From the NCBI RefSeq assembly GCF_000974785.1, contig NZ_BBWV01000002.1, positions 1-64,000 of the forward strand: 64,000 bases of DNA, given 5' to 3'. Positions within the stretch are counted from its first letter, which is position 1. The number at the start of each line of letters is the position of its first letter. Both the position numbers and the translations under genes were made by a program. Below, piece by piece: positions 1 to 64,000 of this stretch. The notes beneath the pieces are model-generated. The model made no database searches, had not been told where the DNA came from, and worked only from the letters and a program-made list of their open reading frames with translations. Source of the stretch: Flavihumibacter petaseus NBRC 106054 (GTDB lineage Bacteria > Bacteroidota > Bacteroidia > Chitinophagales > Chitinophagaceae).

Positions 1-1
1 C

Positions 2-1318
2 GTTCCGTTGCTGGGCCATCATACCAGCGGGGTCAGAAAAGAATTTTACCGCTCCGCTTCCGACCTGGCTAACGATGCACTCCGCGACCCGCTTCCTTTG
101 CTGGAACAAAAGCTTATTTCCGGGGGTATCGAACCCTGCACCCTTAAAAAGATCGATACCGAAGTGCAGGAGCAGGTAAAGGCCGCATTCCGGGAAGCCG
201 TTGCAGCGCCGGAACCGGATCCCGCAACGGTAGCGGACCATGTCTTCCTTCCCACCCCCGTCATCCATGAATCCGGCAACCGTGCCGGCAAGGGAACAGA
301 AAAGATCATGATGGTGGATGCGGCGTTGTTTGCCATCCGGGAAATCATGGAGACATGCCCGGAAGCAGTGTTGTACGGGCAGGATGTAGGCAGGACCCTC
401 GGCGGCGTCTTTCGGGAGGCTGCTACACTTGCAGACCGCTTCGGAGACCACCGGGTATTTAATACAGCCATCCAGGAAGCTTATATCATAGGCTCAACAG
501 TGGGCCTCGCAGCGGTGGGGCTGAAGCCGATCGTTGAAGTGCAGTTCGGAGACTATATCTATCCCGGGTTCAACCAGCTGGTCACCGAGATTTCCAAATC
601 CTGCTACCTGAGTGCCGGGAAATTTCCGGTGCAGGTGCTCATCCGCATTCCTGTCGGCGCTTATGGAGGCGGTGGCCCTTACCACAGCGGAAGTATTGAA
701 TCTACTTTACTGTCCATCAAAGGCATCAAGGTCATTTTTCCTTCCAATGCCGCAGATATGAAAGGACTCATGAAAGCGGCTTTTCTGGATCCGAATCCTG
801 TGGTGATGCTGGAACACAAAGGCCTTTACTGGAGTCGTGTTCCGGGAACCGATGGCGCCCGCATGCCGGAACCAGGTGCTGATTACATATTGCCGCTGGG
901 AAAAGCGATCATTTTGCAGCACGCTGATGAACAGCTGATCAATAACGGCGAAAGTTGTGTGGTGATCACCTACGGCATGGGTGTTTACTGGACACAGGCT
1001 GCTGCCCTTCAATTCCCCGGACAAATAGAGATCATCGACCTGCGATCCCTGTATCCGTTGGATGAAACCTTGCTGGAGGAACGCGTGAAACTGCATGGTA
1101 AATGTCTTATCCTGACGGAAGAACAACAGACCAATTCTTTTGCGGAAGCACTTGCCGGAAGAATCGCCAACAGTTGTTTTGCGCAACTTGATGCACCTGT
1201 ACAGGTGCTCGGCGCAAAAGATCTGCCTGCGGTTCCGATGAACAGAATCCTGGAAGCGGCCATGCTTCCGGATGCAAAAAAAGTGCAGCAGGCACTTGAA
1301 AAGTTGCTCCGTTATTAA
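2..1318 (+). CDS. 2-oxoacid dehydrogenase E1, fused alpha/beta (C-terminal part, truncated by window)
   Basis: This is the 3' part of a thiamine-diphosphate E1 component of a branched-chain or related 2-oxoacid dehydrogenase complex. The reading frame is open to the window edge, so the true start lies outside. The first ~60 residues look like the end of an E1 alpha subunit. From about residue 97 a complete E1 beta domain follows, with the beta-type YGQDVG motif, a GGGGPYHSGS segment, and a C-terminal transketolase-C domain with ITYGMG and LRSLYPLDE. Alpha and beta are therefore fused, as in the complete paralogue at 24891-27284. The two differ clearly in sequence, so they probably serve different substrates. 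The substrate cannot be told from sequence. Confidence 0.88.
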   Translation, partial: VPLLGHHTSGVRKEFYRSASDLANDALRDPLPLLEQKLISGGIEPCTLKKIDTEVQEQVKAAFREAVAAPEPDPATVADHVFLPTPVIHESGNRAGKGTEKIMMVDAALFAIREIMETCPEAVLYGQDVGRTLGGVFREAATLADRFGDHRVFNTAIQEAYIIGSTVGLAAVGLKPIVEVQFGDYIYPGFNQLVTEISKSCYLSAGKFPVQVLIRIPVGAYGGGGPYHSGSIESTLLSIKGIKVIFPSNAADMKGLMKAAFLDPNPVVMLEHKGLYWSRVPGTDGARMPEPGADYILPLGKAIILQHADEQLINNGESCVVITYGMGVYWTQAAALQFPGQIEIIDLRSLYPLDETLLEERVKLHGKCLILTEEQQTNSFAEALAGRIANSCFAQLDAPVQVLGAKDLPAVPMNRILEAAMLPDAKKVQQALEKLLRY

Positions 1319-1324
1319 TCAATT

Positions 1325-1347
1325 TTGACAGGGTCATCATCTTCCTG
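1325..1347 (+). promoter_or_regulatory. Copy 1 of a TTGAC..GGTCATC motif
   Basis: This is a degenerate motif with dyad arms TGAC and GTCA separated by AGG. It lies just after the E1 stop and 76 bases before the transposase-derived gene at 1423. Related copies are at 2007-2027, 2149-2172 and 2243-2263. It could be an operator, a relic of an element end, or chance. I have only visual similarity to go on. Confidence 0.3.
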
Positions 1348-1422
1348 GTCCATCCAAATAGTATGGCTTGCAGTTTAACATACAGTGATCTATTATTGAT
1401 GAGATTACATGCACGTTGAGCG

Positions 1423-2004
1423 ATGACCAACAGATTGCTTAAGGGAGCACATCTTTCAGAAAGAAAGTGCAGGGAGATCATTCACCTGTTTCGTGAGGAT
1501 CTCAACGCGACACAGATCGCGCACGTCACGCATGTCAGCCGCATTACTGTAAACAGCTACCTGAAAAAGATCCGGATGGCGATTGCAGCACACAACCTGC
1601 CCGCACAGTTAATCAACTCCCAGGATACAGTCAACGGACAGGAATCTCCACTGTTATATGGCGTTTTCAGAAACTATAAACGGATCCAGATTATTCCACT
1701 GCAGGGATATGAAATAGGGGCACTGGAAGAGATTCATCGCCTGTATCCTGAAATGCATGCAGTAATTGACTTCGGCAACTGGCGGTTGCACCGGCTCGAC
1801 AATAACCTGCACGCCAATGGCAGCCCTGCCATGGATGAAATCAGCGGTTTCTGGGGCTGGATAAAAAGCCGTTTGCAAAAGTTCAGGGGCCTTCACCGCA
1901 ACACTATTTACCTGCATGTAAAAGAATCGGAGTTCCGCTATAATCATCGGGATGATTCGATGGAAGATCATTTGCAGCGCTTACTCTTCGCAAATGACTA
2001 TTGA
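1423..2004 (+). CDS. IS1595-like transposase-derived HTH protein (copy 1), catalytically dead
   Basis: The 193-aa protein starts like IS1595/IS1016-group transposases. Residues ~8-52 form a helix-turn-helix region (LSERKCREI, then TQIAHVTHVSRITVNSYLK). It ends with the family's C-terminal signature: FWGWIKSRLQKFRGL at ~145-160, then YLHVKESEFRYNHR. The middle is shortened and rewritten. The DESYFG motif with the first catalytic Asp is gone, the HTDGW-type motif reads DFGNW, and the NGIENFWG-type motif reads DEISGFWG. Transposition activity is therefore very unlikely, but the frame is intact and both ends are well kept, which suggests selection for DNA binding. A paralogue sits at 7762-8412, beyond the SusC/SusD operon. 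I infer a domesticated regulator; no target is proven. Confidence 0.75.
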   Translation: MTNRLLKGAHLSERKCREIIHLFREDLNATQIAHVTHVSRITVNSYLKKIRMAIAAHNLPAQLINSQDTVNGQESPLLYGVFRNYKRIQIIPLQGYEIGALEEIHRLYPEMHAVIDFGNWRLHRLDNNLHANGSPAMDEISGFWGWIKSRLQKFRGLHRNTIYLHVKESEFRYNHRDDSMEDHLQRLLFANDY

Positions 2005-2006
2005 AA

Positions 2007-2027
2007 TTGACCGTTCATCTTTTCTTG
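2007..2027 (+). promoter_or_regulatory. Copy 2 of the TTGAC..TCATC motif
   Basis: The sequence TTGACCGTTCATC is followed by TTTTCTTG. Its right half, TTCATCTTTTC(T/C)TG, is shared almost exactly with the copy at 2149-2172. It starts two bases after the stop of the transposase-derived gene. Confidence 0.3.
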
Positions 2028-2048
2028 CTTCCACCCGTCACAGGATAA

Positions 2049-2067
2049 TTTATCAATTCATGATAAA
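2049..2067. promoter_or_regulatory. Perfect inverted repeat TTTATCA-N5-TGATAAA
   Basis: Two perfect 7-base arms are separated by ATTCA. The geometry (7-5-7) is that of a dimeric HTH operator. It lies 45 bases after the transposase-derived gene and ~260 bases before susC. A role as a binding site for that protein or another regulator is inference. Confidence 0.35.
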
Positions 2068-2148
2068 ATGTTTTGCTGATGTGCCATGAAATGCAGTGCC
2101 GACAAGGGTTTCGTAAATGATAGAGAACGTCATCTGTATTGTTTTCAA

Positions 2149-2172
2149 TTGCCGGCCATTCATCTTTTCCTG
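2149..2172 (+). promoter_or_regulatory. Copy 3 of the TTGnC..TCATC motif
   Basis: TTGCCGGCCATTCATC is followed by TTTTCCTG. It matches the copy at 2007-2027 best in its right half. Confidence 0.28.
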
Positions 2173-2242
2173 TTACCACTGATAAGCCATTTTCCTAAAG
2201 AGGGTTGAAAAGTTGAAAGCAATCACAATCCTCCAAATAATC

Positions 2243-2263
2243 TTGACCGGTCATCGTGCCCTG
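2243..2263 (+). promoter_or_regulatory. Copy 4 of the motif, containing palindrome TGACCGGTCA
   Basis: TTGACCGGTCATC is followed by GTGCCCTG. Bases 2244-2253 form a perfect 10-bp palindrome, the most symmetric of the four copies. It lies 63 bases ahead of the susC start, a suitable place for an activator or repressor site. Confidence 0.38.
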
Positions 2264-2325
2264 TAATAGCATGTTACCACCCTGTATGGTTCGGATAATT
2301 TTATCGTGTCAAAATTAACCACGCT

Positions 2326-5300
2326 ATGAAGAAGACGATCAGCATGCTGGTGTTGACCCTTGTCACAACAATTGTTTTTTCGCAGGGAAGAACAGTTTCA
2401 GGCCGGGTCACCGATGCGAAGTCCGGCAGTCCGCTTGCAGGTGTTTCTGTTTCCGTAAAGGACGGCACCCAGGCAACGCAAACCAATAATGATGGTGTAT
2501 ATACGCTGACAGGTGTTCCTGAAAATGCAAGACTGATATTCACGTTTATCAGTTACAAAAGTTTTGAGACACGCAATGCCGTCGGCACAAAAATGGATGT
2601 GACCCTCGAAGAGGAAGCCAGCCAGATGAATGAGGTAGTGGTCACTGCAAATGCGATCAAACGAGAAGCCCGCAGCCTGGGGTACGCTACCAGCACCATC
2701 AAGAATGACGAGCTCACCCGTAGCAAAGACAGAAGTGTATTGAATTCCCTGCAGGGTAAAGTGGCGGGCGTTCAGATTACCGGAAGCAGCGGCGGGGTGG
2801 GCAGCAGCACAAGGATCGTGTTCCGTGGCGGTACTTCCATGACAGGCAACAACCAGGCGTTGATGGTTGTAGATGGTATCCCGATCGACAACTCGCAGAT
2901 TGATGCCGGTGATAATCTGAATAACCAGGTAGATGCCGGTAACCGCGGAAATGACCTCAACCCGGATGATATTGAATCGGTGACAGTATTGAAGGGTCCT
3001 GCGGCTGCGGCATTATACGGTAGCCGTGCCTCAAACGGCGCTCTGATCATCACGACCAGGAGTGGTAAACTGAAAGGCGGAAAACGCTCTGAAGTATCAG
3101 TCAGCAGCGCCTATAACTTCGACAGTATTCTCCGCCTGCCGGAATTTCAGAATGAATATGGTCAGGGAGGAAAAAAAGAACCGGATTCAAGAGAGAACTT
3201 CAGCTGGGGGCCGAAGATGGATGGACAGATGCGGCCATGGGGACAACAGATCGGCGACTCCCAACTCGTGAAGCCCTATGGACCACTGCCAGATAATGTA
3301 AAGGAATTTTTCAATACCGGCCATACCTGGACCAATGCAGTAAGTTTCTCGCACAACAGTGATAATGCTGCGTATTTCATATCCTTCAACAACCTCGATC
3401 AGAAAGGCATCATGCCCGGAACGGAATACAAACGTACCTCCGTTCGCCTCGGGGTAAGTTCAGACCTCGGCCATAATTTTTACAGCAGCGCCAGCGTCAA
3501 TTATGTCCGCTCAGTTGGCGATCTCTCTACGCAGGGGCAGGGAAATTCACCCTACGACCAGGTGTTGCAGACGCCGAGAGATATTCCGCTTTTGGAGTTG
3601 AAAGATTATCACAATAAATACAACGACCTCTACGGATACTATGGCGCTTACACCGTTAACCCCTATTACTTTCTCGGGGAAGACTCCTACCGCACCACGA
3701 TGGACAGGCTGCTGGCTAATGTGCAGATCGGTTATAAACCCACAAAATGGCTTGATATCAACTACAGGATTGGTACGGATTTTTCAGCCGATAAGAGAAG
3801 GCAGATCGTTTCCAAACGTGTGATAACTGACCCCGACAACCAGAACTATCCCAGGAGGTTTTCAGGCAAGTATGAAGAGACGGCCATCAATATCCGGGAG
3901 CTTACTTCAGACCTGATGATCACCGGCAAGAGAAAACTGACCGATGATATTGGCCTGTCTGTATTACTGGGTCATAACGTGCGGCAACGCGATTTCAATT
4001 CACAGATCAGCACGGCAAACGGCCTGGTGGTGCCATTCGTATACAACCTGTCCAATTCGCTGAACCGCCCTACCACCAGTAACGAAATCATCAACCGCAG
4101 GCTCTGGGGTTTGTACGCCGACATCAACCTGACGTATAAGAATTACCTGTTCCTCGGCATCACTGCCCGCAACGACTGGTCCTCCACTTTGCCCGAAGGC
4201 GACAACAGTTTCTTCTACCCAAGTGCCAATGCCTCATTTGTATTCTCTGAACTGATGCCGGATCAGAAGGTACTGACTTATGGTAAACTCAGGGCCAGCA
4301 TTGCGCAGGTGGGTAACGATGCTCCACCTTATGTGTTGCGCACGGTATTCAAAAGTGGAGAGGTAGAAGATGGTTATGAAAATTCAAAAGTGGTGTTTCC
4401 GCTGAATAGTGTTCCGGGATATACGCTCGATGATGTGATCGGAAATCCAAACATCAAACCGGAGATCACCACATCCTTTGAGGTAGGTGTGGATCTGGGG
4501 TTCTTCCGTGACCGGCTTGCACTGGAAGCCACTTATTACAGCAATGAAAGCCGCGACCAGATCCTGACGGTTCCGATCGCTGCAACTTCAGGATATACGA
4601 GCCAGACGATGAATGCAGGTTCTATCACCAACAAGGGTATTGAACTGTTGCTCCGTGGCACTCCTGTGCGTACCAGGGATTTCAGCTGGGAGATCACGGG
4701 CACATTTACCAAAAATACCAGCAAGGTGAAATCACTTTTCCCGGGTGTGGAACAGATTGAACTGGGTGGATTTGTTGGTGCTACGCTCGTGGCCAAAGTG
4801 GGTGAACCCTATGGCTCATTCTTTGGTGCAGGATTTCTGCGCGACCCGGATGGAAACATTGTAGTGGATCCGAATACAGGCTACCCGATCACTGACCCCG
4901 TGGCAAAAACCCATGGCAATATCCAGCCCGACTTCCTGGCCAGCGTCAATAACAGTTTCAGTTACAAAGGCATCACCCTCAGCTTTTTGTTTGATGCGAA
5001 AAAAGGCGGTGTTTTCTATTCCCGCACGAAATCATTGCAGGAGTTTTTGGGTACTGATCCGCGTACCCTGCTGAATGACCGGGAGCCCTTTGTGATTGCC
5101 AATAGTGTCGTTCAGACTTCAGACGGAAAATTTGAGCCCAATACCAAAGCGGTGCTTGATGCACAGGATTACTGGACCAACTATGCATCCGACAACGCAG
5201 TCGAATCGCTGCTTGATGCCAGCTTTATCAAACTGCGTGAAGTAGCCGTCAGCTACAGGATCCCCAAAGCGTGGATCAAAACATGGCCGGTCAATTATAT

Positions 5301-5466
5301 CCAGGTAGGCCTTTCCGGAAGAAATCTTTTCCTGTGGACGCCTTCCGAGAATACCTATGCCGATCCCGAAACCAGTTCTTACGGTACGTCCAACATCCAG
5401 GGATTTGAATATGGTACCATACCCTCTATCAGGAGCTATGGTGCAAATCTTAAAGTTGTCTTTTAA
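2326..5466 (+). CDS. SusC/RagA-family TonB-linked outer-membrane transporter
   Basis: This is a 1046-aa TonB-dependent outer-membrane channel that imports large substrates together with its SusD partner. It has a signal peptide (residues ~1-20, ending at FSQG), a carboxypeptidase-regulatory-like domain (~23-105, starting TVSGRVTDAKSG), a plug domain (~115-250, with VVDGIPID, VLKGPAAAALYGSRASNGALIITT) and a beta-barrel to the C terminus, which ends in an aromatic-rich strand. The N-terminal STN domain used in anti-sigma signalling is absent, and no sigma/FecR genes adjoin, so control is probably by another route. The susD-like gene follows after 15 bases. No glycoside hydrolase or peptidase is present, so the substrate is unknown. 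Confidence 0.95.
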   Translation: MKKTISMLVLTLVTTIVFSQGRTVSGRVTDAKSGSPLAGVSVSVKDGTQATQTNNDGVYTLTGVPENARLIFTFISYKSFETRNAVGTKMDVTLEEEASQMNEVVVTANAIKREARSLGYATSTIKNDELTRSKDRSVLNSLQGKVAGVQITGSSGGVGSSTRIVFRGGTSMTGNNQALMVVDGIPIDNSQIDAGDNLNNQVDAGNRGNDLNPDDIESVTVLKGPAAAALYGSRASNGALIITTRSGKLKGGKRSEVSVSSAYNFDSILRLPEFQNEYGQGGKKEPDSRENFSWGPKMDGQMRPWGQQIGDSQLVKPYGPLPDNVKEFFNTGHTWTNAVSFSHNSDNAAYFISFNNLDQKGIMPGTEYKRTSVRLGVSSDLGHNFYSSASVNYVRSVGDLSTQGQGNSPYDQVLQTPRDIPLLELKDYHNKYNDLYGYYGAYTVNPYYFLGEDSYRTTMDRLLANVQIGYKPTKWLDINYRIGTDFSADKRRQIVSKRVITDPDNQNYPRRFSGKYEETAINIRELTSDLMITGKRKLTDDIGLSVLLGHNVRQRDFNSQISTANGLVVPFVYNLSNSLNRPTTSNEIINRRLWGLYADINLTYKNYLFLGITARNDWSSTLPEGDNSFFYPSANASFVFSELMPDQKVLTYGKLRASIAQVGNDAPPYVLRTVFKSGEVEDGYENSKVVFPLNSVPGYTLDDVIGNPNIKPEITTSFEVGVDLGFFRDRLALEATYYSNESRDQILTVPIAATSGYTSQTMNAGSITNKGIELLLRGTPVRTRDFSWEITGTFTKNTSKVKSLFPGVEQIELGGFVGATLVAKVGEPYGSFFGAGFLRDPDGNIVVDPNTGYPITDPVAKTHGNIQPDFLASVNNSFSYKGITLSFLFDAKKGGVFYSRTKSLQEFLGTDPRTLLNDREPFVIANSVVQTSDGKFEPNTKAVLDAQDYWTNYASDNAVESLLDASFIKLREVAVSYRIPKAWIKTWPVNYIQVGLSGRNLFLWTPSENTYADPETSSYGTSNIQGFEYGTIPSIRSYGANLKVVF

Positions 5467-5481
5467 CTCAATACCTGAGCT

Positions 5482-6972
5482 ATGAAATATACAATCAGCA
5501 AATGGCTAACTGCAGGCTTCCTGGTGGCAGGATTGAATGGTTGCACCAAAGATTATCTCGACATCAATGATGATCCCAATAATCCGACTGAGAGCAGCGT
5601 TGAGCTGGCACTCCCGACAGCACTGGGCTACAGCGCCTATAACCTTGGCAATGCTTACCAGATACTTGGCGGGCTTTGGGGCCAGTACTGGACACAGGGT
5701 CCGACCGCCAGCCAGTACCGGAGCCTGGATCAGTACTCTGTTACCAGCTCTGACTACGACCGTCAATGGGAAAGCGTTTATTCGGGACCGTTAGCGGACT
5801 TTCGTTATATCGTTGATGAAGGCACAAGAACCGGACAGGTGAACTATGTTGCTATCGGCAAGATCATGCAGGCTTACATGTTCCAGGTAATGACTGACCT
5901 GCAGGGCGATATACCGTTCAGTGAGTCGCTTAATGGTGCTGCCAATACCAAGCCGAAATTCGATACGCAGGAAGAGATCTACAATGGTCTTATCGTGTTG
6001 TTGGATGATGCGTTGGGAATGATCGACGAAGGCGCAGCATCGCCTGGTGATGACGACTATTTCTTTCATGGAGATATGCACCTGTGGACAAAGTTTGCAA
6101 ACACCCTCAAGTTGAAGATCTATCTCCGGCAGGCCTATGTTCGACCATCCGTGGCAGAGGCTGGCATCCGGGCGATGTATACTGCAGGCAGCGAATTTCT
6201 TGATATTGGGGAAGATGCCTACGTGCCTTTCAACAATGAGGTGTTTAACCAGAATCCGTTGTATGCGACCTATGAGGCACTGACCAGCGACAACCTGATC
6301 GCGAGCCGTACTATTGTGACATACCTGCAGGCAACTGCTGATCCGCGGATCGGTGTTTATTATGCAAGGGCAACTGCAGCACCGAATACCGGAAACTTTG
6401 TGGGTATCATCCAGGGAGAAGGACCAAATCTTCCGGGTGCACAAAATGCGAACAGTTATTCCAAACCGGGGCCTGCTGTCGGCGGGCCGGGCAGCACGGG
6501 TAATACTGGTGCCGCTGCACCGGTGTTCTTTATCAGCGCAGCAGAAAGCTATTTCCTCCAGGCAGAAGCTGTGGCGAGAGGATGGGGCGATGGTGATGCA
6601 CAATCGCTTTACGAGAACGGCATATTTGCTTCCTTTTATTTCTGGGGACTAAGTGAAGATGATTACAATGCATTTATCGGGGAACCGCTTGTAAAATTCC
6701 CGGTAAGTGGTGAGGAAGCACAGGTTCAGCAGATTATTACCCAGAAATGGGTAAGCCTTTCCGGCACTGAAAACCTTGAAGGCTGGACGGAATGGCGACG
6801 CACGGGTTATCCTTCGTTTTTTACCATCAGTACCACCAGCAGCATCGGCAATTTCTTTCCGGTACGCATACTGTATGCCGATTCGGAAGTGACCCGCAAT
6901 CCCAATACACCCTCACAGAAGACCGTGAAAGATAAAGTATGGTGGGACGTCAACACGAGCGGTCAGAATTAA
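5482..6972 (+). CDS. SusD/RagB-family substrate-binding lipoprotein
   Basis: This is a 496-aa surface lipoprotein that caps the SusC channel and binds substrate. A lipobox-like signal ends in LNGC at residue ~21, followed by TKDYLDINDDPNNPT, the usual start of SusD-like proteins. The rest resembles the SusD-like_2 type: a helical TPR-like scaffold, with ESYFLQAEAVARGW late in the protein and a C-terminal EGWTEWRRTGYP segment. It lies 15 bases after susC and 19 bases before the next lipoprotein gene, so the three form an operon. The ligand is not predictable; the proteins of this subfamily are not restricted to glycans. Confidence 0.93.
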   Translation: MKYTISKWLTAGFLVAGLNGCTKDYLDINDDPNNPTESSVELALPTALGYSAYNLGNAYQILGGLWGQYWTQGPTASQYRSLDQYSVTSSDYDRQWESVYSGPLADFRYIVDEGTRTGQVNYVAIGKIMQAYMFQVMTDLQGDIPFSESLNGAANTKPKFDTQEEIYNGLIVLLDDALGMIDEGAASPGDDDYFFHGDMHLWTKFANTLKLKIYLRQAYVRPSVAEAGIRAMYTAGSEFLDIGEDAYVPFNNEVFNQNPLYATYEALTSDNLIASRTIVTYLQATADPRIGVYYARATAAPNTGNFVGIIQGEGPNLPGAQNANSYSKPGPAVGGPGSTGNTGAAAPVFFISAAESYFLQAEAVARGWGDGDAQSLYENGIFASFYFWGLSEDDYNAFIGEPLVKFPVSGEEAQVQQIITQKWVSLSGTENLEGWTEWRRTGYPSFFTISTTSSIGNFFPVRILYADSEVTRNPNTPSQKTVKDKVWWDVNTSGQN

Positions 6973-6991
6973 CGATAAAAACATACCAATC

Positions 6992-7633
6992 ATGATGAAG
7001 CCTAAACTTGTCCTGATCGCGCTCACGATCGCCAGCCTGTTTGTTACATCCTGCGAAAAGGACGATACAGCGCATGTTTCCAAAGAAGTGTTGGTGAGTT
7101 ATCCCGGTATTGCACTCAACGGCGATGAGCTCATCATACTGCCGGTAGGGGGCACCTATACAGAAGAAGGTGCTGTGCTGACAGATGATATAACCGGTGA
7201 AACTTCAGCGCTGGCGCCAAGTTCCAGCGATGTCAATACTGCAGAACCCGGACTGTATATCGTGCTTTACACAGCCAGTAATGCCAATGGTTTCGAGACA
7301 CAGGTATCCAGGAAAGTAGCCGTTACCGATGTGACGAATACAGTAAACCGTGCGGGTGATTACCTGCGACCGGCTACCGGTATCGATATGACTATTGAAA
7401 AGGAGGCGGAAGGTGTTTACAAGATCACCAATCCCGGCGGTGCGGGAATCGGCACCGAAACAGTCATCTATATGGTAGAGACTGCTCCCAATGTGTACGT
7501 GGCACCTGAACAGCCTACCGATGTTGGAACGATGGCTTTGAGCAACATCGAGTTTGGTGAAGCAGGTGGCGTTACCTGGATCGTACTGAACGTAAATTAT
7601 GGGCCGGGACCTAGAGCATTTACCAAATTATGA
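6992..7633 (+). CDS. SusCD-associated lipoprotein with Ig-like (DUF5011/DUF5012-type) domains
   Basis: This 213-aa protein has a lipoprotein signal (residues 1-~21, LFVTSC) and a first Ig-like unit at ~30-110 with GTYTEEGAVLTDDITGE, typical of DUF5011/DUF5012 proteins. The rest (~115-213) is a second beta-rich part, with a short glycine-rich stretch near residue 150. Such small lipoproteins commonly follow susD and are taken to be surface accessory or binding proteins. It is the last gene of the SusCD operon. The family call is by pattern; the ligand is unknown. Confidence 0.7.
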   Translation: MMKPKLVLIALTIASLFVTSCEKDDTAHVSKEVLVSYPGIALNGDELIILPVGGTYTEEGAVLTDDITGETSALAPSSSDVNTAEPGLYIVLYTASNANGFETQVSRKVAVTDVTNTVNRAGDYLRPATGIDMTIEKEAEGVYKITNPGGAGIGTETVIYMVETAPNVYVAPEQPTDVGTMALSNIEFGEAGGVTWIVLNVNYGPGPRAFTKL

Positions 7634-7761
7634 CCGCCTAGATTTTAACACGGTTTATCCTCTAATTCTTCCACTGGTGTAGTTTATGTTTTTACTGCAC
7701 GGGGCTATGCTGATATTTAAGTCCGAATATTTTCGTAAACCATTGAACCAAACCAGTCCGG

Positions 7762-8412
7762 ATGAAAAATAGAATGCTCAAGGGAGCGCATCTATCCGAA
7801 CGCAAGTGCCGAGAGATTTTAAACCTGTTTTGTGAAGATCTGACTGCGACCCAGATAGCTGCCGTGACCCATGTAAGCCGTGTGACAGTAAACGCCTACC
7901 TGAAAATGATCAGGGTTCGGCTCGCCCAGTTTTGCGATGACGCCTTTCCGCTTCACCATTTACCCGGAAACCACCTGCTGCTGAAACATGCAACGGATGG
8001 CCTGCCCAAGACTTCATATTTTGGGTTTACGCGGTGGAATGGCCTGGTGTTTTCAACAGGGCTGGCCGACATGTCGAAAGACAGCCTGATTGAATGGCAG
8101 ACACAAAAAAATCTTGGCATCGACAGCAATATGACAGCCATTCATGCCGTTGCTGATTTTACCAATTGGCGCCTCTATCGGAAAGACATGATGAATGGCA
8201 GTGCCGGAAAATATGTTTCCGATGATATTTCCGGGTTCTGGGGACTGACCCGCAGCCGATTGATGAAATTCCGTGGCCTAAACCGCAATACCCTTTACCT
8301 GCACATCAAGGAATGTGAGTTCCGGTACAATCACCGTAATGAAGACATGCAGGCTAAACTTTTGGTAATGATCAACCGGCAACCGCTGCATGGCATGTTG
8401 TCTACAGCATAA
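7762..8412 (+). CDS. IS1595-like transposase-derived HTH protein (copy 2), catalytically dead
   Basis: This 216-aa protein is a paralogue of the one at 1423-2004. It shares the N-terminal block (LKGAHLSERKCREI, an HTH with TQIAAVTHVSRVTVNAYLK) and the C-terminal block (GFWGLTRSRLMKFRGL, YLHIKECEFRYNHRNEDM). It keeps more of the ancestor than copy 1. A remnant SYFGF is present at ~91, but the catalytic DES is replaced by KTS. The HTDGW-type motif reads FTNW, and the third catalytic position reads DDISGFWG. It is therefore not a working transposase. Both copies read in the same direction and lie on the two sides of the SusCD operon. I infer a retained DNA-binding role. Confidence 0.75.
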   Translation: MKNRMLKGAHLSERKCREILNLFCEDLTATQIAAVTHVSRVTVNAYLKMIRVRLAQFCDDAFPLHHLPGNHLLLKHATDGLPKTSYFGFTRWNGLVFSTGLADMSKDSLIEWQTQKNLGIDSNMTAIHAVADFTNWRLYRKDMMNGSAGKYVSDDISGFWGLTRSRLMKFRGLNRNTLYLHIKECEFRYNHRNEDMQAKLLVMINRQPLHGMLSTA

Positions 8413-8453
8413 AGTCTTTTTTTTCTCATGTGTGTATACGCGGGTAGTGTCTA

Positions 8454-9638
8454 CTACCTGCTTTTTTTTTCCTCCAACCGTTCAGCAAAACTTCCGCCCG
8501 CTCTTTGCAGCAGGTTTTCACCAAACCGGTTCTTGATGCTGTCTACTGCCTGGTAGAGCCTGACCTGAGCTGTGCTGTCATCAAACAGGCTGATCTGTTG
8601 ATTGCCGGGTATCAGGTGGGTGAACCGGATACCGAGTAACCTTACCAGCAGCCTCCGGTCATACAGCTGTTCAAAAAGTTGTGTTGCCTGCTGCAGCAAG
8701 GTATGATCGAGCGCCGTGTAGGCGATCGTGCGTTGTTTTGTGACGGTATCGAAGTTGGCATAGCGCAGCTTGACGGTGATGCAGCCGGTGAGCCGGTTTT
8801 GCTTACGCAATTCGAAGCCGATACTTTCAGTCATGCGCACCAGGCGGCTGTGCAGAAACTTCAGGTCGATGGTGTCTGAGGAAAAGGTCTGTTCCGTGGA
8901 GATGGACTTCTGATCATGATACGGTATTACGGGACTTTCATCGATGCCGTTGGCTTTCCTCGACAATTCGATGCCTGTCTTTCCCAGGAGGTTGAACATC
9001 ATCAGCATGGGGATTTCGCTGAGGGTACGCACGGTTTCGACGCCCATGCGCAACAGGAGTTGCCCGGTCTCCTTGCCGATGCCGGGCATTTTCTGAATGG
9101 TGAGGGGTGCGAGGAAGCGTTTTTCACCACCTGACGGCACTTCCAGCTGGCCGTTCGGTTTCACCTCGTTGGTGGCCACCTTGCTGATGAGTTTGTTGGT
9201 AGCCAGCGCCCAGGAGATGGGCAGACCTGTTTCACCGGTAATCGTCTGTTTCAGCTCGTCTGTGAAGCTGCGGCAACCGAAATGCCGGTCCATCCCGGTC
9301 AGGTCGAGATAAAATTCATCGATAGATGCTTTTTCGAAAACGGGCACGCGGTCGGAAATGATTTCGGTCACCAGGCGCGAGTAGTGCGAATAGCTTTCCA
9401 TGTCGCCGCTGATTACCAGGGCCTCGGGGCAAAGCCGGCGCGCCAGCTTCATCGGCATGGCGCTGTGTACGCCGAACCGACGCGCTTCATAACTCGCGGC
9501 AGTCACCACACCGCGGCCCCCGGACCCGCCAACAATCAGCGGCTTTCCGTTCAGCGCAGCATTCTTCAGGCGCTCAACGGAAACAAAAAAAGCGTCCAGG
9601 TCAAAATGCGCGATCTGCCTGGTAGTACCGGCTGCCAT
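8454..9638 (-). CDS. dinB: DNA polymerase IV (Y-family translesion polymerase)
   Basis: This 394-aa Y-family polymerase copies past damaged bases with low fidelity. Catalytic acids are D13 (HFDLDAFF) and D107/E108 (ASIDEFYLD). The steric-gate region is FFVSVE, a helix-hairpin-helix occurs at ~182-200 (KMPGIGKETGQLLL), and the little-finger domain follows. A clamp-binding QISLF sits at residues 348-352, so the protein should dock on the beta sliding clamp. Its start is 3 bases after the stop of the DnaE-type gene, so both are probably made from one transcript as a mutagenic repair pair. Confidence 0.93.
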   Translation of the reverse strand: MAAGTTRQIAHFDLDAFFVSVERLKNAALNGKPLIVGGSGGRGVVTAASYEARRFGVHSAMPMKLARRLCPEALVISGDMESYSHYSRLVTEIISDRVPVFEKASIDEFYLDLTGMDRHFGCRSFTDELKQTITGETGLPISWALATNKLISKVATNEVKPNGQLEVPSGGEKRFLAPLTIQKMPGIGKETGQLLLRMGVETVRTLSEIPMLMMFNLLGKTGIELSRKANGIDESPVIPYHDQKSISTEQTFSSDTIDLKFLHSRLVRMTESIGFELRKQNRLTGCITVKLRYANFDTVTKQRTIAYTALDHTLLQQATQLFEQLYDRRLLVRLLGIRFTHLIPGNQQISLFDDSTAQVRLYQAVDSIKNRFGENLLQRAGGSFAERLEEKKSR

Positions 9639-9641
9639 GTT

Positions 9642-12623
9642 TTACTGTTTTCTGTCTTTCAATCCGATTTTCGCCATGTGGTGCACTTCAAGGTTGTGCA
9701 CGCCGAACTCCGCTACAACCCTGCCCGTAAGGCGGTAAAAGCCGTTGGCAGATAAGGGGTGCCGTTTCAGGCTGTCAGGAAAATGTACGGTGTCGAGCCA
9801 GTCCAGTTGGGCGTCAAGGAAGGTGCCGAAACACATCGTTTCCCCTTTCACCGTCATCACAGACTTATAAGTGATCAGGTACCCGATCATCGTGACGGTA
9901 TCACCCACATGGTGTTGCATTTTCGTTACGGGCAGGTATTGCGCCAGGTCATCGTCTGCCATCGGGAAGGGGTTGCGCAGCGGAAACCCGAGCAGCTCGA
10001 TCTCGTCGTAATACACTTCCAGGGGATACTCCGGGAGGTCAGGTAAAGTGTAGTGCAGGGGCGGTTCCTCAAACAGTGCACCATCCCGGTGCCGGGCTTT
10101 GACAGCCGCTGGTCGTGTGAAAAGATTGGCTTCCCACAACAGCTGCTTTTTGGTCATCCCGGTAAAGCGCAGCGCATCGAGCCGGATCAGCATATTAAGC
10201 TGCTCCTTTCCGATGCCCGTGCGCTTTACAAAGTCTTCCAGGCTGGTGTAACGCCCGTTTTGTTCACGCTCCGACACGATGGTTTCGGCAATGGTCTGTT
10301 CCAGCGATTTTACATGAACAAAACCCGCGTACACCTCCTTGCCAATAATGCAGGTCATCCATTCACTGGTGTTCACGCAGGGCGGATGAATGCGGGCACC
10401 TGTTTTCGACAGCTCGTAGAAATACAGTTCCCTGCTGTAAAAGCCGCCGAAATTATTGATCACCGCCACCATGAATTCCATCGGATAATACGTTTTGAGA
10501 TAGAGGCTCTGGTAGCTTTCTACTGCAAAGGAAGCCGAATGCGCTTTCGAAAAACTGTATCCCCCGAAACTTTCGATCTGCCGCCACACTTCTTTGATGA
10601 TCGCTTCGTCATAGCCGCGCTCCCGGCAATTGCTGTAAAATTTCTCCCGTAGTCTTTCCATTTCCTGCGAGCCCCGGTATTTGCCGCTCATCGCACGCCG
10701 CAGGATATCGGCTTCGCCCATATCAAGGCCCGCAAAATGATGCGCAACCTTGATCACATCTTCCTGGTAAACCATAACGCCATAGGTTTCTTCCAGGAGC
10801 TCCTTCATCACCGGATGTATATAGTCGAAAGCATCCGGTGCATGGAACCTTTGGATATACGTTTTCATCATGCCGCTGCTGGCCACTCCGGGCCTGATGA
10901 TGGAGCTTGCTGCCACCAGGGTGATATAATCGTCACATTCCAGTTTCTTCAGCAGCTGCCGCATCGCCGGACTCTCAATATAGAAGCAGCCGATGGTGTC
11001 TACGTCACGTATCTGTTTTTTGAGAAGCGGATCCTTTTTAAAGGCTTCGATGTCGTGGATATTGATGCGGATGCCGCGGTTGCGCCGCACGATTGCCAGT
11101 GTTTCCTTGATATGACCCAGACCGCGCTGGCTGAGTATATCAAGTTTGAACAGCCCGATCTTTTCCGCAACAAACATATCAAGCTGTGCCGTCGGAAATC
11201 CCTTCGGTGGAAGGAAGACAGGTGTGTACCGGTAGATCGGTTCCTCGCTGATGAGGATCCCACCGGGATGGATGCTCAGGAAGTTGGGGTAGTTGACCAT
11301 CGCTTCGCCGTACCGGATCATTAATTGCTGGATCCGGTCTTCCGCTTTTTCCGGATGAAATCTCGAATTCCGGGAATAGTAGCCTTTCACGGCAAGGCGG
11401 TCAATTTCGTGTTTGGGCAGGCCGAACACTTTTCCGAGTTCACGCATCAGTGCATTGTACTGAAAGGTGGTAACCATGCCCAGCAGGGCGACATGGCTTT
11501 TGCCATAACGTTTGAAAATATAGTCGATCACATCGTCCCGGTCCGCCCAGGAAAAGTCAATATCGAAGTCAGGCGGCGACAGCCGGTGGGGGTTGAGAAA
11601 GCGCTCGAAGTACAGGTCGAGTTCGATCGGGTCAACATCTGTGATCTGCAGGCAGAAGGCCACTATGGAGTTGGCGCCGCTGCCTCTGCCGACATAGTAG
11701 TACCCACGGCTTTGCGCATACCGCACGATATCCCAGGCAATCAGGAAGTAGGCATTGAATCCCATGCGGTCGATGATTCCAAGCTCTTTCCGCACGCGGT
11801 CGGGTGCCAGCCTGTTTTTGGCGCCGTAGCGTTGTACGCAGCCGTCCAATGCCAGCTTCTTCAGCAGCACGCGGTCATCAGCGGCGGATGTCGTAAAACA
11901 TTTCCTGTTCTTGTCGGTCTGCAGCTCCATTTCAATAGCACAGGCGTCGATTACATACTGCGTTTGCTGAAGGATCTGCGGGTATTGCGAGAATGCCTCA
12001 CGGATCGCTGAAGGGGAGGGAAAGATTTCCGCTTCGCTGCCCTGTTGCCCGGCACCGAGCTTCGACAACAGGGTGTTGTGGTCCACGGCCCGCAGCAGCC
12101 GGTGCATGTTGAAATGAAAGCGGTTCAGGAAACTGACTGGTTGCAACACCACCAGGCGGTCGGCCCATGTACCAGGTGTAAAGCTAAATAATTTAGCAAC
12201 CTGGTCCATGCAAATGCCGATCCTTTCGTTAGCGTGCAAAAAAGCAGGCGGCTTGCCGGTAAAGGGAAAGATCACAAAGCCATCGCCGGCGTCATGAAAG
12301 AAAGGCTTGCCGGTGGTTCGTTCAGGAAAGGGCAGGTTGTTTTCGGCGTGCCGGGAAAGCCATTCATTGATCCATTCAAGGCCCCTGGCGTTGGCCGCGA
12401 GGAGTACAAAGCAAAGTTGGTCGCCATTGCGGATTTCCGTGCCGAGAATGGGTTTGATGCCTTTCTGCCGGCAGTGGTCGTAAAAGGTCCAGCTGTCCGC
12501 CATGCCATTGATGTTGGTCAGGGCAAGCGCAGTAATCCCTGCGGCAACTGCCTCATCCACCAGTGTTTCGGTGGCGATAGTGCCATAGCGGAAGCTGAAA
12601 TAGGTTTTGCAGTTCAGGTACAT
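9642..12623 (-). CDS. DnaE-type DNA polymerase III alpha subunit, error-prone (DnaE2-like) class
   Basis: This is a 993-aa C-family polymerase. The start is placed at MYLNCKTYFSFRYG (12623). Upstream in-frame codons give a non-homologous tail, and a -7-like TACCTTTA box at 12644-12651 lies between them. The PHP domain (1-~240) is degenerate: the usual HVHS motif reads NCKTYFS and the TDHGN motif reads TNING, so metal-dependent proofreading is unlikely. Polymerase motifs are intact: GRGSGAN (~312) and PDFDIDF (~351) with catalytic aspartates, then YGVMVYQEDV. A helix-hairpin-helix region and a C-terminal OB domain follow. It is short compared with replicative DnaE (~1150+ aa). Together with dinB immediately downstream it suggests an SOS-type mutasome; no imuA or lexA adjoins. 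Confidence 0.88.
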   Translation of the reverse strand: MYLNCKTYFSFRYGTIATETLVDEAVAAGITALALTNINGMADSWTFYDHCRQKGIKPILGTEIRNGDQLCFVLLAANARGLEWINEWLSRHAENNLPFPERTTGKPFFHDAGDGFVIFPFTGKPPAFLHANERIGICMDQVAKLFSFTPGTWADRLVVLQPVSFLNRFHFNMHRLLRAVDHNTLLSKLGAGQQGSEAEIFPSPSAIREAFSQYPQILQQTQYVIDACAIEMELQTDKNRKCFTTSAADDRVLLKKLALDGCVQRYGAKNRLAPDRVRKELGIIDRMGFNAYFLIAWDIVRYAQSRGYYYVGRGSGANSIVAFCLQITDVDPIELDLYFERFLNPHRLSPPDFDIDFSWADRDDVIDYIFKRYGKSHVALLGMVTTFQYNALMRELGKVFGLPKHEIDRLAVKGYYSRNSRFHPEKAEDRIQQLMIRYGEAMVNYPNFLSIHPGGILISEEPIYRYTPVFLPPKGFPTAQLDMFVAEKIGLFKLDILSQRGLGHIKETLAIVRRNRGIRINIHDIEAFKKDPLLKKQIRDVDTIGCFYIESPAMRQLLKKLECDDYITLVAASSIIRPGVASSGMMKTYIQRFHAPDAFDYIHPVMKELLEETYGVMVYQEDVIKVAHHFAGLDMGEADILRRAMSGKYRGSQEMERLREKFYSNCRERGYDEAIIKEVWRQIESFGGYSFSKAHSASFAVESYQSLYLKTYYPMEFMVAVINNFGGFYSRELYFYELSKTGARIHPPCVNTSEWMTCIIGKEVYAGFVHVKSLEQTIAETIVSEREQNGRYTSLEDFVKRTGIGKEQLNMLIRLDALRFTGMTKKQLLWEANLFTRPAAVKARHRDGALFEEPPLHYTLPDLPEYPLEVYYDEIELLGFPLRNPFPMADDDLAQYLPVTKMQHHVGDTVTMIGYLITYKSVMTVKGETMCFGTFLDAQLDWLDTVHFPDSLKRHPLSANGFYRLTGRVVAEFGVHNLEVHHMAKIGLKDRKQ

Positions 12624-12670
12624 AACACGCCGGTAAGGGACAGTAAAGGTACCTGAAAAAACTAAAAATA

Positions 12671-12946
12671 TTAGCTTTTTTGCAGTTGCAGGAGAAGGGC
12701 TGTGCAGTAGCGTTGGCCCGCCTGCACGTTTTCCCATTGCAGCGGATCGCCGTCATCCGGCTGATATCGCTGGAGTTCCTGTTCAACACGGTGGAGAAAG
12801 CGTAAGGTAATATGGCCATTTACGCGGTGGGTCTGCAGGCCTTTCAGGGCTGCATCCAGATAACGCTTAACCTGCTGCTGGGTATCGCTGTAGGCGATCT
12901 TCGAGATCAGTTTACAGCGGTAATCTTCTAAACAGATGGAAGACAT
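12671..12946 (-). CDS. Small protein of unknown function (91 aa)
   Basis: I do not recognise this protein. The start is placed at MSSICLEDY (12946); the in-frame extension upstream only overlaps the methyltransferase gene. It is mostly helical and charged, without signal or membrane segment. It lies 16 bases after the methyltransferase stop and 47 bases before the DnaE start, so it may be carried on the same transcript as dnaE and dinB. Confidence 0.55.
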   Translation of the reverse strand: MSSICLEDYRCKLISKIAYSDTQQQVKRYLDAALKGLQTHRVNGHITLRFLHRVEQELQRYQPDDGDPLQWENVQAGQRYCTALLLQLQKS

Positions 12947-12962
12947 AATGTGTGTTTTGCTA

Positions 12963-13568
12963 CTAAACTTTGATCCAGTATTTAAGGTAACCATTGATTT
13001 CGGTTTGCACCAAATGAAAATCCGCGGGAATCTCTGTTTCGAGGCTGTGGTAGGTAACCAGTCTTGTTCCCGCAGGCCGGTTTGCCAGTTGTTTGTAGAG
13101 GTAGTAGCTGTATCGTTCAAACAATTCCAGTGAGCAAGGCATTTCCTGATCGATCTTTTCTGACTCTGCCAGGTTTTCGTAAAAGGAATTGTAGAAGTAA
13201 AAATGATCAAACTGCTTAAAGCAGACGTCTTTGATGTTGGCGGCGAGAAAACGCACATTTTTCAATCCCAGCTTCTGTTGCGCTATCCTGGCATGTTCTA
13301 CCAGCCAGGGGCGCAGCTCGACGCCGGTGAACTGAACCGTTGGCTCCGCATGGGCTGCCGCCAGGCAGAACTTACCTACTCCGCTGCCGATATCCAGTAC
13401 CCTGTCTTCTTTGCCAGTGCGCAGAAAGGCTGCGGCTTTTCTCGCAACCCGCAATGGTGTCCAGTGCCGCCTTGCCAGCTGACTGATAACGGCGGGGTAG
13501 AGTTCATGAAACGCTACATCATTCGAGAACCAGTTGTCCAGGCATTCCGCAGGGGTGGATAAATGCAT
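12963..13568 (-). CDS. Class I SAM-dependent methyltransferase
   Basis: This 201-aa protein (from MHLSTPAECL) has a Rossmann-type SAM site: VLDIGSGVGKF (motif I), TGVELRPWLVEHA (acidic residue for the ribose) and FYFYNSFYEN (motif IV area). The layout resembles the DOT1/protein- or small-molecule-methyltransferase group. The substrate is unknown. It lies 24 bases after the zwf stop and is followed closely by the 91-aa gene, so it may join zwf to the polymerase genes in one long minus-strand run. Confidence 0.75.
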   Translation of the reverse strand: MHLSTPAECLDNWFSNDVAFHELYPAVISQLARRHWTPLRVARKAAAFLRTGKEDRVLDIGSGVGKFCLAAAHAEPTVQFTGVELRPWLVEHARIAQQKLGLKNVRFLAANIKDVCFKQFDHFYFYNSFYENLAESEKIDQEMPCSLELFERYSYYLYKQLANRPAGTRLVTYHSLETEIPADFHLVQTEINGYLKYWIKV

Positions 13569-13592
13569 GGCTGCAAATGTAACCAATTTTTG

Positions 13593-15086
13593 TCATTTGA
13601 GCGGTGCGGGGGCAGCCCTGGCCAGGGTCTCCGGCAGCAGGATCCAGTCTGACGAGTGGGGGTGCAGCAGGGTTTTTGCCGCCGCCGGGCCCCAGGAGCC
13701 GGGAACATAGGCATGGAGCCCGTTCCGCGCCTGCTTCTTCCAGGAATCCAGGATCGGCATCACGGCTTTCCACGCTGCTTCAACCTGGTCTGCGCGCATG
13801 AAAAGGGTCGCATCTCCCTTCAATACGTCGAGCAGCAGGGCTTCATAAGCTTCGGGGATCGGCCTGGTGGAATACGACTCATTATACGTGAAATCCATTT
13901 CTACAGGCTGCAGTTTCATCTGCAATCCCGGTACCTTGCTTTCAAACAACAGGCTGATCTCCAGCTCAGGCTGAATGCTGATGATCAGGCGGTTGGGTAC
14001 GATATCGTCCCGGAAGATCTTGTGCGGGGAATCTTTGAACTGTACAATGATAACGGTCGACTGTTTTTCAAGCGACTTGCCGGTGCGCAGGAAAAAGGGA
14101 ACGCCCTTCCACCGGGCATTGTCAATGAAGATCTTGGCCGCGATAAACGTTTCTGTGGTGGACGCGGAGGATACATGCGCTTCCTGCCTGTAACCTTTGT
14201 ACTGGCCCCTTACCACCTGCCTGCTGACCTGGGCGGACTTCATCGGCCGGATATCGCGGATCACTTTTGTTTTGGCATTGCGGATCACTTCCGCCTCATA
14301 GGCACCTGGGCATTCCATGGCTACAATGCAGAGCAATTGCAGGAGGTGGTTCTGCACCATGTCACGCAACGCACCGGCGCCGTCATAATAGCCGCCGCGT
14401 GAACCAACGCTTACTTTTTCTGCCACGCTGATCTGGATGTGATCGATGTATTTTTTATTCCAGAGCGGTTCAAATACATAGTTGGCAAAACGAAAGGCCA
14501 TGATGTTCTGAACGGTCTCTTTGCCAAGGTAGTGGTCGATCCGGTAGAGTTGTTTTTCAGTAAACCGGGCAAGGAGGTATTTGTTGAGGGTTTTTGCGGA
14601 AGCCAGGTCAGTGCCAAATGGTTTCTCGATCACAAGACGGTCGGCGTTATCGCGGTTGGCAAGCTGATCCGTATACAGGCCATGTGCAACGGTTTCGATA
14701 AAGCGCGGTGAGATGGCGAAGTAAAACAAACGCGTGCCTCTTTTGCGCACGGATTTCTCGAAACCCGAAATACCTTGCTTCAAAGCGAGGAAGGTGGTGC
14801 GTTGCAGGAAGTCGCCGGAGATATAGTCGATGCGTTCGCTGAAGTCGGTCCATTTGTCGGCAGACGGTGCACCGTTCCTGGAAAATTCGGTTATGCCTGT
14901 GCGTAATGATTCCCGGAACAGGTTCAGCTCCTGCTGAACATAATCTACACAGAAGATACGGAACAATGGGGGCAGATAACCTTCCACGTACAGGTTGAAC
15001 AACGCGGGGATCAGCTTGCGGCGGGTGAGATCTCCTCCTGCACCAAAGATGACAATAGAGGCGGGAACTTTCGAATTTGGTACCAT
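13593..15086 (-). CDS. zwf: Glucose-6-phosphate 1-dehydrogenase
   Basis: This enzyme oxidises glucose 6-phosphate to 6-phosphogluconolactone with NADP+, the first step of the oxidative pentose-phosphate path. The 497-aa protein has an N-terminal nucleotide-binding motif GAGGDLTRRKL and the active-site block RIDHYLGKE, whose His is the general base. EKPFGTDL is also present. I place the start at ATG 15086. A GTG at 15116 would add ten residues and would begin immediately after the stop of the upstream gene, so translational coupling there is possible. No gnd or pgl gene is adjacent. Confidence 0.93.
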   Translation of the reverse strand: MVPNSKVPASIVIFGAGGDLTRRKLIPALFNLYVEGYLPPLFRIFCVDYVQQELNLFRESLRTGITEFSRNGAPSADKWTDFSERIDYISGDFLQRTTFLALKQGISGFEKSVRKRGTRLFYFAISPRFIETVAHGLYTDQLANRDNADRLVIEKPFGTDLASAKTLNKYLLARFTEKQLYRIDHYLGKETVQNIMAFRFANYVFEPLWNKKYIDHIQISVAEKVSVGSRGGYYDGAGALRDMVQNHLLQLLCIVAMECPGAYEAEVIRNAKTKVIRDIRPMKSAQVSRQVVRGQYKGYRQEAHVSSASTTETFIAAKIFIDNARWKGVPFFLRTGKSLEKQSTVIIVQFKDSPHKIFRDDIVPNRLIISIQPELEISLLFESKVPGLQMKLQPVEMDFTYNESYSTRPIPEAYEALLLDVLKGDATLFMRADQVEAAWKAVMPILDSWKKQARNGLHAYVPGSWGPAAAKTLLHPHSSDWILLPETLARAAPAPLK

Positions 15087-15116
15087 GCTAACGGGTTGTT
15101 CCGTTAAAGATAGCAC

Positions 15117-15890
15117 CTATCGTTGTTCCATGGCAGCTGCCGGTTGCCGGTAGCGGGCAGGTATCACCAGGTATTGCAGCAGTTTTTCGAAAACAGTTCC
15201 CCTGGTGAGGCGGTATAGCGGCATTGCGGGCGTAAGCAGGCTGGTGCTTTTCCATTGCAGCAGGGAACGGACGGTTGCGGGTACAACCAGTTTTTGTGAT
15301 TCCAGCAGGATGCGGTATCGCCACCATCCCAGGTGTTTGCGGTACTGTTGAAACAGGTCGTGGGTCAATGCACCGTTGGCAAGGTCCTGCAGGAGATGCT
15401 GCCGGTAAACTGTTTCCCATTGCCTGTAGCTGTCGGGCAGATCTTCAATCCGCATGCGTTCTCCCATTTTTCTGAACACGGTGTAAATCTCTTCTTTATC
15501 CTGTTCTCCCGGTTTTTCGCCAAGCACTGTTGCTGCTGCAATGGAATAGTGGATCAACATGAACAGCACATCGCGATAAGCCCATTGCGGTATCGATGCG
15601 CCGCGTTCCGTTTCAACCTTATGGTGAATGCGGGTGATCTGGTCAATGGCTGCATGTGCTGATGCTGTATCTGCGAAGATGATTCGTTGTGCATAGGTTA
15701 CTGTTGAAAACAGGCGGCCGATCGGGTCGGCGGGAAGTTTGCCCGTAAAATAGAGCCAGTCCACCGCCTTGTTGAGGGCGAACTCTGCTGCGGCCCCGGC
15801 GAAGATCAGCAGTATGGCATCTGTGCGGCCCCAGATCCGGCGCAGCAGGTGATGTTGCGGCACATAGGGACTGGCCTGTAGTTCAGGCAT
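15117..15890 (-). CDS. Oxygenase-MpaB family (DUF2236) protein
   Basis: This 257-aa protein has the pattern of the DUF2236/MpaB group: an N-terminal arginine/Gly-rich start, ILLIFAGAAAEFALNKAVDW, then RLFSTVTYAQRIIFAD and IHHKVE (His pair), and AYRDVLFMLIHYSI, with conserved His residues that in relatives bind heme. Members include latex-clearing-protein relatives and fungal MpaB. The reaction here is unknown. It overlaps the upstream membrane-protein gene by 8 bases, and zwf follows immediately, so the three are probably cotranscribed. Confidence 0.75.
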   Translation of the reverse strand: MPELQASPYVPQHHLLRRIWGRTDAILLIFAGAAAEFALNKAVDWLYFTGKLPADPIGRLFSTVTYAQRIIFADTASAHAAIDQITRIHHKVETERGASIPQWAYRDVLFMLIHYSIAAATVLGEKPGEQDKEEIYTVFRKMGERMRIEDLPDSYRQWETVYRQHLLQDLANGALTHDLFQQYRKHLGWWRYRILLESQKLVVPATVRSLLQWKSTSLLTPAMPLYRLTRGTVFEKLLQYLVIPARYRQPAAAMEQR

Positions 15891-16392
15891 GTTGAACAGG
15901 TTGAAGCGGAACAGTTGTGAGCGCGGTCCGCTTGCGTTGGCGAATCTTGTTGTACACGATCCATAAAGGTATGGCGCCGAACAGGCCGAACGAGCAGTCG
16001 ATCAGCTGCCAGTATACAGGGATGTGCCGAACGGATCCCGAGAAAAGTACCTGTACGGGGATCGCAGCACAGGCGATCAGTCCGAACTGGATCACCCATT
16101 TGTTCCTGACCGGATCAATCAGCGGGCCGATAAACAGCATGGTGAACAGAACATGCGCAAAGGCAAGCCAGTCGGTTCCGTAGGCCAGGAAAGGATAGTT
16201 GCGGTTGGTAGCAGTTACGGCATCACAGGTGGTTTGCAGCCAGCCAGATAGCTTTGTGTTCAGCAGGATCGCGGGCTGGTGACTCACTGCCCGGGAGAGG
16301 AGGGTTTCGATGGGGTAGGCGGTCAAGCCGCTCAGCAGGAGGCAGCACATAAAGGCGAGAAGCCAGCAGCGTATGGAAAAGAGGGTAGGCAT
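15883..16392 (-). CDS. Integral membrane protein of unknown function
   Basis: I do not recognise this protein. The start MPTLFSIRCW (169 aa) is preferred; a start at 16446 would add 18 residues. It has about four hydrophobic helices (first at ~6-25, then LAFAHVLFTMLFIGPLI, FGLIACAAIPVQVLF and LFGAIPLWIVYNKI) and a basic tail. The gene overlaps the DUF2236 gene by 8 bases, which implies coupled translation. A 15-base palindrome lies 27 bases upstream of the start. Confidence 0.65.
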   Translation of the reverse strand: MPTLFSIRCWLLAFMCCLLLSGLTAYPIETLLSRAVSHQPAILLNTKLSGWLQTTCDAVTATNRNYPFLAYGTDWLAFAHVLFTMLFIGPLIDPVRNKWVIQFGLIACAAIPVQVLFSGSVRHIPVYWQLIDCSFGLFGAIPLWIVYNKIRQRKRTALTTVPLQPVQHA

Positions 16393-16418
16393 CTGAAAAA
16401 AAGTTTGTTGTAAAAGTG

Positions 16419-16433
16419 CTTTGAAATTCAAAG
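16419..16433. promoter_or_regulatory. Palindrome CTTTGAA-A-TTCAAAG
   Basis: Perfect 7-base arms surround one central base, 27 bases ahead of the membrane-protein start. On the minus strand, part of it reads TTACTTTG, one base off the Bacteroidota -7 box. It may be an operator overlapping the promoter. Confidence 0.3.
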
Positions 16434-16554
16434 TAAAGGTAAGCACTATGCTGTTATCCTTAACAATCCTTTTAAATTTTTCCGGGTAAATGGCACAGAA
16501 TTTTTAAAGTGGCTCATGGCGCTGCTTGTAACAGGCGGAGGCCATTATTAAGGG

Positions 16555-16580
16555 AATCCCGGCCGTTCTCGGCTGGGATT
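16555..16580 (-). other. Hairpin in the 16.4-16.6 kb gap
   Basis: Arms AATCCCGGCCG and CGGCTGGGATT pair over 11 positions with one G-T, with loop TTCT. It lies downstream of the small gene at 16612-16845 on the minus strand, but no clear T run follows. It could be a weak terminator or an RNA end structure. Confidence 0.35.
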
Positions 16581-16611
16581 TGGTGCACGTGAAAGTGTAG
16601 CCCTGGCCGGA

Positions 16612-16845
16612 TTAATTTCTTTCCTGGTGAAGGATAGCATGAAAGATCGCTTTGCGGACTTCGGCAGGAATATCAGCAGGAAAAATGCCGAATTCCCCGG
16701 GCTGATTGATGGTTACCCGGATCTCGAACCGGATAGGTTCGTCGAGAGAAAGAATGCCGGTATATCCGGAAACTTCCTTCTCGTCAAATCGCAGGTAAGA
16801 CAAAAAATATTCCTTCCCCCTGATGATGCAAGTGGTGTGTACCAT
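16612..16845 (-). CDS. Small protein of unknown function (77 aa)
   Basis: I do not recognise this protein. The start is set at MVHTTCIIRGKEYF; the in-frame upstream extension looks non-coding. The sequence is a plausible compact alpha/beta fold (alternating strands YFLSYLRF, IRFEIRVTI, then a helix EVRKAIFHAIL). It has no signal or membrane segment. It stands alone between the membrane-protein gene and tRNA-Met. The opposite strand has a comparable frame, but its composition looks less protein-like. Confidence 0.5.
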   Translation of the reverse strand: MVHTTCIIRGKEYFLSYLRFDEKEVSGYTGILSLDEPIRFEIRVTINQPGEFGIFPADIPAEVRKAIFHAILHQERN

Positions 16846-16986
16846 GTGTTTACATACACGGTTTTTTGCTGAACCCGGTCGATAATTATTAAGGGGGGAG
16901 GTTGACCAGGGTGCGTGACAGCCAACCTTCAGAGTCCGTAACCGAATATGGCCACAATTTGCAAAATTTTTCACAATTCGGGCTAT

Positions 16987-17010
16987 AAAAAAACCCGCGG
17001 CAAACGCGGG
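16987..17010 (-). terminator. Rho-independent terminator after tRNA-Met
   Basis: On the minus strand the stem CCCGCG/CGCGGG with loop TTTGC is followed by seven T residues. It begins 13 bases after the tRNA 3' end. Confidence 0.85.
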
Positions 17011-17022
17011 CTTCTAAAGTAT

Positions 17023-17099
17023 TGGTAGCGAGGAGCGGACTTGAACCGCCGACCTTCGGGTTATGAATCCGATGCTCTAACCAGCTGAGCTACCTCGCC
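17023..17099 (-). tRNA. tRNA-Met (CAU)
   Basis: This is a 77-nt cloverleaf with CCA encoded. The acceptor stem GGCGAGG pairs with CCTCGCT, the D-arm contains AGCTGGTTAGA, the anticodon loop is TTCATAA (CAT), and the T-arm has GTTCAAGTC. The elongator-type pattern GGC...TAGCTCAG favours tRNA-Met. A CAU tRNA-Ile read with lysidine cannot be fully excluded, because the anticodon is the same. It is followed by a strong terminator. Confidence 0.9.
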
Positions 17100-17157
17100 A
17101 ATTGGGTCGCAAAAATAGAGAAATGCGGCCAAATGATCAATATTTTTCTTCCAAGGG

Positions 17158-17165
17158 TATATTTA
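17158..17165 (+). promoter_or_regulatory. Promoter -7-like box TATATTTA
   Basis: It is one base off TAnnTTTG. It lies 17 bases before the ATG at 17183, which supports that start for the GntR regulator over any upstream codon. Confidence 0.4.
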
Positions 17166-17182
17166 CATTTCACATCGCCCAT

Positions 17183-18202
17183 ATGCAAACCTGGCTTCAT
17201 ATAGAAAATGACCTGAAAACACCGAAATATCTCCAGGTGGTAAAGGCGATTATGGCGGCGCTCCGGAAAGGCAAACTGAAAAAAGGTGACCCTTTGCTGT
17301 CCATCAACGAATTAAGTGATGAATTGCTGGTTTCGCGCGATACGATTCAGCGCGCTTATCAATGTCTGCGCGAAAAAGGAGTGATTATTTCTGTCAGGGG
17401 AAAGGGTTTTTTTATCCATCGCGCTGATGCCATTTCGCCATACCGTATCCTGCTGCTTTTCAATAAAATCAGCAATTACAAAAAACAGGTTTATACAGCT
17501 TTTCTGCAAACTATGGGAGATCGTGCACATGTCGACCTGCAGATCCATCATAGCGATGCCAGGGTTTTTGAACGCCAGGTAAACCATAACCTGAATGATT
17601 TCGATTACTATGTAGTCATGCCGCATTTTTATGAGGAACAGGAAATTGCCATCGATGCCCTGAAGCGGATTCCACCGGCAAAACTGGTTTTGCTCGACAA
17701 AGACATCTACGGCATCCGGGAACCATATGCTGCGGTCATCCAGGATTTCCGGAACAATATTTATGAGGCACTTGTTTCAGGTAGTGACCTGCTGCAGAAA
17801 TACCAGCAGATGGTGCTTGTATTCCCCCGGCTGGTTCCCTATCCTGAAGAGATCCTGGCGGGTTTCCGCCTGTTCTGTGCACAACAGAACATGCCCTTTG
17901 AAGTGATCGGTGATACCGGCCCGGATATGGCACTTCCGGAGGGGACTGCTTTTGTGGTAATTGAGGAAAACGATCTGGTAAACCTGGTGAAAGCAAGCGG
18001 CGTGCAGCATAAAACAATCGGAAAGGATATTGGTATTCTTTCCTACAATGAAACCCCGCTCAAGGAGATCTTGCTGGATGGCATTACAGTGCTCTCTACG
18101 GATCATGCAGCAATGGGTGAACATGCTGCCCGGCTGATCCTGGAAAATCGCCGGGAAAAAATTAAAAACCCTTTTCAGTTGATCAGGCGGAAAAGTTTAT
18201 GA
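17183..18202 (+). CDS. GntR-family transcriptional regulator with LacI-type sensor domain
   Basis: This 339-aa regulator has an N-terminal winged HTH of GntR type (~10-75: KYLQVVKAIMAALRKGKLKKGD, then SRDTIQRAYQCLREKGVI, GKGFFI) joined to a periplasmic-binding-protein-like effector domain (~85-330). That architecture is common in Bacteroidota sugar regulators. The start is at MQTWLHIENDLK. The last bases overlap the AraC gene by ATGA, so the two regulators are translated together. Effector and targets are unknown; the next genes (AraC regulator, then SDR) are candidates. Confidence 0.85.
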   Translation: MQTWLHIENDLKTPKYLQVVKAIMAALRKGKLKKGDPLLSINELSDELLVSRDTIQRAYQCLREKGVIISVRGKGFFIHRADAISPYRILLLFNKISNYKKQVYTAFLQTMGDRAHVDLQIHHSDARVFERQVNHNLNDFDYYVVMPHFYEEQEIAIDALKRIPPAKLVLLDKDIYGIREPYAAVIQDFRNNIYEALVSGSDLLQKYQQMVLVFPRLVPYPEEILAGFRLFCAQQNMPFEVIGDTGPDMALPEGTAFVVIEENDLVNLVKASGVQHKTIGKDIGILSYNETPLKEILLDGITVLSTDHAAMGEHAARLILENRREKIKNPFQLIRRKSL

Positions 18203-19137
18203 AAAAGATCAGGCAGACATCACTGGATGAATTCTACCAGGAAGCCGCTGTATTCCTGGGAAAGGATATAGATCAGCTTTTGCCTCCCGGCATTACCAAA
18301 GAGATCGGGCATTTTAATGTTTTTGATATTGCGGCAACGATCAGAGAGGTGAAAGAAAAAGGGGTGATGCCATACAACCGGCGTGCTTATTACAAGATCA
18401 GCCTGATCCGGGGAAAGAACCGCGCGGAATACGCGGATAAAGTAATAGAAATTGACCGGAATGCCCTGTTGTTTGCCACACCAAAAGTGCCCTATCACTG
18501 GCTTCCGCAGAAAGGCCCGCAATCAGGATCTTTTTGTGTGTTCACGGAAGACTTCCTGGTGAAAAGCAAAAGTGGTGTTGAACCCGACGAATTGCCTATT
18601 TTTCAACCGGGCGGGCTGCCTGTGTTTCAGATCAGTGACAGCGAAGCCAAGGCAGTGAGTGCCATTTTCCGCAAAATGCAGGAAGAAATAAATTCAGCCT
18701 ATACGTTCAAATATGATCTTATCCGCAATTATGTGATGGAGCTTATTCATTACGGTCAGAAATTGCAACCCATTGCAGCGTCTGCAGCTGCAGTAAATGC
18801 TTCTTCCAGGGTAACCGCTTTGTTCATTGAATTGCTGGAAAGGCAGTTTCCCATTGAATCACCGATACAATCACTGGAACTGCGAACCGCGAAAGACTAT
18901 GCCGACCGGCTGGCGGTACATGTGAATCACCTCAATAAAGTGTTGAAGGAAACAACCGGCAAAACTACTACCAGCATCATCAGCAACAGGGTCCTGCAGG
19001 AGGCGAAAATCCTGCTCCGGCAGACCGACTGGAGTGTTTCGGAAATCGCTTACAGTCTCGGCTTTGAAGAAGTTGCACATTTCTCCAATTTCTTCAAGAA
19101 ACAAACCACATTTGCCCCCGTTGCTTTCCGGTCCTGA
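18199..19137 (+). CDS. AraC-family transcriptional regulator
   Basis: This 312-aa protein has a C-terminal double HTH of AraC type at ~210-312: YADRLAVHVNHLNKVLKETTGKT, then ILLRQTDWSVSEIAYSLGFEE and FSNFFKKQT. The N-terminal ~200 residues carry a cupin-like sensor. Such regulators often sit beside an SDR or other oxidoreductase that they control, and an SDR gene follows 93 bases later in the same direction. It overlaps the GntR gene by four bases. Confidence 0.88.
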   Translation: MKKIRQTSLDEFYQEAAVFLGKDIDQLLPPGITKEIGHFNVFDIAATIREVKEKGVMPYNRRAYYKISLIRGKNRAEYADKVIEIDRNALLFATPKVPYHWLPQKGPQSGSFCVFTEDFLVKSKSGVEPDELPIFQPGGLPVFQISDSEAKAVSAIFRKMQEEINSAYTFKYDLIRNYVMELIHYGQKLQPIAASAAAVNASSRVTALFIELLERQFPIESPIQSLELRTAKDYADRLAVHVNHLNKVLKETTGKTTTSIISNRVLQEAKILLRQTDWSVSEIAYSLGFEEVAHFSNFFKKQTTFAPVAFRS

Positions 19138-19230
19138 ACAATGGTTTGAATTTTGCAAACATTGGATTGAATGGCGTAACGGATCTCCTGCGCCGTGAAC
19201 CGAGCTTTGCTGCATCAAAATGTATTCAAG

Positions 19231-19995
19231 ATGACAGCACAGAACAAAACAGCCTTAATTACCGGCGGAAGTCGCGGCCTGGGTAAGGAAATGGCAATTG
19301 CCCTGGCGGAGAAGGGTGTCGACATCGTATTCACTTTTCATCAGAATAAAGCAGCAGCGGATGAAGTGGTAGCATCCATACAGGCCCTTGGCCAGAAAGC
19401 GGTTGCACTGCAACTGGACACAGCAAGGGTGAAAACTTTCGATACTTTTTTCGGCGGCTTATCCGACAGGATTGAGGCGGCAACCGGCAGGCGTAAATTT
19501 GATTTCCTGGTCAACAACGCGGGTTTCGCACTGTATGCCGGCTTCGCGGAAACCTCGGAAGAGCAGTTTGATGAAATTGTCAATGTTCATTTCAAGGGGG
19601 TATACTTTTTTACACAGAAGGCGTTACCATTTTTAAATGATGGAGGCAGGATTATCAACGTGTCATCCGGCCTCGCACGGTTTTCTTTTCCGGGGTCTTC
19701 TGCCTACGGTTCAGCGAAAGGTGCCATCGAGGTATTCACCCGGTACCTGGCGAAGGAACTGGGGAGCCGTAAAATTGCAGCCAATGTGGTGGCGCCGGGT
19801 GCGATCGCAACGGATTTTGGGGGTGGCCGGGTGCGCGACAATAAAACCATTAACGACCATATCGCAGAACTGACAGCGCTGGGTCGGGTAGGGGAAGCGG
19901 GGGATATCGGCGGGGTGGTAGCCTTCCTGTGTACTCCTGAGGCAGGTTGGATCAATGGACAGCGGATTGAAGTGTCTGGAGGAATGAATCTCTGA
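19231..19995 (+). CDS. Short-chain dehydrogenase/reductase (SDR)
   Basis: This 254-aa classical SDR starts at MTAQNKTALITGG. It has the dinucleotide motif TGGSRGLG, the NNAG motif, catalytic Ser in INVSSG and the YGSAKG Tyr/Lys pair. A C-terminal WINGQRIEVSGG segment is typical of FabG-like reductases. The substrate is unknown. It lies downstream of the AraC regulator, which may control it. Confidence 0.9.
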   Translation: MTAQNKTALITGGSRGLGKEMAIALAEKGVDIVFTFHQNKAAADEVVASIQALGQKAVALQLDTARVKTFDTFFGGLSDRIEAATGRRKFDFLVNNAGFALYAGFAETSEEQFDEIVNVHFKGVYFFTQKALPFLNDGGRIINVSSGLARFSFPGSSAYGSAKGAIEVFTRYLAKELGSRKIAANVVAPGAIATDFGGGRVRDNKTINDHIAELTALGRVGEAGDIGGVVAFLCTPEAGWINGQRIEVSGGMNL

Positions 19996-20048
19996 CGCGG
20001 TACCAACTTCTAAACAACTAAACTTATAAACACGTAAACAAAAAATAG

Positions 20049-20070
20049 CCCTCCTGGGAACAGGAGGGCC
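20049..20070 (-). terminator. Terminator hairpin (minus strand)
   Basis: A perfect 9-bp stem GCCCTCCTG/CAGGAGGGC with a 4-base loop is followed, on the minus strand, by T residues. It lies 215 bases past the aminotransferase stop, leaving an unusually long 3' region, and also sits 53 bases after the convergent SDR stop. Confidence 0.7.
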
Positions 20071-20284
20071 TCAACGATTGCTTGCCATATAAAAATTCTT
20101 CACTAAAGCCTCAACAACCCATCAACAATCAATTAATAATTTTCTCAATGTGTGTCTACAACACAAATATTGGAAAAAAATGGCTGAACTTTAAAGAAAC
20201 AAATACATATATTTTAAAGTAATTTGACTCTTTTGCTTTAATACTGCCAATTGTTGATGCAATACCGTCAAACTGTTTATATAG

Positions 20285-21475
20285 TTATTTATTGTTATAA
20301 GTTTTTAACGCCGCTTCGAGGCAATCCATCGCCGCATTAATATCAGTCGTGTTCAGTACATAAGCCAGCCTCACTTCCTGCTTTCCAAGTCCCGCCGTTC
20401 CATAGAACCCGGTTGCCGGTGCCAGCATCACGGTCTGGTTCCGGAAAGAGAAATCTTCCAGCAGCCACTGGCAGAATTTATCTGCATCATCGATGGGAAG
20501 GCGCGCGATGGCATAAAAAGCTCCGCCGGGATTGGGACAAAAAACGCCTTCCATGGCATTCAGCCGTGTTACCAGTGTTTCCCGCCGCTTCCGGTATTCT
20601 TCCTTGGTCGCATCAAAGTAATGGGCGGGCAGGTCAATTGCCGCCTCTGCAGCAACCTGGGCCAGTCCCGGCGGACTCAGCCTTGCCTGGGCAAACTTCA
20701 TAACAGCGTCGAGCACCGCCTGGTTGCGGGTCACAAGGGCGCCGATCCTTGCCCCACAGGCACTGTACCGCTTGGAAATCGTATCCATCAGCACCACATG
20801 TTCGTCTACACCTTCCAGCTGCATAGCGCTGAAATGGGTGCCTTCATAACAGAACTCCCGGTAGGCTTCATCGGCAAACAGGTAAAGATTATGCTTCAGG
20901 CAGATCGCTTTCAGCGTCTCCATTTCCTCCCTGCTGTACAGGTAACCCGTCGGGTTATTGGGATTGCAGATCACGATCGCTTTGGTGCGCGGGGTGATGG
21001 ATTGCTCAAAATCTGAAATGGCGGGCAGGGCAAATCCTGTTTCTATATAACTGGTAATGGGCACCACGTGAACCCCGGCCGCAACGGCAAAACCATTATA
21101 GTTGGCATAAAACGGCTCGGGAATGATCACTTCGTCACCCGGGTCGAGGCAGGCCATAAATCCAAAAAGGATCGCTTCCGAACCACCTGTGGTGACAATG
21201 ATCTGCTGGTGGTTAATGGCAATTCCGCATTGCGCGTAATAGTCAACCAGTTTGCGGCGGTAAGATTCGTTTCCCGCACTGTGGCTGTATTCCAGCACTT
21301 TGAAATCGATATGCCGCACGGCATCCAGCATGGGTGCAGGTGTTTCGATATCAGGCTGACCGATATTGAGGTGATATACTTTTATGCCTTTTTTCTTGGC
21401 TGCTTCCGCAAAGGGAACCAGTTTTCTGATGGGAGACGGGGGCATTTCCTGCCCCCTCTTGCTGATCATTAACAT
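20285..21475 (-). CDS. PLP-dependent aminotransferase (class I/II, AspC-like)
   Basis: This 396-aa fold-type I aminotransferase has the substrate/cofactor motifs NPNNPTGY and DEAYREF. The PLP lysine lies in DTISKRYSACGARIG, and the conserved arginine lies near the C terminus in VRLAYVL. It probably transfers amino groups between aspartate or alanine and 2-oxoglutarate; exact specificity is unclear. Its -7 promoter box, TATCTTTG, ends 4 bases before the ATG, so the message may be leaderless. Confidence 0.88.
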   Translation of the reverse strand: MLMISKRGQEMPPSPIRKLVPFAEAAKKKGIKVYHLNIGQPDIETPAPMLDAVRHIDFKVLEYSHSAGNESYRRKLVDYYAQCGIAINHQQIIVTTGGSEAILFGFMACLDPGDEVIIPEPFYANYNGFAVAAGVHVVPITSYIETGFALPAISDFEQSITPRTKAIVICNPNNPTGYLYSREEMETLKAICLKHNLYLFADEAYREFCYEGTHFSAMQLEGVDEHVVLMDTISKRYSACGARIGALVTRNQAVLDAVMKFAQARLSPPGLAQVAAEAAIDLPAHYFDATKEEYRKRRETLVTRLNAMEGVFCPNPGGAFYAIARLPIDDADKFCQWLLEDFSFRNQTVMLAPATGFYGTAGLGKQEVRLAYVLNTTDINAAMDCLEAALKTYNNK

Positions 21476-21479
21476 GCGA

Positions 21480-21487
21480 CAAAGATA
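21480..21487 (-). promoter_or_regulatory. Promoter -7 box TATCTTTG of the aminotransferase
   Basis: It is an exact TAnnTTTG match on the minus strand, separated from the ATG at 21475 by only TCGC. Transcription would start at or very near the start codon. Confidence 0.55.
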
Positions 21488-21543
21488 GCAGCGGGATAAT
21501 TTTAAATGTATTTTGAAGCGGAATCTGCTAAATAATAAGCATC

Positions 21544-22884
21544 ATGATCTGGATTGAACTGGTGATCCTCCTGGCGGCCATACTTATAGGAGCGCGGTTG
21601 AAAGGTATTGGCCTGGGCGTTATGGGCATGCTGGGCATGTTGATTTTCGTATTCGGGTTTCACATGAAGCCGGCAGATCCGCCCGTTGACGTGATGCTGA
21701 TCATTGTAGCTATTGTGACGACGGCTGCTACCCTTCAGGCAGCAGGGGGGCTGGAATACCTGGTGGGAGTGGCGGAAAAGGTGATCCGCAGCAATCCTTC
21801 CCGGATTACGTTTATCGCCCCTTTTACGGTTTACTTTCTTTGCCTTTTTGCCGGAACATCGCATGTGGTGTATTCGCTGTTGCCGATCATCGCTGATGTT
21901 GCTGCCAAAAAACGCATCCGGCCCGAGCGGCCGCTTAGTGTTTCGGTGGTAGCCTCCCATGTAGCCCTTACCGGTAGTCCCATGAGTGCCGCTACCGCTG
22001 CGCTGGCGGGGATCATGGCCTATAATGGAGCAGCGATCGATATTATGAAGATCTGCATCCCCAGTTGCCTGCTCGGGCTGCTTGCCGGGGCGATTGCTGT
22101 GGCCCGGAAAGGCAAGGAACTCAATGATGACCCGGTATTCAGAGAAAAGATGAAGGATCCGGCATTCCGTCACTGGATGGAAGCGCCGCTCGAACAGATC
22201 AGGGGAAAAGGAAGTGCCCGGGCCAAACTGGCCGTAGTAATTTTCAGCATTACTATCCTGCTGGTGGTGTGCTGCGGGGCCTTTCCGCAAATGCTGCCGC
22301 ATTTTGAGCCGGGGAAGGCCAATTTCGGCGTCAATGCCGATGGCAGCCTGAAAATGAATGCCGTGATCGCCATGATCACCCTCGCGGCTTCGGGAATGAT
22401 GATGTTGCTGACAAAAACAACGCCTGCTGCCGTTGCCGGGGCAGGCCTGTTCAATGCCATGGCAGTGGCTGTTGTCGCCGTATTCGGGGTAGTCTGGATG
22501 AGTGCGACTTTTATGCAGCATAACGAACTCGCGTTGACCCATGCTTTGGGGGATATTGTAAAAGCCCATCCCTGGACCTTTGCGCTGGCGGTATTCGTCA
22601 TGGGAATGTTCATGTTCAGCCAGGCCGCCACCACCAGGGCAATGATGCCGTTGGGGGTAACCCTGGGACTGACCCATCCGGCATTGATTGCCGTTTTTCC
22701 TGCTGTTAATGCTGATTTTGTGCTGCCCGGATATCCGACCCTGCTGGCAGCCATCCAGTTTGACCGTACCGGCACCACCCGGATCGGCAAATTCGTGCTC
22801 AATCACAGTTTCATGCGCCCCGGACTCGTTGTGCTTACCGTCGCCATTGCACTGGGTTTTCTATTGGGAACCTTCTTTTTCTGA
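21544..22884 (+). CDS. Anaerobic C4-dicarboxylate transporter, Dcu family
   Basis: This 446-aa polytopic inner-membrane protein of the DcuA/DcuB family exchanges or takes up fumarate, malate, succinate or aspartate. It has about ten to twelve hydrophobic helices, with the family blocks GTSHVVYSLLPII and VVASHVALTGSPMSAATAALAGI. No fumarate reductase or Dcu sensor adjoins. The 3' end overlaps the convergent PPK2 gene by 24 bases. It is divergent from the aminotransferase with a 68-base gap, which would fit aspartate metabolism. Confidence 0.9.
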   Translation: MIWIELVILLAAILIGARLKGIGLGVMGMLGMLIFVFGFHMKPADPPVDVMLIIVAIVTTAATLQAAGGLEYLVGVAEKVIRSNPSRITFIAPFTVYFLCLFAGTSHVVYSLLPIIADVAAKKRIRPERPLSVSVVASHVALTGSPMSAATAALAGIMAYNGAAIDIMKICIPSCLLGLLAGAIAVARKGKELNDDPVFREKMKDPAFRHWMEAPLEQIRGKGSARAKLAVVIFSITILLVVCCGAFPQMLPHFEPGKANFGVNADGSLKMNAVIAMITLAASGMMMLLTKTTPAAVAGAGLFNAMAVAVVAVFGVVWMSATFMQHNELALTHALGDIVKAHPWTFALAVFVMGMFMFSQAATTRAMMPLGVTLGLTHPALIAVFPAVNADFVLPGYPTLLAAIQFDRTGTTRIGKFVLNHSFMRPGLVVLTVAIALGFLLGTFFF

Positions 22885-23775
22885 CGTGAGTTTTTCCCGG
22901 ATGGCAACCAGCGCTTCCTTTTCTTTGGCGCTCAGCTCGGGGTAGTTGGGTTCTATCCGCGAGCATTCGCGGTGGATGATCGCAGCGAGGCAAAGCCGGG
23001 TGAACCATTTGTCATCTGCGGGCAAAACATACCAGGGAGCATAGTCCTTGCTGGTACGCGAGAGGAGTTCCTCGTAGGCCCGCATGTAGTCGCTCCAGCG
23101 TTCTCTTTCAGCAATATCCGCTGAGGCAAATTTCCAGTTCTTGCTGGGGTCGTCAATTCTTTCAAGAAAGCGCTTCTTCTGTTCTTTCTTCGACACGTGC
23201 AGAAAGAATTTGATGATCAGCATACCGTTCTGTGAGAGGTTCTTTTCGAAACGGTTGATCTGCTTCATGCGTTTATCCCAGAACTTGTCATCAATATCGG
23301 ATACACTTTCAATGCCCGGTATATTTTCAGCAAGTATGTATTCCGGATGTACGCGGGTAACCAATACATTCTCATAATGTGACCGGTTGAAAATGCCGAT
23401 TTGTCCGCGGGGTGGCAGGGCCCGGTAATGCCGCCACAGGTAATCGTGTTCCAGTTCTTCCTTGGATGGTGTTTTGAAACTGGTGACAGTAACTCCCTGG
23501 GGATTGAGGCCCGTCATCACATGCTTGATAGCGCTGTCTTTACCGGCGGCGTCCATGGCTTGTAACACGATCAGTACACTGTGCCGGTTCTGCGCGTACA
23601 ATTTATCCTGGAGGATGGAAAGGTTGGTTATGCCTTCGCGGAGAATACTTTCGCCTTCCTCCTTCGTCATCGTCTTATCATCGTAGTCGGTATGGAAATC
23701 CCGTTTCAATACAACCTGCGAATCCTGTTTAACGTGAAGCGTTTCCAGGTACTGGTCAAAGGATAGTTTGTCCAT
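22861..23775 (-). CDS. ppk2: Polyphosphate kinase 2 family protein
   Basis: This 304-aa PPK2 transfers phosphate between polyphosphate and nucleotides. It has a Walker A motif in LQAMDAAGKDS, PPRGQIGIFNRSHYENV in the lid/Walker B region, and a C-terminal WYVLPADDKWFTRL block, all single-domain PPK2 hallmarks. The start MDKLSFDQYL matches the family's usual N terminus. A perfect terminator-like hairpin ends 13 bases before this start, so expression may depend on read-through or attenuation. Class (AMP-, ADP- or GDP-specific) is not certain. Confidence 0.92.
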   Translation of the reverse strand: MDKLSFDQYLETLHVKQDSQVVLKRDFHTDYDDKTMTKEEGESILREGITNLSILQDKLYAQNRHSVLIVLQAMDAAGKDSAIKHVMTGLNPQGVTVTSFKTPSKEELEHDYLWRHYRALPPRGQIGIFNRSHYENVLVTRVHPEYILAENIPGIESVSDIDDKFWDKRMKQINRFEKNLSQNGMLIIKFFLHVSKKEQKKRFLERIDDPSKNWKFASADIAERERWSDYMRAYEELLSRTSKDYAPWYVLPADDKWFTRLCLAAIIHRECSRIEPNYPELSAKEKEALVAIREKLTSEKEGSQ

Positions 23776-23787
23776 ATGCTGAGGGAT

Positions 23788-23819
23788 AAAAAAATCCCCG
23801 CTGCGGGCGGGGATTTTTG
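23788..23819 (-). terminator. Terminator or attenuator hairpin between DUF1573 gene and ppk2
   Basis: Perfect stem ATCCCCGC/GCGGGGAT with loop TGCGG, flanked by A and T runs on both sides, so it could stop transcription in either direction. It lies 14 bases after the DUF1573 stop and 12 bases before the ppk2 ATG, leaving no room for a ppk2 promoter downstream of it. Confidence 0.8.
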
Positions 23820-23833
23820 TCGTATGGGATAAA

Positions 23834-24307
23834 TTATTTTCCGTCTTTCTTGGAGCCTTTTTCTGCTTCGAACTTAGCGTATTGTTCGGCAGTGAGCACT
23901 TCACCACTGATCTTCAGCTCAACAGGAAGGGCGATACCGGTTACCGTAACGAAAATGGTTTTTTCGAACGGGCCCACCGCACTGGCATTGAACCCTGCAG
24001 TGATCTTGTTGCCTTTTCCTTTTGCAGTAGGTTGTTGCGGCCAGGTAGGTGTTGTGCAGCCACAACTTGCACGGGCGCTTTCGATTACCAGCGGCTGTGC
24101 GGAAATATTCGTAAACTCAAACACATGTGTTACGGGAACACCCTGCTTGATCTTTCCGAAATTGTATTTCATTTCAGCAAACCTGATTACCTGGTCTGCC
24201 TTGATACCCTGGTCTGCATTAGCTGCATTGGCTCCATTAGTCTTAGTCTGCGCAAAAATCGCAGCACTGATAATTACGGCACAGAGTGTAAGCGCTATTC
24301 TTTTCAT
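23834..24307 (-). CDS. DUF1573 secreted protein (copy 1)
   Basis: This 157-aa exported protein has a signal peptide (to about residue 19, AIFAQ) and one DUF1573 immunoglobulin-like beta-sandwich. The family's SCGCTTP motif is at ~82-88 and FNASAVGPFEKTI follows. These proteins are frequent in Bacteroidota; their molecular function is not established. The C terminus is lysine-rich (EKGSKKDGK). It follows a paralogue after 18 bases, so they are cotranscribed tandem duplicates. A terminator follows directly. Confidence 0.85.
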   Translation of the reverse strand: MKRIALTLCAVIISAAIFAQTKTNGANAANADQGIKADQVIRFAEMKYNFGKIKQGVPVTHVFEFTNISAQPLVIESARASCGCTTPTWPQQPTAKGKGNKITAGFNASAVGPFEKTIFVTVTGIALPVELKISGEVLTAEQYAKFEAEKGSKKDGK

Positions 24308-24325
24308 AATTGGTGATTTGGGGGA

Positions 24326-24760
24326 TTATAATGTTTGTTTTAATAGTAGAACTGATTGATTGAGCGGGGCCGGCGGCTGGGCCTTGTCGACCTTTCCTTT
24401 TATAAAGATAGTTTTTGATTGTCCATCATTATACTGTAAGGTGACAGATTTTTCAAACGGACCCTCGTTTGCGGCATTATATCCGACTGTAATGGTGGTC
24501 TTGCCGCCCGCAGGTACCGGTTCCGGTGACCACTGGGGGGTGGTGCAGCCGCAGCTGGCGGTCACATTGTTAAGGGTGAGAGGCACTTTTCCGGTGTTAA
24601 CTACCACAAAATCATAGGTTACCGGGCGACCATGGCGGATTACCCCAAAATCGTGGGAAGTTTCCATTTTGACCGGATCGGCCTGCTGAGGGTTCTGCGC
24701 CCGGATGCCCGAAGCGATCGCCAGGAGGGTCAGAAAACAAAACAATTTTTTCAGGTTCAT
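24326..24760 (-). CDS. DUF1573 secreted protein (copy 2)
   Basis: This 144-aa protein has a signal peptide (MNLKKLFCFLTLLAIASGIRAQ) and a DUF1573 domain with SCGCTTP at about residue 80 and YNAANEGPFEKSV after it. An exact -7 box at 24779-24786 means transcription should start near 24774, which rules out the in-frame codon at 24781 and fixes ATG 24760 as the start. It is the first gene of a two-gene DUF1573 operon, divergent from the E1 gene. Confidence 0.85.
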   Translation of the reverse strand: MNLKKLFCFLTLLAIASGIRAQNPQQADPVKMETSHDFGVIRHGRPVTYDFVVVNTGKVPLTLNNVTASCGCTTPQWSPEPVPAGGKTTITVGYNAANEGPFEKSVTLQYNDGQSKTIFIKGKVDKAQPPAPLNQSVLLLKQTL

Positions 24761-24778
24761 CTGGTAAAAACGTTTCGA

Positions 24779-24786
24779 CAAATGTA
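24779..24786 (-). promoter_or_regulatory. Promoter -7 box TACATTTG of the DUF1573 operon
   Basis: It is an exact TAnnTTTG match on the minus strand, 18 bases before ATG 24760. It decides the start of the first DUF1573 gene. Confidence 0.55.
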
Positions 24787-24853
24787 GGTATTGTGCCCGA
24801 ATAGCCTGGTATGGAGGATGTTAAGATCAGGTGTAAACTTGGTCAGGCTAACA

Positions 24854-24886
24854 TTTGTTCGCTTCCGGCCATTTTCCCTAGATTTG
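24854..24886 (+). promoter_or_regulatory. Promoter of the E1 fusion gene (TTTG-N21-TAGATTTG)
   Basis: TTTG at 24854-24857 and TAGATTTG at 24879-24886 fit the Bacteroidota -33/-7 consensus. Only CCGC separates the -7 box from ATG 24891, so the message would be leaderless, or the second ATG at 24903 is used. Confidence 0.65.
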
Positions 24887-24890
24887 CCGC

Positions 24891-27284
24891 ATGGAAAATC
24901 TCATGGAAAACGACCTGCTGACGTCCGAAAAGCTCAGTTTTGACCGATTCCGCGATGAAGTACTCCGCGACTACCAACTAGCCTGTGAAAGCCGGGAAGC
25001 CAGTTTGATGGGAAGAAAAGAGGTGCTGACCGGAAAAGCCAAATTCGGCATATTCGGAGATGGTAAGGAAGTCGCGCAGATCGCTGCAGCCAAGTTTTTC
25101 CGTCCGGGTGATTTCCGGGCCGGTTATTACCGGGACCAAACCTTTGCTTTCGCCACCAGGATAGCCACGATTGAGCAATTTTTTGCACAGTTGTATGCCA
25201 ACCCGGATGTGCAGTATGACCCGTTCAGCGCCGGCCGGCAGATGAACTCACATTTTGCCACCCCAAATACAGATGCTGATGGCAACTGGCTGCCCCTGGC
25301 CCGTCAGAAGAACAGTTCCAGCGATATGGCGCCTACGGCGTCACAGATGCCGCGGGCTGTAGGCCTGGCCTATGCTTCCAAATTGTTCCGCCAGGTTCCC
25401 GCGCTCCGGGAACTGACGGACCTCTCGAATAATGGAAATGAAATCTGCTTTTGTACCATCGGGGATGCATCTACCTCAGAAGGACATTTCTGGGAAGCAG
25501 TCAATGCTGCCGGCGTGATGCAGATACCGCTGGCGATATTCGTTTGGGATGACGGATACGGCATTTCCGTTCCCAAAAAACTCCAGACCACCAAAGGATC
25601 CATCTCTGAACTGCTGAAAGGTTTTCAGCAACGGGAGGGTACGAACGGGCTGGATATTTACCGCCTCAAAGGATGGGATTATGCAGGCATGGTCGAGGTG
25701 CTTGAACCGGCAATTTCAAAAATCAGGGAAACGCATATTCCTGCCGTTTTTCATATCGAAGAAATCACGCAGCCGCAGGGGCATAGTACATCGGGCAGCC
25801 ATGAACGTTATAAGAGCCCGGAGCGACTCGACTGGGAAAGGCAATATGACTGTAACCGGAAGTTCAAGGAATGGATCCTGGAAAATGAACTGGTGAGTGA
25901 AGAAGAACTTTCAGAGATCGAACTGGCAGCCAAGGATTCTGTACGCAGCAGCCGGAACAGTGCCTGGGAAACATACCTGGCACCTATCAAATACCAGGTG
26001 AGCAGGGTAGAGTCACTCAGCGGAAACATCCTGAATGCTAATCTTCCTGCGGGTGACAGGATCCGGGAAGTGCTGTCAAAATTAACAGCGGAGAAAGAGC
26101 CGCTGCGCAGGGATGTGATGAGCACACTTCACCAGATCATCCTGCTGTCGGGTTCACATGACAGCAATTTCTGGCTGAAAGAATATTACGGCGAACTGAA
26201 GCAGCAAAATGCTGCTTTGTACAATACGCACCTTTATAATGAGGGGCCCAGAAGCGCATTGAAGGTAGCCGCTGCGCCGGTGCATTATGCAGCTGACGCG
26301 CCGATGCTGAATGGTTATGAGATCCTCAACCGCTATTTTGACCAGTTGTTCAGCCACAACAATAAAGTCATTGCATTCGGAGAAGATGTAGGCTATATCG
26401 GCGATGTGAACCAGGGCTTTGCCGGCCTCCAGGCAAAATACGGTGATCAGCGGATTTCGGATACCGGTATCCGTGAGCTGACCATCATGGGGCAGGGTAT
26501 CGGTGCCGCTTTGCGTGGCCTGCGCCCGATTGCCGAGATACAATACCTTGACTACCTGCTATACGGCCTTCAGACACTCAGTGATGACCTTGCCAGTACG
26601 CATTACCGCACTTTTGGCATCCAGAGTTGCCCGATGATTGTGCGCACCCGGGGCCATCGCCTGGAAGGCATCTGGCACAGCGGATCGCCGATGGGGCTGA
26701 TCCTGCATTCCCTGAGGGGCGTGTACGTTTGTGTGCCAAGGAATATGGTGCAGGCTGCCGGTATGTACAACACGCTGCTGGAAAGCAATGATCCGGCGAT
26801 CATGATCGAGTGCCTGAATGGTTACCGCCTGAAGGAGAGACTTCCTGAAAACCTGCTGGAGTTCAGGGTGCCACTGGGCATTCCCGAAATAGTAAAGCCG
26901 GGTAACGACATCACCCTGGTTTCCTACGGATCGACCCTTCGGGTCGTGCAGGATGCAGCCAACCGTTTGCAGGAGTTCGGCGTGGATGCAGAAGTGATCG
27001 ACGTGCAGACTTTATTACCATTTGATATTCACCACAGTATTGTTGCTTCCCTGAAAAGGACCAGCCGGATCCTCTTTATTGATGAGGACGTTCCCGGGGG
27101 TGCAGCGGGCTACATGTACAACCAGGTAATGGAAGTTCAGGGAGGATACCGCTGGCTGGATGCCACACCGCGAACCCTTACAGGAAAAGCACATCGCCCT
27201 GCTTACGCCAGTGATGGTGATTATTTCAGCAAACCCAACCTGGAAGATATCATCGATGCAGTTCTTGAAATGATGGCGGAATAA
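24891..27284 (+). CDS. 2-oxoacid dehydrogenase E1, fused alpha/beta subunits (complete)
   Basis: This 797-aa enzyme carries both E1 subunits in one chain. The alpha part (~1-380) has the ThDP-binding region starting GDASTSEGHFWEAVNAAG and ending DDGYGIS, and RAGYYRDQTFAF. The beta part (~470-797) has FGEDVGYIGDVNQGF, DTGIRE and a transketolase C-terminal domain with VSYGSTLR. It decarboxylates 2-oxoacids, most likely branched-chain ones or a close relative, and passes the acyl group to an E2 not present here. ATG 24891 or 24903 may be used (MENLMEN). A diverged paralogue is cut off at the left window end. Confidence 0.9.
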   Translation: MENLMENDLLTSEKLSFDRFRDEVLRDYQLACESREASLMGRKEVLTGKAKFGIFGDGKEVAQIAAAKFFRPGDFRAGYYRDQTFAFATRIATIEQFFAQLYANPDVQYDPFSAGRQMNSHFATPNTDADGNWLPLARQKNSSSDMAPTASQMPRAVGLAYASKLFRQVPALRELTDLSNNGNEICFCTIGDASTSEGHFWEAVNAAGVMQIPLAIFVWDDGYGISVPKKLQTTKGSISELLKGFQQREGTNGLDIYRLKGWDYAGMVEVLEPAISKIRETHIPAVFHIEEITQPQGHSTSGSHERYKSPERLDWERQYDCNRKFKEWILENELVSEEELSEIELAAKDSVRSSRNSAWETYLAPIKYQVSRVESLSGNILNANLPAGDRIREVLSKLTAEKEPLRRDVMSTLHQIILLSGSHDSNFWLKEYYGELKQQNAALYNTHLYNEGPRSALKVAAAPVHYAADAPMLNGYEILNRYFDQLFSHNNKVIAFGEDVGYIGDVNQGFAGLQAKYGDQRISDTGIRELTIMGQGIGAALRGLRPIAEIQYLDYLLYGLQTLSDDLASTHYRTFGIQSCPMIVRTRGHRLEGIWHSGSPMGLILHSLRGVYVCVPRNMVQAAGMYNTLLESNDPAIMIECLNGYRLKERLPENLLEFRVPLGIPEIVKPGNDITLVSYGSTLRVVQDAANRLQEFGVDAEVIDVQTLLPFDIHHSIVASLKRTSRILFIDEDVPGGAAGYMYNQVMEVQGGYRWLDATPRTLTGKAHRPAYASDGDYFSKPNLEDIIDAVLEMMAE

Positions 27285-27301
27285 AAATGTTGTCAGCGGA
27301 A

Positions 27302-28129
27302 TTATTTCGTGTTGTTGGCATCAATAAAATCCACCAGTTTCCAGACATCACTTCTTACCAGTTTGCGGGTCTGATCGATCTGTGAGCTCAGCCGGATAAA
27401 GTCAACATTGTTCGGCATGTTGTTAAAGGCTTCTTCATATTTGGGGTCGATGATGGACCGTGGGTTGTTGAAGAAGTTCGCTGTAACAAAGTCGCTTTCC
27501 GCTGTTTCTGAATAGGGAAGGAGCCGTTGGTACAGCCCCCAGTCGGTGAGTGCGCCGAGTTTCATTCTTTCGAGGTGGATGGGGTAGTAGACATCCCGTT
27601 CCATCCTGACATATTCTTCGGCCTTGCCCGGAAAAGGTTTCATGTAATCGATCTCCACGTATCTGGAAACCGGTGTCTTTTCATTAATGCCTGCCCGGTG
27701 CAGGTAAATTTCCCTTTTCACAACGGAGCGGTAATCATTCAGCTGGTTGCTGTACTGTTGAAACTGCTGCGGAGATGAGCCGGCAAATGTTTTCGCATAC
27801 ATTTCCTTCATCGTAACGGGGTTGTCCACCAGGTCGCCAAAGTTGCGGGAAGTGATCACTGAAACGTAGTCATACGGAGCCTGGTCGCCGGCTGGCATGA
27901 TCACTTCATAGAAATACCATCCGAGGATATTCTTCTCCCGGAACTGTCCTTCCACAATCTTATGGGCATTGGTTTTGACCAGGCTGGTATAGGCCTCGGC
28001 CTTGCCTGGCTTCACTTTGTAGAAAGTAACAGCAATATATACTGGCTGAGCAGGCGCTGACTGGGTATATCCCGATGGAATATACAGGAGCATTGACAGC
28101 AAAACGAGCATCCATATTCTGCGTGGCAT
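27302..28129 (-). CDS. Exported protein with two dimeric alpha-beta-barrel-like repeats
   Basis: This 275-aa protein has a signal peptide (MPRRIWMLVLLSMLLYIPSG, cleaved near YTQS). Two similar halves follow: one starting YIAVTFYKVKPGKAEAY (~30) and one starting YVEIDYMKPFPGKAEEY (~163). Each has the strand-then-PGKAE-helix pattern of NIPSNAP/ABM-like dimeric alpha+beta barrels. The function is unknown; I see no catalytic motif. A TTG at 28135 would add two residues, but ATG is preferred. It converges on the E1 gene with a 17-base gap. Confidence 0.65.
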   Translation of the reverse strand: MPRRIWMLVLLSMLLYIPSGYTQSAPAQPVYIAVTFYKVKPGKAEAYTSLVKTNAHKIVEGQFREKNILGWYFYEVIMPAGDQAPYDYVSVITSRNFGDLVDNPVTMKEMYAKTFAGSSPQQFQQYSNQLNDYRSVVKREIYLHRAGINEKTPVSRYVEIDYMKPFPGKAEEYVRMERDVYYPIHLERMKLGALTDWGLYQRLLPYSETAESDFVTANFFNNPRSIIDPKYEEAFNNMPNNVDFIRLSSQIDQTRKLVRSDVWKLVDFIDANNTK

Positions 28130-28198
28130 AAACAAAGATTTTAAGTGAAGAAATCTTTGAAAGCAAGTGCGGAATAAGGGGCGGACTGGTCGGATTAC

Positions 28199-28921
28199 TT
28201 ATTGCAAGTTATGAAAAACTTTCTGCACGTCTTCGTCCTGCTCTATTTTGTCTACCAGCTTGAGTACGTCCTGTGCCTGTTCTTCTGACAATTCAACAGT
28301 ATTCTGTGGAATCCATTCCACTTCGGCGCTGATGGGTGTGATACCTTTATCCTCAAGCGCTTTTTGCATGTTGCCGAAATCATTGAAAGCACAACGGATT
28401 ACCAGCACCTCTTCGCCGTTTTCACCGGTGCCTTCACCCAATTCTTCCAGGCCGGCATCGATCAGTTCCAGCTCGAGATCGTCGGCGGACAAGCCTTCCG
28501 GTTTGAGTTTGAAAGTGCCCATTTTCTTGAACTGGAAACTAACGCTGCCACTGTTGCCCAGTGTACCGTTACCCTTGTTGAAAATGGCCTTTACATTGGC
28601 TACTGTACGTACATGGTTGTCCGTAGCTGTTTCTACCAGGATGGCAACGCCATGGGGTCCGTAACCTTCATACAGGATCTCTTCGTAGTTCTCCATGTCT
28701 TTGCCCTGCGCCCGCTTGATCGCAGCTTCAACACGGTCTTTCGGCATGTTGACAGCCTTGGCGTTCTGGAAACAGCGGCGAAGCGCCGGGTTGGTATTGG
28801 GATCAGGGCCGCCGGCTTTTACAGCAATAGCGATCTCTTTTCCGATACGGGTAAACTGTTTAGCCATCCGGTCCCACCGGGCGAACATGGTGGCTTTTCT
28901 TACTTCAAAAATACGACCCAT
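28199..28921 (-). CDS. YebC/PmpR-family regulator
   Basis: This 240-aa YebC-type protein starts at [17 protein letters not shown]. It has the family blocks [28 protein letters not shown] and [14 protein letters not shown]. Members are reported as transcription regulators or as translation factors that relieve ribosome stalling at proline stretches. The latter is notable because an unusual EF-P is encoded ~11 kb away. A -7 box at 28942-28949 gives a 20-base leader. Confidence 0.92.
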
Positions 28922-28941
28922 AATTCCTGGATTTTCGGACG

Positions 28942-28949
28942 CAAAATTA
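28942..28949 (-). promoter_or_regulatory. Promoter -7 box TAATTTTG of yebC
   Basis: It is an exact TAnnTTTG match on the minus strand, 20 bases ahead of the ATG at 28921. It supports that start over one further upstream. Confidence 0.5.
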
Positions 28950-28982
28950 ACCAAAAAGAACTATCGACGGCAGTTCTGAATG

Positions 28983-29012
28983 AAAAATGCCACCCGGAAA
29001 GGTGGCATTTTT
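28983..29012 (-). terminator. Terminator after the amino-acid permease (bidirectional)
   Basis: A perfect 12-bp stem AAAAATGCCACC/GGTGGCATTTTT with loop CGGAAA, T runs on both strands. It lies 26 bases past the permease stop. Confidence 0.88.
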
Positions 29013-29038
29013 TGAAGATATGTCAATCCGTGGAAGGA

Positions 29039-30664
29039 TTAGTTGAAATCACTTTTTTTTGGGAGGATTTCACCGGGACGGTGACCAGGCTCATTGAGTT
29101 TGCTGGTTTTCCGGCTATAGGCAAAATAGATCACCAGGCCAATGATCATCCAGATAAACGCAACTTTAAGTGTCTCTAAATCCAGCGCAATGATCATTCC
29201 CGCACAGATCACCACACCCAGGATCGGAACAAGGGGAACCCAGGGCGTGCGGAAAGGCCGCTCGATATTGGGATCGGTACGGCGCATGATCCAGACACCG
29301 GCGCTCACGAGCACAAAGGCGAACAGGGTGCCGAAGGAAGTCAGGTCACCGGCAACGCTGCCGGGAACAAAGGCTGCAAACAATCCCACAAATACGAAAA
29401 GGATCCAGTTGGCTTTATAGGGTGTTTTGAATTTCGGGTGGAGGTCGCCGAAAGCTTTCGGGATAAGGCCGTCGTTGCTCATGGTGTAGAAGATCCGGCT
29501 TTGACCCATCAGCATCACCAGGATCACGGAAGAGAAACCAGCCAGGATAGCCACGGTAACCGCAGTGGCCAGCCAGCCGTAGCCATGCATGTATGTCTGA
29601 ATGGCGTAAGCAACAGAGGCTTCTTTACCGGAAGTTTTAAATTCCTGCCAGTTGGCTACACCTGTCAGCACGTGACCGAAAAGAATATAGAGGATCGTAC
29701 AAACGACGAGGGAACCGAGAATGCCGATGGGCATGTCGCGCTTGGGATTTTTTGCTTCCTGGGCGGCCGTACTTACTGCATCAAACCCGATAAAGGCGAA
29801 GAATACAATTGCCGCACCGCCAAGAATACCGCCATAACCATGTTTGAAGAAACCTTCGTGGCCGGTTGTGCCTTCAGGGATCAGGTAGGGCGTGTGATTG
29901 GCCGGATTGATGAACTGCCAGCCCAAAGCAATAAATAGGAGAACGATCGCGACTTTGATGAATACGATGATGGCATTCACCATCGCTGATTCCTGGGTGC
30001 CCTTGATCAGGAGTAATGTAAGGGCCAGGAGGATAATAAGGGCTGGTGCATTGACAATACCGTGTGTTACGGCTACAAGGCTGCTGAGGTTGGCGGGAAG
30101 TGCCTCAAACTGCTTCTCCGTCAGAATGAGTGCGCCATCTTTTGCTGTCTTGATGAATTCCGCATTGAACGCTCCGATCTGTGCAATGGCATCCGAGCCT
30201 ACCACTTTATGTAATGCTTCAAATGGCGAGTGACACCACTGGTATGGTATGGACCCTCCCAGAAGATTGTTCAGGTATTCACTCCAGGCGATGGACACGG
30301 TTGCGGCTCCCAACGCATATTCCATGATGAGTGCCCAGCCGATGATCCAGGCTACGAGCTCACCCATGGTGACATAAGAATAGGCATAAGCGCTTCCGGC
30401 GATAGGGATCATGGAAGCAAATTCAGCATAACAAAGACCGGCAAAGGCACAGCCGATGGCGGCTACTATAAAGGAAAGGGTTACGCCAGGACCCGAAGCC
30501 TCTGCAGCAGCAGCGGCAGTGCGCACAAAAAGTCCGGCGCCGATGATGGCGCCGATACCAAGTGCTACCAGGTTCGTGGCACCCAAAGTTCTCTTCAGTC
30601 CCTTCTCCGAATCTGCAGCAGTCTCCAGAAGAGTGGCAAGAGATTTCTTTCTGAATAAACTCAT
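29039..30664 (-). CDS. APC-family amino-acid permease (cationic amino-acid transporter type)
   Basis: This 541-aa inner-membrane protein has about 12-14 helices. The first is LVALGIGAIIGAGLF with the GxGI-GAG motif of the APC superfamily. The following block AGLCYAEFASMIPIAGSAYAY is typical of cationic amino-acid transporters. FFAFIGFDAVSTAAQEAKNP and a second IGIL segment follow. The substrate cannot be fixed from sequence. A terminator follows, and the divergent gltP-like gene lies 130 bases away. Confidence 0.9.
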   Translation of the reverse strand: MSLFRKKSLATLLETAADSEKGLKRTLGATNLVALGIGAIIGAGLFVRTAAAAAEASGPGVTLSFIVAAIGCAFAGLCYAEFASMIPIAGSAYAYSYVTMGELVAWIIGWALIMEYALGAATVSIAWSEYLNNLLGGSIPYQWCHSPFEALHKVVGSDAIAQIGAFNAEFIKTAKDGALILTEKQFEALPANLSSLVAVTHGIVNAPALIILLALTLLLIKGTQESAMVNAIIVFIKVAIVLLFIALGWQFINPANHTPYLIPEGTTGHEGFFKHGYGGILGGAAIVFFAFIGFDAVSTAAQEAKNPKRDMPIGILGSLVVCTILYILFGHVLTGVANWQEFKTSGKEASVAYAIQTYMHGYGWLATAVTVAILAGFSSVILVMLMGQSRIFYTMSNDGLIPKAFGDLHPKFKTPYKANWILFVFVGLFAAFVPGSVAGDLTSFGTLFAFVLVSAGVWIMRRTDPNIERPFRTPWVPLVPILGVVICAGMIIALDLETLKVAFIWMIIGLVIYFAYSRKTSKLNEPGHRPGEILPKKSDFN

Positions 30665-30794
30665 AACGAGATGTGTGTTTTTAGATAAAGCAGTTTAGAA
30701 GCCCGTAAAATAGCGGATTTCAGCCGATTATTTTGGCTGGGTCAGGATTTTTTTGAATTTTCGGCCTTCCGTTCCAACACGGTAACCGCATAAG

Positions 30795-32030
30795 ATGGCT
30801 AAACAAAACAGGCTTACTGTATACATATTGATTGCAATGGTTCTTGGGGTAATTGTGGGTTATGTGGTACACCGAAATGCTGGCCCGGAATGGACAGACA
30901 GTTTTGCCAGGAATATCCGTTTGCTTACCAAGCTCTTCCTCAATCTGGTACAAATGATAATTGCTCCATTGGTGTTCTCCACGTTGGTAGTGGGCATCGC
31001 CAAACTGGGTGATCTGAAAACCGTTGGGCGGGTAGGAGGCAAGGCGTTACTGTGGTTCATCTCGGCATCGCTCGCCAGTCTCCTGATCGGAATGGTACTG
31101 GTCAATTTCTTTCAGCCCGGCACTGCCATCCAGCTCGGCAATGTGGATACCAGTGGCGCAGAAGACCTGATCGGCAAGACCAAAGCGTTCTCACTTGAAA
31201 ACTTTGTGGACCATGTCTTCCCGAAAAGCATGATCGAAGCAATGGCGAAGAACGAAGTATTGCAGCTGGTAGTCTTCAGTATCTTTTTTGGTATAGCTGC
31301 AACAGCGATGGGAGATGCTGCAAAACCCGTGATCAAAGCACTGGACGCCGTAGCCCATATCATATTAAAAATGGTGAACTATGTAATGGCATTTGCACCA
31401 CTCGGTGTATTTGGCGCCATTGCAGCGGTGATTGCTTTGAAAGGCCCCGAGGTTTTTAAATTCTACGGCCTTTATTTATTGTATTTCCTGGTGGGCATTG
31501 CTGCCCTGTGGGCACTGCTGCTGCTGGTCGGTTTCCTGATCCTCAGGAACCGCGTACCCGAATTGCTGCGCAGGATCGCTCAGCCTTTACTGATAGCTTT
31601 CAGCACCACTTCCAGTGAAGCCGTGTTTCCCAAATTAACCGAAGAGCTCGAACGTTTTGGCTGCCGCGATAAAGTCGTGTCTTTCATTCTACCCCTTGGT
31701 TACAGCTTTAACCTTGACGGCAGTATGATGTATATGACATTTGCCAGTCTGGCGATCGCACAGGCTTATGGCATTCACCTGCCATTGGGTACACAGCTCA
31801 CTATGCTGCTGGTACTGATGCTCACCAGCAAAGGGATCGCGGGTGTACCCAGGGCATCACTGGTGGTGGTGACTGCAACCTGCGCAATGTTTAATATTCC
31901 GCCTGAAGGCGTTGCCTTAATTTTACCGATAGATCATTTTTGTGATATGTTCCGGAGCATGACCAATGTACTGGGCAATGCCCTGGCCACTACCGTGGTA
32001 AGCAAATGGGAAGGAGAACTGGAAGGATAA
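30795..32030 (+). CDS. Dicarboxylate/amino acid:cation symporter (DAACS family)
   Basis: This 411-aa sodium- or proton-coupled symporter is of the GltP/DctA family. It has the family signatures FSTTSSEAVFPKL (serine-rich hairpin), SFNLDGSMMYMTFASL (NMDGT-like binding motif) and GIAGVPRASLVV. It takes up glutamate, aspartate or C4-dicarboxylates. It is the first gene of a run with dedA-, MFS- and GT9-like genes, 10 bases before the second. Confidence 0.93.
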   Translation: MAKQNRLTVYILIAMVLGVIVGYVVHRNAGPEWTDSFARNIRLLTKLFLNLVQMIIAPLVFSTLVVGIAKLGDLKTVGRVGGKALLWFISASLASLLIGMVLVNFFQPGTAIQLGNVDTSGAEDLIGKTKAFSLENFVDHVFPKSMIEAMAKNEVLQLVVFSIFFGIAATAMGDAAKPVIKALDAVAHIILKMVNYVMAFAPLGVFGAIAAVIALKGPEVFKFYGLYLLYFLVGIAALWALLLLVGFLILRNRVPELLRRIAQPLLIAFSTTSSEAVFPKLTEELERFGCRDKVVSFILPLGYSFNLDGSMMYMTFASLAIAQAYGIHLPLGTQLTMLLVLMLTSKGIAGVPRASLVVVTATCAMFNIPPEGVALILPIDHFCDMFRSMTNVLGNALATTVVSKWEGELEG

Positions 32031-32040
32031 ATTTGTTCAG

Positions 32041-33021
32041 ATGCGCATGATTACAACGTTAAAAGGATTAATGCTGGCCGCGGGTGTTTTGATTTGCGGA
32101 ATTGTAGCGGGTCAGGAAGAACACCGGATCCAACTGATCAATCAGTACGAATCGGCAGTGGGACAATTCCAGCTGCATGGTCCGGCAGGTATCCGGGATT
32201 TTACAACCGACCAGGATGGATTCGTTACTATTCCGATCGATACGGCAGTTGAGTATACTGTGACAGCAGCTGCACACGATACGCTTAAGTTCCGTTACAG
32301 TGAACTGGGGGAAGGCAGGAAAGTTAAAATGGTCAAACCATTTTCCTGGAAAGACCTGCTTAACCCGATGTTTTACATCAGTTATGGTGGCCTTTGGCTG
32401 TTGCTTATCATCGTATTTGCTGAAACCGGATTGTTTGTCGGCTTTTTTCTCCCGGGCGACAGTCTCCTGTTCGTTGCCGGTATTTACAGTACCAACCTGT
32501 CACACGAGTTTTTAAAAACATTCGGACTGGGAGAGTTGCGCAGTGAATGGGTAGACCTGTTGTTGCTGGTGGGGCTGATCTCGTTCGTTGGCATCATTGG
32601 CAATACTGTTGGCTTCTGGTTCGGACGGAAGATCGGTCCGACGATGTTCAAATGGAAAGACAACCTCCTCTTCAAACAACGGTACCTGGTGGAAGCGCAT
32701 GACTTCTATGAGAAACACGGTGGTGGCGCCATCGTGTTCGCACGCTTCCTCCCCATCGTGCGCACCTTTGCACCGATTATCGCAGGTATCGTCGGAATGG
32801 ATAAAAAGAAATTCGCGTTTTACAATATCGTCGGTTGTGTAGCCTGGGTATTCAGTATGTTGTTTGCAGGGCATTTTTTGCAGAAATGGGTGAAAACACA
32901 ATTTGGCTTTGACCTGCGCGATCACCTCGAAGTCATTGTCATCGTTATAGTACTGGTCACCACTGCGCCGGTTATCTGGAAACTTGTTACCGGCCGGGAC
33001 CGTGATAAATCCACTGCATGA
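32041..33021 (+). CDS. DedA-family membrane protein with an extra N-terminal exported domain
   Basis: This 326-aa protein has an N-terminal signal-like helix (3-25, LMLAAGVLICGIVAGQ) and a ~75-residue beta-rich domain (~28-100, containing YTVTAAAHDTLKFRY) that resembles an exported beta-sandwich. The DedA core follows (~105-320): GLFVGFFLPGDSLLF, FWFGRKIGP and FARFLPIVRTFAPIIAG, the last two matching the DedA/SNARE-associated signature. DedA proteins are linked to undecaprenyl-phosphate and phospholipid flipping and to membrane homeostasis. The added domain is unusual for plain DedA proteins (~200-220 aa). The stop overlaps the MFS start (ATGA). Confidence 0.85.
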   Translation: MRMITTLKGLMLAAGVLICGIVAGQEEHRIQLINQYESAVGQFQLHGPAGIRDFTTDQDGFVTIPIDTAVEYTVTAAAHDTLKFRYSELGEGRKVKMVKPFSWKDLLNPMFYISYGGLWLLLIIVFAETGLFVGFFLPGDSLLFVAGIYSTNLSHEFLKTFGLGELRSEWVDLLLLVGLISFVGIIGNTVGFWFGRKIGPTMFKWKDNLLFKQRYLVEAHDFYEKHGGGAIVFARFLPIVRTFAPIIAGIVGMDKKKFAFYNIVGCVAWVFSMLFAGHFLQKWVKTQFGFDLRDHLEVIVIVIVLVTTAPVIWKLVTGRDRDKSTA

Positions 33022-34250
33022 ACCCCAACGCTGCATCAGCCAAAACATCTGTTTTCAATATTGCCGTCCTGGTAGCCGCTCTCGGCTATTTTGTAGACAT
33101 CTATGACCTCCTGATGTTCAGCATCATCAGGGTGGAAAGTCTCAAAGACCTTGGCCTTACTCCGGATGGCGTGAAAGACCAGGGGTTGTTTATTATTAAT
33201 GTACAAATGCTCGGACTGCTGATCGGGGGTATCCTTTGGGGGGTACTCGCCGACAAGAAAGGCCGCCTCAGCGTGTTGTTTGCTTCGATTATCCTGTACT
33301 CCCTGGGTAACATTGCCAATGGTTTTGTACAGAACGTACCGCAATATGCCCTGGTCCGTTTTATCTCCGGAATTGGTCTGGCAGGAGAACTCGGTGCAGG
33401 CATCACCCTCGTGAGTGAATTATTGCCGAAAGACAGGAGGGGCGTGGGCACTGCCCTTGTTGCCGGCATCGGTTTGTCGGGTGCCGTGGTGGCGTTTTTT
33501 GTAAAAGAGACCTTTCACTGGCGCACCTGTTATTTTATTGGTGGCGGACTTGGTTTCTTATTGTTGTTCCTCCGTATTAAGGTCGCTGAATCGGGCATGT
33601 TCAACCAGGTGAAAGAAAGCGGCGTCAGCAAAGGGAATTTCCTGATGTTCTTCAATAATGGAAAACGATTCCGTAAATATATTCTTGCTATCCTCATCGG
33701 GTTGCCTACCTGGTTTGTGATCGGCATATTGGTGAGTTTCAGCCGGGAGTTCGCAGCGAAAATGAATGTGCAGGGGGAAGTTGATCCCGGTAAGGCGATC
33801 ATGTATGCTTATGCGGCTATTTCGCTCGGAGATATTGCCGTCGGACTGGTAAGCCAGGTTCTGCGCAGCCGGAAAAAAGCCTTGTACATATTTTACGGGA
33901 TCACAATAATAGCCATGATCTGGTTCTTCAACCTTCAGGGCGCCAGTACACAGGAACTCTATTGGGCATGTGCATTGCTGGGCTTCGGTACAGGTTTCTG
34001 GGCGATATTTGTAACGATGGCCGCTGAACAATTCGGTACAAATCTCCGCGGCACAGCGGCTACTACAGTTCCGAATATGGTAAGGGGATCACTCAACCTG
34101 ATCAGCCTGCTTTTTACCGGCCTGCAGGTAAAACACGGTTATGTGGGCAGCGGTGTGATCACCGCCATTGTAATCATGGTCATTACACTGATAGCCGCTT
34201 TCTTCACGGAAGAAACTTTCGGTAAGGACCTCAATTATGTGGAGGTATGA
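33018..34250 (+). CDS. MFS transporter
   Basis: This 410-aa major-facilitator protein has ~12 helices. The inter-helix motif GVLADKKGRLSVLFAS (motif A) and RFISGIGLAGELGAGITLVSELLP are typical of the sugar/acid:proton symporter branch. The substrate is unknown. Its start overlaps the dedA-like stop and its stop overlaps the GT9 start, each by four bases, so the three genes are translationally coupled. Confidence 0.85.
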   Translation: MNPNAASAKTSVFNIAVLVAALGYFVDIYDLLMFSIIRVESLKDLGLTPDGVKDQGLFIINVQMLGLLIGGILWGVLADKKGRLSVLFASIILYSLGNIANGFVQNVPQYALVRFISGIGLAGELGAGITLVSELLPKDRRGVGTALVAGIGLSGAVVAFFVKETFHWRTCYFIGGGLGFLLLFLRIKVAESGMFNQVKESGVSKGNFLMFFNNGKRFRKYILAILIGLPTWFVIGILVSFSREFAAKMNVQGEVDPGKAIMYAYAAISLGDIAVGLVSQVLRSRKKALYIFYGITIIAMIWFFNLQGASTQELYWACALLGFGTGFWAIFVTMAAEQFGTNLRGTAATTVPNMVRGSLNLISLLFTGLQVKHGYVGSGVITAIVIMVITLIAAFFTEETFGKDLNYVEV

Positions 34251-35254
34251 AAAAGATTCTCGTCATCCGTTTCTCCTCCATCGGGGATATCGTGCTGACC
34301 ACGCCGGTGCTCCGTTGCATCAAACAGCAGCTACCCGATGCGGAACTGCATTTCCTGGTGAAAAAGAGTTTCGCGCCGGTGCTGATAGCAAACCCTTACA
34401 TCGACAAACTTCACCTGTTCGAAGATGACCTGACGGTAATTACAGACAGCCTGAAAAAGGAAAATTTTGATTTTATAGTTGACCTGCACCATAACCTGCG
34501 AACCCTGCGGGTAAAACGCGCACTCGCTGTAAAAAGTAAAAGCTTCAACAAGCTGAACGTGCAGAAGTGGCTGCTGACCGCGTTGAAGATTAATGTACTG
34601 CCCGATAAACATATCGTTGACCGTTATCTTGAGGCAGCTGCGCCGCTGGGTGTGGTCAATGACGGAAAGGGACTCGACTATTTTATTCCGGAGAACGAGA
34701 AGATTGCAGATTCAGATCTTCCGGCCGCACACCAGCTGGGGTATATTGGCCTGGTGATTGGTGCTGCACATGCCACGAAACGCATGCCGGTTGAAAAACT
34801 CGAGGAGCTGGTCGGCCTGCTGGATCATCCCATTATCCTGCTGGGAGGGCCCGAAGATAAGGCAACAGGAGCCAGGCTCGAGGCGACCGATCCTATCAAA
34901 GTGTATAATGCCTGTGGCAAGTTCAGCCTGAACGAATCAGCGGACCTCGTCCGCCGGGCAAAGCTGATCATATCAAATGATACCGGCCTCATGCATATCG
35001 CTGCGGCCTTCAGAAAACCCGTGATCTCCCTCTGGGGGAATACCGTTCCCGAATTCGGCATGTATCCTTATTACGGCAAAAGAAGTTTTAACCAGGTATT
35101 GCCGTTCGAGATTGTAGAAAGAAAAGGCCTGCGATGCAGGCCTTGTTCAAAGATCGGTTATGATGCATGTCCCAAAGGACATTTCAAATGCATGCGGGAA
35201 ATACCTGTTCCGGCCATCCGGACACTCGTGCAGCAATGGCTGCTGAAAGCTTGA
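34247..35254 (+). CDS. Glycosyltransferase family 9 (heptosyltransferase-like)
   Basis: This 335-aa cytoplasmic GT-B transferase is of ADP-heptosyltransferase type. It has the N-terminal motif ILVIRFSSIGDIVLTTPVLR, a central GAAHATKRMP, and the C-terminal nucleotide-sugar site SNDTGLMHIAAAFRKPVISLWG. It probably adds a sugar to a lipopolysaccharide core or similar glycan. It is coupled to the upstream MFS gene. Its stop codon directly abuts the stop of the convergent octapeptide-repeat gene. Confidence 0.9.
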   Translation: MKKILVIRFSSIGDIVLTTPVLRCIKQQLPDAELHFLVKKSFAPVLIANPYIDKLHLFEDDLTVITDSLKKENFDFIVDLHHNLRTLRVKRALAVKSKSFNKLNVQKWLLTALKINVLPDKHIVDRYLEAAAPLGVVNDGKGLDYFIPENEKIADSDLPAAHQLGYIGLVIGAAHATKRMPVEKLEELVGLLDHPIILLGGPEDKATGARLEATDPIKVYNACGKFSLNESADLVRRAKLIISNDTGLMHIAAAFRKPVISLWGNTVPEFGMYPYYGKRSFNQVLPFEIVERKGLRCRPCSKIGYDACPKGHFKCMREIPVPAIRTLVQQWLLKA

Positions 35255-35830
35255 TTATTTCGCATATTCGCCAGTCCACTCTCCGGCGCTGTCAAAGGAA
35301 TTAAAACCTACCATGGAATCTTCACAGAAGAAAGTACGTGTCCACTCATCCTGCAGGTTGAAATAGTTGTAAGTATTGGAGCTGGTTTTTACCAGGTAAC
35401 CTTTCCAGGTGCCTTTCTCATCAAAATCAAGGATCACGAACTGGTTGGCGATTACCAGGTAGCCAGACATCTTATTGTCTTTGTTGAACATGTAGTAACC
35501 TTTCCAGTTGTCGTTGCTCAGCGGATGCAGGCTGAAAGTGTACATCGGGTTAATACTGTGGTTGGACAACGGGCTGAAGTCTTTATTGAACTTCGGATTG
35601 ATCATCTTGTTCTTCTCGGGATTGATACCATCATTCATTCCCGGATTAATGTTCCAGTTGTTCTTGGGATTAATCTTGAAATTCTTGGTGGGATTGATCC
35701 TGGGATTTGCGTAAGGACTGATCGTCTGATTTTTGAGGGGGTCTCTTTGCGTAGGGAGCTCTGGTTCCTGGGCAGCAATTTGTTGTAATACCAGTGCAGT
35801 CAATGCTACGGTAAGCAAGGGCTTGATCAT
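35255..35830 (-). CDS. Exported protein with tandem INPxxNxx octapeptide repeats
   Basis: I do not recognise the family. This 191-aa protein has a signal peptide (to ~20, QQIAAQ). Residues ~37-108 are nine tandem octapeptides of the form (I/F/L)-(N/S/H)-P-x-x-N-x-x, such as INPTKNFK, INPKNNWN, INPGMNDG and INPEKNKM. The last ~80 residues are a separate beta-rich domain with repeated GYLV/GYYM and WTGEY-like strands and one Cys. The repeat could form a solenoid or an extended stalk. It is a single-gene unit converging on the GT9 gene without any gap. Confidence 0.75.
   Translation of the reverse strand: MIKPLLTVALTALVLQQIAAQEPELPTQRDPLKNQTISPYANPRINPTKNFKINPKNNWNINPGMNDGINPEKNKMINPKFNKDFSPLSNHSINPMYTFSLHPLSNDNWKGYYMFNKDNKMSGYLVIANQFVILDFDEKGTWKGYLVKTSSNTYNYFNLQDEWTRTFFCEDSMVGFNSFDSAGEWTGEYAK
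35507..35722 (-). repeat. Tandem octapeptide-coding repeats (nine units of 24 bp)
   Basis: Nine 24-base units encode (I/F/L)(N/S/H)PxxNxx. The middle units are most alike, and the first and last are more degenerate. The period is exactly eight codons, without indels. Confidence 0.75.
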
Positions 35831-35997
35831 ACGTTCTTGTTTGAATAGGTTTCAGAATTAGTGGCCTTCTTCTGGTATTGGTGGGGGTTACCCTGCGGAG
35901 AGCTTTAAATAGGCGTTGGAGAGAGATAAGTGACACAAATCTAATAGACAAATGATGGAATCAAAAGCTTTTGCAATTTTTTTTTATACGTATCATG

Positions 35998-36022
35998 AAA
36001 AATGCCGGGAAACCCCGGCATT
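35998..36022 (-). terminator. Terminator after mdh
   Basis: The stem AATGCCGGG/CCCGGCATT with a 4-base loop is followed by a T run on the minus strand. It lies 33 bases past the mdh stop. Confidence 0.85.
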
Positions 36023-36054
36023 AGAAAAAATAAAAATATTTGGTTATCAGTGTT

Positions 36055-36984
36055 TTATGCTGATTTCAAGACCTCGTTCATACTGCGTACAGCATCGGCG
36101 CTCTTGCTGAAAAGTGCCTGTTCTGCTTCATTCAGTTCAAAGTCAACGATCCTTTCCCACCCGTCTTTCCCAATAATTACCGGTACGCCCAGGCATATAT
36201 CCTGTTGTCCGTATTCACCATGAAGGGAAACGGAGCAGGTGATCAGTTTCTTCTCATCGCGGAGAATGCTTTCAACCAGCGCCGTTGTGGCTGCACCAGG
36301 TGCATACCAGGCTGATGTACCGATCAGTTTGGTAAGCGTAGCACCGCCCACCATCGTATCTGCAACGATCTGCTCCTGCTCATGAATGCTCAGGTACCTT
36401 GTTACAGGAGTTGAATTCCAGGTCGCATGGCGGATTAGCGGGATCATGGTGGTATCCCCGTGTCCACCCACTACCACCGCATTCAGGTCTGCGGGCGAGC
36501 AACCCAGTTTCTGGCTCAACTGGTATTTAAAACGGGCACTATCCAGTGCGCCGCCCATTCCGATGATCCTGTTCTTCGGCAACCTGGTTACCTGCATCGC
36601 CAGTTGGGTCATGGTATCCATGGGGTTGCTCACGATGATCAGGATGGCTTCCGGAGAGTGTTTGAGGATATTGTCACATACTGTTTTCACGATACCGGCA
36701 TTGGTACCGATCAGTTCTTCCCTGGTCATTCCCGGCTTGCGTGGAATGCCGGATGTTATCACCACCACATTACTTCCAGCCGTTTTGCTGTAGTCATTGG
36801 TGGATCCGACAATCCTGGTATCGAATCCCAGCAATGCGGCAGTCTGCATCATATCCTGGGCTTTTCCTTCGGCCAGCCCTTCCTTGATATCCAATAAAAC
36901 CAATTCCTGGCAGATCTCCTTACGGGCAATATTATCGGCGCAGGTAGCACCAACGGCACCGGCACCTACAACTGTAACTTTCAT
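36055..36984 (-). CDS. mdh: Malate dehydrogenase
   Basis: This enzyme interconverts malate and oxaloacetate with NAD+ in the TCA cycle. The 309-aa protein belongs to the LDH-like group. It has the dinucleotide motif VVGAGAVGA (residues 5-13), an aspartate in LLDI that favours NAD(H), and substrate arginines in IPRKPGMTR and DSARF (R152). The catalytic His is in GGHGDT (H175). Its -7 promoter box lies at 37019-37026, inside the intergenic gap before the tlpA-like gene. Confidence 0.95.
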   Translation of the reverse strand: MKVTVVGAGAVGATCADNIARKEICQELVLLDIKEGLAEGKAQDMMQTAALLGFDTRIVGSTNDYSKTAGSNVVVITSGIPRKPGMTREELIGTNAGIVKTVCDNILKHSPEAILIIVSNPMDTMTQLAMQVTRLPKNRIIGMGGALDSARFKYQLSQKLGCSPADLNAVVVGGHGDTTMIPLIRHATWNSTPVTRYLSIHEQEQIVADTMVGGATLTKLIGTSAWYAPGAATTALVESILRDEKKLITCSVSLHGEYGQQDICLGVPVIIGKDGWERIVDFELNEAEQALFSKSADAVRSMNEVLKSA

Positions 36985-37018
36985 GAATAAACAGTTTATT
37001 TTATTTTATGATGGCGAA

Positions 37019-37026
37019 CAAATATA
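37019..37026 (-). promoter_or_regulatory. Promoter -7 box TATATTTG of mdh
   Basis: It is an exact TAnnTTTG match on the minus strand, 34 bases before the mdh ATG. Any -33 element would lie within the end of the thioredoxin-like gene. Confidence 0.5.
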
Positions 37027-37031
37027 GGGGA

Positions 37032-37556
37032 TCAGTGCTTGAAACCGTCGAGCACTTTTTTGATTTCCGTCGTGCCTTCAAAACTGGTCAGCAGCTTTCC
37101 CTTGCGGTCGTATAACGCAAGAAAAGGAAGGTTTCCTATCCGGAAATATGGAGGCATAAAAAACTTCTCGTCCCTGCCTATATACAGGTTTTTCCAGGCA
37201 GACATCTGGTACTTGTCATAAAATGCCTGCAGTTCTTCAATCGGTTGATAGGTGGCCAGAACGAGATTGTATTTCTCAAATGCGGGCAATTGCTCTTTCA
37301 GCCAGTCAACCTGCTGCTGGCAATGGTGACAATCGGGACTGAAAAACATGATCAGCGTCCCGGATCGGTTAGCAAGATTGTCGCGGTTTATTTTTTTACC
37401 ATCCAATCCAAGCAGTTCAAAAGGCGGAACAGTAGGGTAGCGCTTGAATGGCGGCGGAACGGAATCGGTTTGTGCGAACAGTTTAACAGTGCCTGCGAAA
37501 AGAAACAGAAAAAGTAGCGAGAGGGTAAAACGGAGATACGGGTGATTCACTTTCAT
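37032..37556 (-). CDS. Exported TlpA-like thioredoxin-fold protein
   Basis: This 174-aa protein has an N-terminal hydrophobic signal/anchor (~9-28) and a TlpA/AhpC-type thioredoxin fold. The CxxC pair is C76 and C79 in SPDCHHC, followed by NLPFLALYDRKGKLL, where the cis-proline is in NLP. It is probably a periplasmic thiol-disulfide oxidoreductase; the partner is not known. A one-mismatch -7 box (TAATTTTA, 37561-37568) lies 4 bases before the ATG. The divergent BlaI gene has its own operators. Confidence 0.85.
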   Translation of the reverse strand: MKVNHPYLRFTLSLLFLFLFAGTVKLFAQTDSVPPPFKRYPTVPPFELLGLDGKKINRDNLANRSGTLIMFFSPDCHHCQQQVDWLKEQLPAFEKYNLVLATYQPIEELQAFYDKYQMSAWKNLYIGRDEKFFMPPYFRIGNLPFLALYDRKGKLLTSFEGTTEIKKVLDGFKH

Positions 37557-37560
37557 CGTT

Positions 37561-37568
37561 TAAAATTA
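37561..37568 (-). promoter_or_regulatory. Candidate -7 box TAATTTTA of the TlpA-like gene
   Basis: It has one mismatch to TAnnTTTG and is separated from ATG 37556 by AACG only. It is one of several genes here with a box at this distance. Confidence 0.38.
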
Positions 37569-37617
37569 CCAACAATGAGCGCATGAAAAGTCCAGCAAAT
37601 TTTTTTAACGAAATAAA

Positions 37618-37650
37618 TTTGGACTTATCTACGATTAATTCGTAGATTTA
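37618..37650 (+). promoter_or_regulatory. Promoter of the blaI-M56 operon (TTTG-N21-TAGATTTA)
   Basis: The TTTG at 37618-37621 and the TAGATTTA at 37643-37650 are one base off the -7 consensus and have the same 21-base spacing as the E1-fusion promoter. Both operators overlap it. Confidence 0.6.
37628..37646. promoter_or_regulatory. BlaI-type operator 1 (TCTACGA-TTAAT-TCGTAGA)
   Basis: It has perfect 7-base arms and a 5-base spacer, placed between the -33 and -7 elements. The centre is 19 bases from that of operator 2. It is almost certainly the site of the BlaI-like repressor encoded directly downstream (autoregulation). Confidence 0.8.
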
Positions 37651-37665
37651 CGAAAACATCGTAGA
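37647..37665. promoter_or_regulatory. BlaI-type operator 2 (TTTACGA-AAACA-TCGTAGA)
   Basis: It has the same 7-5-7 layout as operator 1, with one mismatch, and abuts it. It covers the expected transcription start and ends one base before the blaI ATG. Confidence 0.75.
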
Positions 37666-37666
37666 C

Positions 37667-38035
37667 ATGGATAAGCTAAGTCAGCCTGAGGAGCAGGCTA
37701 TGCAGGTTTTCTGGGAAGTAGGAGAGGCTAATGTAAAGGCCGTGCTTGAACGCCTTGTAGCGCCGCAGCCGCCTTATACCACGCTGGCATCAACGGTAAA
37801 AAACCTTGAAAAGAAAGGATTTCTGAACAGCCGGCTATTGGGGAACATGTATGTATACCAGCCAGCGATATCCGAAGAAAGCTACAAGCGGAATTTCATG
37901 GGGGAATTCATTCGCAATTATTTCGATAACTCGTATAAGGAAGTGGTGAATTTCTTTGTCAACGAACAGCAGCTGAGTAAGGAAGAACTGCAGGAAATCA
38001 TCCGCCTGATTGAAAAAAGCAATAAAGCCAGGTAG
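37667..38035 (+). CDS. BlaI/MecI/CopY-family transcriptional repressor
   Basis: This 122-aa winged-helix repressor of the penicillinase-repressor family has the HTH at ~10-70 (EEQAMQVFWEVGEANVKAVLERL, then YTTLASTVKNLEKKGFL) and a C-terminal dimerisation helix. Two perfect or near-perfect dyads lie directly upstream, suggesting autoregulation. The M56 peptidase starts 2 bases after its stop, the usual BlaI-BlaR1 arrangement, in which the peptidase is thought to inactivate the repressor. No beta-lactamase gene is nearby, so the signal may not be an antibiotic. Confidence 0.92.
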   Translation: MDKLSQPEEQAMQVFWEVGEANVKAVLERLVAPQPPYTTLASTVKNLEKKGFLNSRLLGNMYVYQPAISEESYKRNFMGEFIRNYFDNSYKEVVNFFVNEQQLSKEELQEIIRLIEKSNKAR

Positions 38036-38037
38036 TC

Positions 38038-39717
38038 ATGCATATACTACTCACTTACCTGTTAAAGCTCAGCATCAGTCTTGCTGCAGTTTACCTGTTT
38101 TACTGGCTGCTGTTGCGCCGGCTCACATTTTACCGCTGGAACCGGTATTACCTGCTGGGATATGCTGCGGCCTGTTTTTTCCTGCCGTTGCTGAACATCT
38201 ATCAATGGCTGGATCAAAATGACAGCAACAACGCTGTGCTGTTGCAGTTACCGCGGGTGGACCAGATCACAGAAGGGGCAGTGCAGCTGGAAAGCTGGAC
38301 GGCGGGAACCTGGCTGGTGACGGCATTCATTGCCGGTGTAATCGTGATGTTAGGGCGCATGGCCGTTCAGTATGTTTCCCTTTTCCGCCTGCGCAGCAGG
38401 GCTGTTTTGCTGGCAACCGATAACCTGCGTATCTACGAGGTGCAGCAACCGATTATCCCTTTTTCTTTCGGGTCATCGGTGTTTATCAATACCTCCCGCC
38501 ACCAGGAAGCAGAACTGAAAGAGATCATCAAACACGAAATGGTCCACGTACGCGAACGCCATACCATTGATATGGTATTTGCTGAACTGCTGGTGGCGCT
38601 GAACTGGTACAATCCTTTCGCCTGGCTGTTGCGGCACGCTATCCGGCAGAACCTGGAATTTATTGCCGACGAAGGTGTGCTGGCGCATGGCATCGACCGC
38701 AGGCAATACCAGTATCTCCTGTTGAAAGTAGTTGGCCAGCAGCAATTCAGTATGGCCAATCACCTGAATATTTCCGCACTAAAAAATCGAATTAACATGA
38801 TGAACACTATCCGTTCCGCCAGGGTTCACCTGGTGAAGTTTGCCTTCGTGCTGCCAGTGATCGCAGTGTTGTTGCTGGCCTTCCGCCGGGAACCGCAAAA
38901 GAACACTACCAAAGAAAACCAGGCACCTGCCATTGTAACCCTTACCGTGGCAGACACGCTGCCGCAACACCGGATGCCGCCTCCGAATGAAAAAGGGTAT
39001 ATCCTGACCATAGCGGATAATATTGGTGAGTGTGTGGTGATCATTAAAGACCGGCAGGGCAAACTTATCCGAGCCCTGACGCTGGAAGACTGGAACAAAG
39101 ACAGCAATGCTTTTGAATCGCAGTACGGTAAAATTCCACCACCGCCGCCAGCACCCGTTCCGCCGACACCACCGGGAGCACCTGCGCCGGTTGTGGTGCT
39201 TGACGGGGTGAGAAATGATAAGTACGTGGTCGTACCGGATCAACCTGCTCAACCGGCACAACCGGCTGGTTTGGCAGCTCCTGTGCAGGAAGTGAGGATT
39301 GCACCGGTACCACCCAGGCCACCCCGGCCGGCCAAAGCGCCGAAACTTCCCGCCAATGTCAGCATGATCATCATCAAAGACAATTCCACGGCAACCGTTA
39401 CCCTGAAAAATGGCAAAAAGGAAAACTATGATTTGTCCAAACCTGATCAGAGAGCGCAGTTCGAAAAGAAATACGGCCGGATTGAAGCGCCGGAACCGGT
39501 AGAACTGGCCGAGCCGGTTGTCTCCATCACGGCCAACGCTCCGACAACACCTCTGTATATTATTGACGGCAAAGAGGCAGATGCGGCTACCGTCCGTGCC
39601 CTGGATCCCCACTCGATCGATAGAATAGAAGTGTTCAAGGACGCAGAGGCTGCCAAAACCTATGGCGAAAAGGGTAAAAACGGCGTCATAAAACTGACCA
39701 CCAAAACCATTAATTGA
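38038..39717 (+). CDS. M56-family metallopeptidase (BlaR1-like) with a SusC-plug-like tail
   Basis: This 559-aa protein has four membrane helices (~10-27, ~38-55, ~92-112, ~262-280). A zinc site is at HEMVH (H166-H170) with a downstream glutamate in NLEFIADE. Outside the membrane comes a proline-rich linker (~360-430) and a C-terminal segment containing YIIDGKEAD and IEVFKDAEAAKTYGEKGKNG, which resembles the plug region of SusC-type receptors rather than a penicillin-binding domain. It probably relays an envelope signal to the BlaI partner; what it senses is unknown. Such tails may engage TonB-linked machinery, which is inference. Confidence 0.87.
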   Translation: MHILLTYLLKLSISLAAVYLFYWLLLRRLTFYRWNRYYLLGYAAACFFLPLLNIYQWLDQNDSNNAVLLQLPRVDQITEGAVQLESWTAGTWLVTAFIAGVIVMLGRMAVQYVSLFRLRSRAVLLATDNLRIYEVQQPIIPFSFGSSVFINTSRHQEAELKEIIKHEMVHVRERHTIDMVFAELLVALNWYNPFAWLLRHAIRQNLEFIADEGVLAHGIDRRQYQYLLLKVVGQQQFSMANHLNISALKNRINMMNTIRSARVHLVKFAFVLPVIAVLLLAFRREPQKNTTKENQAPAIVTLTVADTLPQHRMPPPNEKGYILTIADNIGECVVIIKDRQGKLIRALTLEDWNKDSNAFESQYGKIPPPPPAPVPPTPPGAPAPVVVLDGVRNDKYVVVPDQPAQPAQPAGLAAPVQEVRIAPVPPRPPRPAKAPKLPANVSMIIIKDNSTATVTLKNGKKENYDLSKPDQRAQFEKKYGRIEAPEPVELAEPVVSITANAPTTPLYIIDGKEADAATVRALDPHSIDRIEVFKDAEAAKTYGEKGKNGVIKLTTKTIN

Positions 39718-39758
39718 TTCAATCTGAATATTTTATCCCGGCCTGACGAGAAATCCGG

Positions 39759-39785
39759 TTGTATGCCCGAATTGCACTAGCTTTG
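39759..39785 (+). promoter_or_regulatory. Promoter of efp (TTG-N16-TAGCTTTG)
   Basis: TAGCTTTG at 39778-39785 is an exact -7 match, with TTG at 39759-39761. It lies 37 bases before the efp start. Confidence 0.6.
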
Positions 39786-39822
39786 CCCCCTTACTAAAAC
39801 TGCAATTAAATAGTATTTCGTT

Positions 39823-40389
39823 ATGGCTAGTACGTCGGATATCAGCCGCGGGCTTATTATCAAACTGGATGGCAGCCTCTATAAAGTGGTTGAATTCGGA
39901 GAAAACAAAACTGCCCGTGCCGCAGCAAAGGTTTGGGCAAAACTGAAAGGAGTTGACAATTCCAGGACCATCGAACAAACCTGGAACAGTGGTGACACCA
40001 TTTACCCGGTTCGTGTTGAACGCAAGAACTTTCAGTACCTGTATAAAGATGACACCGGTTACAATTTCATGGATAATGAAACTTTCGAGCAGGTAGCCGT
40101 TCAGGAAACCCTGATCGACGCCCCTCAGTTCCTGAAAGACGGCCAGGAGGTTTCAGTATTGATCAATACCGAAATCGAACAGCCCATGAGTGTGGAATTG
40201 CCCGATAAGATCGTATTGCTGGTGACCTACAGTGAGCCGGGAATGCGTGGTGACACGGCTACCCGTACCCTGAAACCGGCAACGGTTGAAACAGGCGCCA
40301 CCGTTATGGTACCACTGTTTGTAAATGAAGGAGAACTGATCCGCGTCAACACCAAAAATGGTGAATACGTAGAGCGTGTAAAAGAATAA
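39823..40389 (+). CDS. efp: Elongation factor P with Arg at the loop tip
   Basis: This 188-aa translation factor relieves ribosomes stalled at consecutive prolines. It has the three beta domains of the family: KOW-like (~1-65), OB (~70-125) and C-terminal OB (~130-188, with YSEPGMRGDTATRTLKPA). The domain I loop is not the usual PGKG. It reads ENKTARAAAKV, and an ungapped comparison with E. coli EF-P puts Arg32 where Lys34 is normally modified. Such an Arg is typical of EF-Ps rhamnosylated by EarP, but no earP gene lies here. The next genes are accB and accC, a common arrangement. Confidence 0.92.
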   Translation: MASTSDISRGLIIKLDGSLYKVVEFGENKTARAAAKVWAKLKGVDNSRTIEQTWNSGDTIYPVRVERKNFQYLYKDDTGYNFMDNETFEQVAVQETLIDAPQFLKDGQEVSVLINTEIEQPMSVELPDKIVLLVTYSEPGMRGDTATRTLKPATVETGATVMVPLFVNEGELIRVNTKNGEYVERVKE

Positions 40390-40396
40390 GAAAGGG

Positions 40397-40421
40397 AGCC
40401 CCTGAACAAGGGGCTTTTTTT
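40397..40421 (+). terminator. Terminator after efp
   Basis: The stem AGCCCCT/AGGGGCT with loop GAACA is followed by a run of seven T residues. It separates efp from accB. Confidence 0.85.
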
Positions 40422-40459
40422 ATGAATGGCTGAGGGAAACCCAAACCGTTTTTCTTCCC

Positions 40460-40467
40460 TATCTTAG
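40460..40467 (+). promoter_or_regulatory. Candidate -7 box TATCTTAG of accB
   Basis: It has one mismatch to TAnnTTTG and lies 35 bases before the accB ATG, directly after the efp terminator, where a new promoter is expected. Confidence 0.4.
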
Positions 40468-40502
40468 CCGCCTAAAATATCACCAACTGTAAATTCAGTA
40501 CA

Positions 40503-40994
40503 ATGGATTTCAAACAAATTCAGGAGTTGATCCGCTTGATCAACAAATCGAACATCGGTGAACTGACGATTGAGGAGAAAGGATTTAAGGTGACGATTAA
40601 GCAAAAACAAGAAAATATCCAGCAGGTAGTGGCTGCTGCGCCTGTCTATACGGCCCAGGCAGCACCGGCACCCGCAGCCGCACCGGCGGCTGTTCCGCAA
40701 CCTGCGGCCGCAGCTGCTGCCGATAAGCCAAAAGCTGCAGAAACTGCTGCCAATCTCATTACAATTAAGAGTCCCATGATCGGCACTTTCTACCGCCGGT
40801 CATCACCCGATAAACCGGTGCTGGCAGAAATCGGCGACGAAATCACCCCCGGTAAAGTAGTTTGCATCATTGAAGCCATGAAGCTGTTCAATGAGATCGA
40901 AAGCGAAGTAAAAGGCAAAATAGTGAAAGTACTGGTGGACGATGCGTCGCCGGTGGAGTACGATCAACCGCTATTCCTGGTTGAACCTGCCTAA
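40503..40994 (+). CDS. accB: Acetyl-CoA carboxylase biotin carboxyl carrier protein
   Basis: This 163-aa BCCP of acetyl-CoA carboxylase carries biotin for malonyl-CoA synthesis, the first step of fatty-acid synthesis. It has an N-terminal domain (~1-35), an alanine/proline-rich linker (~45-80), and a C-terminal biotinyl domain (~88-163) with biotin Lys127 in EAMKLFN. accC follows 25 bases later. Confidence 0.94.
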
Positions 40995-41019
40995 TTCCTC
41001 GTCAAAATCCTCTTGGAAA

Positions 41020-42357
41020 ATGTTTAAAAAAGTATTGATTGCGAACCGGGGTGAAATTGCATTGCGGGTCATTCGCACCTGCCGTGAAATGGGCATCAAA
41101 ACCGTAGCAGTTTATTCAACTGCCGATAAAGACAGCCTTCACGTCAAATTTGCCGACGAAGCCGTTTGTATCGGTCGCCCCCAGAGCGCAGATTCCTACC
41201 TTAATATTCCGCACCTGATGGCTGCAGCGGAAATTACGAATGCAGATGCCATCCACCCGGGATATGGGTTCCTGGCTGAAAACGCCCGGTTTGCCGAGAT
41301 CTGCGGAGAACACAATATCAAGTTTATTGGCCCCACACCTGACCAGATCAGGTCTATGGGCGACAAGATCACGGCCAAAGAAACCATGATCCGTGCAGGC
41401 GTTCCGGTTATCCCGGGAAGTGATGGCCTTCTCGCCAATATTGACCAGGCGTACAGCGTTGCCCGCGACATGGGTTATCCTGTGATCATCAAGGCTACCG
41501 CCGGCGGCGGCGGTAAAGGCATGCGGGTGGTCTGGAATGAGCAGGAAATGGAACGCGCCTATAATACCGCCAAGGCAGAAGCTGCTGCCTCATTCAAAAA
41601 CGACGGTATCTATATGGAGAAGTTCGTGGAAGAACCGCGCCATATTGAAATACAGGTTGCCGGCGACCGTTATGGAAAAGTCTGCCACCTCAGTGAGCGG
41701 GATTGTTCCATCCAGCGCCGCCACCAGAAACTCGTGGAAGAATCTCCTTCACCGTTCATGATCCCTGAGCTCCGTTATGCCATGGGGGAGGCTGCTAAAA
41801 AAGCCGCTTCAGCCATTGGTTATGAAAGTGTGGGGACGATCGAATTCCTGGTAGACAAACACCGCAACTTCTATTTCATGGAAATGAACACGCGGATACA
41901 GGTAGAACACTGCGTTACGGAAGAGGTGATCAATTTCGACCTGATCAAGGAGCAATTGAAGATCGCCATGGGTGAACCCATCAGCGGACGGGATTATGAA
42001 CCCCAGATGCATGCGATCGAATGCCGGATCAATGCCGAAGATCCTTATAACGATTTTCGCCCTAGTCCGGGCAAAATCACGACACTGCACACTCCGGGTG
42101 GACATGGGGTTCGGGTAGACAGTCATGTTTACGCAGGGTATACGATCCCTCCTTATTACGACAGTATGATCGGTAAACTGATCACCATCGCACGAACGCG
42201 TGACGAAGCGATCAATACCATGTACCGCGCATTAAGCGAATATGTGATCGAAGGCGTGAAAACAACCATTCCATTCCACCTGCAACTGATGCAGAACGAA
42301 GATTTCAGGAACGGTAACTTTACCACCAAGTTCCTCGAAACTTTCAAGTTGAAATAA
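41020..42357 (+). CDS. accC: Acetyl-CoA carboxylase biotin carboxylase
   Basis: This 445-aa ATP-grasp biotin carboxylase starts at [14 protein letters not shown], matching the family start; an in-frame extension into accB is not part of the protein. It has the glycine-rich [14 protein letters not shown] loop, [12 protein letters not shown] and the metal site region [11 protein letters not shown]. It carboxylates the biotin of AccB. No accA/accD genes are here. A terminator follows. Confidence 0.95.
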
Positions 42358-42391
42358 CAGGTTGGAATCGCCAGCAAAGGATAAAAATTTA

Positions 42392-42425
42392 CCGGGCTTT
42401 CCAGATGGGAAGCCCGGAATTCTTT
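42392..42425 (+). terminator. Terminator after accC
   Basis: The stem CCGGGCTT/AAGCCCGG, extended by further pairs around loop AGAT, is followed by a T-rich stretch. Confidence 0.75.
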
Positions 42426-42448
42426 CTAACTGAAATTGAATAACAGTC

Positions 42449-42961
42449 ATGGAACCCAGAAAGCCTTCTGAAAGTTTTGTAGTGATGACCGAACTCGTGT
42501 TGCCGAACGATACCAATGTATTCGGAAACCTGATGGGTGGCCGGTTGATGTACTGGATGGATATTGCCGCGGCACTGGCTGCAGGCAAACATTGCAATGC
42601 ACCGGTAGTAACGGCCTCAGTAGACAATATCTCCTTCGAAGCGCCCATCAAACTGGGCAATGTGGTGAATATTCAGGCTAAAGTGACCAGGGCTTTTTCA
42701 ACCAGCATGGAAGTGCACCTGAGCGTATACGGCGAAGACCTGACGCACCAGTACAAATACAAGAGCAATGAAGCGTATTACACTTTTGTTGCCCTTGATC
42801 CCAACCGCAAACCAAGACCTGTGCCACCGCTGGTACCTGAAACTGACACCGAAAAACTGTTGTTTGAGGGAGCGTTGCGCAGAAGACAATTGAGATTGAT
42901 CCTCGGCGGCAAAATGAAACCGAATGATGCTACTGAACTGAAAGCTTTGTTCCAGCCCTGA
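42449..42961 (+). CDS. Acyl-CoA thioesterase (hotdog fold, YciA/BACH type)
   Basis: This 170-aa hotdog-fold thioesterase hydrolyses acyl-CoA. It has the family block PNDTNVFGNLMGGRLMYWMDIAAALAA, with the catalytic Asn/Asp region, and TASVDNISFEAPI. The position next to the acc genes fits acyl-CoA metabolism, though a terminator separates them. The chain-length preference cannot be told. Confidence 0.88.
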   Translation: MEPRKPSESFVVMTELVLPNDTNVFGNLMGGRLMYWMDIAAALAAGKHCNAPVVTASVDNISFEAPIKLGNVVNIQAKVTRAFSTSMEVHLSVYGEDLTHQYKYKSNEAYYTFVALDPNRKPRPVPPLVPETDTEKLLFEGALRRRQLRLILGGKMKPNDATELKALFQP

Positions 42962-42966
42962 CCGGA

Positions 42967-43755
42967 TCAGGTCTTTTCCTTTTCCGGCTTGCCGAGGATG
43001 GCTTCCGCCAGGTGTGGTACTTTCATCATGTAGGGCCGGCTTTGCTCGATCGCATCCATCACCTGGTCTAGGATGACCTCACCCGGTGCGTCGTAATCTA
43101 TCGTAAGGGGCGCTTTGAATTCCACCTTAAGCAATGAACCTTTCTTTTTGAACGACAGTCCCTTCTTTCCGAAGGCGCGCCAGAAGCCATTGATCACAAC
43201 CGGTACTACGATAGGCCTGTTCTTTTTAATGATGAGGGCTGTCCCTTTTCTTCCAGGGGCAAAAGGCCTTGTTGTTCCCTGTGGAAATGTGATCACCCAG
43301 CTCCCGGCAAGTGCCCTTTCGATTTTTCGCGTGTCTGAAGGGTCAAGTCCGCGACGCACTTCGGTTGCCCCCGTGCGCCACGTGCGCTTCACCGTCAGTG
43401 CGCCGGCAAGAATAAAAAACTTGCTGATCCAGCTGCCCTTCATCGTTTCTTCAGCGGCTACGTAGTAAATGTTGGTATAAGGATTCAGCAGATAGTAGGG
43501 GAGTCCGAGCCGGTTTTTTTTGCCCCATTTCACCGCACAGAAGATGTGCAGGAAAGTGATCACGTCTGCGAAATAAGTCTGGTGATTGCTGACAAACAAA
43601 ACATTGTTGCGGGGCAGTTTTTCGAGATGTTCCGTGCCCTTGATCTTTATCCTGTTGAAGATCGTCAACCCAGGATAGGATACTATTCCCACCACAGCAT
43701 ACACCATTTTCCGTACCAGCCGGATCTGTTTAAGTCTAGAGATCAGTTCTTGCAT
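42967..43755 (-). CDS. PlsC-like lysophospholipid acyltransferase with altered motifs
   Basis: This 262-aa membrane-bound acyltransferase starts at MQELISRLKQIR; longer in-frame starts are unlikely. It has an N-terminal helix (VVGIVSYPGLTIF) and a region with NHQTYFAD, where the usual HX4D motif is spaced as H-X5-D. The second motif (usual FPEGTR) is FPQGTT, with E to Q. GRKGTALIIKKNRPIVVPV follows. It may acylate lysophosphatidate or another glycerolipid. The changes could mark a subfamily or reduced activity. Confidence 0.8.
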   Translation of the reverse strand: MQELISRLKQIRLVRKMVYAVVGIVSYPGLTIFNRIKIKGTEHLEKLPRNNVLFVSNHQTYFADVITFLHIFCAVKWGKKNRLGLPYYLLNPYTNIYYVAAEETMKGSWISKFFILAGALTVKRTWRTGATEVRRGLDPSDTRKIERALAGSWVITFPQGTTRPFAPGRKGTALIIKKNRPIVVPVVINGFWRAFGKKGLSFKKKGSLLKVEFKAPLTIDYDAPGEVILDQVMDAIEQSRPYMMKVPHLAEAILGKPEKEKT

Positions 43756-43802
43756 GCCGAATTCATTAGGGGAAAAACAAGCAATGTCGCAATATACAGA
43801 TT

Positions 43803-43810
43803 TATATTTG
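43803..43810 (+). promoter_or_regulatory. Promoter -7 box TATATTTG of the HAD gene
   Basis: It is an exact match, 6 bases before the ATG at 43817. It excludes the upstream in-frame codon at 43754 as the start. Confidence 0.55.
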
Positions 43811-43816
43811 CGCATC

Positions 43817-44479
43817 ATGAAAACCAAAGCCGTCATATTCGACATGGATGGCCTGCTGATCGACTCAGAACCGTTGTGGCAGGAAGCAGGTATAGAGGCA
43901 CTCTTACCGCACAATATTCAATTGACTGTTGAACAGTATCATTCCAGTACCGGTTTGCGTACATTGGAATGGGTGGATCACTGGTTCACACATTTTGCAG
44001 TGGACAAATCAAATGCTGCAGCAACGGTAACGCGTATTGAAGCCAGCGCAATCGATAAGATCAACCGCCTGGGAAAACCCATGCCCGGTGTTGAACACAT
44101 CATCAATTTTTTCCTGGAAAGAAATTTTGCAATCGGCATTGCATCATCATCACCGCTGGCATTGATTGATGTCGTAATAAAGAAACTTGGTATTACCCAA
44201 CATCTCGACGCGATCAGTTCGGCCCAGGGACTTCCGTTTGGCAAACCTCACCCCCAGGTATACCTGAATTGTGCGGAGACTCTTGGCATACCGGCATACC
44301 GCTGCATTTGTTTTGAGGATTCTTTCAATGGGATGATTGCAGCCAAGGCGGCAAAAATGGCCTGCGTAGTGGTGCCTGAAGCAGCGCAATATCATTCCCC
44401 GCGATGGGGTGCGGCAGATCTCAAACTCGGCTCCCTGGCCAATTTCAACCAGTTGTTGCTGGACAGGTTCCTGCAGTGA
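43817..44479 (+). CDS. HAD-family hexitol/sugar phosphatase (HxpB/YniC-like)
   Basis: This 220-aa HAD phosphatase has the nucleophile and acid pair in FDMDGLLIDSEPLW (D9, D11), motif II in IASSSP, and motifs III/IV in GKPHPQVYLNCAETLG and FEDSFNGMIAAKAA. The cap and these blocks match E. coli YniC (HxpB), a hexitol phosphatase that also acts on 2-deoxyglucose 6-phosphate. Substrate assignment by resemblance only. It is divergent from the acyltransferase. Confidence 0.85.
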   Translation: MKTKAVIFDMDGLLIDSEPLWQEAGIEALLPHNIQLTVEQYHSSTGLRTLEWVDHWFTHFAVDKSNAAATVTRIEASAIDKINRLGKPMPGVEHIINFFLERNFAIGIASSSPLALIDVVIKKLGITQHLDAISSAQGLPFGKPHPQVYLNCAETLGIPAYRCICFEDSFNGMIAAKAAKMACVVVPEAAQYHSPRWGAADLKLGSLANFNQLLLDRFLQ

Positions 44480-45589
44480 TCAGACAGTTACCCGATCACA
44501 CTGCTGTAAGAATGCTTCACTGATATCGGCACCAATGCCTGGTGCGTCGGGGAGTACCACGTAAAAGCCGTCATATGTAACACCGCCTGTTACAGGATCT
44601 TCCAGGTGACCCAGCAGGCAGGTGTCCATGTCGTAATAAATGATATTGTCCAGCGCAGTGGCAAGGTGTGCAAATGCACTGAGTGCGAGCCTGCTCTCCA
44701 GCATCCCGCCCATCATGCAGGGAATTCCTGCAGCTGAGCAAACCTGGTTGATCAGCAGCGCTTCCTGTATGCCACCGCTTTTGGAAAGTTTTATGTTCAC
44801 CGAATCACAGGCGTCAGCGCGGATCAGTCTTGCTGCATCCTGATGATGAAATACACTTTCATCCGCCATTACCGGGATCGGCGAAAGCTGCTTCAGACCG
44901 GGAAGAAAATGGTCATTGTAACTGCGCATGGGCTGCTCACAGAACTGGATATGATACGGCCCCATACCCATCAGTGCCTGCAGGGCTTCTTCAGGCGACC
45001 ATCCCTGGTTGGCATCAATCCGGAGACGAATTTCCGGGCCAACAACTTCCCTGATATGCCGGACCCTTTCCATATCGGTCTCCGGATCCTTTCCCAGTTT
45101 TATTTTGATGATGGTCACGCCGCGGCGCACAAAGTCTCTCGCCTGTTCCGCCATGTCGCCCGGTGTACCGATGCCGATCGTGAGATCGGTCAGCAGGGGC
45201 TTCAGGGCTGTTCCCCCCAGGAACCGATAGAGCGGCTGACCGGCAGCTTTCGCAGCGATATCATACAATGCCATATCAAAGGCGCTTTTAATAGTATTGT
45301 TGCCTGCTGTAAAAGCATCCAGTTCCCGCAGCCGTGACGGAATATCGAGTGCGTCTTTTCCTTTCCAGAGCTTTGCGAAATCTGCCGCCATTACCTGGCA
45401 GGTATCCTGTGTTTCTCCAACGATCATGGGAAATGCCGAACACTCGCCAACACCATACCAGCCGGAATCAGTGTGTACCCGGATAAAAGTATTCTGCGCA
45501 AAATGCATTGTCCCCGTAGCAATCGTGAAGGGGCGCATGGGTATGCTTAACCGGAATATATCGATATGGGAGATTTTTAAGCTGGACAT
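44480..45589 (-). CDS. Dipeptide epimerase (enolase superfamily, L-Ala-D/L-Glu epimerase-like)
   Basis: This 369-aa enolase-superfamily protein of the muconate-lactonizing/epimerase group has the KIKLGKD Lys pair, metal ligands in RIDANQGW, QFCEQP and ADESV, and the second Lys in NIKLSKSGGI. This layout is that of L-Ala-D/L-Glu epimerases, which recycle peptidoglycan peptides; other dipeptides are possible. It directly follows the convergent HAD gene: the two stop codons are adjacent, so there is no terminator between them. Confidence 0.88.
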   Translation of the reverse strand: MSSLKISHIDIFRLSIPMRPFTIATGTMHFAQNTFIRVHTDSGWYGVGECSAFPMIVGETQDTCQVMAADFAKLWKGKDALDIPSRLRELDAFTAGNNTIKSAFDMALYDIAAKAAGQPLYRFLGGTALKPLLTDLTIGIGTPGDMAEQARDFVRRGVTIIKIKLGKDPETDMERVRHIREVVGPEIRLRIDANQGWSPEEALQALMGMGPYHIQFCEQPMRSYNDHFLPGLKQLSPIPVMADESVFHHQDAARLIRADACDSVNIKLSKSGGIQEALLINQVCSAAGIPCMMGGMLESRLALSAFAHLATALDNIIYYDMDTCLLGHLEDPVTGGVTYDGFYVVLPDAPGIGADISEAFLQQCDRVTV

Positions 45590-45653
45590 AGCCGAAACTA
45601 CTGAATTGTGCGTTATGCAAACGATTCTCTGAACGGCTCGGGGTTATTCTTCT

Positions 45654-45661
45654 TATTTTTG
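45654..45661 (+). promoter_or_regulatory. Promoter -7 box TATTTTTG of proline dehydrogenase
   Basis: It is an exact TAnnTTTG match, 21 bases before the ATG at 45683. It argues against the in-frame codon at 45608. Confidence 0.5.
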
Positions 45662-45682
45662 CGCCCACAAAGCTGTTCACAC

Positions 45683-46909
45683 ATGGATCCAAGGCCCGAG
45701 ATTTCATTTGACAATACAAAAAATGCTTTTGCGTATAAGTCTGATGCCGCGTTGAAAAAAGCGGATTTTTTGTTTTCCAGTATGGGACTGTCGCCCCTGG
45801 TAAAACTGGGTACCTGGTTTACACCGCTGGCGATCAGGTGGGGTCTGCCTGTAAAGGGTATGATCCGCAACACCATATTTACCCAGTTTGTCGGCGGCGA
45901 AACGCTTGAAGAAACGGCAAGGGTGGCGAAGGTACTCGGTGAGCACAAGGTCCAGGTGATCCTTGACTATGGGGTGGAAGGCGGTGATCATGGCGAAGCC
46001 GGTCTCGACCATGCCTGTGATGAATTCATCCGTGTGATCGATTATGCCGCCACACAACCGAATATTCCTTTCATGAGCATTAAAGTAACCGGGCTGGCAA
46101 GGTTCGGATTGCTGGAAAAGCTCGATGCTGTATCAACCGCCAAAAGCGGTTACCAGGGCAGGGTACATACGGAAGCGCTGACTGCCGACGAACTAAAAGA
46201 GTGGGACAGGGTCCTCCTGCGCATGCATCGCATCTGCAAGGATGCAGCAGAGAAAAAAGTGGGCGTGCTGATAGATGCGGAAGAAAGCTGGATCCAGGAT
46301 CCCGTTGATGCCCTGGCGATGGAAATGATGGCGATCTACAACACCAGTGAAGCGGTGGTGTACAACACCATCCAGCTCTACCGCCATGATCGTTTGCAGT
46401 TCCTGAAAGACAGCTACCAGCAGGCGGAAGCCAAAGGCTTTATCCTCGGCGCCAAACTGGTCAGAGGCGCCTATATGGAAAAGGAAAGGAAAAGGGCAGA
46501 GGCCATGCAGTATCCCAGCCCCATTCAACCCAATAAAGAGGCAACCGATCGTGATTATAACCAGGGCCTGCGGTTCTGCATAGAGCATCTCGAACGTATC
46601 GCCGTAATCGTTGCCTCACACAATGAATACAGTAATCTTCTGGCAACCCAGCTATTGCAGGACAAAGGATTGCCGCTTTCGCACGAACATATTCATTTTT
46701 CGCAATTGTACGGGATGAGCGATAACATTACGTTCAACCTCGCGAAGGCCGGCTGCCCGGTAAGCAAGTACCTGCCTTTCGGTCCCATCGCTGAAGTAAT
46801 TCCCTACCTGATGCGCCGGGCCCAGGAAAACAGCTCGGTAGCCGGACAAACAGGAAGAGAACTCGGCCTGATCAGAAGGGAACTGGCGCGGCGGAAAAAG
46901 GAAGTGTAA
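45683..46909 (+). CDS. Proline dehydrogenase
   Basis: This 408-aa FAD-dependent proline dehydrogenase oxidises proline to pyrroline-5-carboxylate. The start MDPRPEISF is placed at 45683 because of the -7 box at 45654-45661. It has the barrel signatures LVRGAYMEKERKRA, ASHNEYS and the C-terminal FGPIAEVIPYLMRRAQEN, with substrate-contacting arginines. It is not fused to the P5C dehydrogenase. It is divergent from the epimerase. Confidence 0.93.
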   Translation: MDPRPEISFDNTKNAFAYKSDAALKKADFLFSSMGLSPLVKLGTWFTPLAIRWGLPVKGMIRNTIFTQFVGGETLEETARVAKVLGEHKVQVILDYGVEGGDHGEAGLDHACDEFIRVIDYAATQPNIPFMSIKVTGLARFGLLEKLDAVSTAKSGYQGRVHTEALTADELKEWDRVLLRMHRICKDAAEKKVGVLIDAEESWIQDPVDALAMEMMAIYNTSEAVVYNTIQLYRHDRLQFLKDSYQQAEAKGFILGAKLVRGAYMEKERKRAEAMQYPSPIQPNKEATDRDYNQGLRFCIEHLERIAVIVASHNEYSNLLATQLLQDKGLPLSHEHIHFSQLYGMSDNITFNLAKAGCPVSKYLPFGPIAEVIPYLMRRAQENSSVAGQTGRELGLIRRELARRKKEV

Positions 46910-46912
46910 GAA

Positions 46913-47389
46913 TCAGTCAAAAGAAAACAGCGCTACGATCTCTTCCAGGAATTGCTGATCCGTTTCATCAAACTGATCCAGCAATTCACTATCCACATCC
47001 AGCACGGCAACCACCTCACCGTCCTTCCACAAGGGCACTACGATTTCTGAACGGGAAAGACTGCTGCAGGCAATATGACCGGGGAATTTTTCCACATCGG
47101 GCACGATAAGCGTTTTACCCTGTGCCCAGCTGCTGCCGCATACGCCTTTGCCTTTCCTGATGCGCGTACACGCCACTGGTCCCTGGAACGGGCCAAGCAC
47201 CAGTTCACCTGATTTTACCAGGTAAAAACCCACCCAGAACCAGCCAAATTGTTCTTTCAGGGCGGCTGCCACATTCCCGAGGTTGGCAACCAGGTCGTTT
47301 TCGCCTTCGAGCAGCCCCCGGAGCTGCGGAAGAAGGGATTGGTACTGTTCTTCTTTGGTACCCGTGAGGATCTTTAAGTCTTCTGCCAT
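46913..47389 (-). CDS. msrC: Free methionine-(R)-sulfoxide reductase (GAF domain)
   Basis: This 158-aa single-GAF-domain protein is of fRMsr type and reduces free methionine-R-sulfoxide. Start [10 protein letters not shown] at 47389 is set by the -7 box at 47395-47402. The catalytic-type cysteines occur in [18 protein letters not shown] and [17 protein letters not shown]. The C-terminal [15 protein letters not shown] is typical. It is divergent from thyA with only 27 bases between the start codons. Confidence 0.88.
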
Positions 47390-47394
47390 ATTTG

Positions 47395-47422
47395 CAAAGA
47401 TACCTATCTTGCGGGCATGCAA
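47395..47422 (-). promoter_or_regulatory. msrC promoter (TTG-N17-TATCTTTG) overlapping thyA start
   Basis: On the minus strand TATCTTTG occupies 47395-47402, 5 bases from the msrC ATG. The upstream TTG (47420-47422) falls within the first codons of thyA. Hence the msrC promoter overlaps the thyA start. Confidence 0.55.
47405..47412 (+). promoter_or_regulatory. Weak -7-like box TATCTTGC of thyA
   Basis: It has two mismatches to TAnnTTTG and lies 4 bases before the thyA ATG, at the distance seen for other genes here. Support is from spacing only. Confidence 0.3.
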
Positions 47423-48211
47423 CAGTACCTGAAGTTATTGCAATATATCCTCGACAATGGCGTAGAGAAATCTGACCGTACCGGCACCGGTACCATCAGT
47501 TGTTTCGGATACCAGATGCGCTTTAACCTGGAAGACGGATTTCCCCTTGTAACCACGAAGAAGCTGCACCTGAGAAGCATCATCCATGAACTGTTGTGGT
47601 TTCTGAAAGGCGACACCAATATCGCTTATCTTAAAGAGAACGGTGTAGGCATCTGGGACGAATGGGCAAACGAACAGGGTGATCTCGGACCAGTATACGG
47701 AAAGCAATGGCGCAGCTGGGAAGGGAAAGACGGCAAAGTGGTGGACCAGGTAACGGACCTGATCCAGCAGATCAAAAAGAACCCTGACAGCAGGCGCCTG
47801 ATCGTCAGTGCATGGAATGTGGGCGAGCTGCCTGAAATGGCATTGATGCCCTGTCATACCCTCTTCCAGTTTTATGTTGCTGAAGGTAAACTGAGCTGCC
47901 AGCTCTACCAGCGCTCTGCAGATGTATTCCTCGGTGTGCCGTTCAACATTGCTTCCTATGCATTACTCACCATGATGGTGGCGCAGGTTTGCGGACTGAA
48001 ACCGGGTGATTTCATTCACACCTTCGGTGATGTGCACATTTATTCCAATCACCTGGAGCAGGTAAAACTTCAACTTTCAAGAACACCTTTTCCGCTCCCG
48101 GTAATGAAGATCAATCCTGAAGTGAAAGATATCTTTGCCTTCCGGTTTGAGGATTTCGAATTGACGAACTACCAGTTTCATCCTGCCATCAAAGCTCCTG
48201 TTGCGGTATGA
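47417..48211 (+). CDS. thyA: Thymidylate synthase
   Basis: This 264-aa ThyA makes dTMP from dUMP with methylene-tetrahydrofolate. It has an [11 protein letters not shown] start, catalytic Cys146 in [11 protein letters not shown] (same position as in E. coli) and [15 protein letters not shown]-like folate contacts in the C terminus. It is coupled by ATGA overlap with folA, which recycles the dihydrofolate it produces. Confidence 0.96.
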
Positions 48212-48711
48212 AAATAAATATGGTTCTCGCAGCCAGTGAAAACAATGTGATCGGCAAGGACAACAAACTGTTGTGGTGCCTGCCGAACGACATGAAGTTT
48301 TTCAAAAACACCACCTGGGCGATGCCGGTGATCATGGGACGTAAAACCTATGAAAGCCTGGGTAAGCCCTTGAAAGGACGGATCAATATTGTGATCACTT
48401 CCAACCAGGAATGGAAAGCTGATAATGTTATCGTAACCCACAGTCTTGACGCAGCAATAAAAGCCGGAGCTGCAACCGATGTGAAAGAATTGTACATCAT
48501 CGGGGGCGGTGAGATCTACCGGCAGGCAATGCCCATCGCTGATCGCATTTACCTGACGCGCGTTCACGGAACTTTTGATGGGGACACTTATTTCCCGGAA
48601 ATGAAAAAGGAAGACTGGTCATTGTTTTCCCGCCTGGATTTTCCGGTGGATAAGGACCATGACTATGCTTACAGCTTTGAAGTGTGGGATCGTGTAAAGC
48701 CAGGCATTTAA
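48208..48711 (+). CDS. folA: Dihydrofolate reductase
   Basis: This 167-aa DHFR reduces dihydrofolate to tetrahydrofolate with NADPH. It has [22 protein letters not shown] (active-site loop and the catalytic acidic residue in the helix after LPND), [13 protein letters not shown] and [12 protein letters not shown]. Overlaps thyA by four bases, so the dTMP synthesis pair is translated together. The methyltransferase gene overlaps its stop codon by one base. Confidence 0.95.
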
Positions 48712-49529
48712 TGGATAGCCGGCCTTATTCCCGATTTCAGCTGGCGAAGAAATATCTCCGGTACTGGCTCCATGCGGATAATGGAAAAGGGCATGGTATT
48801 CATTCTCCTTTTGTGTATGCATTTGTGCGCGAGGTACTGATGGAGATTGATTTCTCACAACCACTTGCATCCCGGGAGATAGAAAAGCTGCGCAAAAGGT
48901 TGCTGTCGGATAACAGTGTGTTGCAAGTGGAAGATTGGGGTGCAGGAAGCACCCAGCAGGGGCGACAGCGGGAACGCCGCGTGTCGGATATCGCGAAACA
49001 CGCAGCCAAAAGTTCCCGGTGGGGAGCTTTGCTCCACCGCTCGGTAGCTTACTTTCAACCTAAAGGAATAGTAGAGCTGGGAACTTCCCTGGGATTGTCA
49101 GGAGCATATCTCGCAAGCGCGAGGTTTGGTGCACCTTTTTATACAATAGAAGGGTCACCGAAGGTAGCGGAAAGGGCAAGGCAGCATTTTAAGGAATTGG
49201 GCATGACTGATGTGGAAGTGGTTACGGGGCAGTTTGATAATTGTCTGCCGCAACTGTTGCCGCAGCTTCCGAAACCTTTTTTCGCGTACGTGGATGGCAA
49301 TCACCAGGAGGAGCCTACCATTAATTATTTTCACCAGCTGAAGGCAAATGCAGATGCCGATACGGTACTGGTATTCGACGATATCCACTGGAGCGCCGGA
49401 ATGGAGGCTGCGTGGGAAACGATCAAAAATGATCCGGCAGTTACCTGTACCATCGACCTGTTTTTTGTCGGCTTCGTTTTTTTCAGGCCGGGCATCCGGC
49501 CGGCAAGGCATTTTACAATCCGTTACTGA
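48711..49529 (+). CDS. Class I SAM-dependent methyltransferase (O-methyltransferase-like)
   Basis: This 272-aa protein (start [16 protein letters not shown], its ATG sharing one base with the folA stop) has a SAM site in GIVELGTSLGLSGAYLA and FYTIEGSPKVAERA, then FFAYVDGNHQ and VFDDIHWSAGM, typical of the O-methyltransferase group. The first ~100 residues are a basic extension with GHGIHSPFVYAFV. The substrate is unknown. It is the last gene of the thyA-folA operon. Confidence 0.72.
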   Translation: MDSRPYSRFQLAKKYLRYWLHADNGKGHGIHSPFVYAFVREVLMEIDFSQPLASREIEKLRKRLLSDNSVLQVEDWGAGSTQQGRQRERRVSDIAKHAAKSSRWGALLHRSVAYFQPKGIVELGTSLGLSGAYLASARFGAPFYTIEGSPKVAERARQHFKELGMTDVEVVTGQFDNCLPQLLPQLPKPFFAYVDGNHQEEPTINYFHQLKANADADTVLVFDDIHWSAGMEAAWETIKNDPAVTCTIDLFFVGFVFFRPGIRPARHFTIRY

Positions 49530-49573
49530 TTCTCCGCAATAACTATTAAATTGGGGTAAGCAATCAGGTTAGT

Positions 49574-50674
49574 ATGATTATCGGAGTATTGAAGGAACCT
49601 GCAGGGGAGACCCGGGTTTCGCTGCTACCCGAAGCAGTGGCTTCCCTGCAAAAGAAAGGACATGAAATTTGGGTAGAGTCCGGTGCCGGCATTTCCGCAT
49701 ATGCCGACGACGACAGCTATACCGCCGTTGGAGCTAAGATTGTTGAAGGCAGTGCATTCAAAGAGGCACACCTGATGCTGTCCATACATCCGCCCGGATT
49801 TCCCCTTGTAGCCGGACAAATCCTGATTGGCAGTTTCCAGCCTTTATCGTATCCCACCTTTGTGCAGAAAATGGTAACTGAAGGGGTGACCTGTTTCAGC
49901 CTGGATATGTTGCCCCGTACTACCCGGGCGCAGTCCATGGACGTTCTCAGTTCGCAGGCGAATATTGCAGGATACAAGGCCGTGCTGCTCGCTGCACATA
50001 CCCATAGCCGTTATTTTCCGATGTTTATGACCGCGGCGGGAAGCATTGCACCCGCCAAGATCCTGATCCTGGGTGCCGGCGTTGCAGGGCTTCAGGCCAT
50101 TGCCACAGCAAGACGCCTTGGTGCGGTGGTGGAAGTGTTTGATACCAGGCCGGCCGTGAAGGAAGAGGTGGTCAGCCTCGGGGCAAAATTTGTGGAAGTG
50201 GAAGGCGCTGCGGATGCGAGCAAAGCTGGCGGCTATGCGGTGGAGCAGGATGAAGCCTTCCGGCTCCGTCAGCAGGAAAAGATCGCTGCGTCCGTTAAAA
50301 AAGCAGACATCGTGATCACGACGGCACAGATCCCGGGCAAAAAAGCACCAGTGCTGGTGACATCAGAAATGATCCACTCCATGAAGCCGGGTTCCGTAAT
50401 TGTTGACCTGGCCGCAGGTACAGGGGGCAATACCACGTTAACACTGGATAAGCAGATGGTGGTGGAAAACGGCGTGCGCATTTTCGGTGATTCCAATCTT
50501 GCCGCAGGCATGCCTTCAGATGCCAGCAAGCTATACGGTAAGAATGTCACCAATTTCATCGAATTGATTTCGGGTGCGAACGGACAGGTCAACCTCAACT
50601 GGGCAGACGACCTGGTGAAAGGATGCTGTATCACCCATGAACACGCTATTGTACATGACAGACTAAAATCATAA
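49574..50674 (+). CDS. pntA: NAD(P) transhydrogenase subunit alpha, soluble domain I
   Basis: This 366-aa NAD(H)-binding part of the proton-translocating transhydrogenase has an alanine-dehydrogenase-like fold, with the N-terminal VLKEPAGETRVSLLPEAV and the nucleotide motif ILGAGVAGLQAIATARRLGA. It drives hydride transfer from NADH to NADP+ using the proton gradient. The membrane part of the alpha subunit is a separate gene (pntA2) 4 bases downstream, then pntB. Ends near GCCITHEHAIVHD. Confidence 0.93.
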   Translation: MIIGVLKEPAGETRVSLLPEAVASLQKKGHEIWVESGAGISAYADDDSYTAVGAKIVEGSAFKEAHLMLSIHPPGFPLVAGQILIGSFQPLSYPTFVQKMVTEGVTCFSLDMLPRTTRAQSMDVLSSQANIAGYKAVLLAAHTHSRYFPMFMTAAGSIAPAKILILGAGVAGLQAIATARRLGAVVEVFDTRPAVKEEVVSLGAKFVEVEGAADASKAGGYAVEQDEAFRLRQQEKIAASVKKADIVITTAQIPGKKAPVLVTSEMIHSMKPGSVIVDLAAGTGGNTTLTLDKQMVVENGVRIFGDSNLAAGMPSDASKLYGKNVTNFIELISGANGQVNLNWADDLVKGCCITHEHAIVHDRLKS

Positions 50675-50678
50675 GGAT

Positions 50679-50993
50679 ATGTTACCAGTTCTGGATTGGA
50701 TCGCGCTGCATGAGGACTATATCTATGTAGTCATCCTCATGATCTTCCTGGGTATAGAAGTGATTGGCCGCGTACCGAGCGTACTGCACACCCCGTTGAT
50801 GAGCGGTGCCAATGCCATCCATGGTGTCGTGATCATCGGCGCCATAATCGTAATGGGCAGGGCGAGTACCGAAAATTACCTTGCCCTGATCCTGGGTTTC
50901 CTGGCAGTGATTTTAGGGACACTGAATGTGGTGGGCGGATTTGTGGTGACAGACAGAATGCTGGAGATGTTCCGGCATAAAAAAGAAAAATAA
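50679..50993 (+). CDS. NAD(P) transhydrogenase subunit alpha, membrane part
   Basis: This 104-aa membrane protein has about three to four helices: VVILMIFLGIEVIGRV, GANAIHGVVIIGAIIVMG and ALILGFLAVILGTLNVVGGFVVTDRML. It forms part of the proton channel (domain II) and is equivalent to the C-terminal part of PntA in E. coli. It lies between pntA1 and pntB with gaps of 4 and 9 bases. Confidence 0.92.
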   Translation: MLPVLDWIALHEDYIYVVILMIFLGIEVIGRVPSVLHTPLMSGANAIHGVVIIGAIIVMGRASTENYLALILGFLAVILGTLNVVGGFVVTDRMLEMFRHKKEK

Positions 50994-51002
50994 ACCGGTA
51001 CC

Positions 51003-52448
51003 ATGTCGCTATTAACCCTGATATACCTGCTGGCCTCAGTAAGTTTTGTGATCGGCCTGAAACAGTTGTCGCATCCTGCTACGGCCAGGAGGGGGAACCT
51101 GCTTGCGGCTGCAGGTATGGCGATTGCCATCTTCGCCACCATATTTCTGTATCGTGATGAACAGGGTGCCGCATTGGGCAATTATGGCTGGATCTTCAGT
51201 GGCCTCGTGATCGGCGGTGTGATCGGCACGTATTCCGCAAGAAAGGTACAGATGACGGCCATGCCGGAAATGGTGAGCATCTTTAATGGTATGGGGGGCG
51301 CCTGTGCGGCATTGATCTCCATTATAGAATTCAATCGCCTCGCTGATGCGATCCATGGTAAACACGATTCCCTGTCGGCAGTTTTTCCTGCTTCTTCAGC
51401 TTACGGACATTGGGTGGGCGAAATGCTGGTGATCGCTGCCGGACTAATCATCGGTTCGGTATCCTTTGCGGGCAGTGTGATCGCCTGGGGAAAACTGAAT
51501 GGCAGAATTAAGGACTTCTCTTTCCGCGGACAACATTTTGTAAACATTGGCTTGTTACTGGCTGCGGTCATCCTGGCTGCATGGCTGATCGCGGTTCATG
51601 AAAATGCGAACCAATCAGTCTTTTATCTTATTCTCCTGTTGTCTCTTTGTTATGGCGTTTTCTTTGTGCTCCCGATCGGCGGCGCAGACATGCCTGTTGT
51701 GATATCCCTGCTCAATTCTTTTACCGGCGTGGCTGCCGCCTGCGGTGGCTTCCTGTATCACAACAAAGCAATGCTCACTGGTGGTATCCTGGTGGGCGCA
51801 GCGGGTACTTTGCTGACCATCCTGATGTGTAAAGCCATGAACCGCTCGCTCAAGAATGTACTGATCGGTTCTTTTGGCGGAACAGTAACAGCTTCCGGGC
51901 ACCATGTTACCCAGGGCGCCTATAAGGAGGTGAGTCTTTCCGATGCGGCAGTAGTGTTGTCCTTTGCCAACAAGGTGATGATCGTACCCGGATACGGACT
52001 GGCAGTAGCGCAGGCGCAGCATGCCTGCCACGAACTGGAAAAACTGCTTACAGGTAAAGGCGTCGATGTGAAGTATGCCATCCATCCCGTTGCCGGAAGG
52101 ATGCCCGGCCATATGAATGTATTGCTGGCTGAGGCGGATGTAGCTTATGAACAGTTGCTGGAAATGGAAACCGCCAACGATGAATTTTCAACCGTAGATG
52201 TGGTGCTGGTACTGGGAGCGAACGATGTAGTGAACCCCGCTGCCAAAACTGATCCGGCTTCCCCGATATATGGTATGCCGATTCTCGATGTGGAAAGCGC
52301 AAAGACCTGTATCGTCAACAAACGCAGCATGAAACCAGGATATGCCGGCATCGAGAACGAACTTTTTTTTCGCCCCAAAACATCCATGCTTTTTGGCGAT
52401 GCCAAAAAAGTACTACAGGATCTCATTGCCGAGATCAAGAATCTCTGA
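51003..52448 (+). CDS. pntB: NAD(P) transhydrogenase subunit beta
   Basis: This 481-aa beta subunit has an N-terminal membrane part (~9 helices to ~residue 285, completing the proton path) and a C-terminal NADP(H)-binding domain (~300-481). The latter has VPGYGLAVAQAQHACHE, VAGRMPGHMNVLLAEADV, and the C-terminal GYAGIENELFF. It provides NADPH together with zwf encoded elsewhere in this window. The rsmF-like gene downstream has its own promoter box. Confidence 0.95.
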   Translation: MSLLTLIYLLASVSFVIGLKQLSHPATARRGNLLAAAGMAIAIFATIFLYRDEQGAALGNYGWIFSGLVIGGVIGTYSARKVQMTAMPEMVSIFNGMGGACAALISIIEFNRLADAIHGKHDSLSAVFPASSAYGHWVGEMLVIAAGLIIGSVSFAGSVIAWGKLNGRIKDFSFRGQHFVNIGLLLAAVILAAWLIAVHENANQSVFYLILLLSLCYGVFFVLPIGGADMPVVISLLNSFTGVAAACGGFLYHNKAMLTGGILVGAAGTLLTILMCKAMNRSLKNVLIGSFGGTVTASGHHVTQGAYKEVSLSDAAVVLSFANKVMIVPGYGLAVAQAQHACHELEKLLTGKGVDVKYAIHPVAGRMPGHMNVLLAEADVAYEQLLEMETANDEFSTVDVVLVLGANDVVNPAAKTDPASPIYGMPILDVESAKTCIVNKRSMKPGYAGIENELFFRPKTSMLFGDAKKVLQDLIAEIKNL

Positions 52449-52452
52449 TCGT

Positions 52453-52460
52453 TATTTTTG
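52453..52460 (+). promoter_or_regulatory. Promoter -7 box TATTTTTG of the RsmF-like gene
   Basis: It is an exact match, 16 bases before the ATG at 52477 and 4 bases after the pntB stop. Confidence 0.5.
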
Positions 52461-52476
52461 CTTTTTAAATTAGTAC

Positions 52477-53841
52477 ATGCTTACTGCAACGATGTTGGAG
52501 GATTGGCGTCACGCACCGGGATTTGACGAAGCTGCTTTCAGCGAAGTGCACGAAAGCGGTGCACAGGTAGTATCTATCCGGATGAATCCCGCCAAGTGGA
52601 AAGACAGTTCAGGATTGTCCTTTCCCCTGGGTGAAAAAGTTCCCTGGAACAGCTATGGATTCTACCTGGAGCAGCGACCGTTTTTCACGTTCGAGCCCTG
52701 GCTGCATGCGGGCGTATTTTACGTGCAGGAAGCCAGTAGCATGTTCCTGGAAACAGCCATCCGGCAGACAGTTGATCTTTCGGTGCCCGTTATGGCCCTG
52801 GATGGCTGCGCTGCGCCGGGAGGGAAGTCGACTCTGATCCAGTCGCTGCTGCCTCCCAAAAGCGTACTGGTGAGTAATGAAGTGATCCGCAACCGCGCCA
52901 CTATCCTGGAAGAGAATCTTATCAAATGGGGATCACCCAACAGCATCGTGACGAGTAGTGATCCCCGTGAGTTCGCACCGCTGGGCCCCGTATTCGACCT
53001 GCTGGTAGTGGACGCGCCCTGCAGCGGCAGCGGCCTTTTTCGTCGTGACCCGGATGCCGCTGAAGGATGGAGCAGAGACCTGGTGAAACTATGCAGCCAG
53101 CGGCAGCAGCGCATCCTGGCCGACTATTGGCAGGCGTTGAAACCGGGCGGCATACTGATCTATTCCACCTGTTCTTATTCTGTGGAAGAAGATGAAGCTA
53201 TTGCCGATTGGATCATGGAATCCTGGGATGCGGTTTCGCTGCCCCTCGACATTCCGGAACACTGGAATATCGTGACCAGTCAGAGTTCCCGCTTCCATGC
53301 CTGGGGCTACCGGTTTTACCCGGACCGGCTGATGGGAGAAGGGCTGTTTCTGGCGGCTTTCAGGAAGGAAGACGGCGAAGGGAAACCGCCCAGACCGGGC
53401 AAACCCAAGTGGGAACCCATACCAGCCAGAAAGCAGCAGGGGCTGAAGCGATGGATTGCAGATGACTGGCAAACGAATTTTGTTACGCTGAATCAGTCCG
53501 TGATCGCATGGCACAGCGAGCTGGAGGAAATGTTGATGCGGCTGGGTAATGTTTATGTTCGCCAGGCCGGCCTCCTGATGGGTAAGCTGGCAGGAGAGGA
53601 GCTAATTCCCGAGACTGCCCTGGCATTAAATCAGCAACGTGCCACAAGCCTGCCACAGCTGTCATTTGACTGGGAACAGGCGCTCCGCTATCTCCGGAAG
53701 GAAGAAATACCCTGGTCGGGCAGTGAAAAGGGATGGTACCTGGCAACATTTGCCGGTCAGTCGCTGGGCTGGCTCAAATTACTGGGTAACCGGACCAATA
53801 ACTATTATCCCAAAGAATGGCGCATCCTGAAATCATCATGA
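52477..53841 (+). CDS. RsmF/RsmB-family RNA (cytosine-5) methyltransferase
   Basis: This 454-aa m5C RNA methyltransferase has the SAM-binding ALDGCAAPGGKSTLIQ, the two family cysteines in DAPCSGSGLF and YSTCSYS (nucleophile and release), and an extended C-terminal domain of ~150 residues like that of RsmF. The predicted target is 16S rRNA, but specificity is not proven. The -7 box 16 bases upstream suggests its own promoter after the pnt operon. Confidence 0.9.
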   Translation: MLTATMLEDWRHAPGFDEAAFSEVHESGAQVVSIRMNPAKWKDSSGLSFPLGEKVPWNSYGFYLEQRPFFTFEPWLHAGVFYVQEASSMFLETAIRQTVDLSVPVMALDGCAAPGGKSTLIQSLLPPKSVLVSNEVIRNRATILEENLIKWGSPNSIVTSSDPREFAPLGPVFDLLVVDAPCSGSGLFRRDPDAAEGWSRDLVKLCSQRQQRILADYWQALKPGGILIYSTCSYSVEEDEAIADWIMESWDAVSLPLDIPEHWNIVTSQSSRFHAWGYRFYPDRLMGEGLFLAAFRKEDGEGKPPRPGKPKWEPIPARKQQGLKRWIADDWQTNFVTLNQSVIAWHSELEEMLMRLGNVYVRQAGLLMGKLAGEELIPETALALNQQRATSLPQLSFDWEQALRYLRKEEIPWSGSEKGWYLATFAGQSLGWLKLLGNRTNNYYPKEWRILKSS

Positions 53842-53903
53842 CCCCCATTGCCCGCATTTTACGATATTGCGGGATAATTGCACCGGATAAAATTCATTTC
53901 CTT

Positions 53904-54890
53904 ATGTTGAAAAGACCTATTCTCAGCATTGTTTTTGTGATCCTGACCTGTGTGGTGCGGGCCCAGGGAACCTTGCAGGTTCAGGGCATAACCCCCGATC
54001 TGTATCTGCTTCATAAAGTTCAGCCGAAAGAAACCTGGTACAGCATCGGCAGAACCTATAATCTTCCTCCAAAGGAAATCGGGACCTATAATAAAACGGA
54101 TATCAACAGCGGGCTGTCTGTTGGCCAGACGGTAAAAATCCCGTTGGTGGGCGGAAACTTTGTACAGACCACGGCCAAAGCAAACGATGAGGCCCTTGTT
54201 CCCGTGTATCATACGGTGAAAGAAGGGGAATGGATGTACCGGGTAAGTACCAATCACAACAAGGTGCCGGTTGACCAGCTGGAGAGCTGGAACAATATCA
54301 AAAGCAACCAGGTGAAATCAGGCATGAACCTCATCGTGGGTTACCTGAAGGTCAAAAAAGACCAGAGCGCCCTTGCTTCGGGCAATATTCCCGTTGCACC
54401 TGTTTCAGCACCTGCGGCAACCTCAGCCGTTCCTGCGGCTTCATCGGTCAGTACAGGAGCGGCAAGCACTGGTGCTTCCGGCGTTGTGACAACAGGCAAT
54501 TCCAAACCAGCACAGCCATCGCCCGTGGCCACCAATCCGGCGCCTGCACCTGCAACCAGTAACCTGCCTGCTTCACTGGACTACCGGGGCGGATATTTCA
54601 AATCACAGTATGAAACCGGATCATCGAAATCTGCAAAGGGCACAGCTGCCACTTTTCGCAGCACCAGTGGCTGGAATGACGGTAAATATTATGCGCTGAT
54701 GGATGAAGTGCCTGTAGGTACCATTGTGATGGTGACCAATACAGCTTCAGGCAAGGTGATTTATGCAAAAGTGCTGGGCAATCTTTCCGACATCAGGGAG
54801 AATGCCGGCCTGGCCATTCGCATCAGTAATGCCGCAGCAACGGAGCTGGGAGCAGGCGAAAATAAATTCAGCGCCGAAGTAAGGTTCTAA
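53904..54890 (+). CDS. Exported LysM protein with C-terminal double-psi beta-barrel
   Basis: This 328-aa protein starts at MLKRPILSIVFVILTC; the upstream in-frame codons overlap the preceding gene. It has a signal peptide (cut near VVRAQG), two LysM domains (starting LHKVQPKETWYSIGRTY and YHTVKEGEWMYRVSTN), an alanine/serine/proline-rich linker (~155-225) and a C-terminal domain (~240-328) with WNDGKYYALMDEVPVGTIVMVTN, which looks like the RlpA-type barrel. It probably binds peptidoglycan. Its active acid is not clear, so lytic activity is unproven. A GGT gene follows 11 bases after. Confidence 0.8.
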   Translation: MLKRPILSIVFVILTCVVRAQGTLQVQGITPDLYLLHKVQPKETWYSIGRTYNLPPKEIGTYNKTDINSGLSVGQTVKIPLVGGNFVQTTAKANDEALVPVYHTVKEGEWMYRVSTNHNKVPVDQLESWNNIKSNQVKSGMNLIVGYLKVKKDQSALASGNIPVAPVSAPAATSAVPAASSVSTGAASTGASGVVTTGNSKPAQPSPVATNPAPAPATSNLPASLDYRGGYFKSQYETGSSKSAKGTAATFRSTSGWNDGKYYALMDEVPVGTIVMVTNTASGKVIYAKVLGNLSDIRENAGLAIRISNAAATELGAGENKFSAEVRF

Positions 54891-54901
54891 CTGCTAATCA
54901 T

Positions 54902-56755
54902 ATGATCAGAAAGCTACTGCCTCTTGCGTTTGTAGCGCTGTCCGCTACGCTGCACGCCCAGCCAACAGAAAAACCCGTTCTTCATGGGAGCCACTGGATG
55001 GCGATCACCGGGAAACCCTTGGCTGCCACTGCCGGTGCCAGGATCTTTCAGCAGGGCGGCAATGCCGTTGACGCTGCCTGCGCCATGCTTGCGGCTACCT
55101 GCACTATGTGGGACGTGCTGAGCTGGGGAGGTGAAACACAGGCTTTGATCTATCATCCCAAACTGAAAAAAGTAATCGGCATCAATGCACTCGGTGTTGC
55201 GCCTACCGGTGCCACGGCAGCATATTTCAAATCAAAAGGAATGAACTTCCCGCCACAGTACGGACCACTGGCTGCGGTAACACCCGGCACACCGGGCGGA
55301 CTATGCACCATGCTCGCAGAATATGGTACCATGAGTCTCAAACAGGTGCTGGCACCCGCCATGGAACTCAGTGAAGGCTATCCGATCGAAGCGCAAACGG
55401 CCAACAGCATGGAACGGGATAAGGAGCGTATCAAAGGCTGGCCATATTCCAAAGCAATATTCCTGACACATCCCGGTGAAAAACGAGAAGCCCCTGAAGC
55501 AGGCGAAATCTTCCGCCAGGCCGATCTGCTGCAAACGTTGCAACGTATGGTTGAAGCAGAACAGGCAGCGCTCAAAAAAGGAAAGAACCGGAAGGAAGCG
55601 ATCTATGCAGCCTACGACCGATTCTACCGCGGCGATATCGCCAAAGAATTCGTACGGGGGTGCCAGGAACAGGGTGGTCTGATTACGATGGAAGACCTGG
55701 CCAACTGGAAGGTACTCACAGAAGAACCGCTACATACGAATTACAAAGGCATTGAAGTATATAAATTGTCGCAGTGGACCCAGGGTCCCATGTTGCTGCA
55801 AAGCCTGAACATGCTCGAGAAAATGGACCTGAAGGCCATGGGCTTCAATTCTGCCCGTTACATCCACACGCTGTACCAGGTGATGAGCAAGGCATTTGCA
55901 GACAGGGATTTTTATTACGGTGACCCTTATTTCCCGCCCGCAGAACCGATCCAGGGCCTTTTGTCGAAAGAATATGCAGCAAAAAGAGCAGCTGAAATCA
56001 ACTGGGATAAAAATGATCCCCTCGTAAAACCGGGAGATCCTTATCCGTTCGAAGGAAAAGAAAATCCTTACCGCGAACTCCTGCAGCAGTGGCCGGGTAA
56101 ACCATCCGGAAATAACAGCAACCAGGGAGAACTGGCCATTTCAGAAAAATACCTGGAGAATGTATGGCTCGGAACTACTTCCGTTGAAGCAGCCGATAAG
56201 GAAGGCTGGGTGGTTTCCATCACGCCTAGTGGTGGCTGGCTGCCAGCCTGTGTTGCCGGGAAAACCGGTGTGGGCATGAGCCAGCGCATGCAAAGTTTTG
56301 TGACGGATACCGCATTGAATCCCTTTAATGTGGTCGAGCCGGGCAAAAGGCCGAGGGTAACATTAACACCGACACTTGCCATGAAAGACGGCAAACCCTA
56401 CCTGTCTTTTGCCGTACAGGGAGGCGATACACAGGATCAGAACCTGTTACAGTTTTTTCTGAATGTAGTGGAGTTTGGCATGAACGTGCAGGAAGCGGTG
56501 GAAGCACCCAATATCAATACCTATCAATACTGGTTGTCGCTGGGAGACGAAGACCGTAAACCGAGACCGGGACAAATCCTGTTGCATGCCTCAACGCCAG
56601 CGTATATCCGAAAGGAGCTTTCACGCATGGGTTATCAGCTGAGATTCGAAAACAAAACATCCGGACCAACCAACGCAATCTTTTTCGACTGGAAACACGG
56701 AAGCTTCTGGGGTGGTTCGAGCAATTACGGCGAAGATTACGGCATCGGTTGGTGA
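54902..56755 (+). CDS. Gamma-glutamyltransferase-family exported protein
   Basis: This 617-aa protein has a signal peptide (MIRKLLPLAFVALSATLHA) and the gamma-glutamyltransferase fold: GGNAVDAAC near the start, PGGLCTMLAEYGTMSL, then the autoprocessing region LGTTSVEAADKEGWVVS at ~424-440, where T425 would be the catalytic N-terminal residue. The usual TTH is TTS here. The C-terminal half has GKRPRVTLTPTLAMKDG. It may be a GGT-like amidohydrolase of another specificity. It is tandem with the LysM protein and converges with the response regulator gene by 19 bases. Confidence 0.82.
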   Translation: MIRKLLPLAFVALSATLHAQPTEKPVLHGSHWMAITGKPLAATAGARIFQQGGNAVDAACAMLAATCTMWDVLSWGGETQALIYHPKLKKVIGINALGVAPTGATAAYFKSKGMNFPPQYGPLAAVTPGTPGGLCTMLAEYGTMSLKQVLAPAMELSEGYPIEAQTANSMERDKERIKGWPYSKAIFLTHPGEKREAPEAGEIFRQADLLQTLQRMVEAEQAALKKGKNRKEAIYAAYDRFYRGDIAKEFVRGCQEQGGLITMEDLANWKVLTEEPLHTNYKGIEVYKLSQWTQGPMLLQSLNMLEKMDLKAMGFNSARYIHTLYQVMSKAFADRDFYYGDPYFPPAEPIQGLLSKEYAAKRAAEINWDKNDPLVKPGDPYPFEGKENPYRELLQQWPGKPSGNNSNQGELAISEKYLENVWLGTTSVEAADKEGWVVSITPSGGWLPACVAGKTGVGMSQRMQSFVTDTALNPFNVVEPGKRPRVTLTPTLAMKDGKPYLSFAVQGGDTQDQNLLQFFLNVVEFGMNVQEAVEAPNINTYQYWLSLGDEDRKPRPGQILLHASTPAYIRKELSRMGYQLRFENKTSGPTNAIFFDWKHGSFWGGSSNYGEDYGIGW

Positions 56756-57423
56756 GGATCAGCTTTCACCCATCCCAGGCGGATCGCATACAGTACCAGG
56801 CCAACCCGGCTTTTTACCTGCAGCTTTTCAAACAGCGCTTCGCGGTATCCATCAATGGTCCTTTCACTTAATCCCATACTGATCGCGATCTCCTTATAGG
56901 TGAGTTCGGAAGCAGCGTGTTTGATGAATTCCATTTCCCTTTCGGATAATTTCACCGAAGGCAATGGCTGTTTCTCTTCTTTATGGATGGTGTGGATCAG
57001 CTTTCCGGTTACATAGTCGGAATAATAAAAACCGCGCTCCAGGATTTCCGTCAGTGCCCGGTGTAATTCACTCTGCGTACAATCTTTCAGCAGGTATCCC
57101 CGGCAACCCGAACGGATCATCTGGATCACAGAAGTTTCATCGTCATTCATGCTCAATGCCAGCAGCCGGATAAGGGGAAAGCGGGCACTCAGTTCTTTCG
57201 CTGCCTGTACGCCATTCATGACCGGCATATTGATGTCCAGGATAATGATATCAGGCGGATTGGTCTGCTTCGCCAGCCCATCCAGCAGCACCTGCCCATT
57301 GGCAGCCACCAGTGTAACCTCAAAACCAGGGATTTCGTTGATCAGGTGAGAAAGGGATTCGGCAACCAGCCGGTGGTCGTCTGCAATGGCTACTTCATAT
57401 TTTTTTGGTGTCTTGGATGGCAT
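56737..57423 (-). CDS. NarL/FixJ-family response regulator
   Basis: This 228-aa regulator has a receiver domain (~9-125, phosphoacceptor D63 in ILDINMP, acid pair D15/D16) and a LuxR-type HTH (~155-215, LSEREMEFIKHAASELTYKEIAISMGLSERTIDGYRE). It is the cognate partner of the histidine kinase upstream, whose gene overlaps it by 29 bases. Its 3' end overlaps the convergent GGT gene by 19 bases. Confidence 0.92.
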   Translation of the reverse strand: MPSKTPKKYEVAIADDHRLVAESLSHLINEIPGFEVTLVAANGQVLLDGLAKQTNPPDIIILDINMPVMNGVQAAKELSARFPLIRLLALSMNDDETSVIQMIRSGCRGYLLKDCTQSELHRALTEILERGFYYSDYVTGKLIHTIHKEEKQPLPSVKLSEREMEFIKHAASELTYKEIAISMGLSERTIDGYREALFEKLQVKSRVGLVLYAIRLGWVKADPHQPMP

Positions 57424-58231
57424 CTTCGTTGTTTTTTGGCAGGTTAATGGTAATACTGGTTCCGGTTCCGGGCACGCTGTTAATGGTGATGCGGGCGCCG
57501 ACCAGCGCTGCGCGTTTCTGGAGATTCTTCAGGCCGGATCCTGACTCTGATATGCTTCTTTTTTCCGCTTCCCGCGGATCGAATCCTTTTCCGTTATCCA
57601 TGATCGTGATGCAAAAATTATCTGCCGTGTAGATCATCGACAAATCGATCTCACTGGCTGCTGCATGCTTGAGGATATTGTTGAGAATCTCCTGGATCAT
57701 CCGGTAAATAACGATTTCTTTTTTTGCATCGATAACAAAATCTTCTCCTTCCGTAATAAACCGGCAGGTGATCATAGCCGATTGTTCAATACGCTGCAAC
57801 TCGAAACGGATCGACTCCCGTAGTCCGTAGGAAGAAAGCATGTCGCTGTTCATACCTTTCGAAAGCATCCTGATATAGCGGATCACGTCTCCGACAAGAT
57901 TGTTGGTGTCCTGGATCCGTTTTAGCTGGGAATGGTCCTTTAGTTCGTTTTCCAGGATGTTCAGGTTGATCCGTGCAACGCTCAGAATTTGTCCCATATT
58001 GTCGTGGATCTCCTGGCTTACATCCCGCAGGGTCTGATCGCGGCTCTCGATCTGGGTGGTCAGCACTTCCTTTTCATAGCTCTGTTTCAGCAGGTCCTGC
58101 TCGATCTTTTGCTTAAGCCTGCGGCGCTGCCCGGAAAGGATAAAATAAAGGATGAAGCCTGACAGGGCGAGCATCATGATCACCGCTGCGGACAGGGTGT
58201 AGATGATCTCGAATTCTGAAACACGCTTCAT
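57395..58231 (-). CDS. Sensor histidine kinase (HisKA_3 type) without a sensor domain
   Basis: This 278-aa kinase has one membrane helix (~13-32), a short coiled linker, a HisKA_3-type dimerisation helix with the phosphoacceptor H76 in VSQEIHDNMGQ, and an HATPase_c domain with MIQEILNNILKHA (N box) and DNGKGFDP (G1). It lacks any recognizable extracellular sensor. The upstream gene encodes a ~7-helix membrane protein, overlapping by four bases, and is a candidate for the sensing part. Confidence 0.9.
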   Translation of the reverse strand: MKRVSEFEIIYTLSAAVIMMLALSGFILYFILSGQRRRLKQKIEQDLLKQSYEKEVLTTQIESRDQTLRDVSQEIHDNMGQILSVARINLNILENELKDHSQLKRIQDTNNLVGDVIRYIRMLSKGMNSDMLSSYGLRESIRFELQRIEQSAMITCRFITEGEDFVIDAKKEIVIYRMIQEILNNILKHAAASEIDLSMIYTADNFCITIMDNGKGFDPREAEKRSISESGSGLKNLQKRAALVGARITINSVPGTGTSITINLPKNNEDAIQDTKKI

Positions 58232-58875
58232 AAACGTTTAGTTGTTGTCGGGCTTTTATGTTGCAACCAGAAATTCAATACAAAGGAACCATAAAAGAGC
58301 CACTCGCTGATCACGAGGAAAGGAACAGTCATCCGGTGGCCATCCTGTTTCATCACATTATATATACCCAGGGTCAGAAAGGAAGAGATGCTATGGATGA
58401 GAATTCCCAGTGCAATCCATAAGGAGTATTGATAGGCGGTCTCCTGCCAGTTATGATGGTCGAAGAGCTGTGCGATATAAAAAAGGACCTGCAGGATCAG
58501 CAGCAGGCAGGTAAGTACGATGATAAGGGTATTGAATGTTTTGTCGGGTGGTTGCAGGTACATGGCATTCAGAAACGCCAGTATTGCCACCACCGGAATA
58601 GTGATAAGGAAAGGCTTCCTGAGCCGACCCATTTCATTGGCCAGCGCCAGCGTAAGGAAGGCATAGTACAAAGGCCTGAATACATGATGGTAAACATAGT
58701 TGTTGACAAAGATCCTGCCCATCATGAACTCAAGCACTTCGCCGGCAAATGCAACGAGCAGGAACAGCCAAAACATGCGGTTGGCATCCGTCAGGCTTTT
58801 GTTCCTGGCAGCGCCAACCGCTATACCGATTCCTATAATTCCAAGTTTGACACAGGTCGCGATAAAAAGATTCAT
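58228..58875 (-). CDS. Polytopic membrane protein, likely sensor partner of the histidine kinase
   Basis: I do not recognise the family. This 215-aa protein has about seven hydrophobic helices (starting 2-22, MFWLFLLVAFAGEVLEFM and others) with few loops and a basic tail. The ATGA overlap with the kinase gene implies coupled translation and equal amounts. I infer a sensing or membrane-integral module feeding the kinase; nothing in the sequence shows the ligand. A -7 box, TACATTTG, ends one base before its ATG. Confidence 0.7.
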   Translation of the reverse strand: MNLFIATCVKLGIIGIGIAVGAARNKSLTDANRMFWLFLLVAFAGEVLEFMMGRIFVNNYVYHHVFRPLYYAFLTLALANEMGRLRKPFLITIPVVAILAFLNAMYLQPPDKTFNTLIIVLTCLLLILQVLFYIAQLFDHHNWQETAYQYSLWIALGILIHSISSFLTLGIYNVMKQDGHRMTVPFLVISEWLFYGSFVLNFWLQHKSPTTTKRL

Positions 58876-58876
58876 G

Positions 58877-58884
58877 CAAATGTA
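58877..58884 (-). promoter_or_regulatory. Candidate -7 box TACATTTG of the membrane/kinase/regulator operon
   Basis: It is an exact TAnnTTTG match on the minus strand but is only one base from the ATG at 58875, too close for a normal start. It may be fortuitous, or the true start codon is elsewhere. Confidence 0.3.
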
Positions 58885-58901
58885 GCTTTTGAAGCACAGG
58901 G

Positions 58902-59303
58902 TTAGCCTTTGCCACAGTTTGGCGGGCAGGGATAATAAACAAGGTAAACAGTCTGGGTGGCATTGTCCTGGGTTGCTCCTTTGTACTTCATGGTACCCTC
59001 AGCCCCGTAAATGATGAACACGGGTGTTTTGAATTCCGCCTTGCCGTAAAAAATATGCAATTCGGTAACGCCCTGTTGCGCCATGAGGTCTCTCAGCGGT
59101 TCCAGGGGGATCATCATCCCTTGTTTGAATTTCGCCCGGATCGATTTGTCATTCACGAAGTTGTCCCGGTAGATCTGAGCGGAGTCAGCCGAGATTTTCC
59201 TGAAAGCGAAAGGTTCAGGGGTGGTGTCGGTAAGAATTTTTTTTGAGGGTCCACACGCTGCCAGAAACACAATGACCGATAAGAAAAGCAGTAATTTCTT
59301 CAT
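58902..59303 (-). CDS. Small lipoprotein of unknown function
   Basis: I do not recognise this protein. The 133-aa protein has a lipoprotein signal (MKKLLLFLSVIVFLAAC, with Cys17 as the lipidation site). The rest is a compact alpha/beta domain with FVNDKSIRAKFKQG and ELHIFYGKAEF, ending in PCPPNCGKG with two further cysteines. It lies 26 bases upstream of the membrane/kinase/regulator trio in the same direction, so it may be cotranscribed. Confidence 0.65.
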   Translation of the reverse strand: MKKLLLFLSVIVFLAACGPSKKILTDTTPEPFAFRKISADSAQIYRDNFVNDKSIRAKFKQGMMIPLEPLRDLMAQQGVTELHIFYGKAEFKTPVFIIYGAEGTMKYKGATQDNATQTVYLVYYPCPPNCGKG

Positions 59304-59402
59304 GGCTTTTGGTTTGAGGTGATTGATATTTTAAAGTTAACAATAATGTGTAGAGAAAGCCAGGGGTATACACCCCTGGTTGTTGGATAGGTAAGCGCAG
59401 GT

Positions 59403-59519
59403 TTAATGGTGATTCTTTTTATAATAAAGTATGATCATCATCGTGAGAAAGGCAAAAGCAGCCATTATGCCCACCAGCCAGTAAAAGTGGCGGGCTGCCA
59501 GGAGGTCGGGTTCGAACAT
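59403..59519 (-). CDS. Possible small single-helix membrane protein (38 aa)
   Basis: This short reading frame (from MFEPDLLAARHFYW) is mostly one membrane helix (WLVGIMAAFAFLTMMIILYY) with a basic histidine-ending tail. An upstream in-frame stretch with many His/Cys residues exists, but its ATG at 59732 overlaps the acnA terminator, so a longer protein is unlikely. Weak support; it could be chance. Confidence 0.4.
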   Translation of the reverse strand: MFEPDLLAARHFYWLVGIMAAFAFLTMMIILYYKKNHH

Positions 59520-59702
59520 ACCTGAGGTTTTGGAGTGTGATTTATGGAGAGGCCGGTGTGGCTGTGGTGTCTTGCGACCCCCACAACCATGACCGACCGA
59601 ACCTGATGCTGCTGTGAAATTAGCATAGTGCTCACCGTAGGAAAAGGGGAGAATCCTCTTTATTGACCGGGAAAAACCCCGGTTATGGAGAAATCTGGCC
59701 AC

Positions 59703-59728
59703 AAAAAAGGCCGCCCTTGCAGGCGGCC
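59703..59728 (-). terminator. Terminator after aconitase
   Basis: On the minus strand the stem GGCCGCC/GGCGGCC with a 6-base loop is followed by six T residues. It lies 25 bases past the aconitase stop. Confidence 0.85.
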
Positions 59729-59753
59729 CCATATGAGAATGCTGTAATACAGG

Positions 59754-62021
59754 TTATTTCGCAAACTGGCGGCGGATAATGTTCAGCGCGGCGCCCTCTT
59801 TGAACCACTCGATCTGCTGCTCATTATAGCTGTGATTCGCCAGGATGGTTTCTGACGTACCATCCTTATGATGCAGTACAAGTTCCAGCGGCTTGTTCGG
59901 CAGGAAGGTGGTCAGGCCGTCAATATCAATGGAATCGTCTTCACGGATCTTGTCGTAATCAGACTTATCTGCAAAGGTCAGCGCCAGCATACCCTGCTTT
60001 TTCAGGTTGGTTTCGTGGATCCTGGCGAAGCTCTTCACCAGGACTGCCCTTACACCAAGATGGCGGGGTTCCATGGCAGCGTGCTCCCGGCTGGAACCTT
60101 CACCGTAGTTTTCGTCACCTACCACAATGGTACCCACGCCTGCAGCTTTATAAGCCCGCTGGGTGGCCGGAACGGGACCGTATTCGCCAGTGAGCTGATT
60201 CTTTACATTGTCTGTTTTCTCATTGTAAAAATTCACCGCACCGATCAGCAGGTTGTTGGAAATATTGTCGAGGTGACCACGGAATTTCAACCAGGGACCA
60301 GCCATGGAAATATGGTCCGTGGTACACTTGCCTTTTGCCTTGATCAGCAATTTGAGGCCTTTGAGATCTGTTCCTTCCCAGGGAGCAAAGGGATCCAGTA
60401 ACTGCAACCTTTTGCTGGTGGGATCTACGATCACCTTAACGCCACTGCCGTCTTCAGCAGGAGCCTGGTAACCCGGATCATCCACAGAAAATCCTTTCGG
60501 AGGCAATTCATCACCCGTCGGAGGATCGAGTTTTACTTTCTCTCCTTTATTGTTGATCAGCGTATCCGTAATCGGGTTGAAGTTGAGATCACCCGCGATC
60601 GCCAGGGCAGTCACCAGTTCCGGTGAACCCACAAATGCCAGCGTATTGGGATTGCCGTCAGCTCTTTTGGCAAAGTTCCGGTTGAAAGAATGGACGATAG
60701 TGTTCCTTTCCTGCTTTTCCGCACCTACACGTTCCCACATACCGATGCAGGGACCACATGCATTGGCAAAAACAGTCGCTCCGATCTCCTGGAATACATT
60801 CAGGAAACCGTCTCTCTCAATCGTATAGCGAACCTGCTCGGAGCCGGGTGTGATGGTAAACTCTGATTTCAGGGTCAATCCCTTGTTGGCCACCTGCTTC
60901 GCCAGGCTCACCGAGCGGCTGATGTCTTCGTAGGATGAGTTGGTACAGGAACCGATCAGTCCCACTTCAATCTTGGTAGGCCAGCCATTTTTGGCTGCTT
61001 CTTCCTTCATCTTGGAAAGGGGAGTAGCCAGGTCCGGTGTGAAAGGTCCGTTGAGGTGCGGTTCCAGTTCGCTCAGGTTGATCTCAATCACCTGGTCGAA
61101 ATATTTTTCAGGATCAGCATATACTTCCGGATCGCCATTCAGGTGTTGACGAATGCCATCAGCCAGAGCGGCAACTTCATCACGACCTGTTGCTTTCAGG
61201 TAACGGCTCATGGAATCATCATATCCGAAGGTTGACGTGGTTGCGCCGATCTCTGCACCCATATTACAGATAGTGCCTTTACCGGTACAGCTCATTGCAA
61301 CAGCGCCTTCACCAAAATATTCCACAACAGCCCCGGTTCCGCCTTTCACGGTCAGGATACCGGCAACTTTCAGGATCACATCTTTCGGAGCAGTCCAGCC
61401 ACTGAGTTTGCCCGTCAGCTTGATACCGATCAGTTTCGGCATTTTCAGTTCCCAGGCAAGGCCGCTCATTACGTCACAGGCGTCAGCGCCACCAACGCCG
61501 ATGGCAATCATACCCAATCCGCCGGCATTTACCGTATGGGAGTCAGTTCCGATCATCATACCACCGGGGAAAGCGTAGTTTTCCAACACTACCTGGTGAA
61601 TAATACCGGCTCCGGGTTTCCAGAAGCCAATACCGTATTTATTGGAAACAGATGCAAGGAAGTCATATACCTCGCTGCTTTCATTTACAGCGCGTTGAAG
61701 GTCAGTTACACTGTTGTCTTTTGCGACGATCAGGTGGTCGCAATGCACGGTAGAAGGAACGGCTACCTTGTTGCGGCCTGCCTGCATGAATTGCAACAAA
61801 GCCATCTGCGCCGTCGCATCCTGCATGGCAACGCGGTCGGGCGCAAAATCAACATAGCTCTTACCCCGCTCAAAAGAGTGGGTTGCATCCCCCTGCCAGA
61901 GGTGGGCATATAGTATTTTTTCGGTAAGGGTCAAAGGTCGGCCAACAATTTTCCGGGCAGCTTCCACGCGTCCGGGAAATTGTGCATACACTTTCTTGAT
62001 CATCTCGAGGTCGAAAACCAT
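59754..62021 (-). CDS. Aconitate hydratase
   Basis: This 755-aa [4Fe-4S] aconitase converts citrate to isocitrate in the TCA cycle. It is of the mitochondrial-type family: the cluster cysteines lie in IGSCTNSS and [21 protein letters not shown] marks the active site, and the C-terminal swivel domain has [15 protein letters not shown]. No citrate synthase or isocitrate dehydrogenase adjoins. A strong terminator follows. The symbol acn/acnA is not assigned because nomenclature differs between subfamilies. Confidence 0.95.
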
Positions 62022-62088
62022 AGCGTAATTATTATAAGTTTAACCTGTAGGATTGCGTTCTGGAACCGCGAATTTACCGATAAATGCG

Positions 62089-62096
62089 TTAATTTG
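62089..62096 (+). promoter_or_regulatory. Candidate -7 box TTAATTTG of the PspC-like gene
   Basis: It has one mismatch to TAnnTTTG and lies 4 bases (TGTC) before the ATG at 62101. Confidence 0.38.
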
Positions 62097-62100
62097 TGTC

Positions 62101-62322
62101 ATGAAGAATATCAAGCACTTTATTGAGTGGCATGTGTTTGGTGTTTGCTCCTACCTTGGTGAAAGAATGGGCATAGCGCCGGCAACGATCCGCCGTTATT
62201 TTATGTACATCTCCCTGTTGACAATGGGCTCCCCCATTATCTTTTACATCTTCACTGCATTTTGGATGAATGTAAAACAGTATATGTATGATCGCAGGCG
62301 CAATCCGCTTCGTTATTTTTAA
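62101..62322 (+). CDS. PspC-domain small membrane protein
   Basis: This 73-aa protein starts at MKNIKHFIEWHVFGV. It has the PspC pattern GVCSYLGERMGIAPATIRRYFMY and a membrane helix (ISLLTMGSPIIFYIFTAFW), with a basic tail (DRRRNPLRYF). PspC-type proteins act in envelope-stress regulation or membrane binding. It is divergent from the aconitase gene. The start is supported by a near -7 box 4 bases upstream. Confidence 0.75.
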   Translation: MKNIKHFIEWHVFGVCSYLGERMGIAPATIRRYFMYISLLTMGSPIIFYIFTAFWMNVKQYMYDRRRNPLRYF

Positions 62323-62355
62323 ATAGTCCCCGCTGTTTTCGGTTGCTCCCGGTAG

Positions 62356-62901
62356 TTATTCCGGCTTCCTGAATTTTTCTTCCATGGTCTGGTTGAATGC
62401 TGCAGAAGCATCCGGTGGGATCGACAGGTATGACCATTGTTCTTTCCGGATAATTTTGGCGAGAAAGACGATCTGCCCCACATGATAGGCATAATGCGCC
62501 AGTTGCCGGTTGATGGCATCTATCGCTGTGTGGGGTTCATGCCTTATCGTAACTTTCTTTTCAAGATCGCCTGGTTTCAGTTTCTCCAGGTTGCTGAACA
62601 GCACCGACCAGGCGTCCTCCCACCGGATGCGCTCCGCAGCTTCTTCCCATACGGTAACGGTCAGAAACTCGCTGTCACGGTTCCGCCATTCCTTTTCGCC
62701 GTCACTGGTGCCGAAATCCGTAAACCGGCTCAGCATGTTTCCGACCATATGGTGTACGATCACAGCAACGCTGTTGGCCCCCGGGGCCGGCTCAACAATC
62801 ATTTCCTCCGGGGTCAGCTGGGCTATGGCTTTATCCGCCAGGTCCTTGTATCCCCTGAATCGCGACAATACACTCTGAATATAAATTTCCTGTAAGGTCA
62901 T
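62356..62901 (-). CDS. DinB-like (DUF1572) protein
   Basis: This 181-aa protein has the DinB/YfiT-like four-helix metal-binding pattern: a His pair in AVIVHHMVGN and the HYAYHVGQIVFLAK block late in the protein. DUF1572 members share this layout. The function is unknown; related proteins include thiol-dependent S-transferases. It precedes the truncated GGT gene on the minus strand by 9 bases (62902-62910). Confidence 0.8.
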   Translation of the reverse strand: MTLQEIYIQSVLSRFRGYKDLADKAIAQLTPEEMIVEPAPGANSVAVIVHHMVGNMLSRFTDFGTSDGEKEWRNRDSEFLTVTVWEEAAERIRWEDAWSVLFSNLEKLKPGDLEKKVTIRHEPHTAIDAINRQLAHYAYHVGQIVFLAKIIRKEQWSYLSIPPDASAAFNQTMEEKFRKPE

Positions 62902-62910
62902 GTACTGGTA

Positions 62911-64000
62911 TTAATATCCTGCGGCGGTATCGTCTCCCCTGAAATCACCCACCGCTTCGATCTTGCCGTTATCGATCACAATCAACTCTGTTCGACCGAT
63001 ATGCCCGCGGCTGTTCACCTTGTAACCCATCCTTTCCATGGTGGCTTTCAGTGCCTCCGGAAACTCCTTTTCCACATAGAGCGTGTCGGGAAGCCACTGC
63101 ATGTGGAACTTGGGTTGATTGACAGCATCCAGGGCACTTAGTTTGAAATCTATAAGATTCAGGAGGGTCTGATACAGCGAAGTGGTGATGGTGGTTCCCC
63201 CGGGAGTGCCGGTCACATATACCGGTTTTCCAGAACGCAACACGATCACCGGTGTCATTGAACTCAGCATGCGTTTGCCGGGGGCGATGGCATTCGCTTC
63301 ACCGCCAACAGCACCATACATGTTCGGCACGCCGGGTTTTACACTGAAGTCATCCATCTCGTTGTTCAGCAGGAATCCTGCACCACCCACCACGGTATGC
63401 GAGCCATAGCCACCGTTAAGCGTTGTAGTAAGTGAAACAGCATTGCCTTCTTTGTCTGCCACACTCAGGTGGGTAGTTTCTTCAGATTCTTTGGTAACAT
63501 CTCCGGACGCAATCCGGCGGCTGTCGCCCGCTGTATCTGGCTGGTATAACCGAAGCCGGCTGGTAATATAGTCGTCACTCAGCAGCGTTTTGACCGGAAC
63601 CGCATAAAAATCAGGATCGCCCAGAAATTTTGCGCGATCTGCATAAGCCAGCCTTTCGATCTCCGTCATCAGTTGTACCGATTTCGGGGTGTGAAATCCG
63701 AAACTATCAATCGGGAAACGGGCGGTCATCTTCATCATCATCGGCAGCAGTACGCCACCGCTGCTGGGCAATGGCATGGTCACCACGCGATGCCCTTTAT
63801 ACTCAAATACGGAGGCATCCCGCCATACAGCATCATATTTTTTCAGGTCTTCCAGGCTGATCATTCCTTTTCCCCGGTCCATTTCCGCTACGATCAGCCT
63901 TGCGGTTTTCCCTTCATAAAACCCCTTTTTCCCCTGGTCGCGTATACGGATGAGCGTTTCCGCAAGTTCTTTCTGCACCAGGGTATCGCCGGCTTTCCAG
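62911..64000 (-). CDS. ggt: Gamma-glutamyltransferase, C-terminal part (truncated by window)
   Basis: This is the 3' part of a gamma-glutamyltransferase, which cleaves glutathione and related gamma-glutamyl amides in the periplasm. The frame is open to the window end. The catalytic Thr lies in the autoprocessing site ESEETTHLSVADKEGNAVS, the usual TTH form. PLPSSGGVLLPMM and the C-terminal KRMLSSMTPVIVLRSGKPVY follow. It differs from the GGT-like protein at 54902-56755, which has TTS, so the two are probably not interchangeable. It lies directly upstream of the DUF1572 gene. Confidence 0.9.
   Translation of the reverse strand, partial: WKAGDTLVQKELAETLIRIRDQGKKGFYEGKTARLIVAEMDRGKGMISLEDLKKYDAVWRDASVFEYKGHRVVTMPLPSSGGVLLPMMMKMTARFPIDSFGFHTPKSVQLMTEIERLAYADRAKFLGDPDFYAVPVKTLLSDDYITSRLRLYQPDTAGDSRRIASGDVTKESEETTHLSVADKEGNAVSLTTTLNGGYGSHTVVGGAGFLLNNEMDDFSVKPGVPNMYGAVGGEANAIAPGKRMLSSMTPVIVLRSGKPVYVTGTPGGTTITTSLYQTLLNLIDFKLSALDAVNQPKFHMQWLPDTLYVEKEFPEALKATMERMGYKVNSRGHIGRTELIVIDNGKIEAVGDFRGDDTAAGY

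What the first reader, a model, noticed from the sequence alone, without database searches (positions are those of the whole stretch)
1423..8412. Two dead IS1595-type transposase derivatives bracket a SusCD operon
Seen: two paralogous proteins (1423-2004 and 7762-8412) keep the N-terminal helix-turn-helix and the C-terminal FWG...KFRGL...YLHxKE(S/C)EFRYNHR block of IS1595/IS1016-group transposases. Both have lost the catalytic DES, HTDGW and NGIENFWG residues. They have the same orientation and lie on either side of an intact susC-susD-lipoprotein operon. Known: IS1595 transposases use a DDE/DDN core. Inference: they are domesticated DNA-binding proteins, possibly regulators of the operon, since no sigma/anti-sigma pair, AraC or two-component gene adjoins it. 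I know of no described SusCD regulator of this type.
Basis: partly seen in the sequence, partly recalled or inferred. Interest (0 to 1): 0.75.

Follow-up and report, generated by a model that had tools for sequence, protein, structure and literature searches.

The report
Transposase-derived regulators beside nutrient-uptake operons
Two neighbouring bacterial genes descend from a jumping-gene enzyme that lost its cutting activity; relatives kept intact by natural selection suggest it became a DNA-binding switch, perhaps for nearby nutrient-uptake genes, though this is not yet tested in the lab.

Summary
P1 (1423-2004) and P2 (7762-8412) are 48% identical, flank an intact susC-susD-Ig-lipoprotein operon and derive from IS1595/IS1016-type transposases. 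They are not relics. P genes occur in 14 of 15 genomes of the genus and 62 of 394 of the family, nearly always single-copy, with dN/dS 0.02-0.19 wherever it could be estimated (five genera). None of 69 keeps the three catalytic motifs together. No IS1595 transposase was found in 15 genus genomes.

The SusCD link is real but partial: 20 of 69 P genes are followed by a same-strand SusC, in 6 of 16 genera, with SusCs of several clades; 49 show none. SusCs like the window's also occur in many genomes without P. CWWGATWA is conserved in P promoters of eight genera, but not in the window's genus (1 of 17). CWWGATAA is in 11 of 11 P-SusC gaps outside genus g7, 4 of 9 in g7, and 8 of 43 unlinked SusC promoters.

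A separate core-less relative lies divergent from a TonB receptor-HmuY heme operon in 10 of 11 genomes; 18 transposase copies or fragments have no such neighbour.

Most likely these are exapted transposases working as local regulators of TonB-dependent uptake operons (domestication well supported, regulation inferred).

The parts
1423..2004 (+). P1: 193-aa core-less IS1595-type protein, fast-diverging paralogue linked to the SusCD operon
2005..2325 (.). P1-SusC gap; CATGATAA at 2059-2066 (+), CCATTCATC at 2156-2164 (+), CAAGATTA at about 2238-2245 (-): candidate operator sites
2326..5466 (+). SusC TonB-dependent transporter
   Evidence: clade
5482..6972 (+). SusD-like lipoprotein (PF12771)
6992..7633 (+). 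Ig-like lipoprotein (PF16403)
7722..7737 (+). Inverted repeat TCCGAA-N4-TTCGTA upstream of P2; the form TNCGAA-N4-TTCGTA recurs upstream of P genes in g1, g9, g28, g76 and one g25
7762..8412 (+). P2: 216-aa core-less IS1595-type protein, the copy conserved across the genus
8440..8461 (+). Terminator-like hairpin with T-run after P2; a similar one follows the P2 copies of L025 and L035 and the P genes of four g85 loci
8..1318 (+). Dehydrogenase E1 gene (part in window), the commonest upstream neighbour of P genes

Best explanation
P1 and P2 belong to a family of exapted IS1595/IS1016-type transposases. The catalytic motifs are lost, while the N-terminal helix-turn-helix and the C-terminal helical block are kept (shown). 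P2 is the old chromosomal copy, usually behind an E1 dehydrogenase gene; P1 is a paralogue placed before SusCD (shown). Inferred: the protein binds CWWGATWA-type sites in the promoter of a neighbouring TonB-dependent transporter operon and, in most other genera, in its own promoter, so that it regulates that operon and often itself. P1 would be the local SusCD regulator in this window. The effector and the sign of regulation are unknown.
For: Purifying selection and wide, nearly always single-copy occurrence. Three catalytic motifs together in 0 of 69. Intact parents exist elsewhere in the phylum with DES, HSDGW and NGIE. The next same-strand gene is SusC for 16 of 65 scorable P genes against 5 of 827 other genes in the same loci (not phylogenetically independent), over SusCs of several clades; the label needs at least 8 changes on the P tree. 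CWWGATWA at -140 to -100 in 39 of 68 P promoters, all or most P genes of g3, g7, g25, g28, g71, g76, g85, g100. CWWGATAA in 11/11 non-g7 P-SusC gaps, 22 hits against 1.4 in shuffles, versus 8 of 43 unlinked SusC promoters (9 hits, 4.4 in shuffles) and 8 of 48 P downstream regions without SusC. A 58-59 bp spaced pair occurs in the gaps of g85 and g100, whose SusCs are unrelated. A separate core-less family is divergent from TonB receptor-HmuY operons in 10 of 11 genomes.
Against: 49 of 69 P genes show no SusC behind them. In the window's genus CWWGATWA is at the P-promoter position in only 1 of 17, in neither P1 nor P2, and in none of g9, g10, g29, g36, g39, g65, g81. The nine g7 gaps carry CWWGATAA only in 4 (4 hits, 0.7 in shuffles). 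SusCs like the window's live without P in many genomes, and elsewhere than P in ten genomes that have both. Motifs were first seen by eye in the tested sequences, and the 11 gaps include four each from g1 and g85. P1 lacks the inverted repeat found before P2 and evolves fast. The f37 and f12 relatives show no TonB neighbour among the genes printed. No binding or expression data.
Confidence: 0.55

Rival explanations
1. P is a domesticated DNA-binding protein with a general or unrelated role. The SusCD operons next to it are passengers, because the region behind P is a breakpoint where islands often insert.
For: Upstream synteny (prs, rplY, pth, FAH, E1) is conserved in many genera while the downstream side varies; 49 of 69 P genes show no SusC next to them; similar SusCs live without P; P promoters of the window's genus lack the shared motif.
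Against: SusC-next rate 16/65 against 5/827; motif shared by P promoters of eight genera and non-g7 P-SusC gaps; heme-operon linkage of a separate family, 10 of 11.
Confidence: 0.31
2. P is a catalytically dead transposase kept as a brake on related insertion sequences: it occupies their ends without cutting.
For: The HTH is kept; the upstream element TCTAGTG resembles an intact IS end GGGTCTAGTG.
Against: No IS1595-type element to restrain in 15 of 15 genus genomes; deep conservation without it; transporter linkage unexplained.
Confidence: 0.06
3. Both genes are decaying transposase remnants.
For: Catalytic motifs lost; P1 shortened and divergent.
Against: dN/dS 0.02-0.19 wherever estimable; no stop inside any of the 21 matches listed in the genus; conserved promoter elements across genera; no IS-type ends around P1 or P2.
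Confidence: 0.03

Closest known systems
IS1595 family transposases, IS1016-like group with HTH start (intact copies in L239, L215, L223, L240; group name recalled)
   Same: N-terminal HTH and the C-terminal FW...KxxG...YLHxKExExRxN block; full-length similarity to annotated members
   Different: Catalytic motifs gone, nearly always one copy per genome, no IS-type ends, vertical synteny
TldR, TnpB-derived RNA-guided transcription factors (PMC13418256, search listing with start of abstract only)
   Same: Mobile-element protein turned into a bacterial transcription factor
   Different: TldR is RNA-guided (as that abstract says) and, from recall, derives from a nuclease; P is an HTH protein from a DDE transposase
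Known SusCD/PUL regulators: SusR, hybrid two-component systems, ECF sigma/anti-sigma (recalled; search listing, no paper read)
   Same: Local control of SusCD operons is the proposed role
   Different: None is transposase-derived as far as I know; no sensor or membrane part was seen in P
Core-less IS1595-type proteins beside TonB receptor-HmuY operons (L256-L266, found here)
   Same: Similar size, HTH and C-terminal block, catalytic loss, transporter neighbour
   Different: Separate group on the tree, divergent orientation, heme instead of SusCD operon

Membership tests
IS1595 family transposase | Catalytic motifs DES, DGW and NGIE | tested here: not met
   together in 0 of 69 P proteins; NGIE-type in 0, DGW in 2; DES Asp column D in 2 of 69 P, 0 of 11 heme-linked, 7 of 7 intact
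IS1595 family transposase | Score over the NCBIfam NF033547 cut-off (75 bits) | tested here: not met
   27.2 and 25.8 bits
IS1595 family transposase | Terminal inverted repeats / multi-copy mobility | tested here: not met
   two paralogues only in the genome; no GGGTC-type ends around P1 or P2; one perfect 10-nt pair (1321-1330/2307-2316) brackets P1, short enough to be chance
IS1595 family transposase | Homology over the whole length | tested here: met
   plasmid hits covering 86-99% of P2 in the 20 listed rows; alignment with intact copies
Transcription regulator with HTH | Helix-turn-helix domain | tested here: met
Transcription regulator with HTH | Binds promoter DNA and changes expression | not testable with these tools
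   needs gel shift, ChIP-seq, RNA-seq
SusCD-dedicated regulator | Gene regularly adjacent to SusCD | tested here: inconclusive
   20 of 69 P genes; enriched, 16/65 against 5/827, but not general

The most novel reading that the evidence does not exclude
In Bacteroidota, IS1595/IS1016-type transposases have been exapted more than once into single-copy regulators of TonB-dependent uptake operons (SusCD in one lineage, heme receptor-HmuY in another), and the operator in their own promoter descends from the left inverted repeat of the ancestral insertion sequence.
Probability: 0.28. Interest if true: 0.87.

Novelty: new variant of a known kind. Interest (0 to 1): 0.7.

Why it matters
SusCD and other TonB-dependent operons are the main nutrient gates of Bacteroidota, and some have no recognisable regulator beside them. 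A regulator class derived from a DDE transposase would fill part of that gap, would suggest that a bacterial transposase can be recruited repeatedly for the same job, and is directly testable with two small proteins and a 321-bp promoter.

Tried and rejected

SusC as obligate partner: after 13 genomes the P-linked SusC of g1/g7 looked unique to P loci; the 394-genome search overturned that, so I dropped it.

TNCGAA-N4-TTCGTA as a regulon motif: two to five places per genome, fewer than the reversed control in G000 and G041 and more in G002, G022 and G164; kept only as a conserved element before P.

CCATTCATC: more frequent in P-SusC gaps than in unlinked SusC promoters but chosen by eye; not relied on. 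CWWGACTA at -47/-48 of the heme-linked gene (8 of 11, one more at -88) may simply be a -35-like element.

Mended on checking: I had read the g7 gaps as showing no motif enrichment (one search shows 4 hits against 0.7 in shuffles), the first catalytic Asp as absent in 69 of 69 (67 of 69 in that column), and had not told that P promoters of the window's genus lack the motif. Because of the last I lowered the best explanation from 0.60 to 0.55, raised the passenger reading from 0.27 to 0.31 and lowered the novel case from 0.30 to 0.28. I also dropped the idea that the invariant Asp D132 is the old second catalytic Asp: in L106 and L084, which keep DGW, it stands before it.

Literature: searches gave listings with abstract starts (10 of 54 shown, 5 of 8); no paper was opened. 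Nothing in the listed titles and abstract starts describes an IS1595-derived regulator or a transposase-derived SusCD regulator. The library holds only open-licence papers.

Rows dropped: from the P tree the fragment L039; L040 (too short) and L128 (no hit) never entered. In one search two transposases with early stops (L213, L268). In the comparison the two loci of G937 (L272, L279), which hold one broken core-less gene and do show weak receptor matches, were set aside. The output was cut.
Full report
WHAT IS THERE. P1 (1423-2004, 193 aa) and P2 (7762-8412, 216 aa) lie on the + strand on either side of susC (2326-5466), susD (5482-6972) and an Ig-like lipoprotein gene (6992-7633). They are 48% identical and the only two copies in the 5.7-Mb assembly. 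Upstream is a dehydrogenase E1 gene, downstream dinB and dnaE-type genes on the other strand. I saw no AraC, sigma/anti-sigma or two-component gene next to the operon.

ORIGIN. Both proteins hit the NCBIfam IS1595 transposase model weakly, best in the C-terminal block. P2 matches IS1595-type transposases on plasmids; the 20 listed of 50 records cover 86-99% of it. Intact relatives occur in other Bacteroidota families with DES, HSDGW and NGIE motifs; the search reports nine places in one genome, several at contig ends. None of 69 P proteins has the three motifs together: NGIE-type in 0, DGW in 2 (L084, L106), a DE[ST] string in the middle region in 6 g71 proteins. Aligned with seven intact ones, the DES Asp column holds D in 2 of 69 and N of NGIE is D in 61 of 69, while FW is kept in 69 of 69. 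Fifteen genus sequences and one near relative share invariant residues mostly in the HTH (1-55) and the block 129-192.

NOT A RELIC. P genes are in 14 of 15 genomes of the genus, best copies 60-76% identical to P2, without stops; 13 of the 14 have a copy of the P2 clade, while the single copy of G005 groups with the SusC-linked copy of L025. In the family 62 of 394 genomes and 17 of 101 genera have a match, one of these a fragment; all but three genomes have one copy, and the only stop reported inside a match, in the P1 of G003, is that gene's own end. In the rest of the order matches were weak; other parts of the phylum hold stronger ones. Pairwise dN/dS (NG86): 0.02-0.05 for 15 close P2 pairs, 0.08-0.10 for 4 estimable of 28 wider P2 pairs, 0.04-0.10 for 36 pairs in g71, 0.03-0.10 for 10 in g85, 0.08-0.18 for 8 of 10 in g3, 0.02-0.07 for 5 of 28 in g7. 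Among P1-type genes 1 of 6 pairs was estimable (0.19). The other pairs were saturated; other genera were not tested. No IS1595 transposase was found in 15 of 15 genus genomes.

HISTORY. In most of the genus P2 stands directly behind E1 with no SusCD. Two P genes around SusCD occur in the window, F. solisilvae (L025) and G003 (L035). G005 (L036) has one P, before SusCD. On a 69-row tree the window's P1 groups with G003's on long branches, while P2 copies form one genus clade. P1 is therefore a paralogue that diverges fast; the inverted repeat before P2 is missing before the P1 copies of the window, L025 and L035.

LINK WITH SUSCD. Counting by hand, 20 of 69 P genes are followed by a same-strand SusC at 321-716 bp, in 6 of 16 genera (g1, g7, g25, g76, g85, g100). 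49 show none; in three of these (L030, L031, L121) the contig ends within 0.5 kb. A stricter automatic count gives 16 of 65 P genes (one a fragment) against 5 of 827 other genes of the same loci; two of the five look like spurious ORFs in the gaps. The Fisher p of 1.5e-15 ignores relatedness. The SusCs belong to several clades: g1, g25 and seven of nine g7 loci share one; g76, g85, g100 and two g7 loci have others. The SusC-next label needs at least 8 changes on the P tree. Against a dedicated partnership: a SusC matching the window's at E <= 1e-215 is in 67 of 394 genomes (two candidates scored per genome). Compared, it is P-adjacent in 12, elsewhere than P in 10, in one genome with only a P fragment, and in 44 genomes without a P match.

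CIS SITES. P promoters of many genera keep an order of elements: CWWGATWA near -110 to -130, TTCATCC, a T-rich block beginning CCG, and an inverted repeat just before the start. CWWGATWA lies at -140 to -100 in 39 of 68 P genes: g3 6/6, g7 7/9, g25 2/2, g28 6/6, g71 9/9, g76 1/1, g85 5/5, g100 2/2, but only 1 of 17 in the window's genus and 0 of 11 in seven other genera. CWWGATAA is in 11 of 11 P-SusC gaps outside g7 (22 hits; 1.4 expected from shuffles), in 4 of 9 g7 gaps (4 hits; 0.7), in 8 of 43 unlinked SusC promoters (9 hits; 4.4) and in 8 of 48 P downstream regions without SusC. The 11 gaps include four from g1 and four from g85, so they are not independent. A pair spaced 58-59 bp occurs once per genome in four g85 genomes, always in the P-SusC gap, in the g100 gap plus one other place, and not in G000; the pattern was taken from these gaps, so only its rarity elsewhere is new information. 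I first noticed the motif by eye in the same sequences, so the test is not blind.

A SECOND LINEAGE. Core-less relatives in families f43, f62 and f70 stand divergent from a TonB-dependent receptor followed by HmuY and, in the loci checked, HemS or CbiX genes; Pfam confirmed three receptors, three HmuY, one HemS and one CbiX. A search of 128 genomes gave 11 such genes, 10 with the receptor next door; 18 transposase copies or fragments in the same comparison had none, though several are copies in one genome or at contig ends. A further broken core-less gene (G937) with weak receptor matches was set aside. These proteins form a group apart from P (support 73; P itself 99), so catalytic loss may have happened twice, but the tree does not settle it. 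The intergenic region of most of them also carries a palindrome, about TTTAGAnTnAnTCTAAA, that resembles DtxR-type iron boxes (recalled). Core-less proteins of f37 and f12 show no such neighbour among the genes printed.

MECHANISM. Shown: descent, catalytic loss, purifying selection, promoter conservation, enriched adjacency. Inferred: DNA binding at CWWGATWA, control of the neighbouring transporter and, outside the window's genus, autoregulation. Intact IS ends read GGGTCTAGTG or GGGTCTTATG, and the P element on the same side reads AATCTAGTG or ATCTTGTA; the operator may descend from the old inverted repeat. This is suggestive only.

VERDICT. The proteins are domesticated, and the regulator idea is better supported than adjacency in one window could show, but SusCD control is not the family's general, proven role.

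Noticed in passing
L256-L265 intergenic regions: Palindrome of about TTTAGAnTnAnTCTAAA between the heme receptor and the core-less gene in most loci, resembling a DtxR-type iron box.
   Followed up: no
L239, L269, L273, L215, L267: Small intact IS elements have GGGTC ends and an inverted repeat right before the transposase start, as many P genes have before theirs.
   Followed up: partly
L137-L141, L252-L255: Core-less HTH proteins of 199-281 aa in family f12, some genomes with more than one match, no obvious transporter neighbour.
   Followed up: partly
L247, L248, L250, L251: f37 versions keep the Asp of the DES motif but have mostly lost HSDGW: possible intermediate stage.
   Followed up: no
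L086:9564-12292: In genus g65 the P gene is followed by a sugar-transporter-like ORF (recognised by eye) and a GH32 glycosidase.
   Followed up: no
window 8440-8461: Hairpin after P2 preceded by TTTTTCTCATGTG; a similar leader and hairpin occur behind the P genes of four g85 loci and behind the SusCD-Ig operon of L025.
   Followed up: partly
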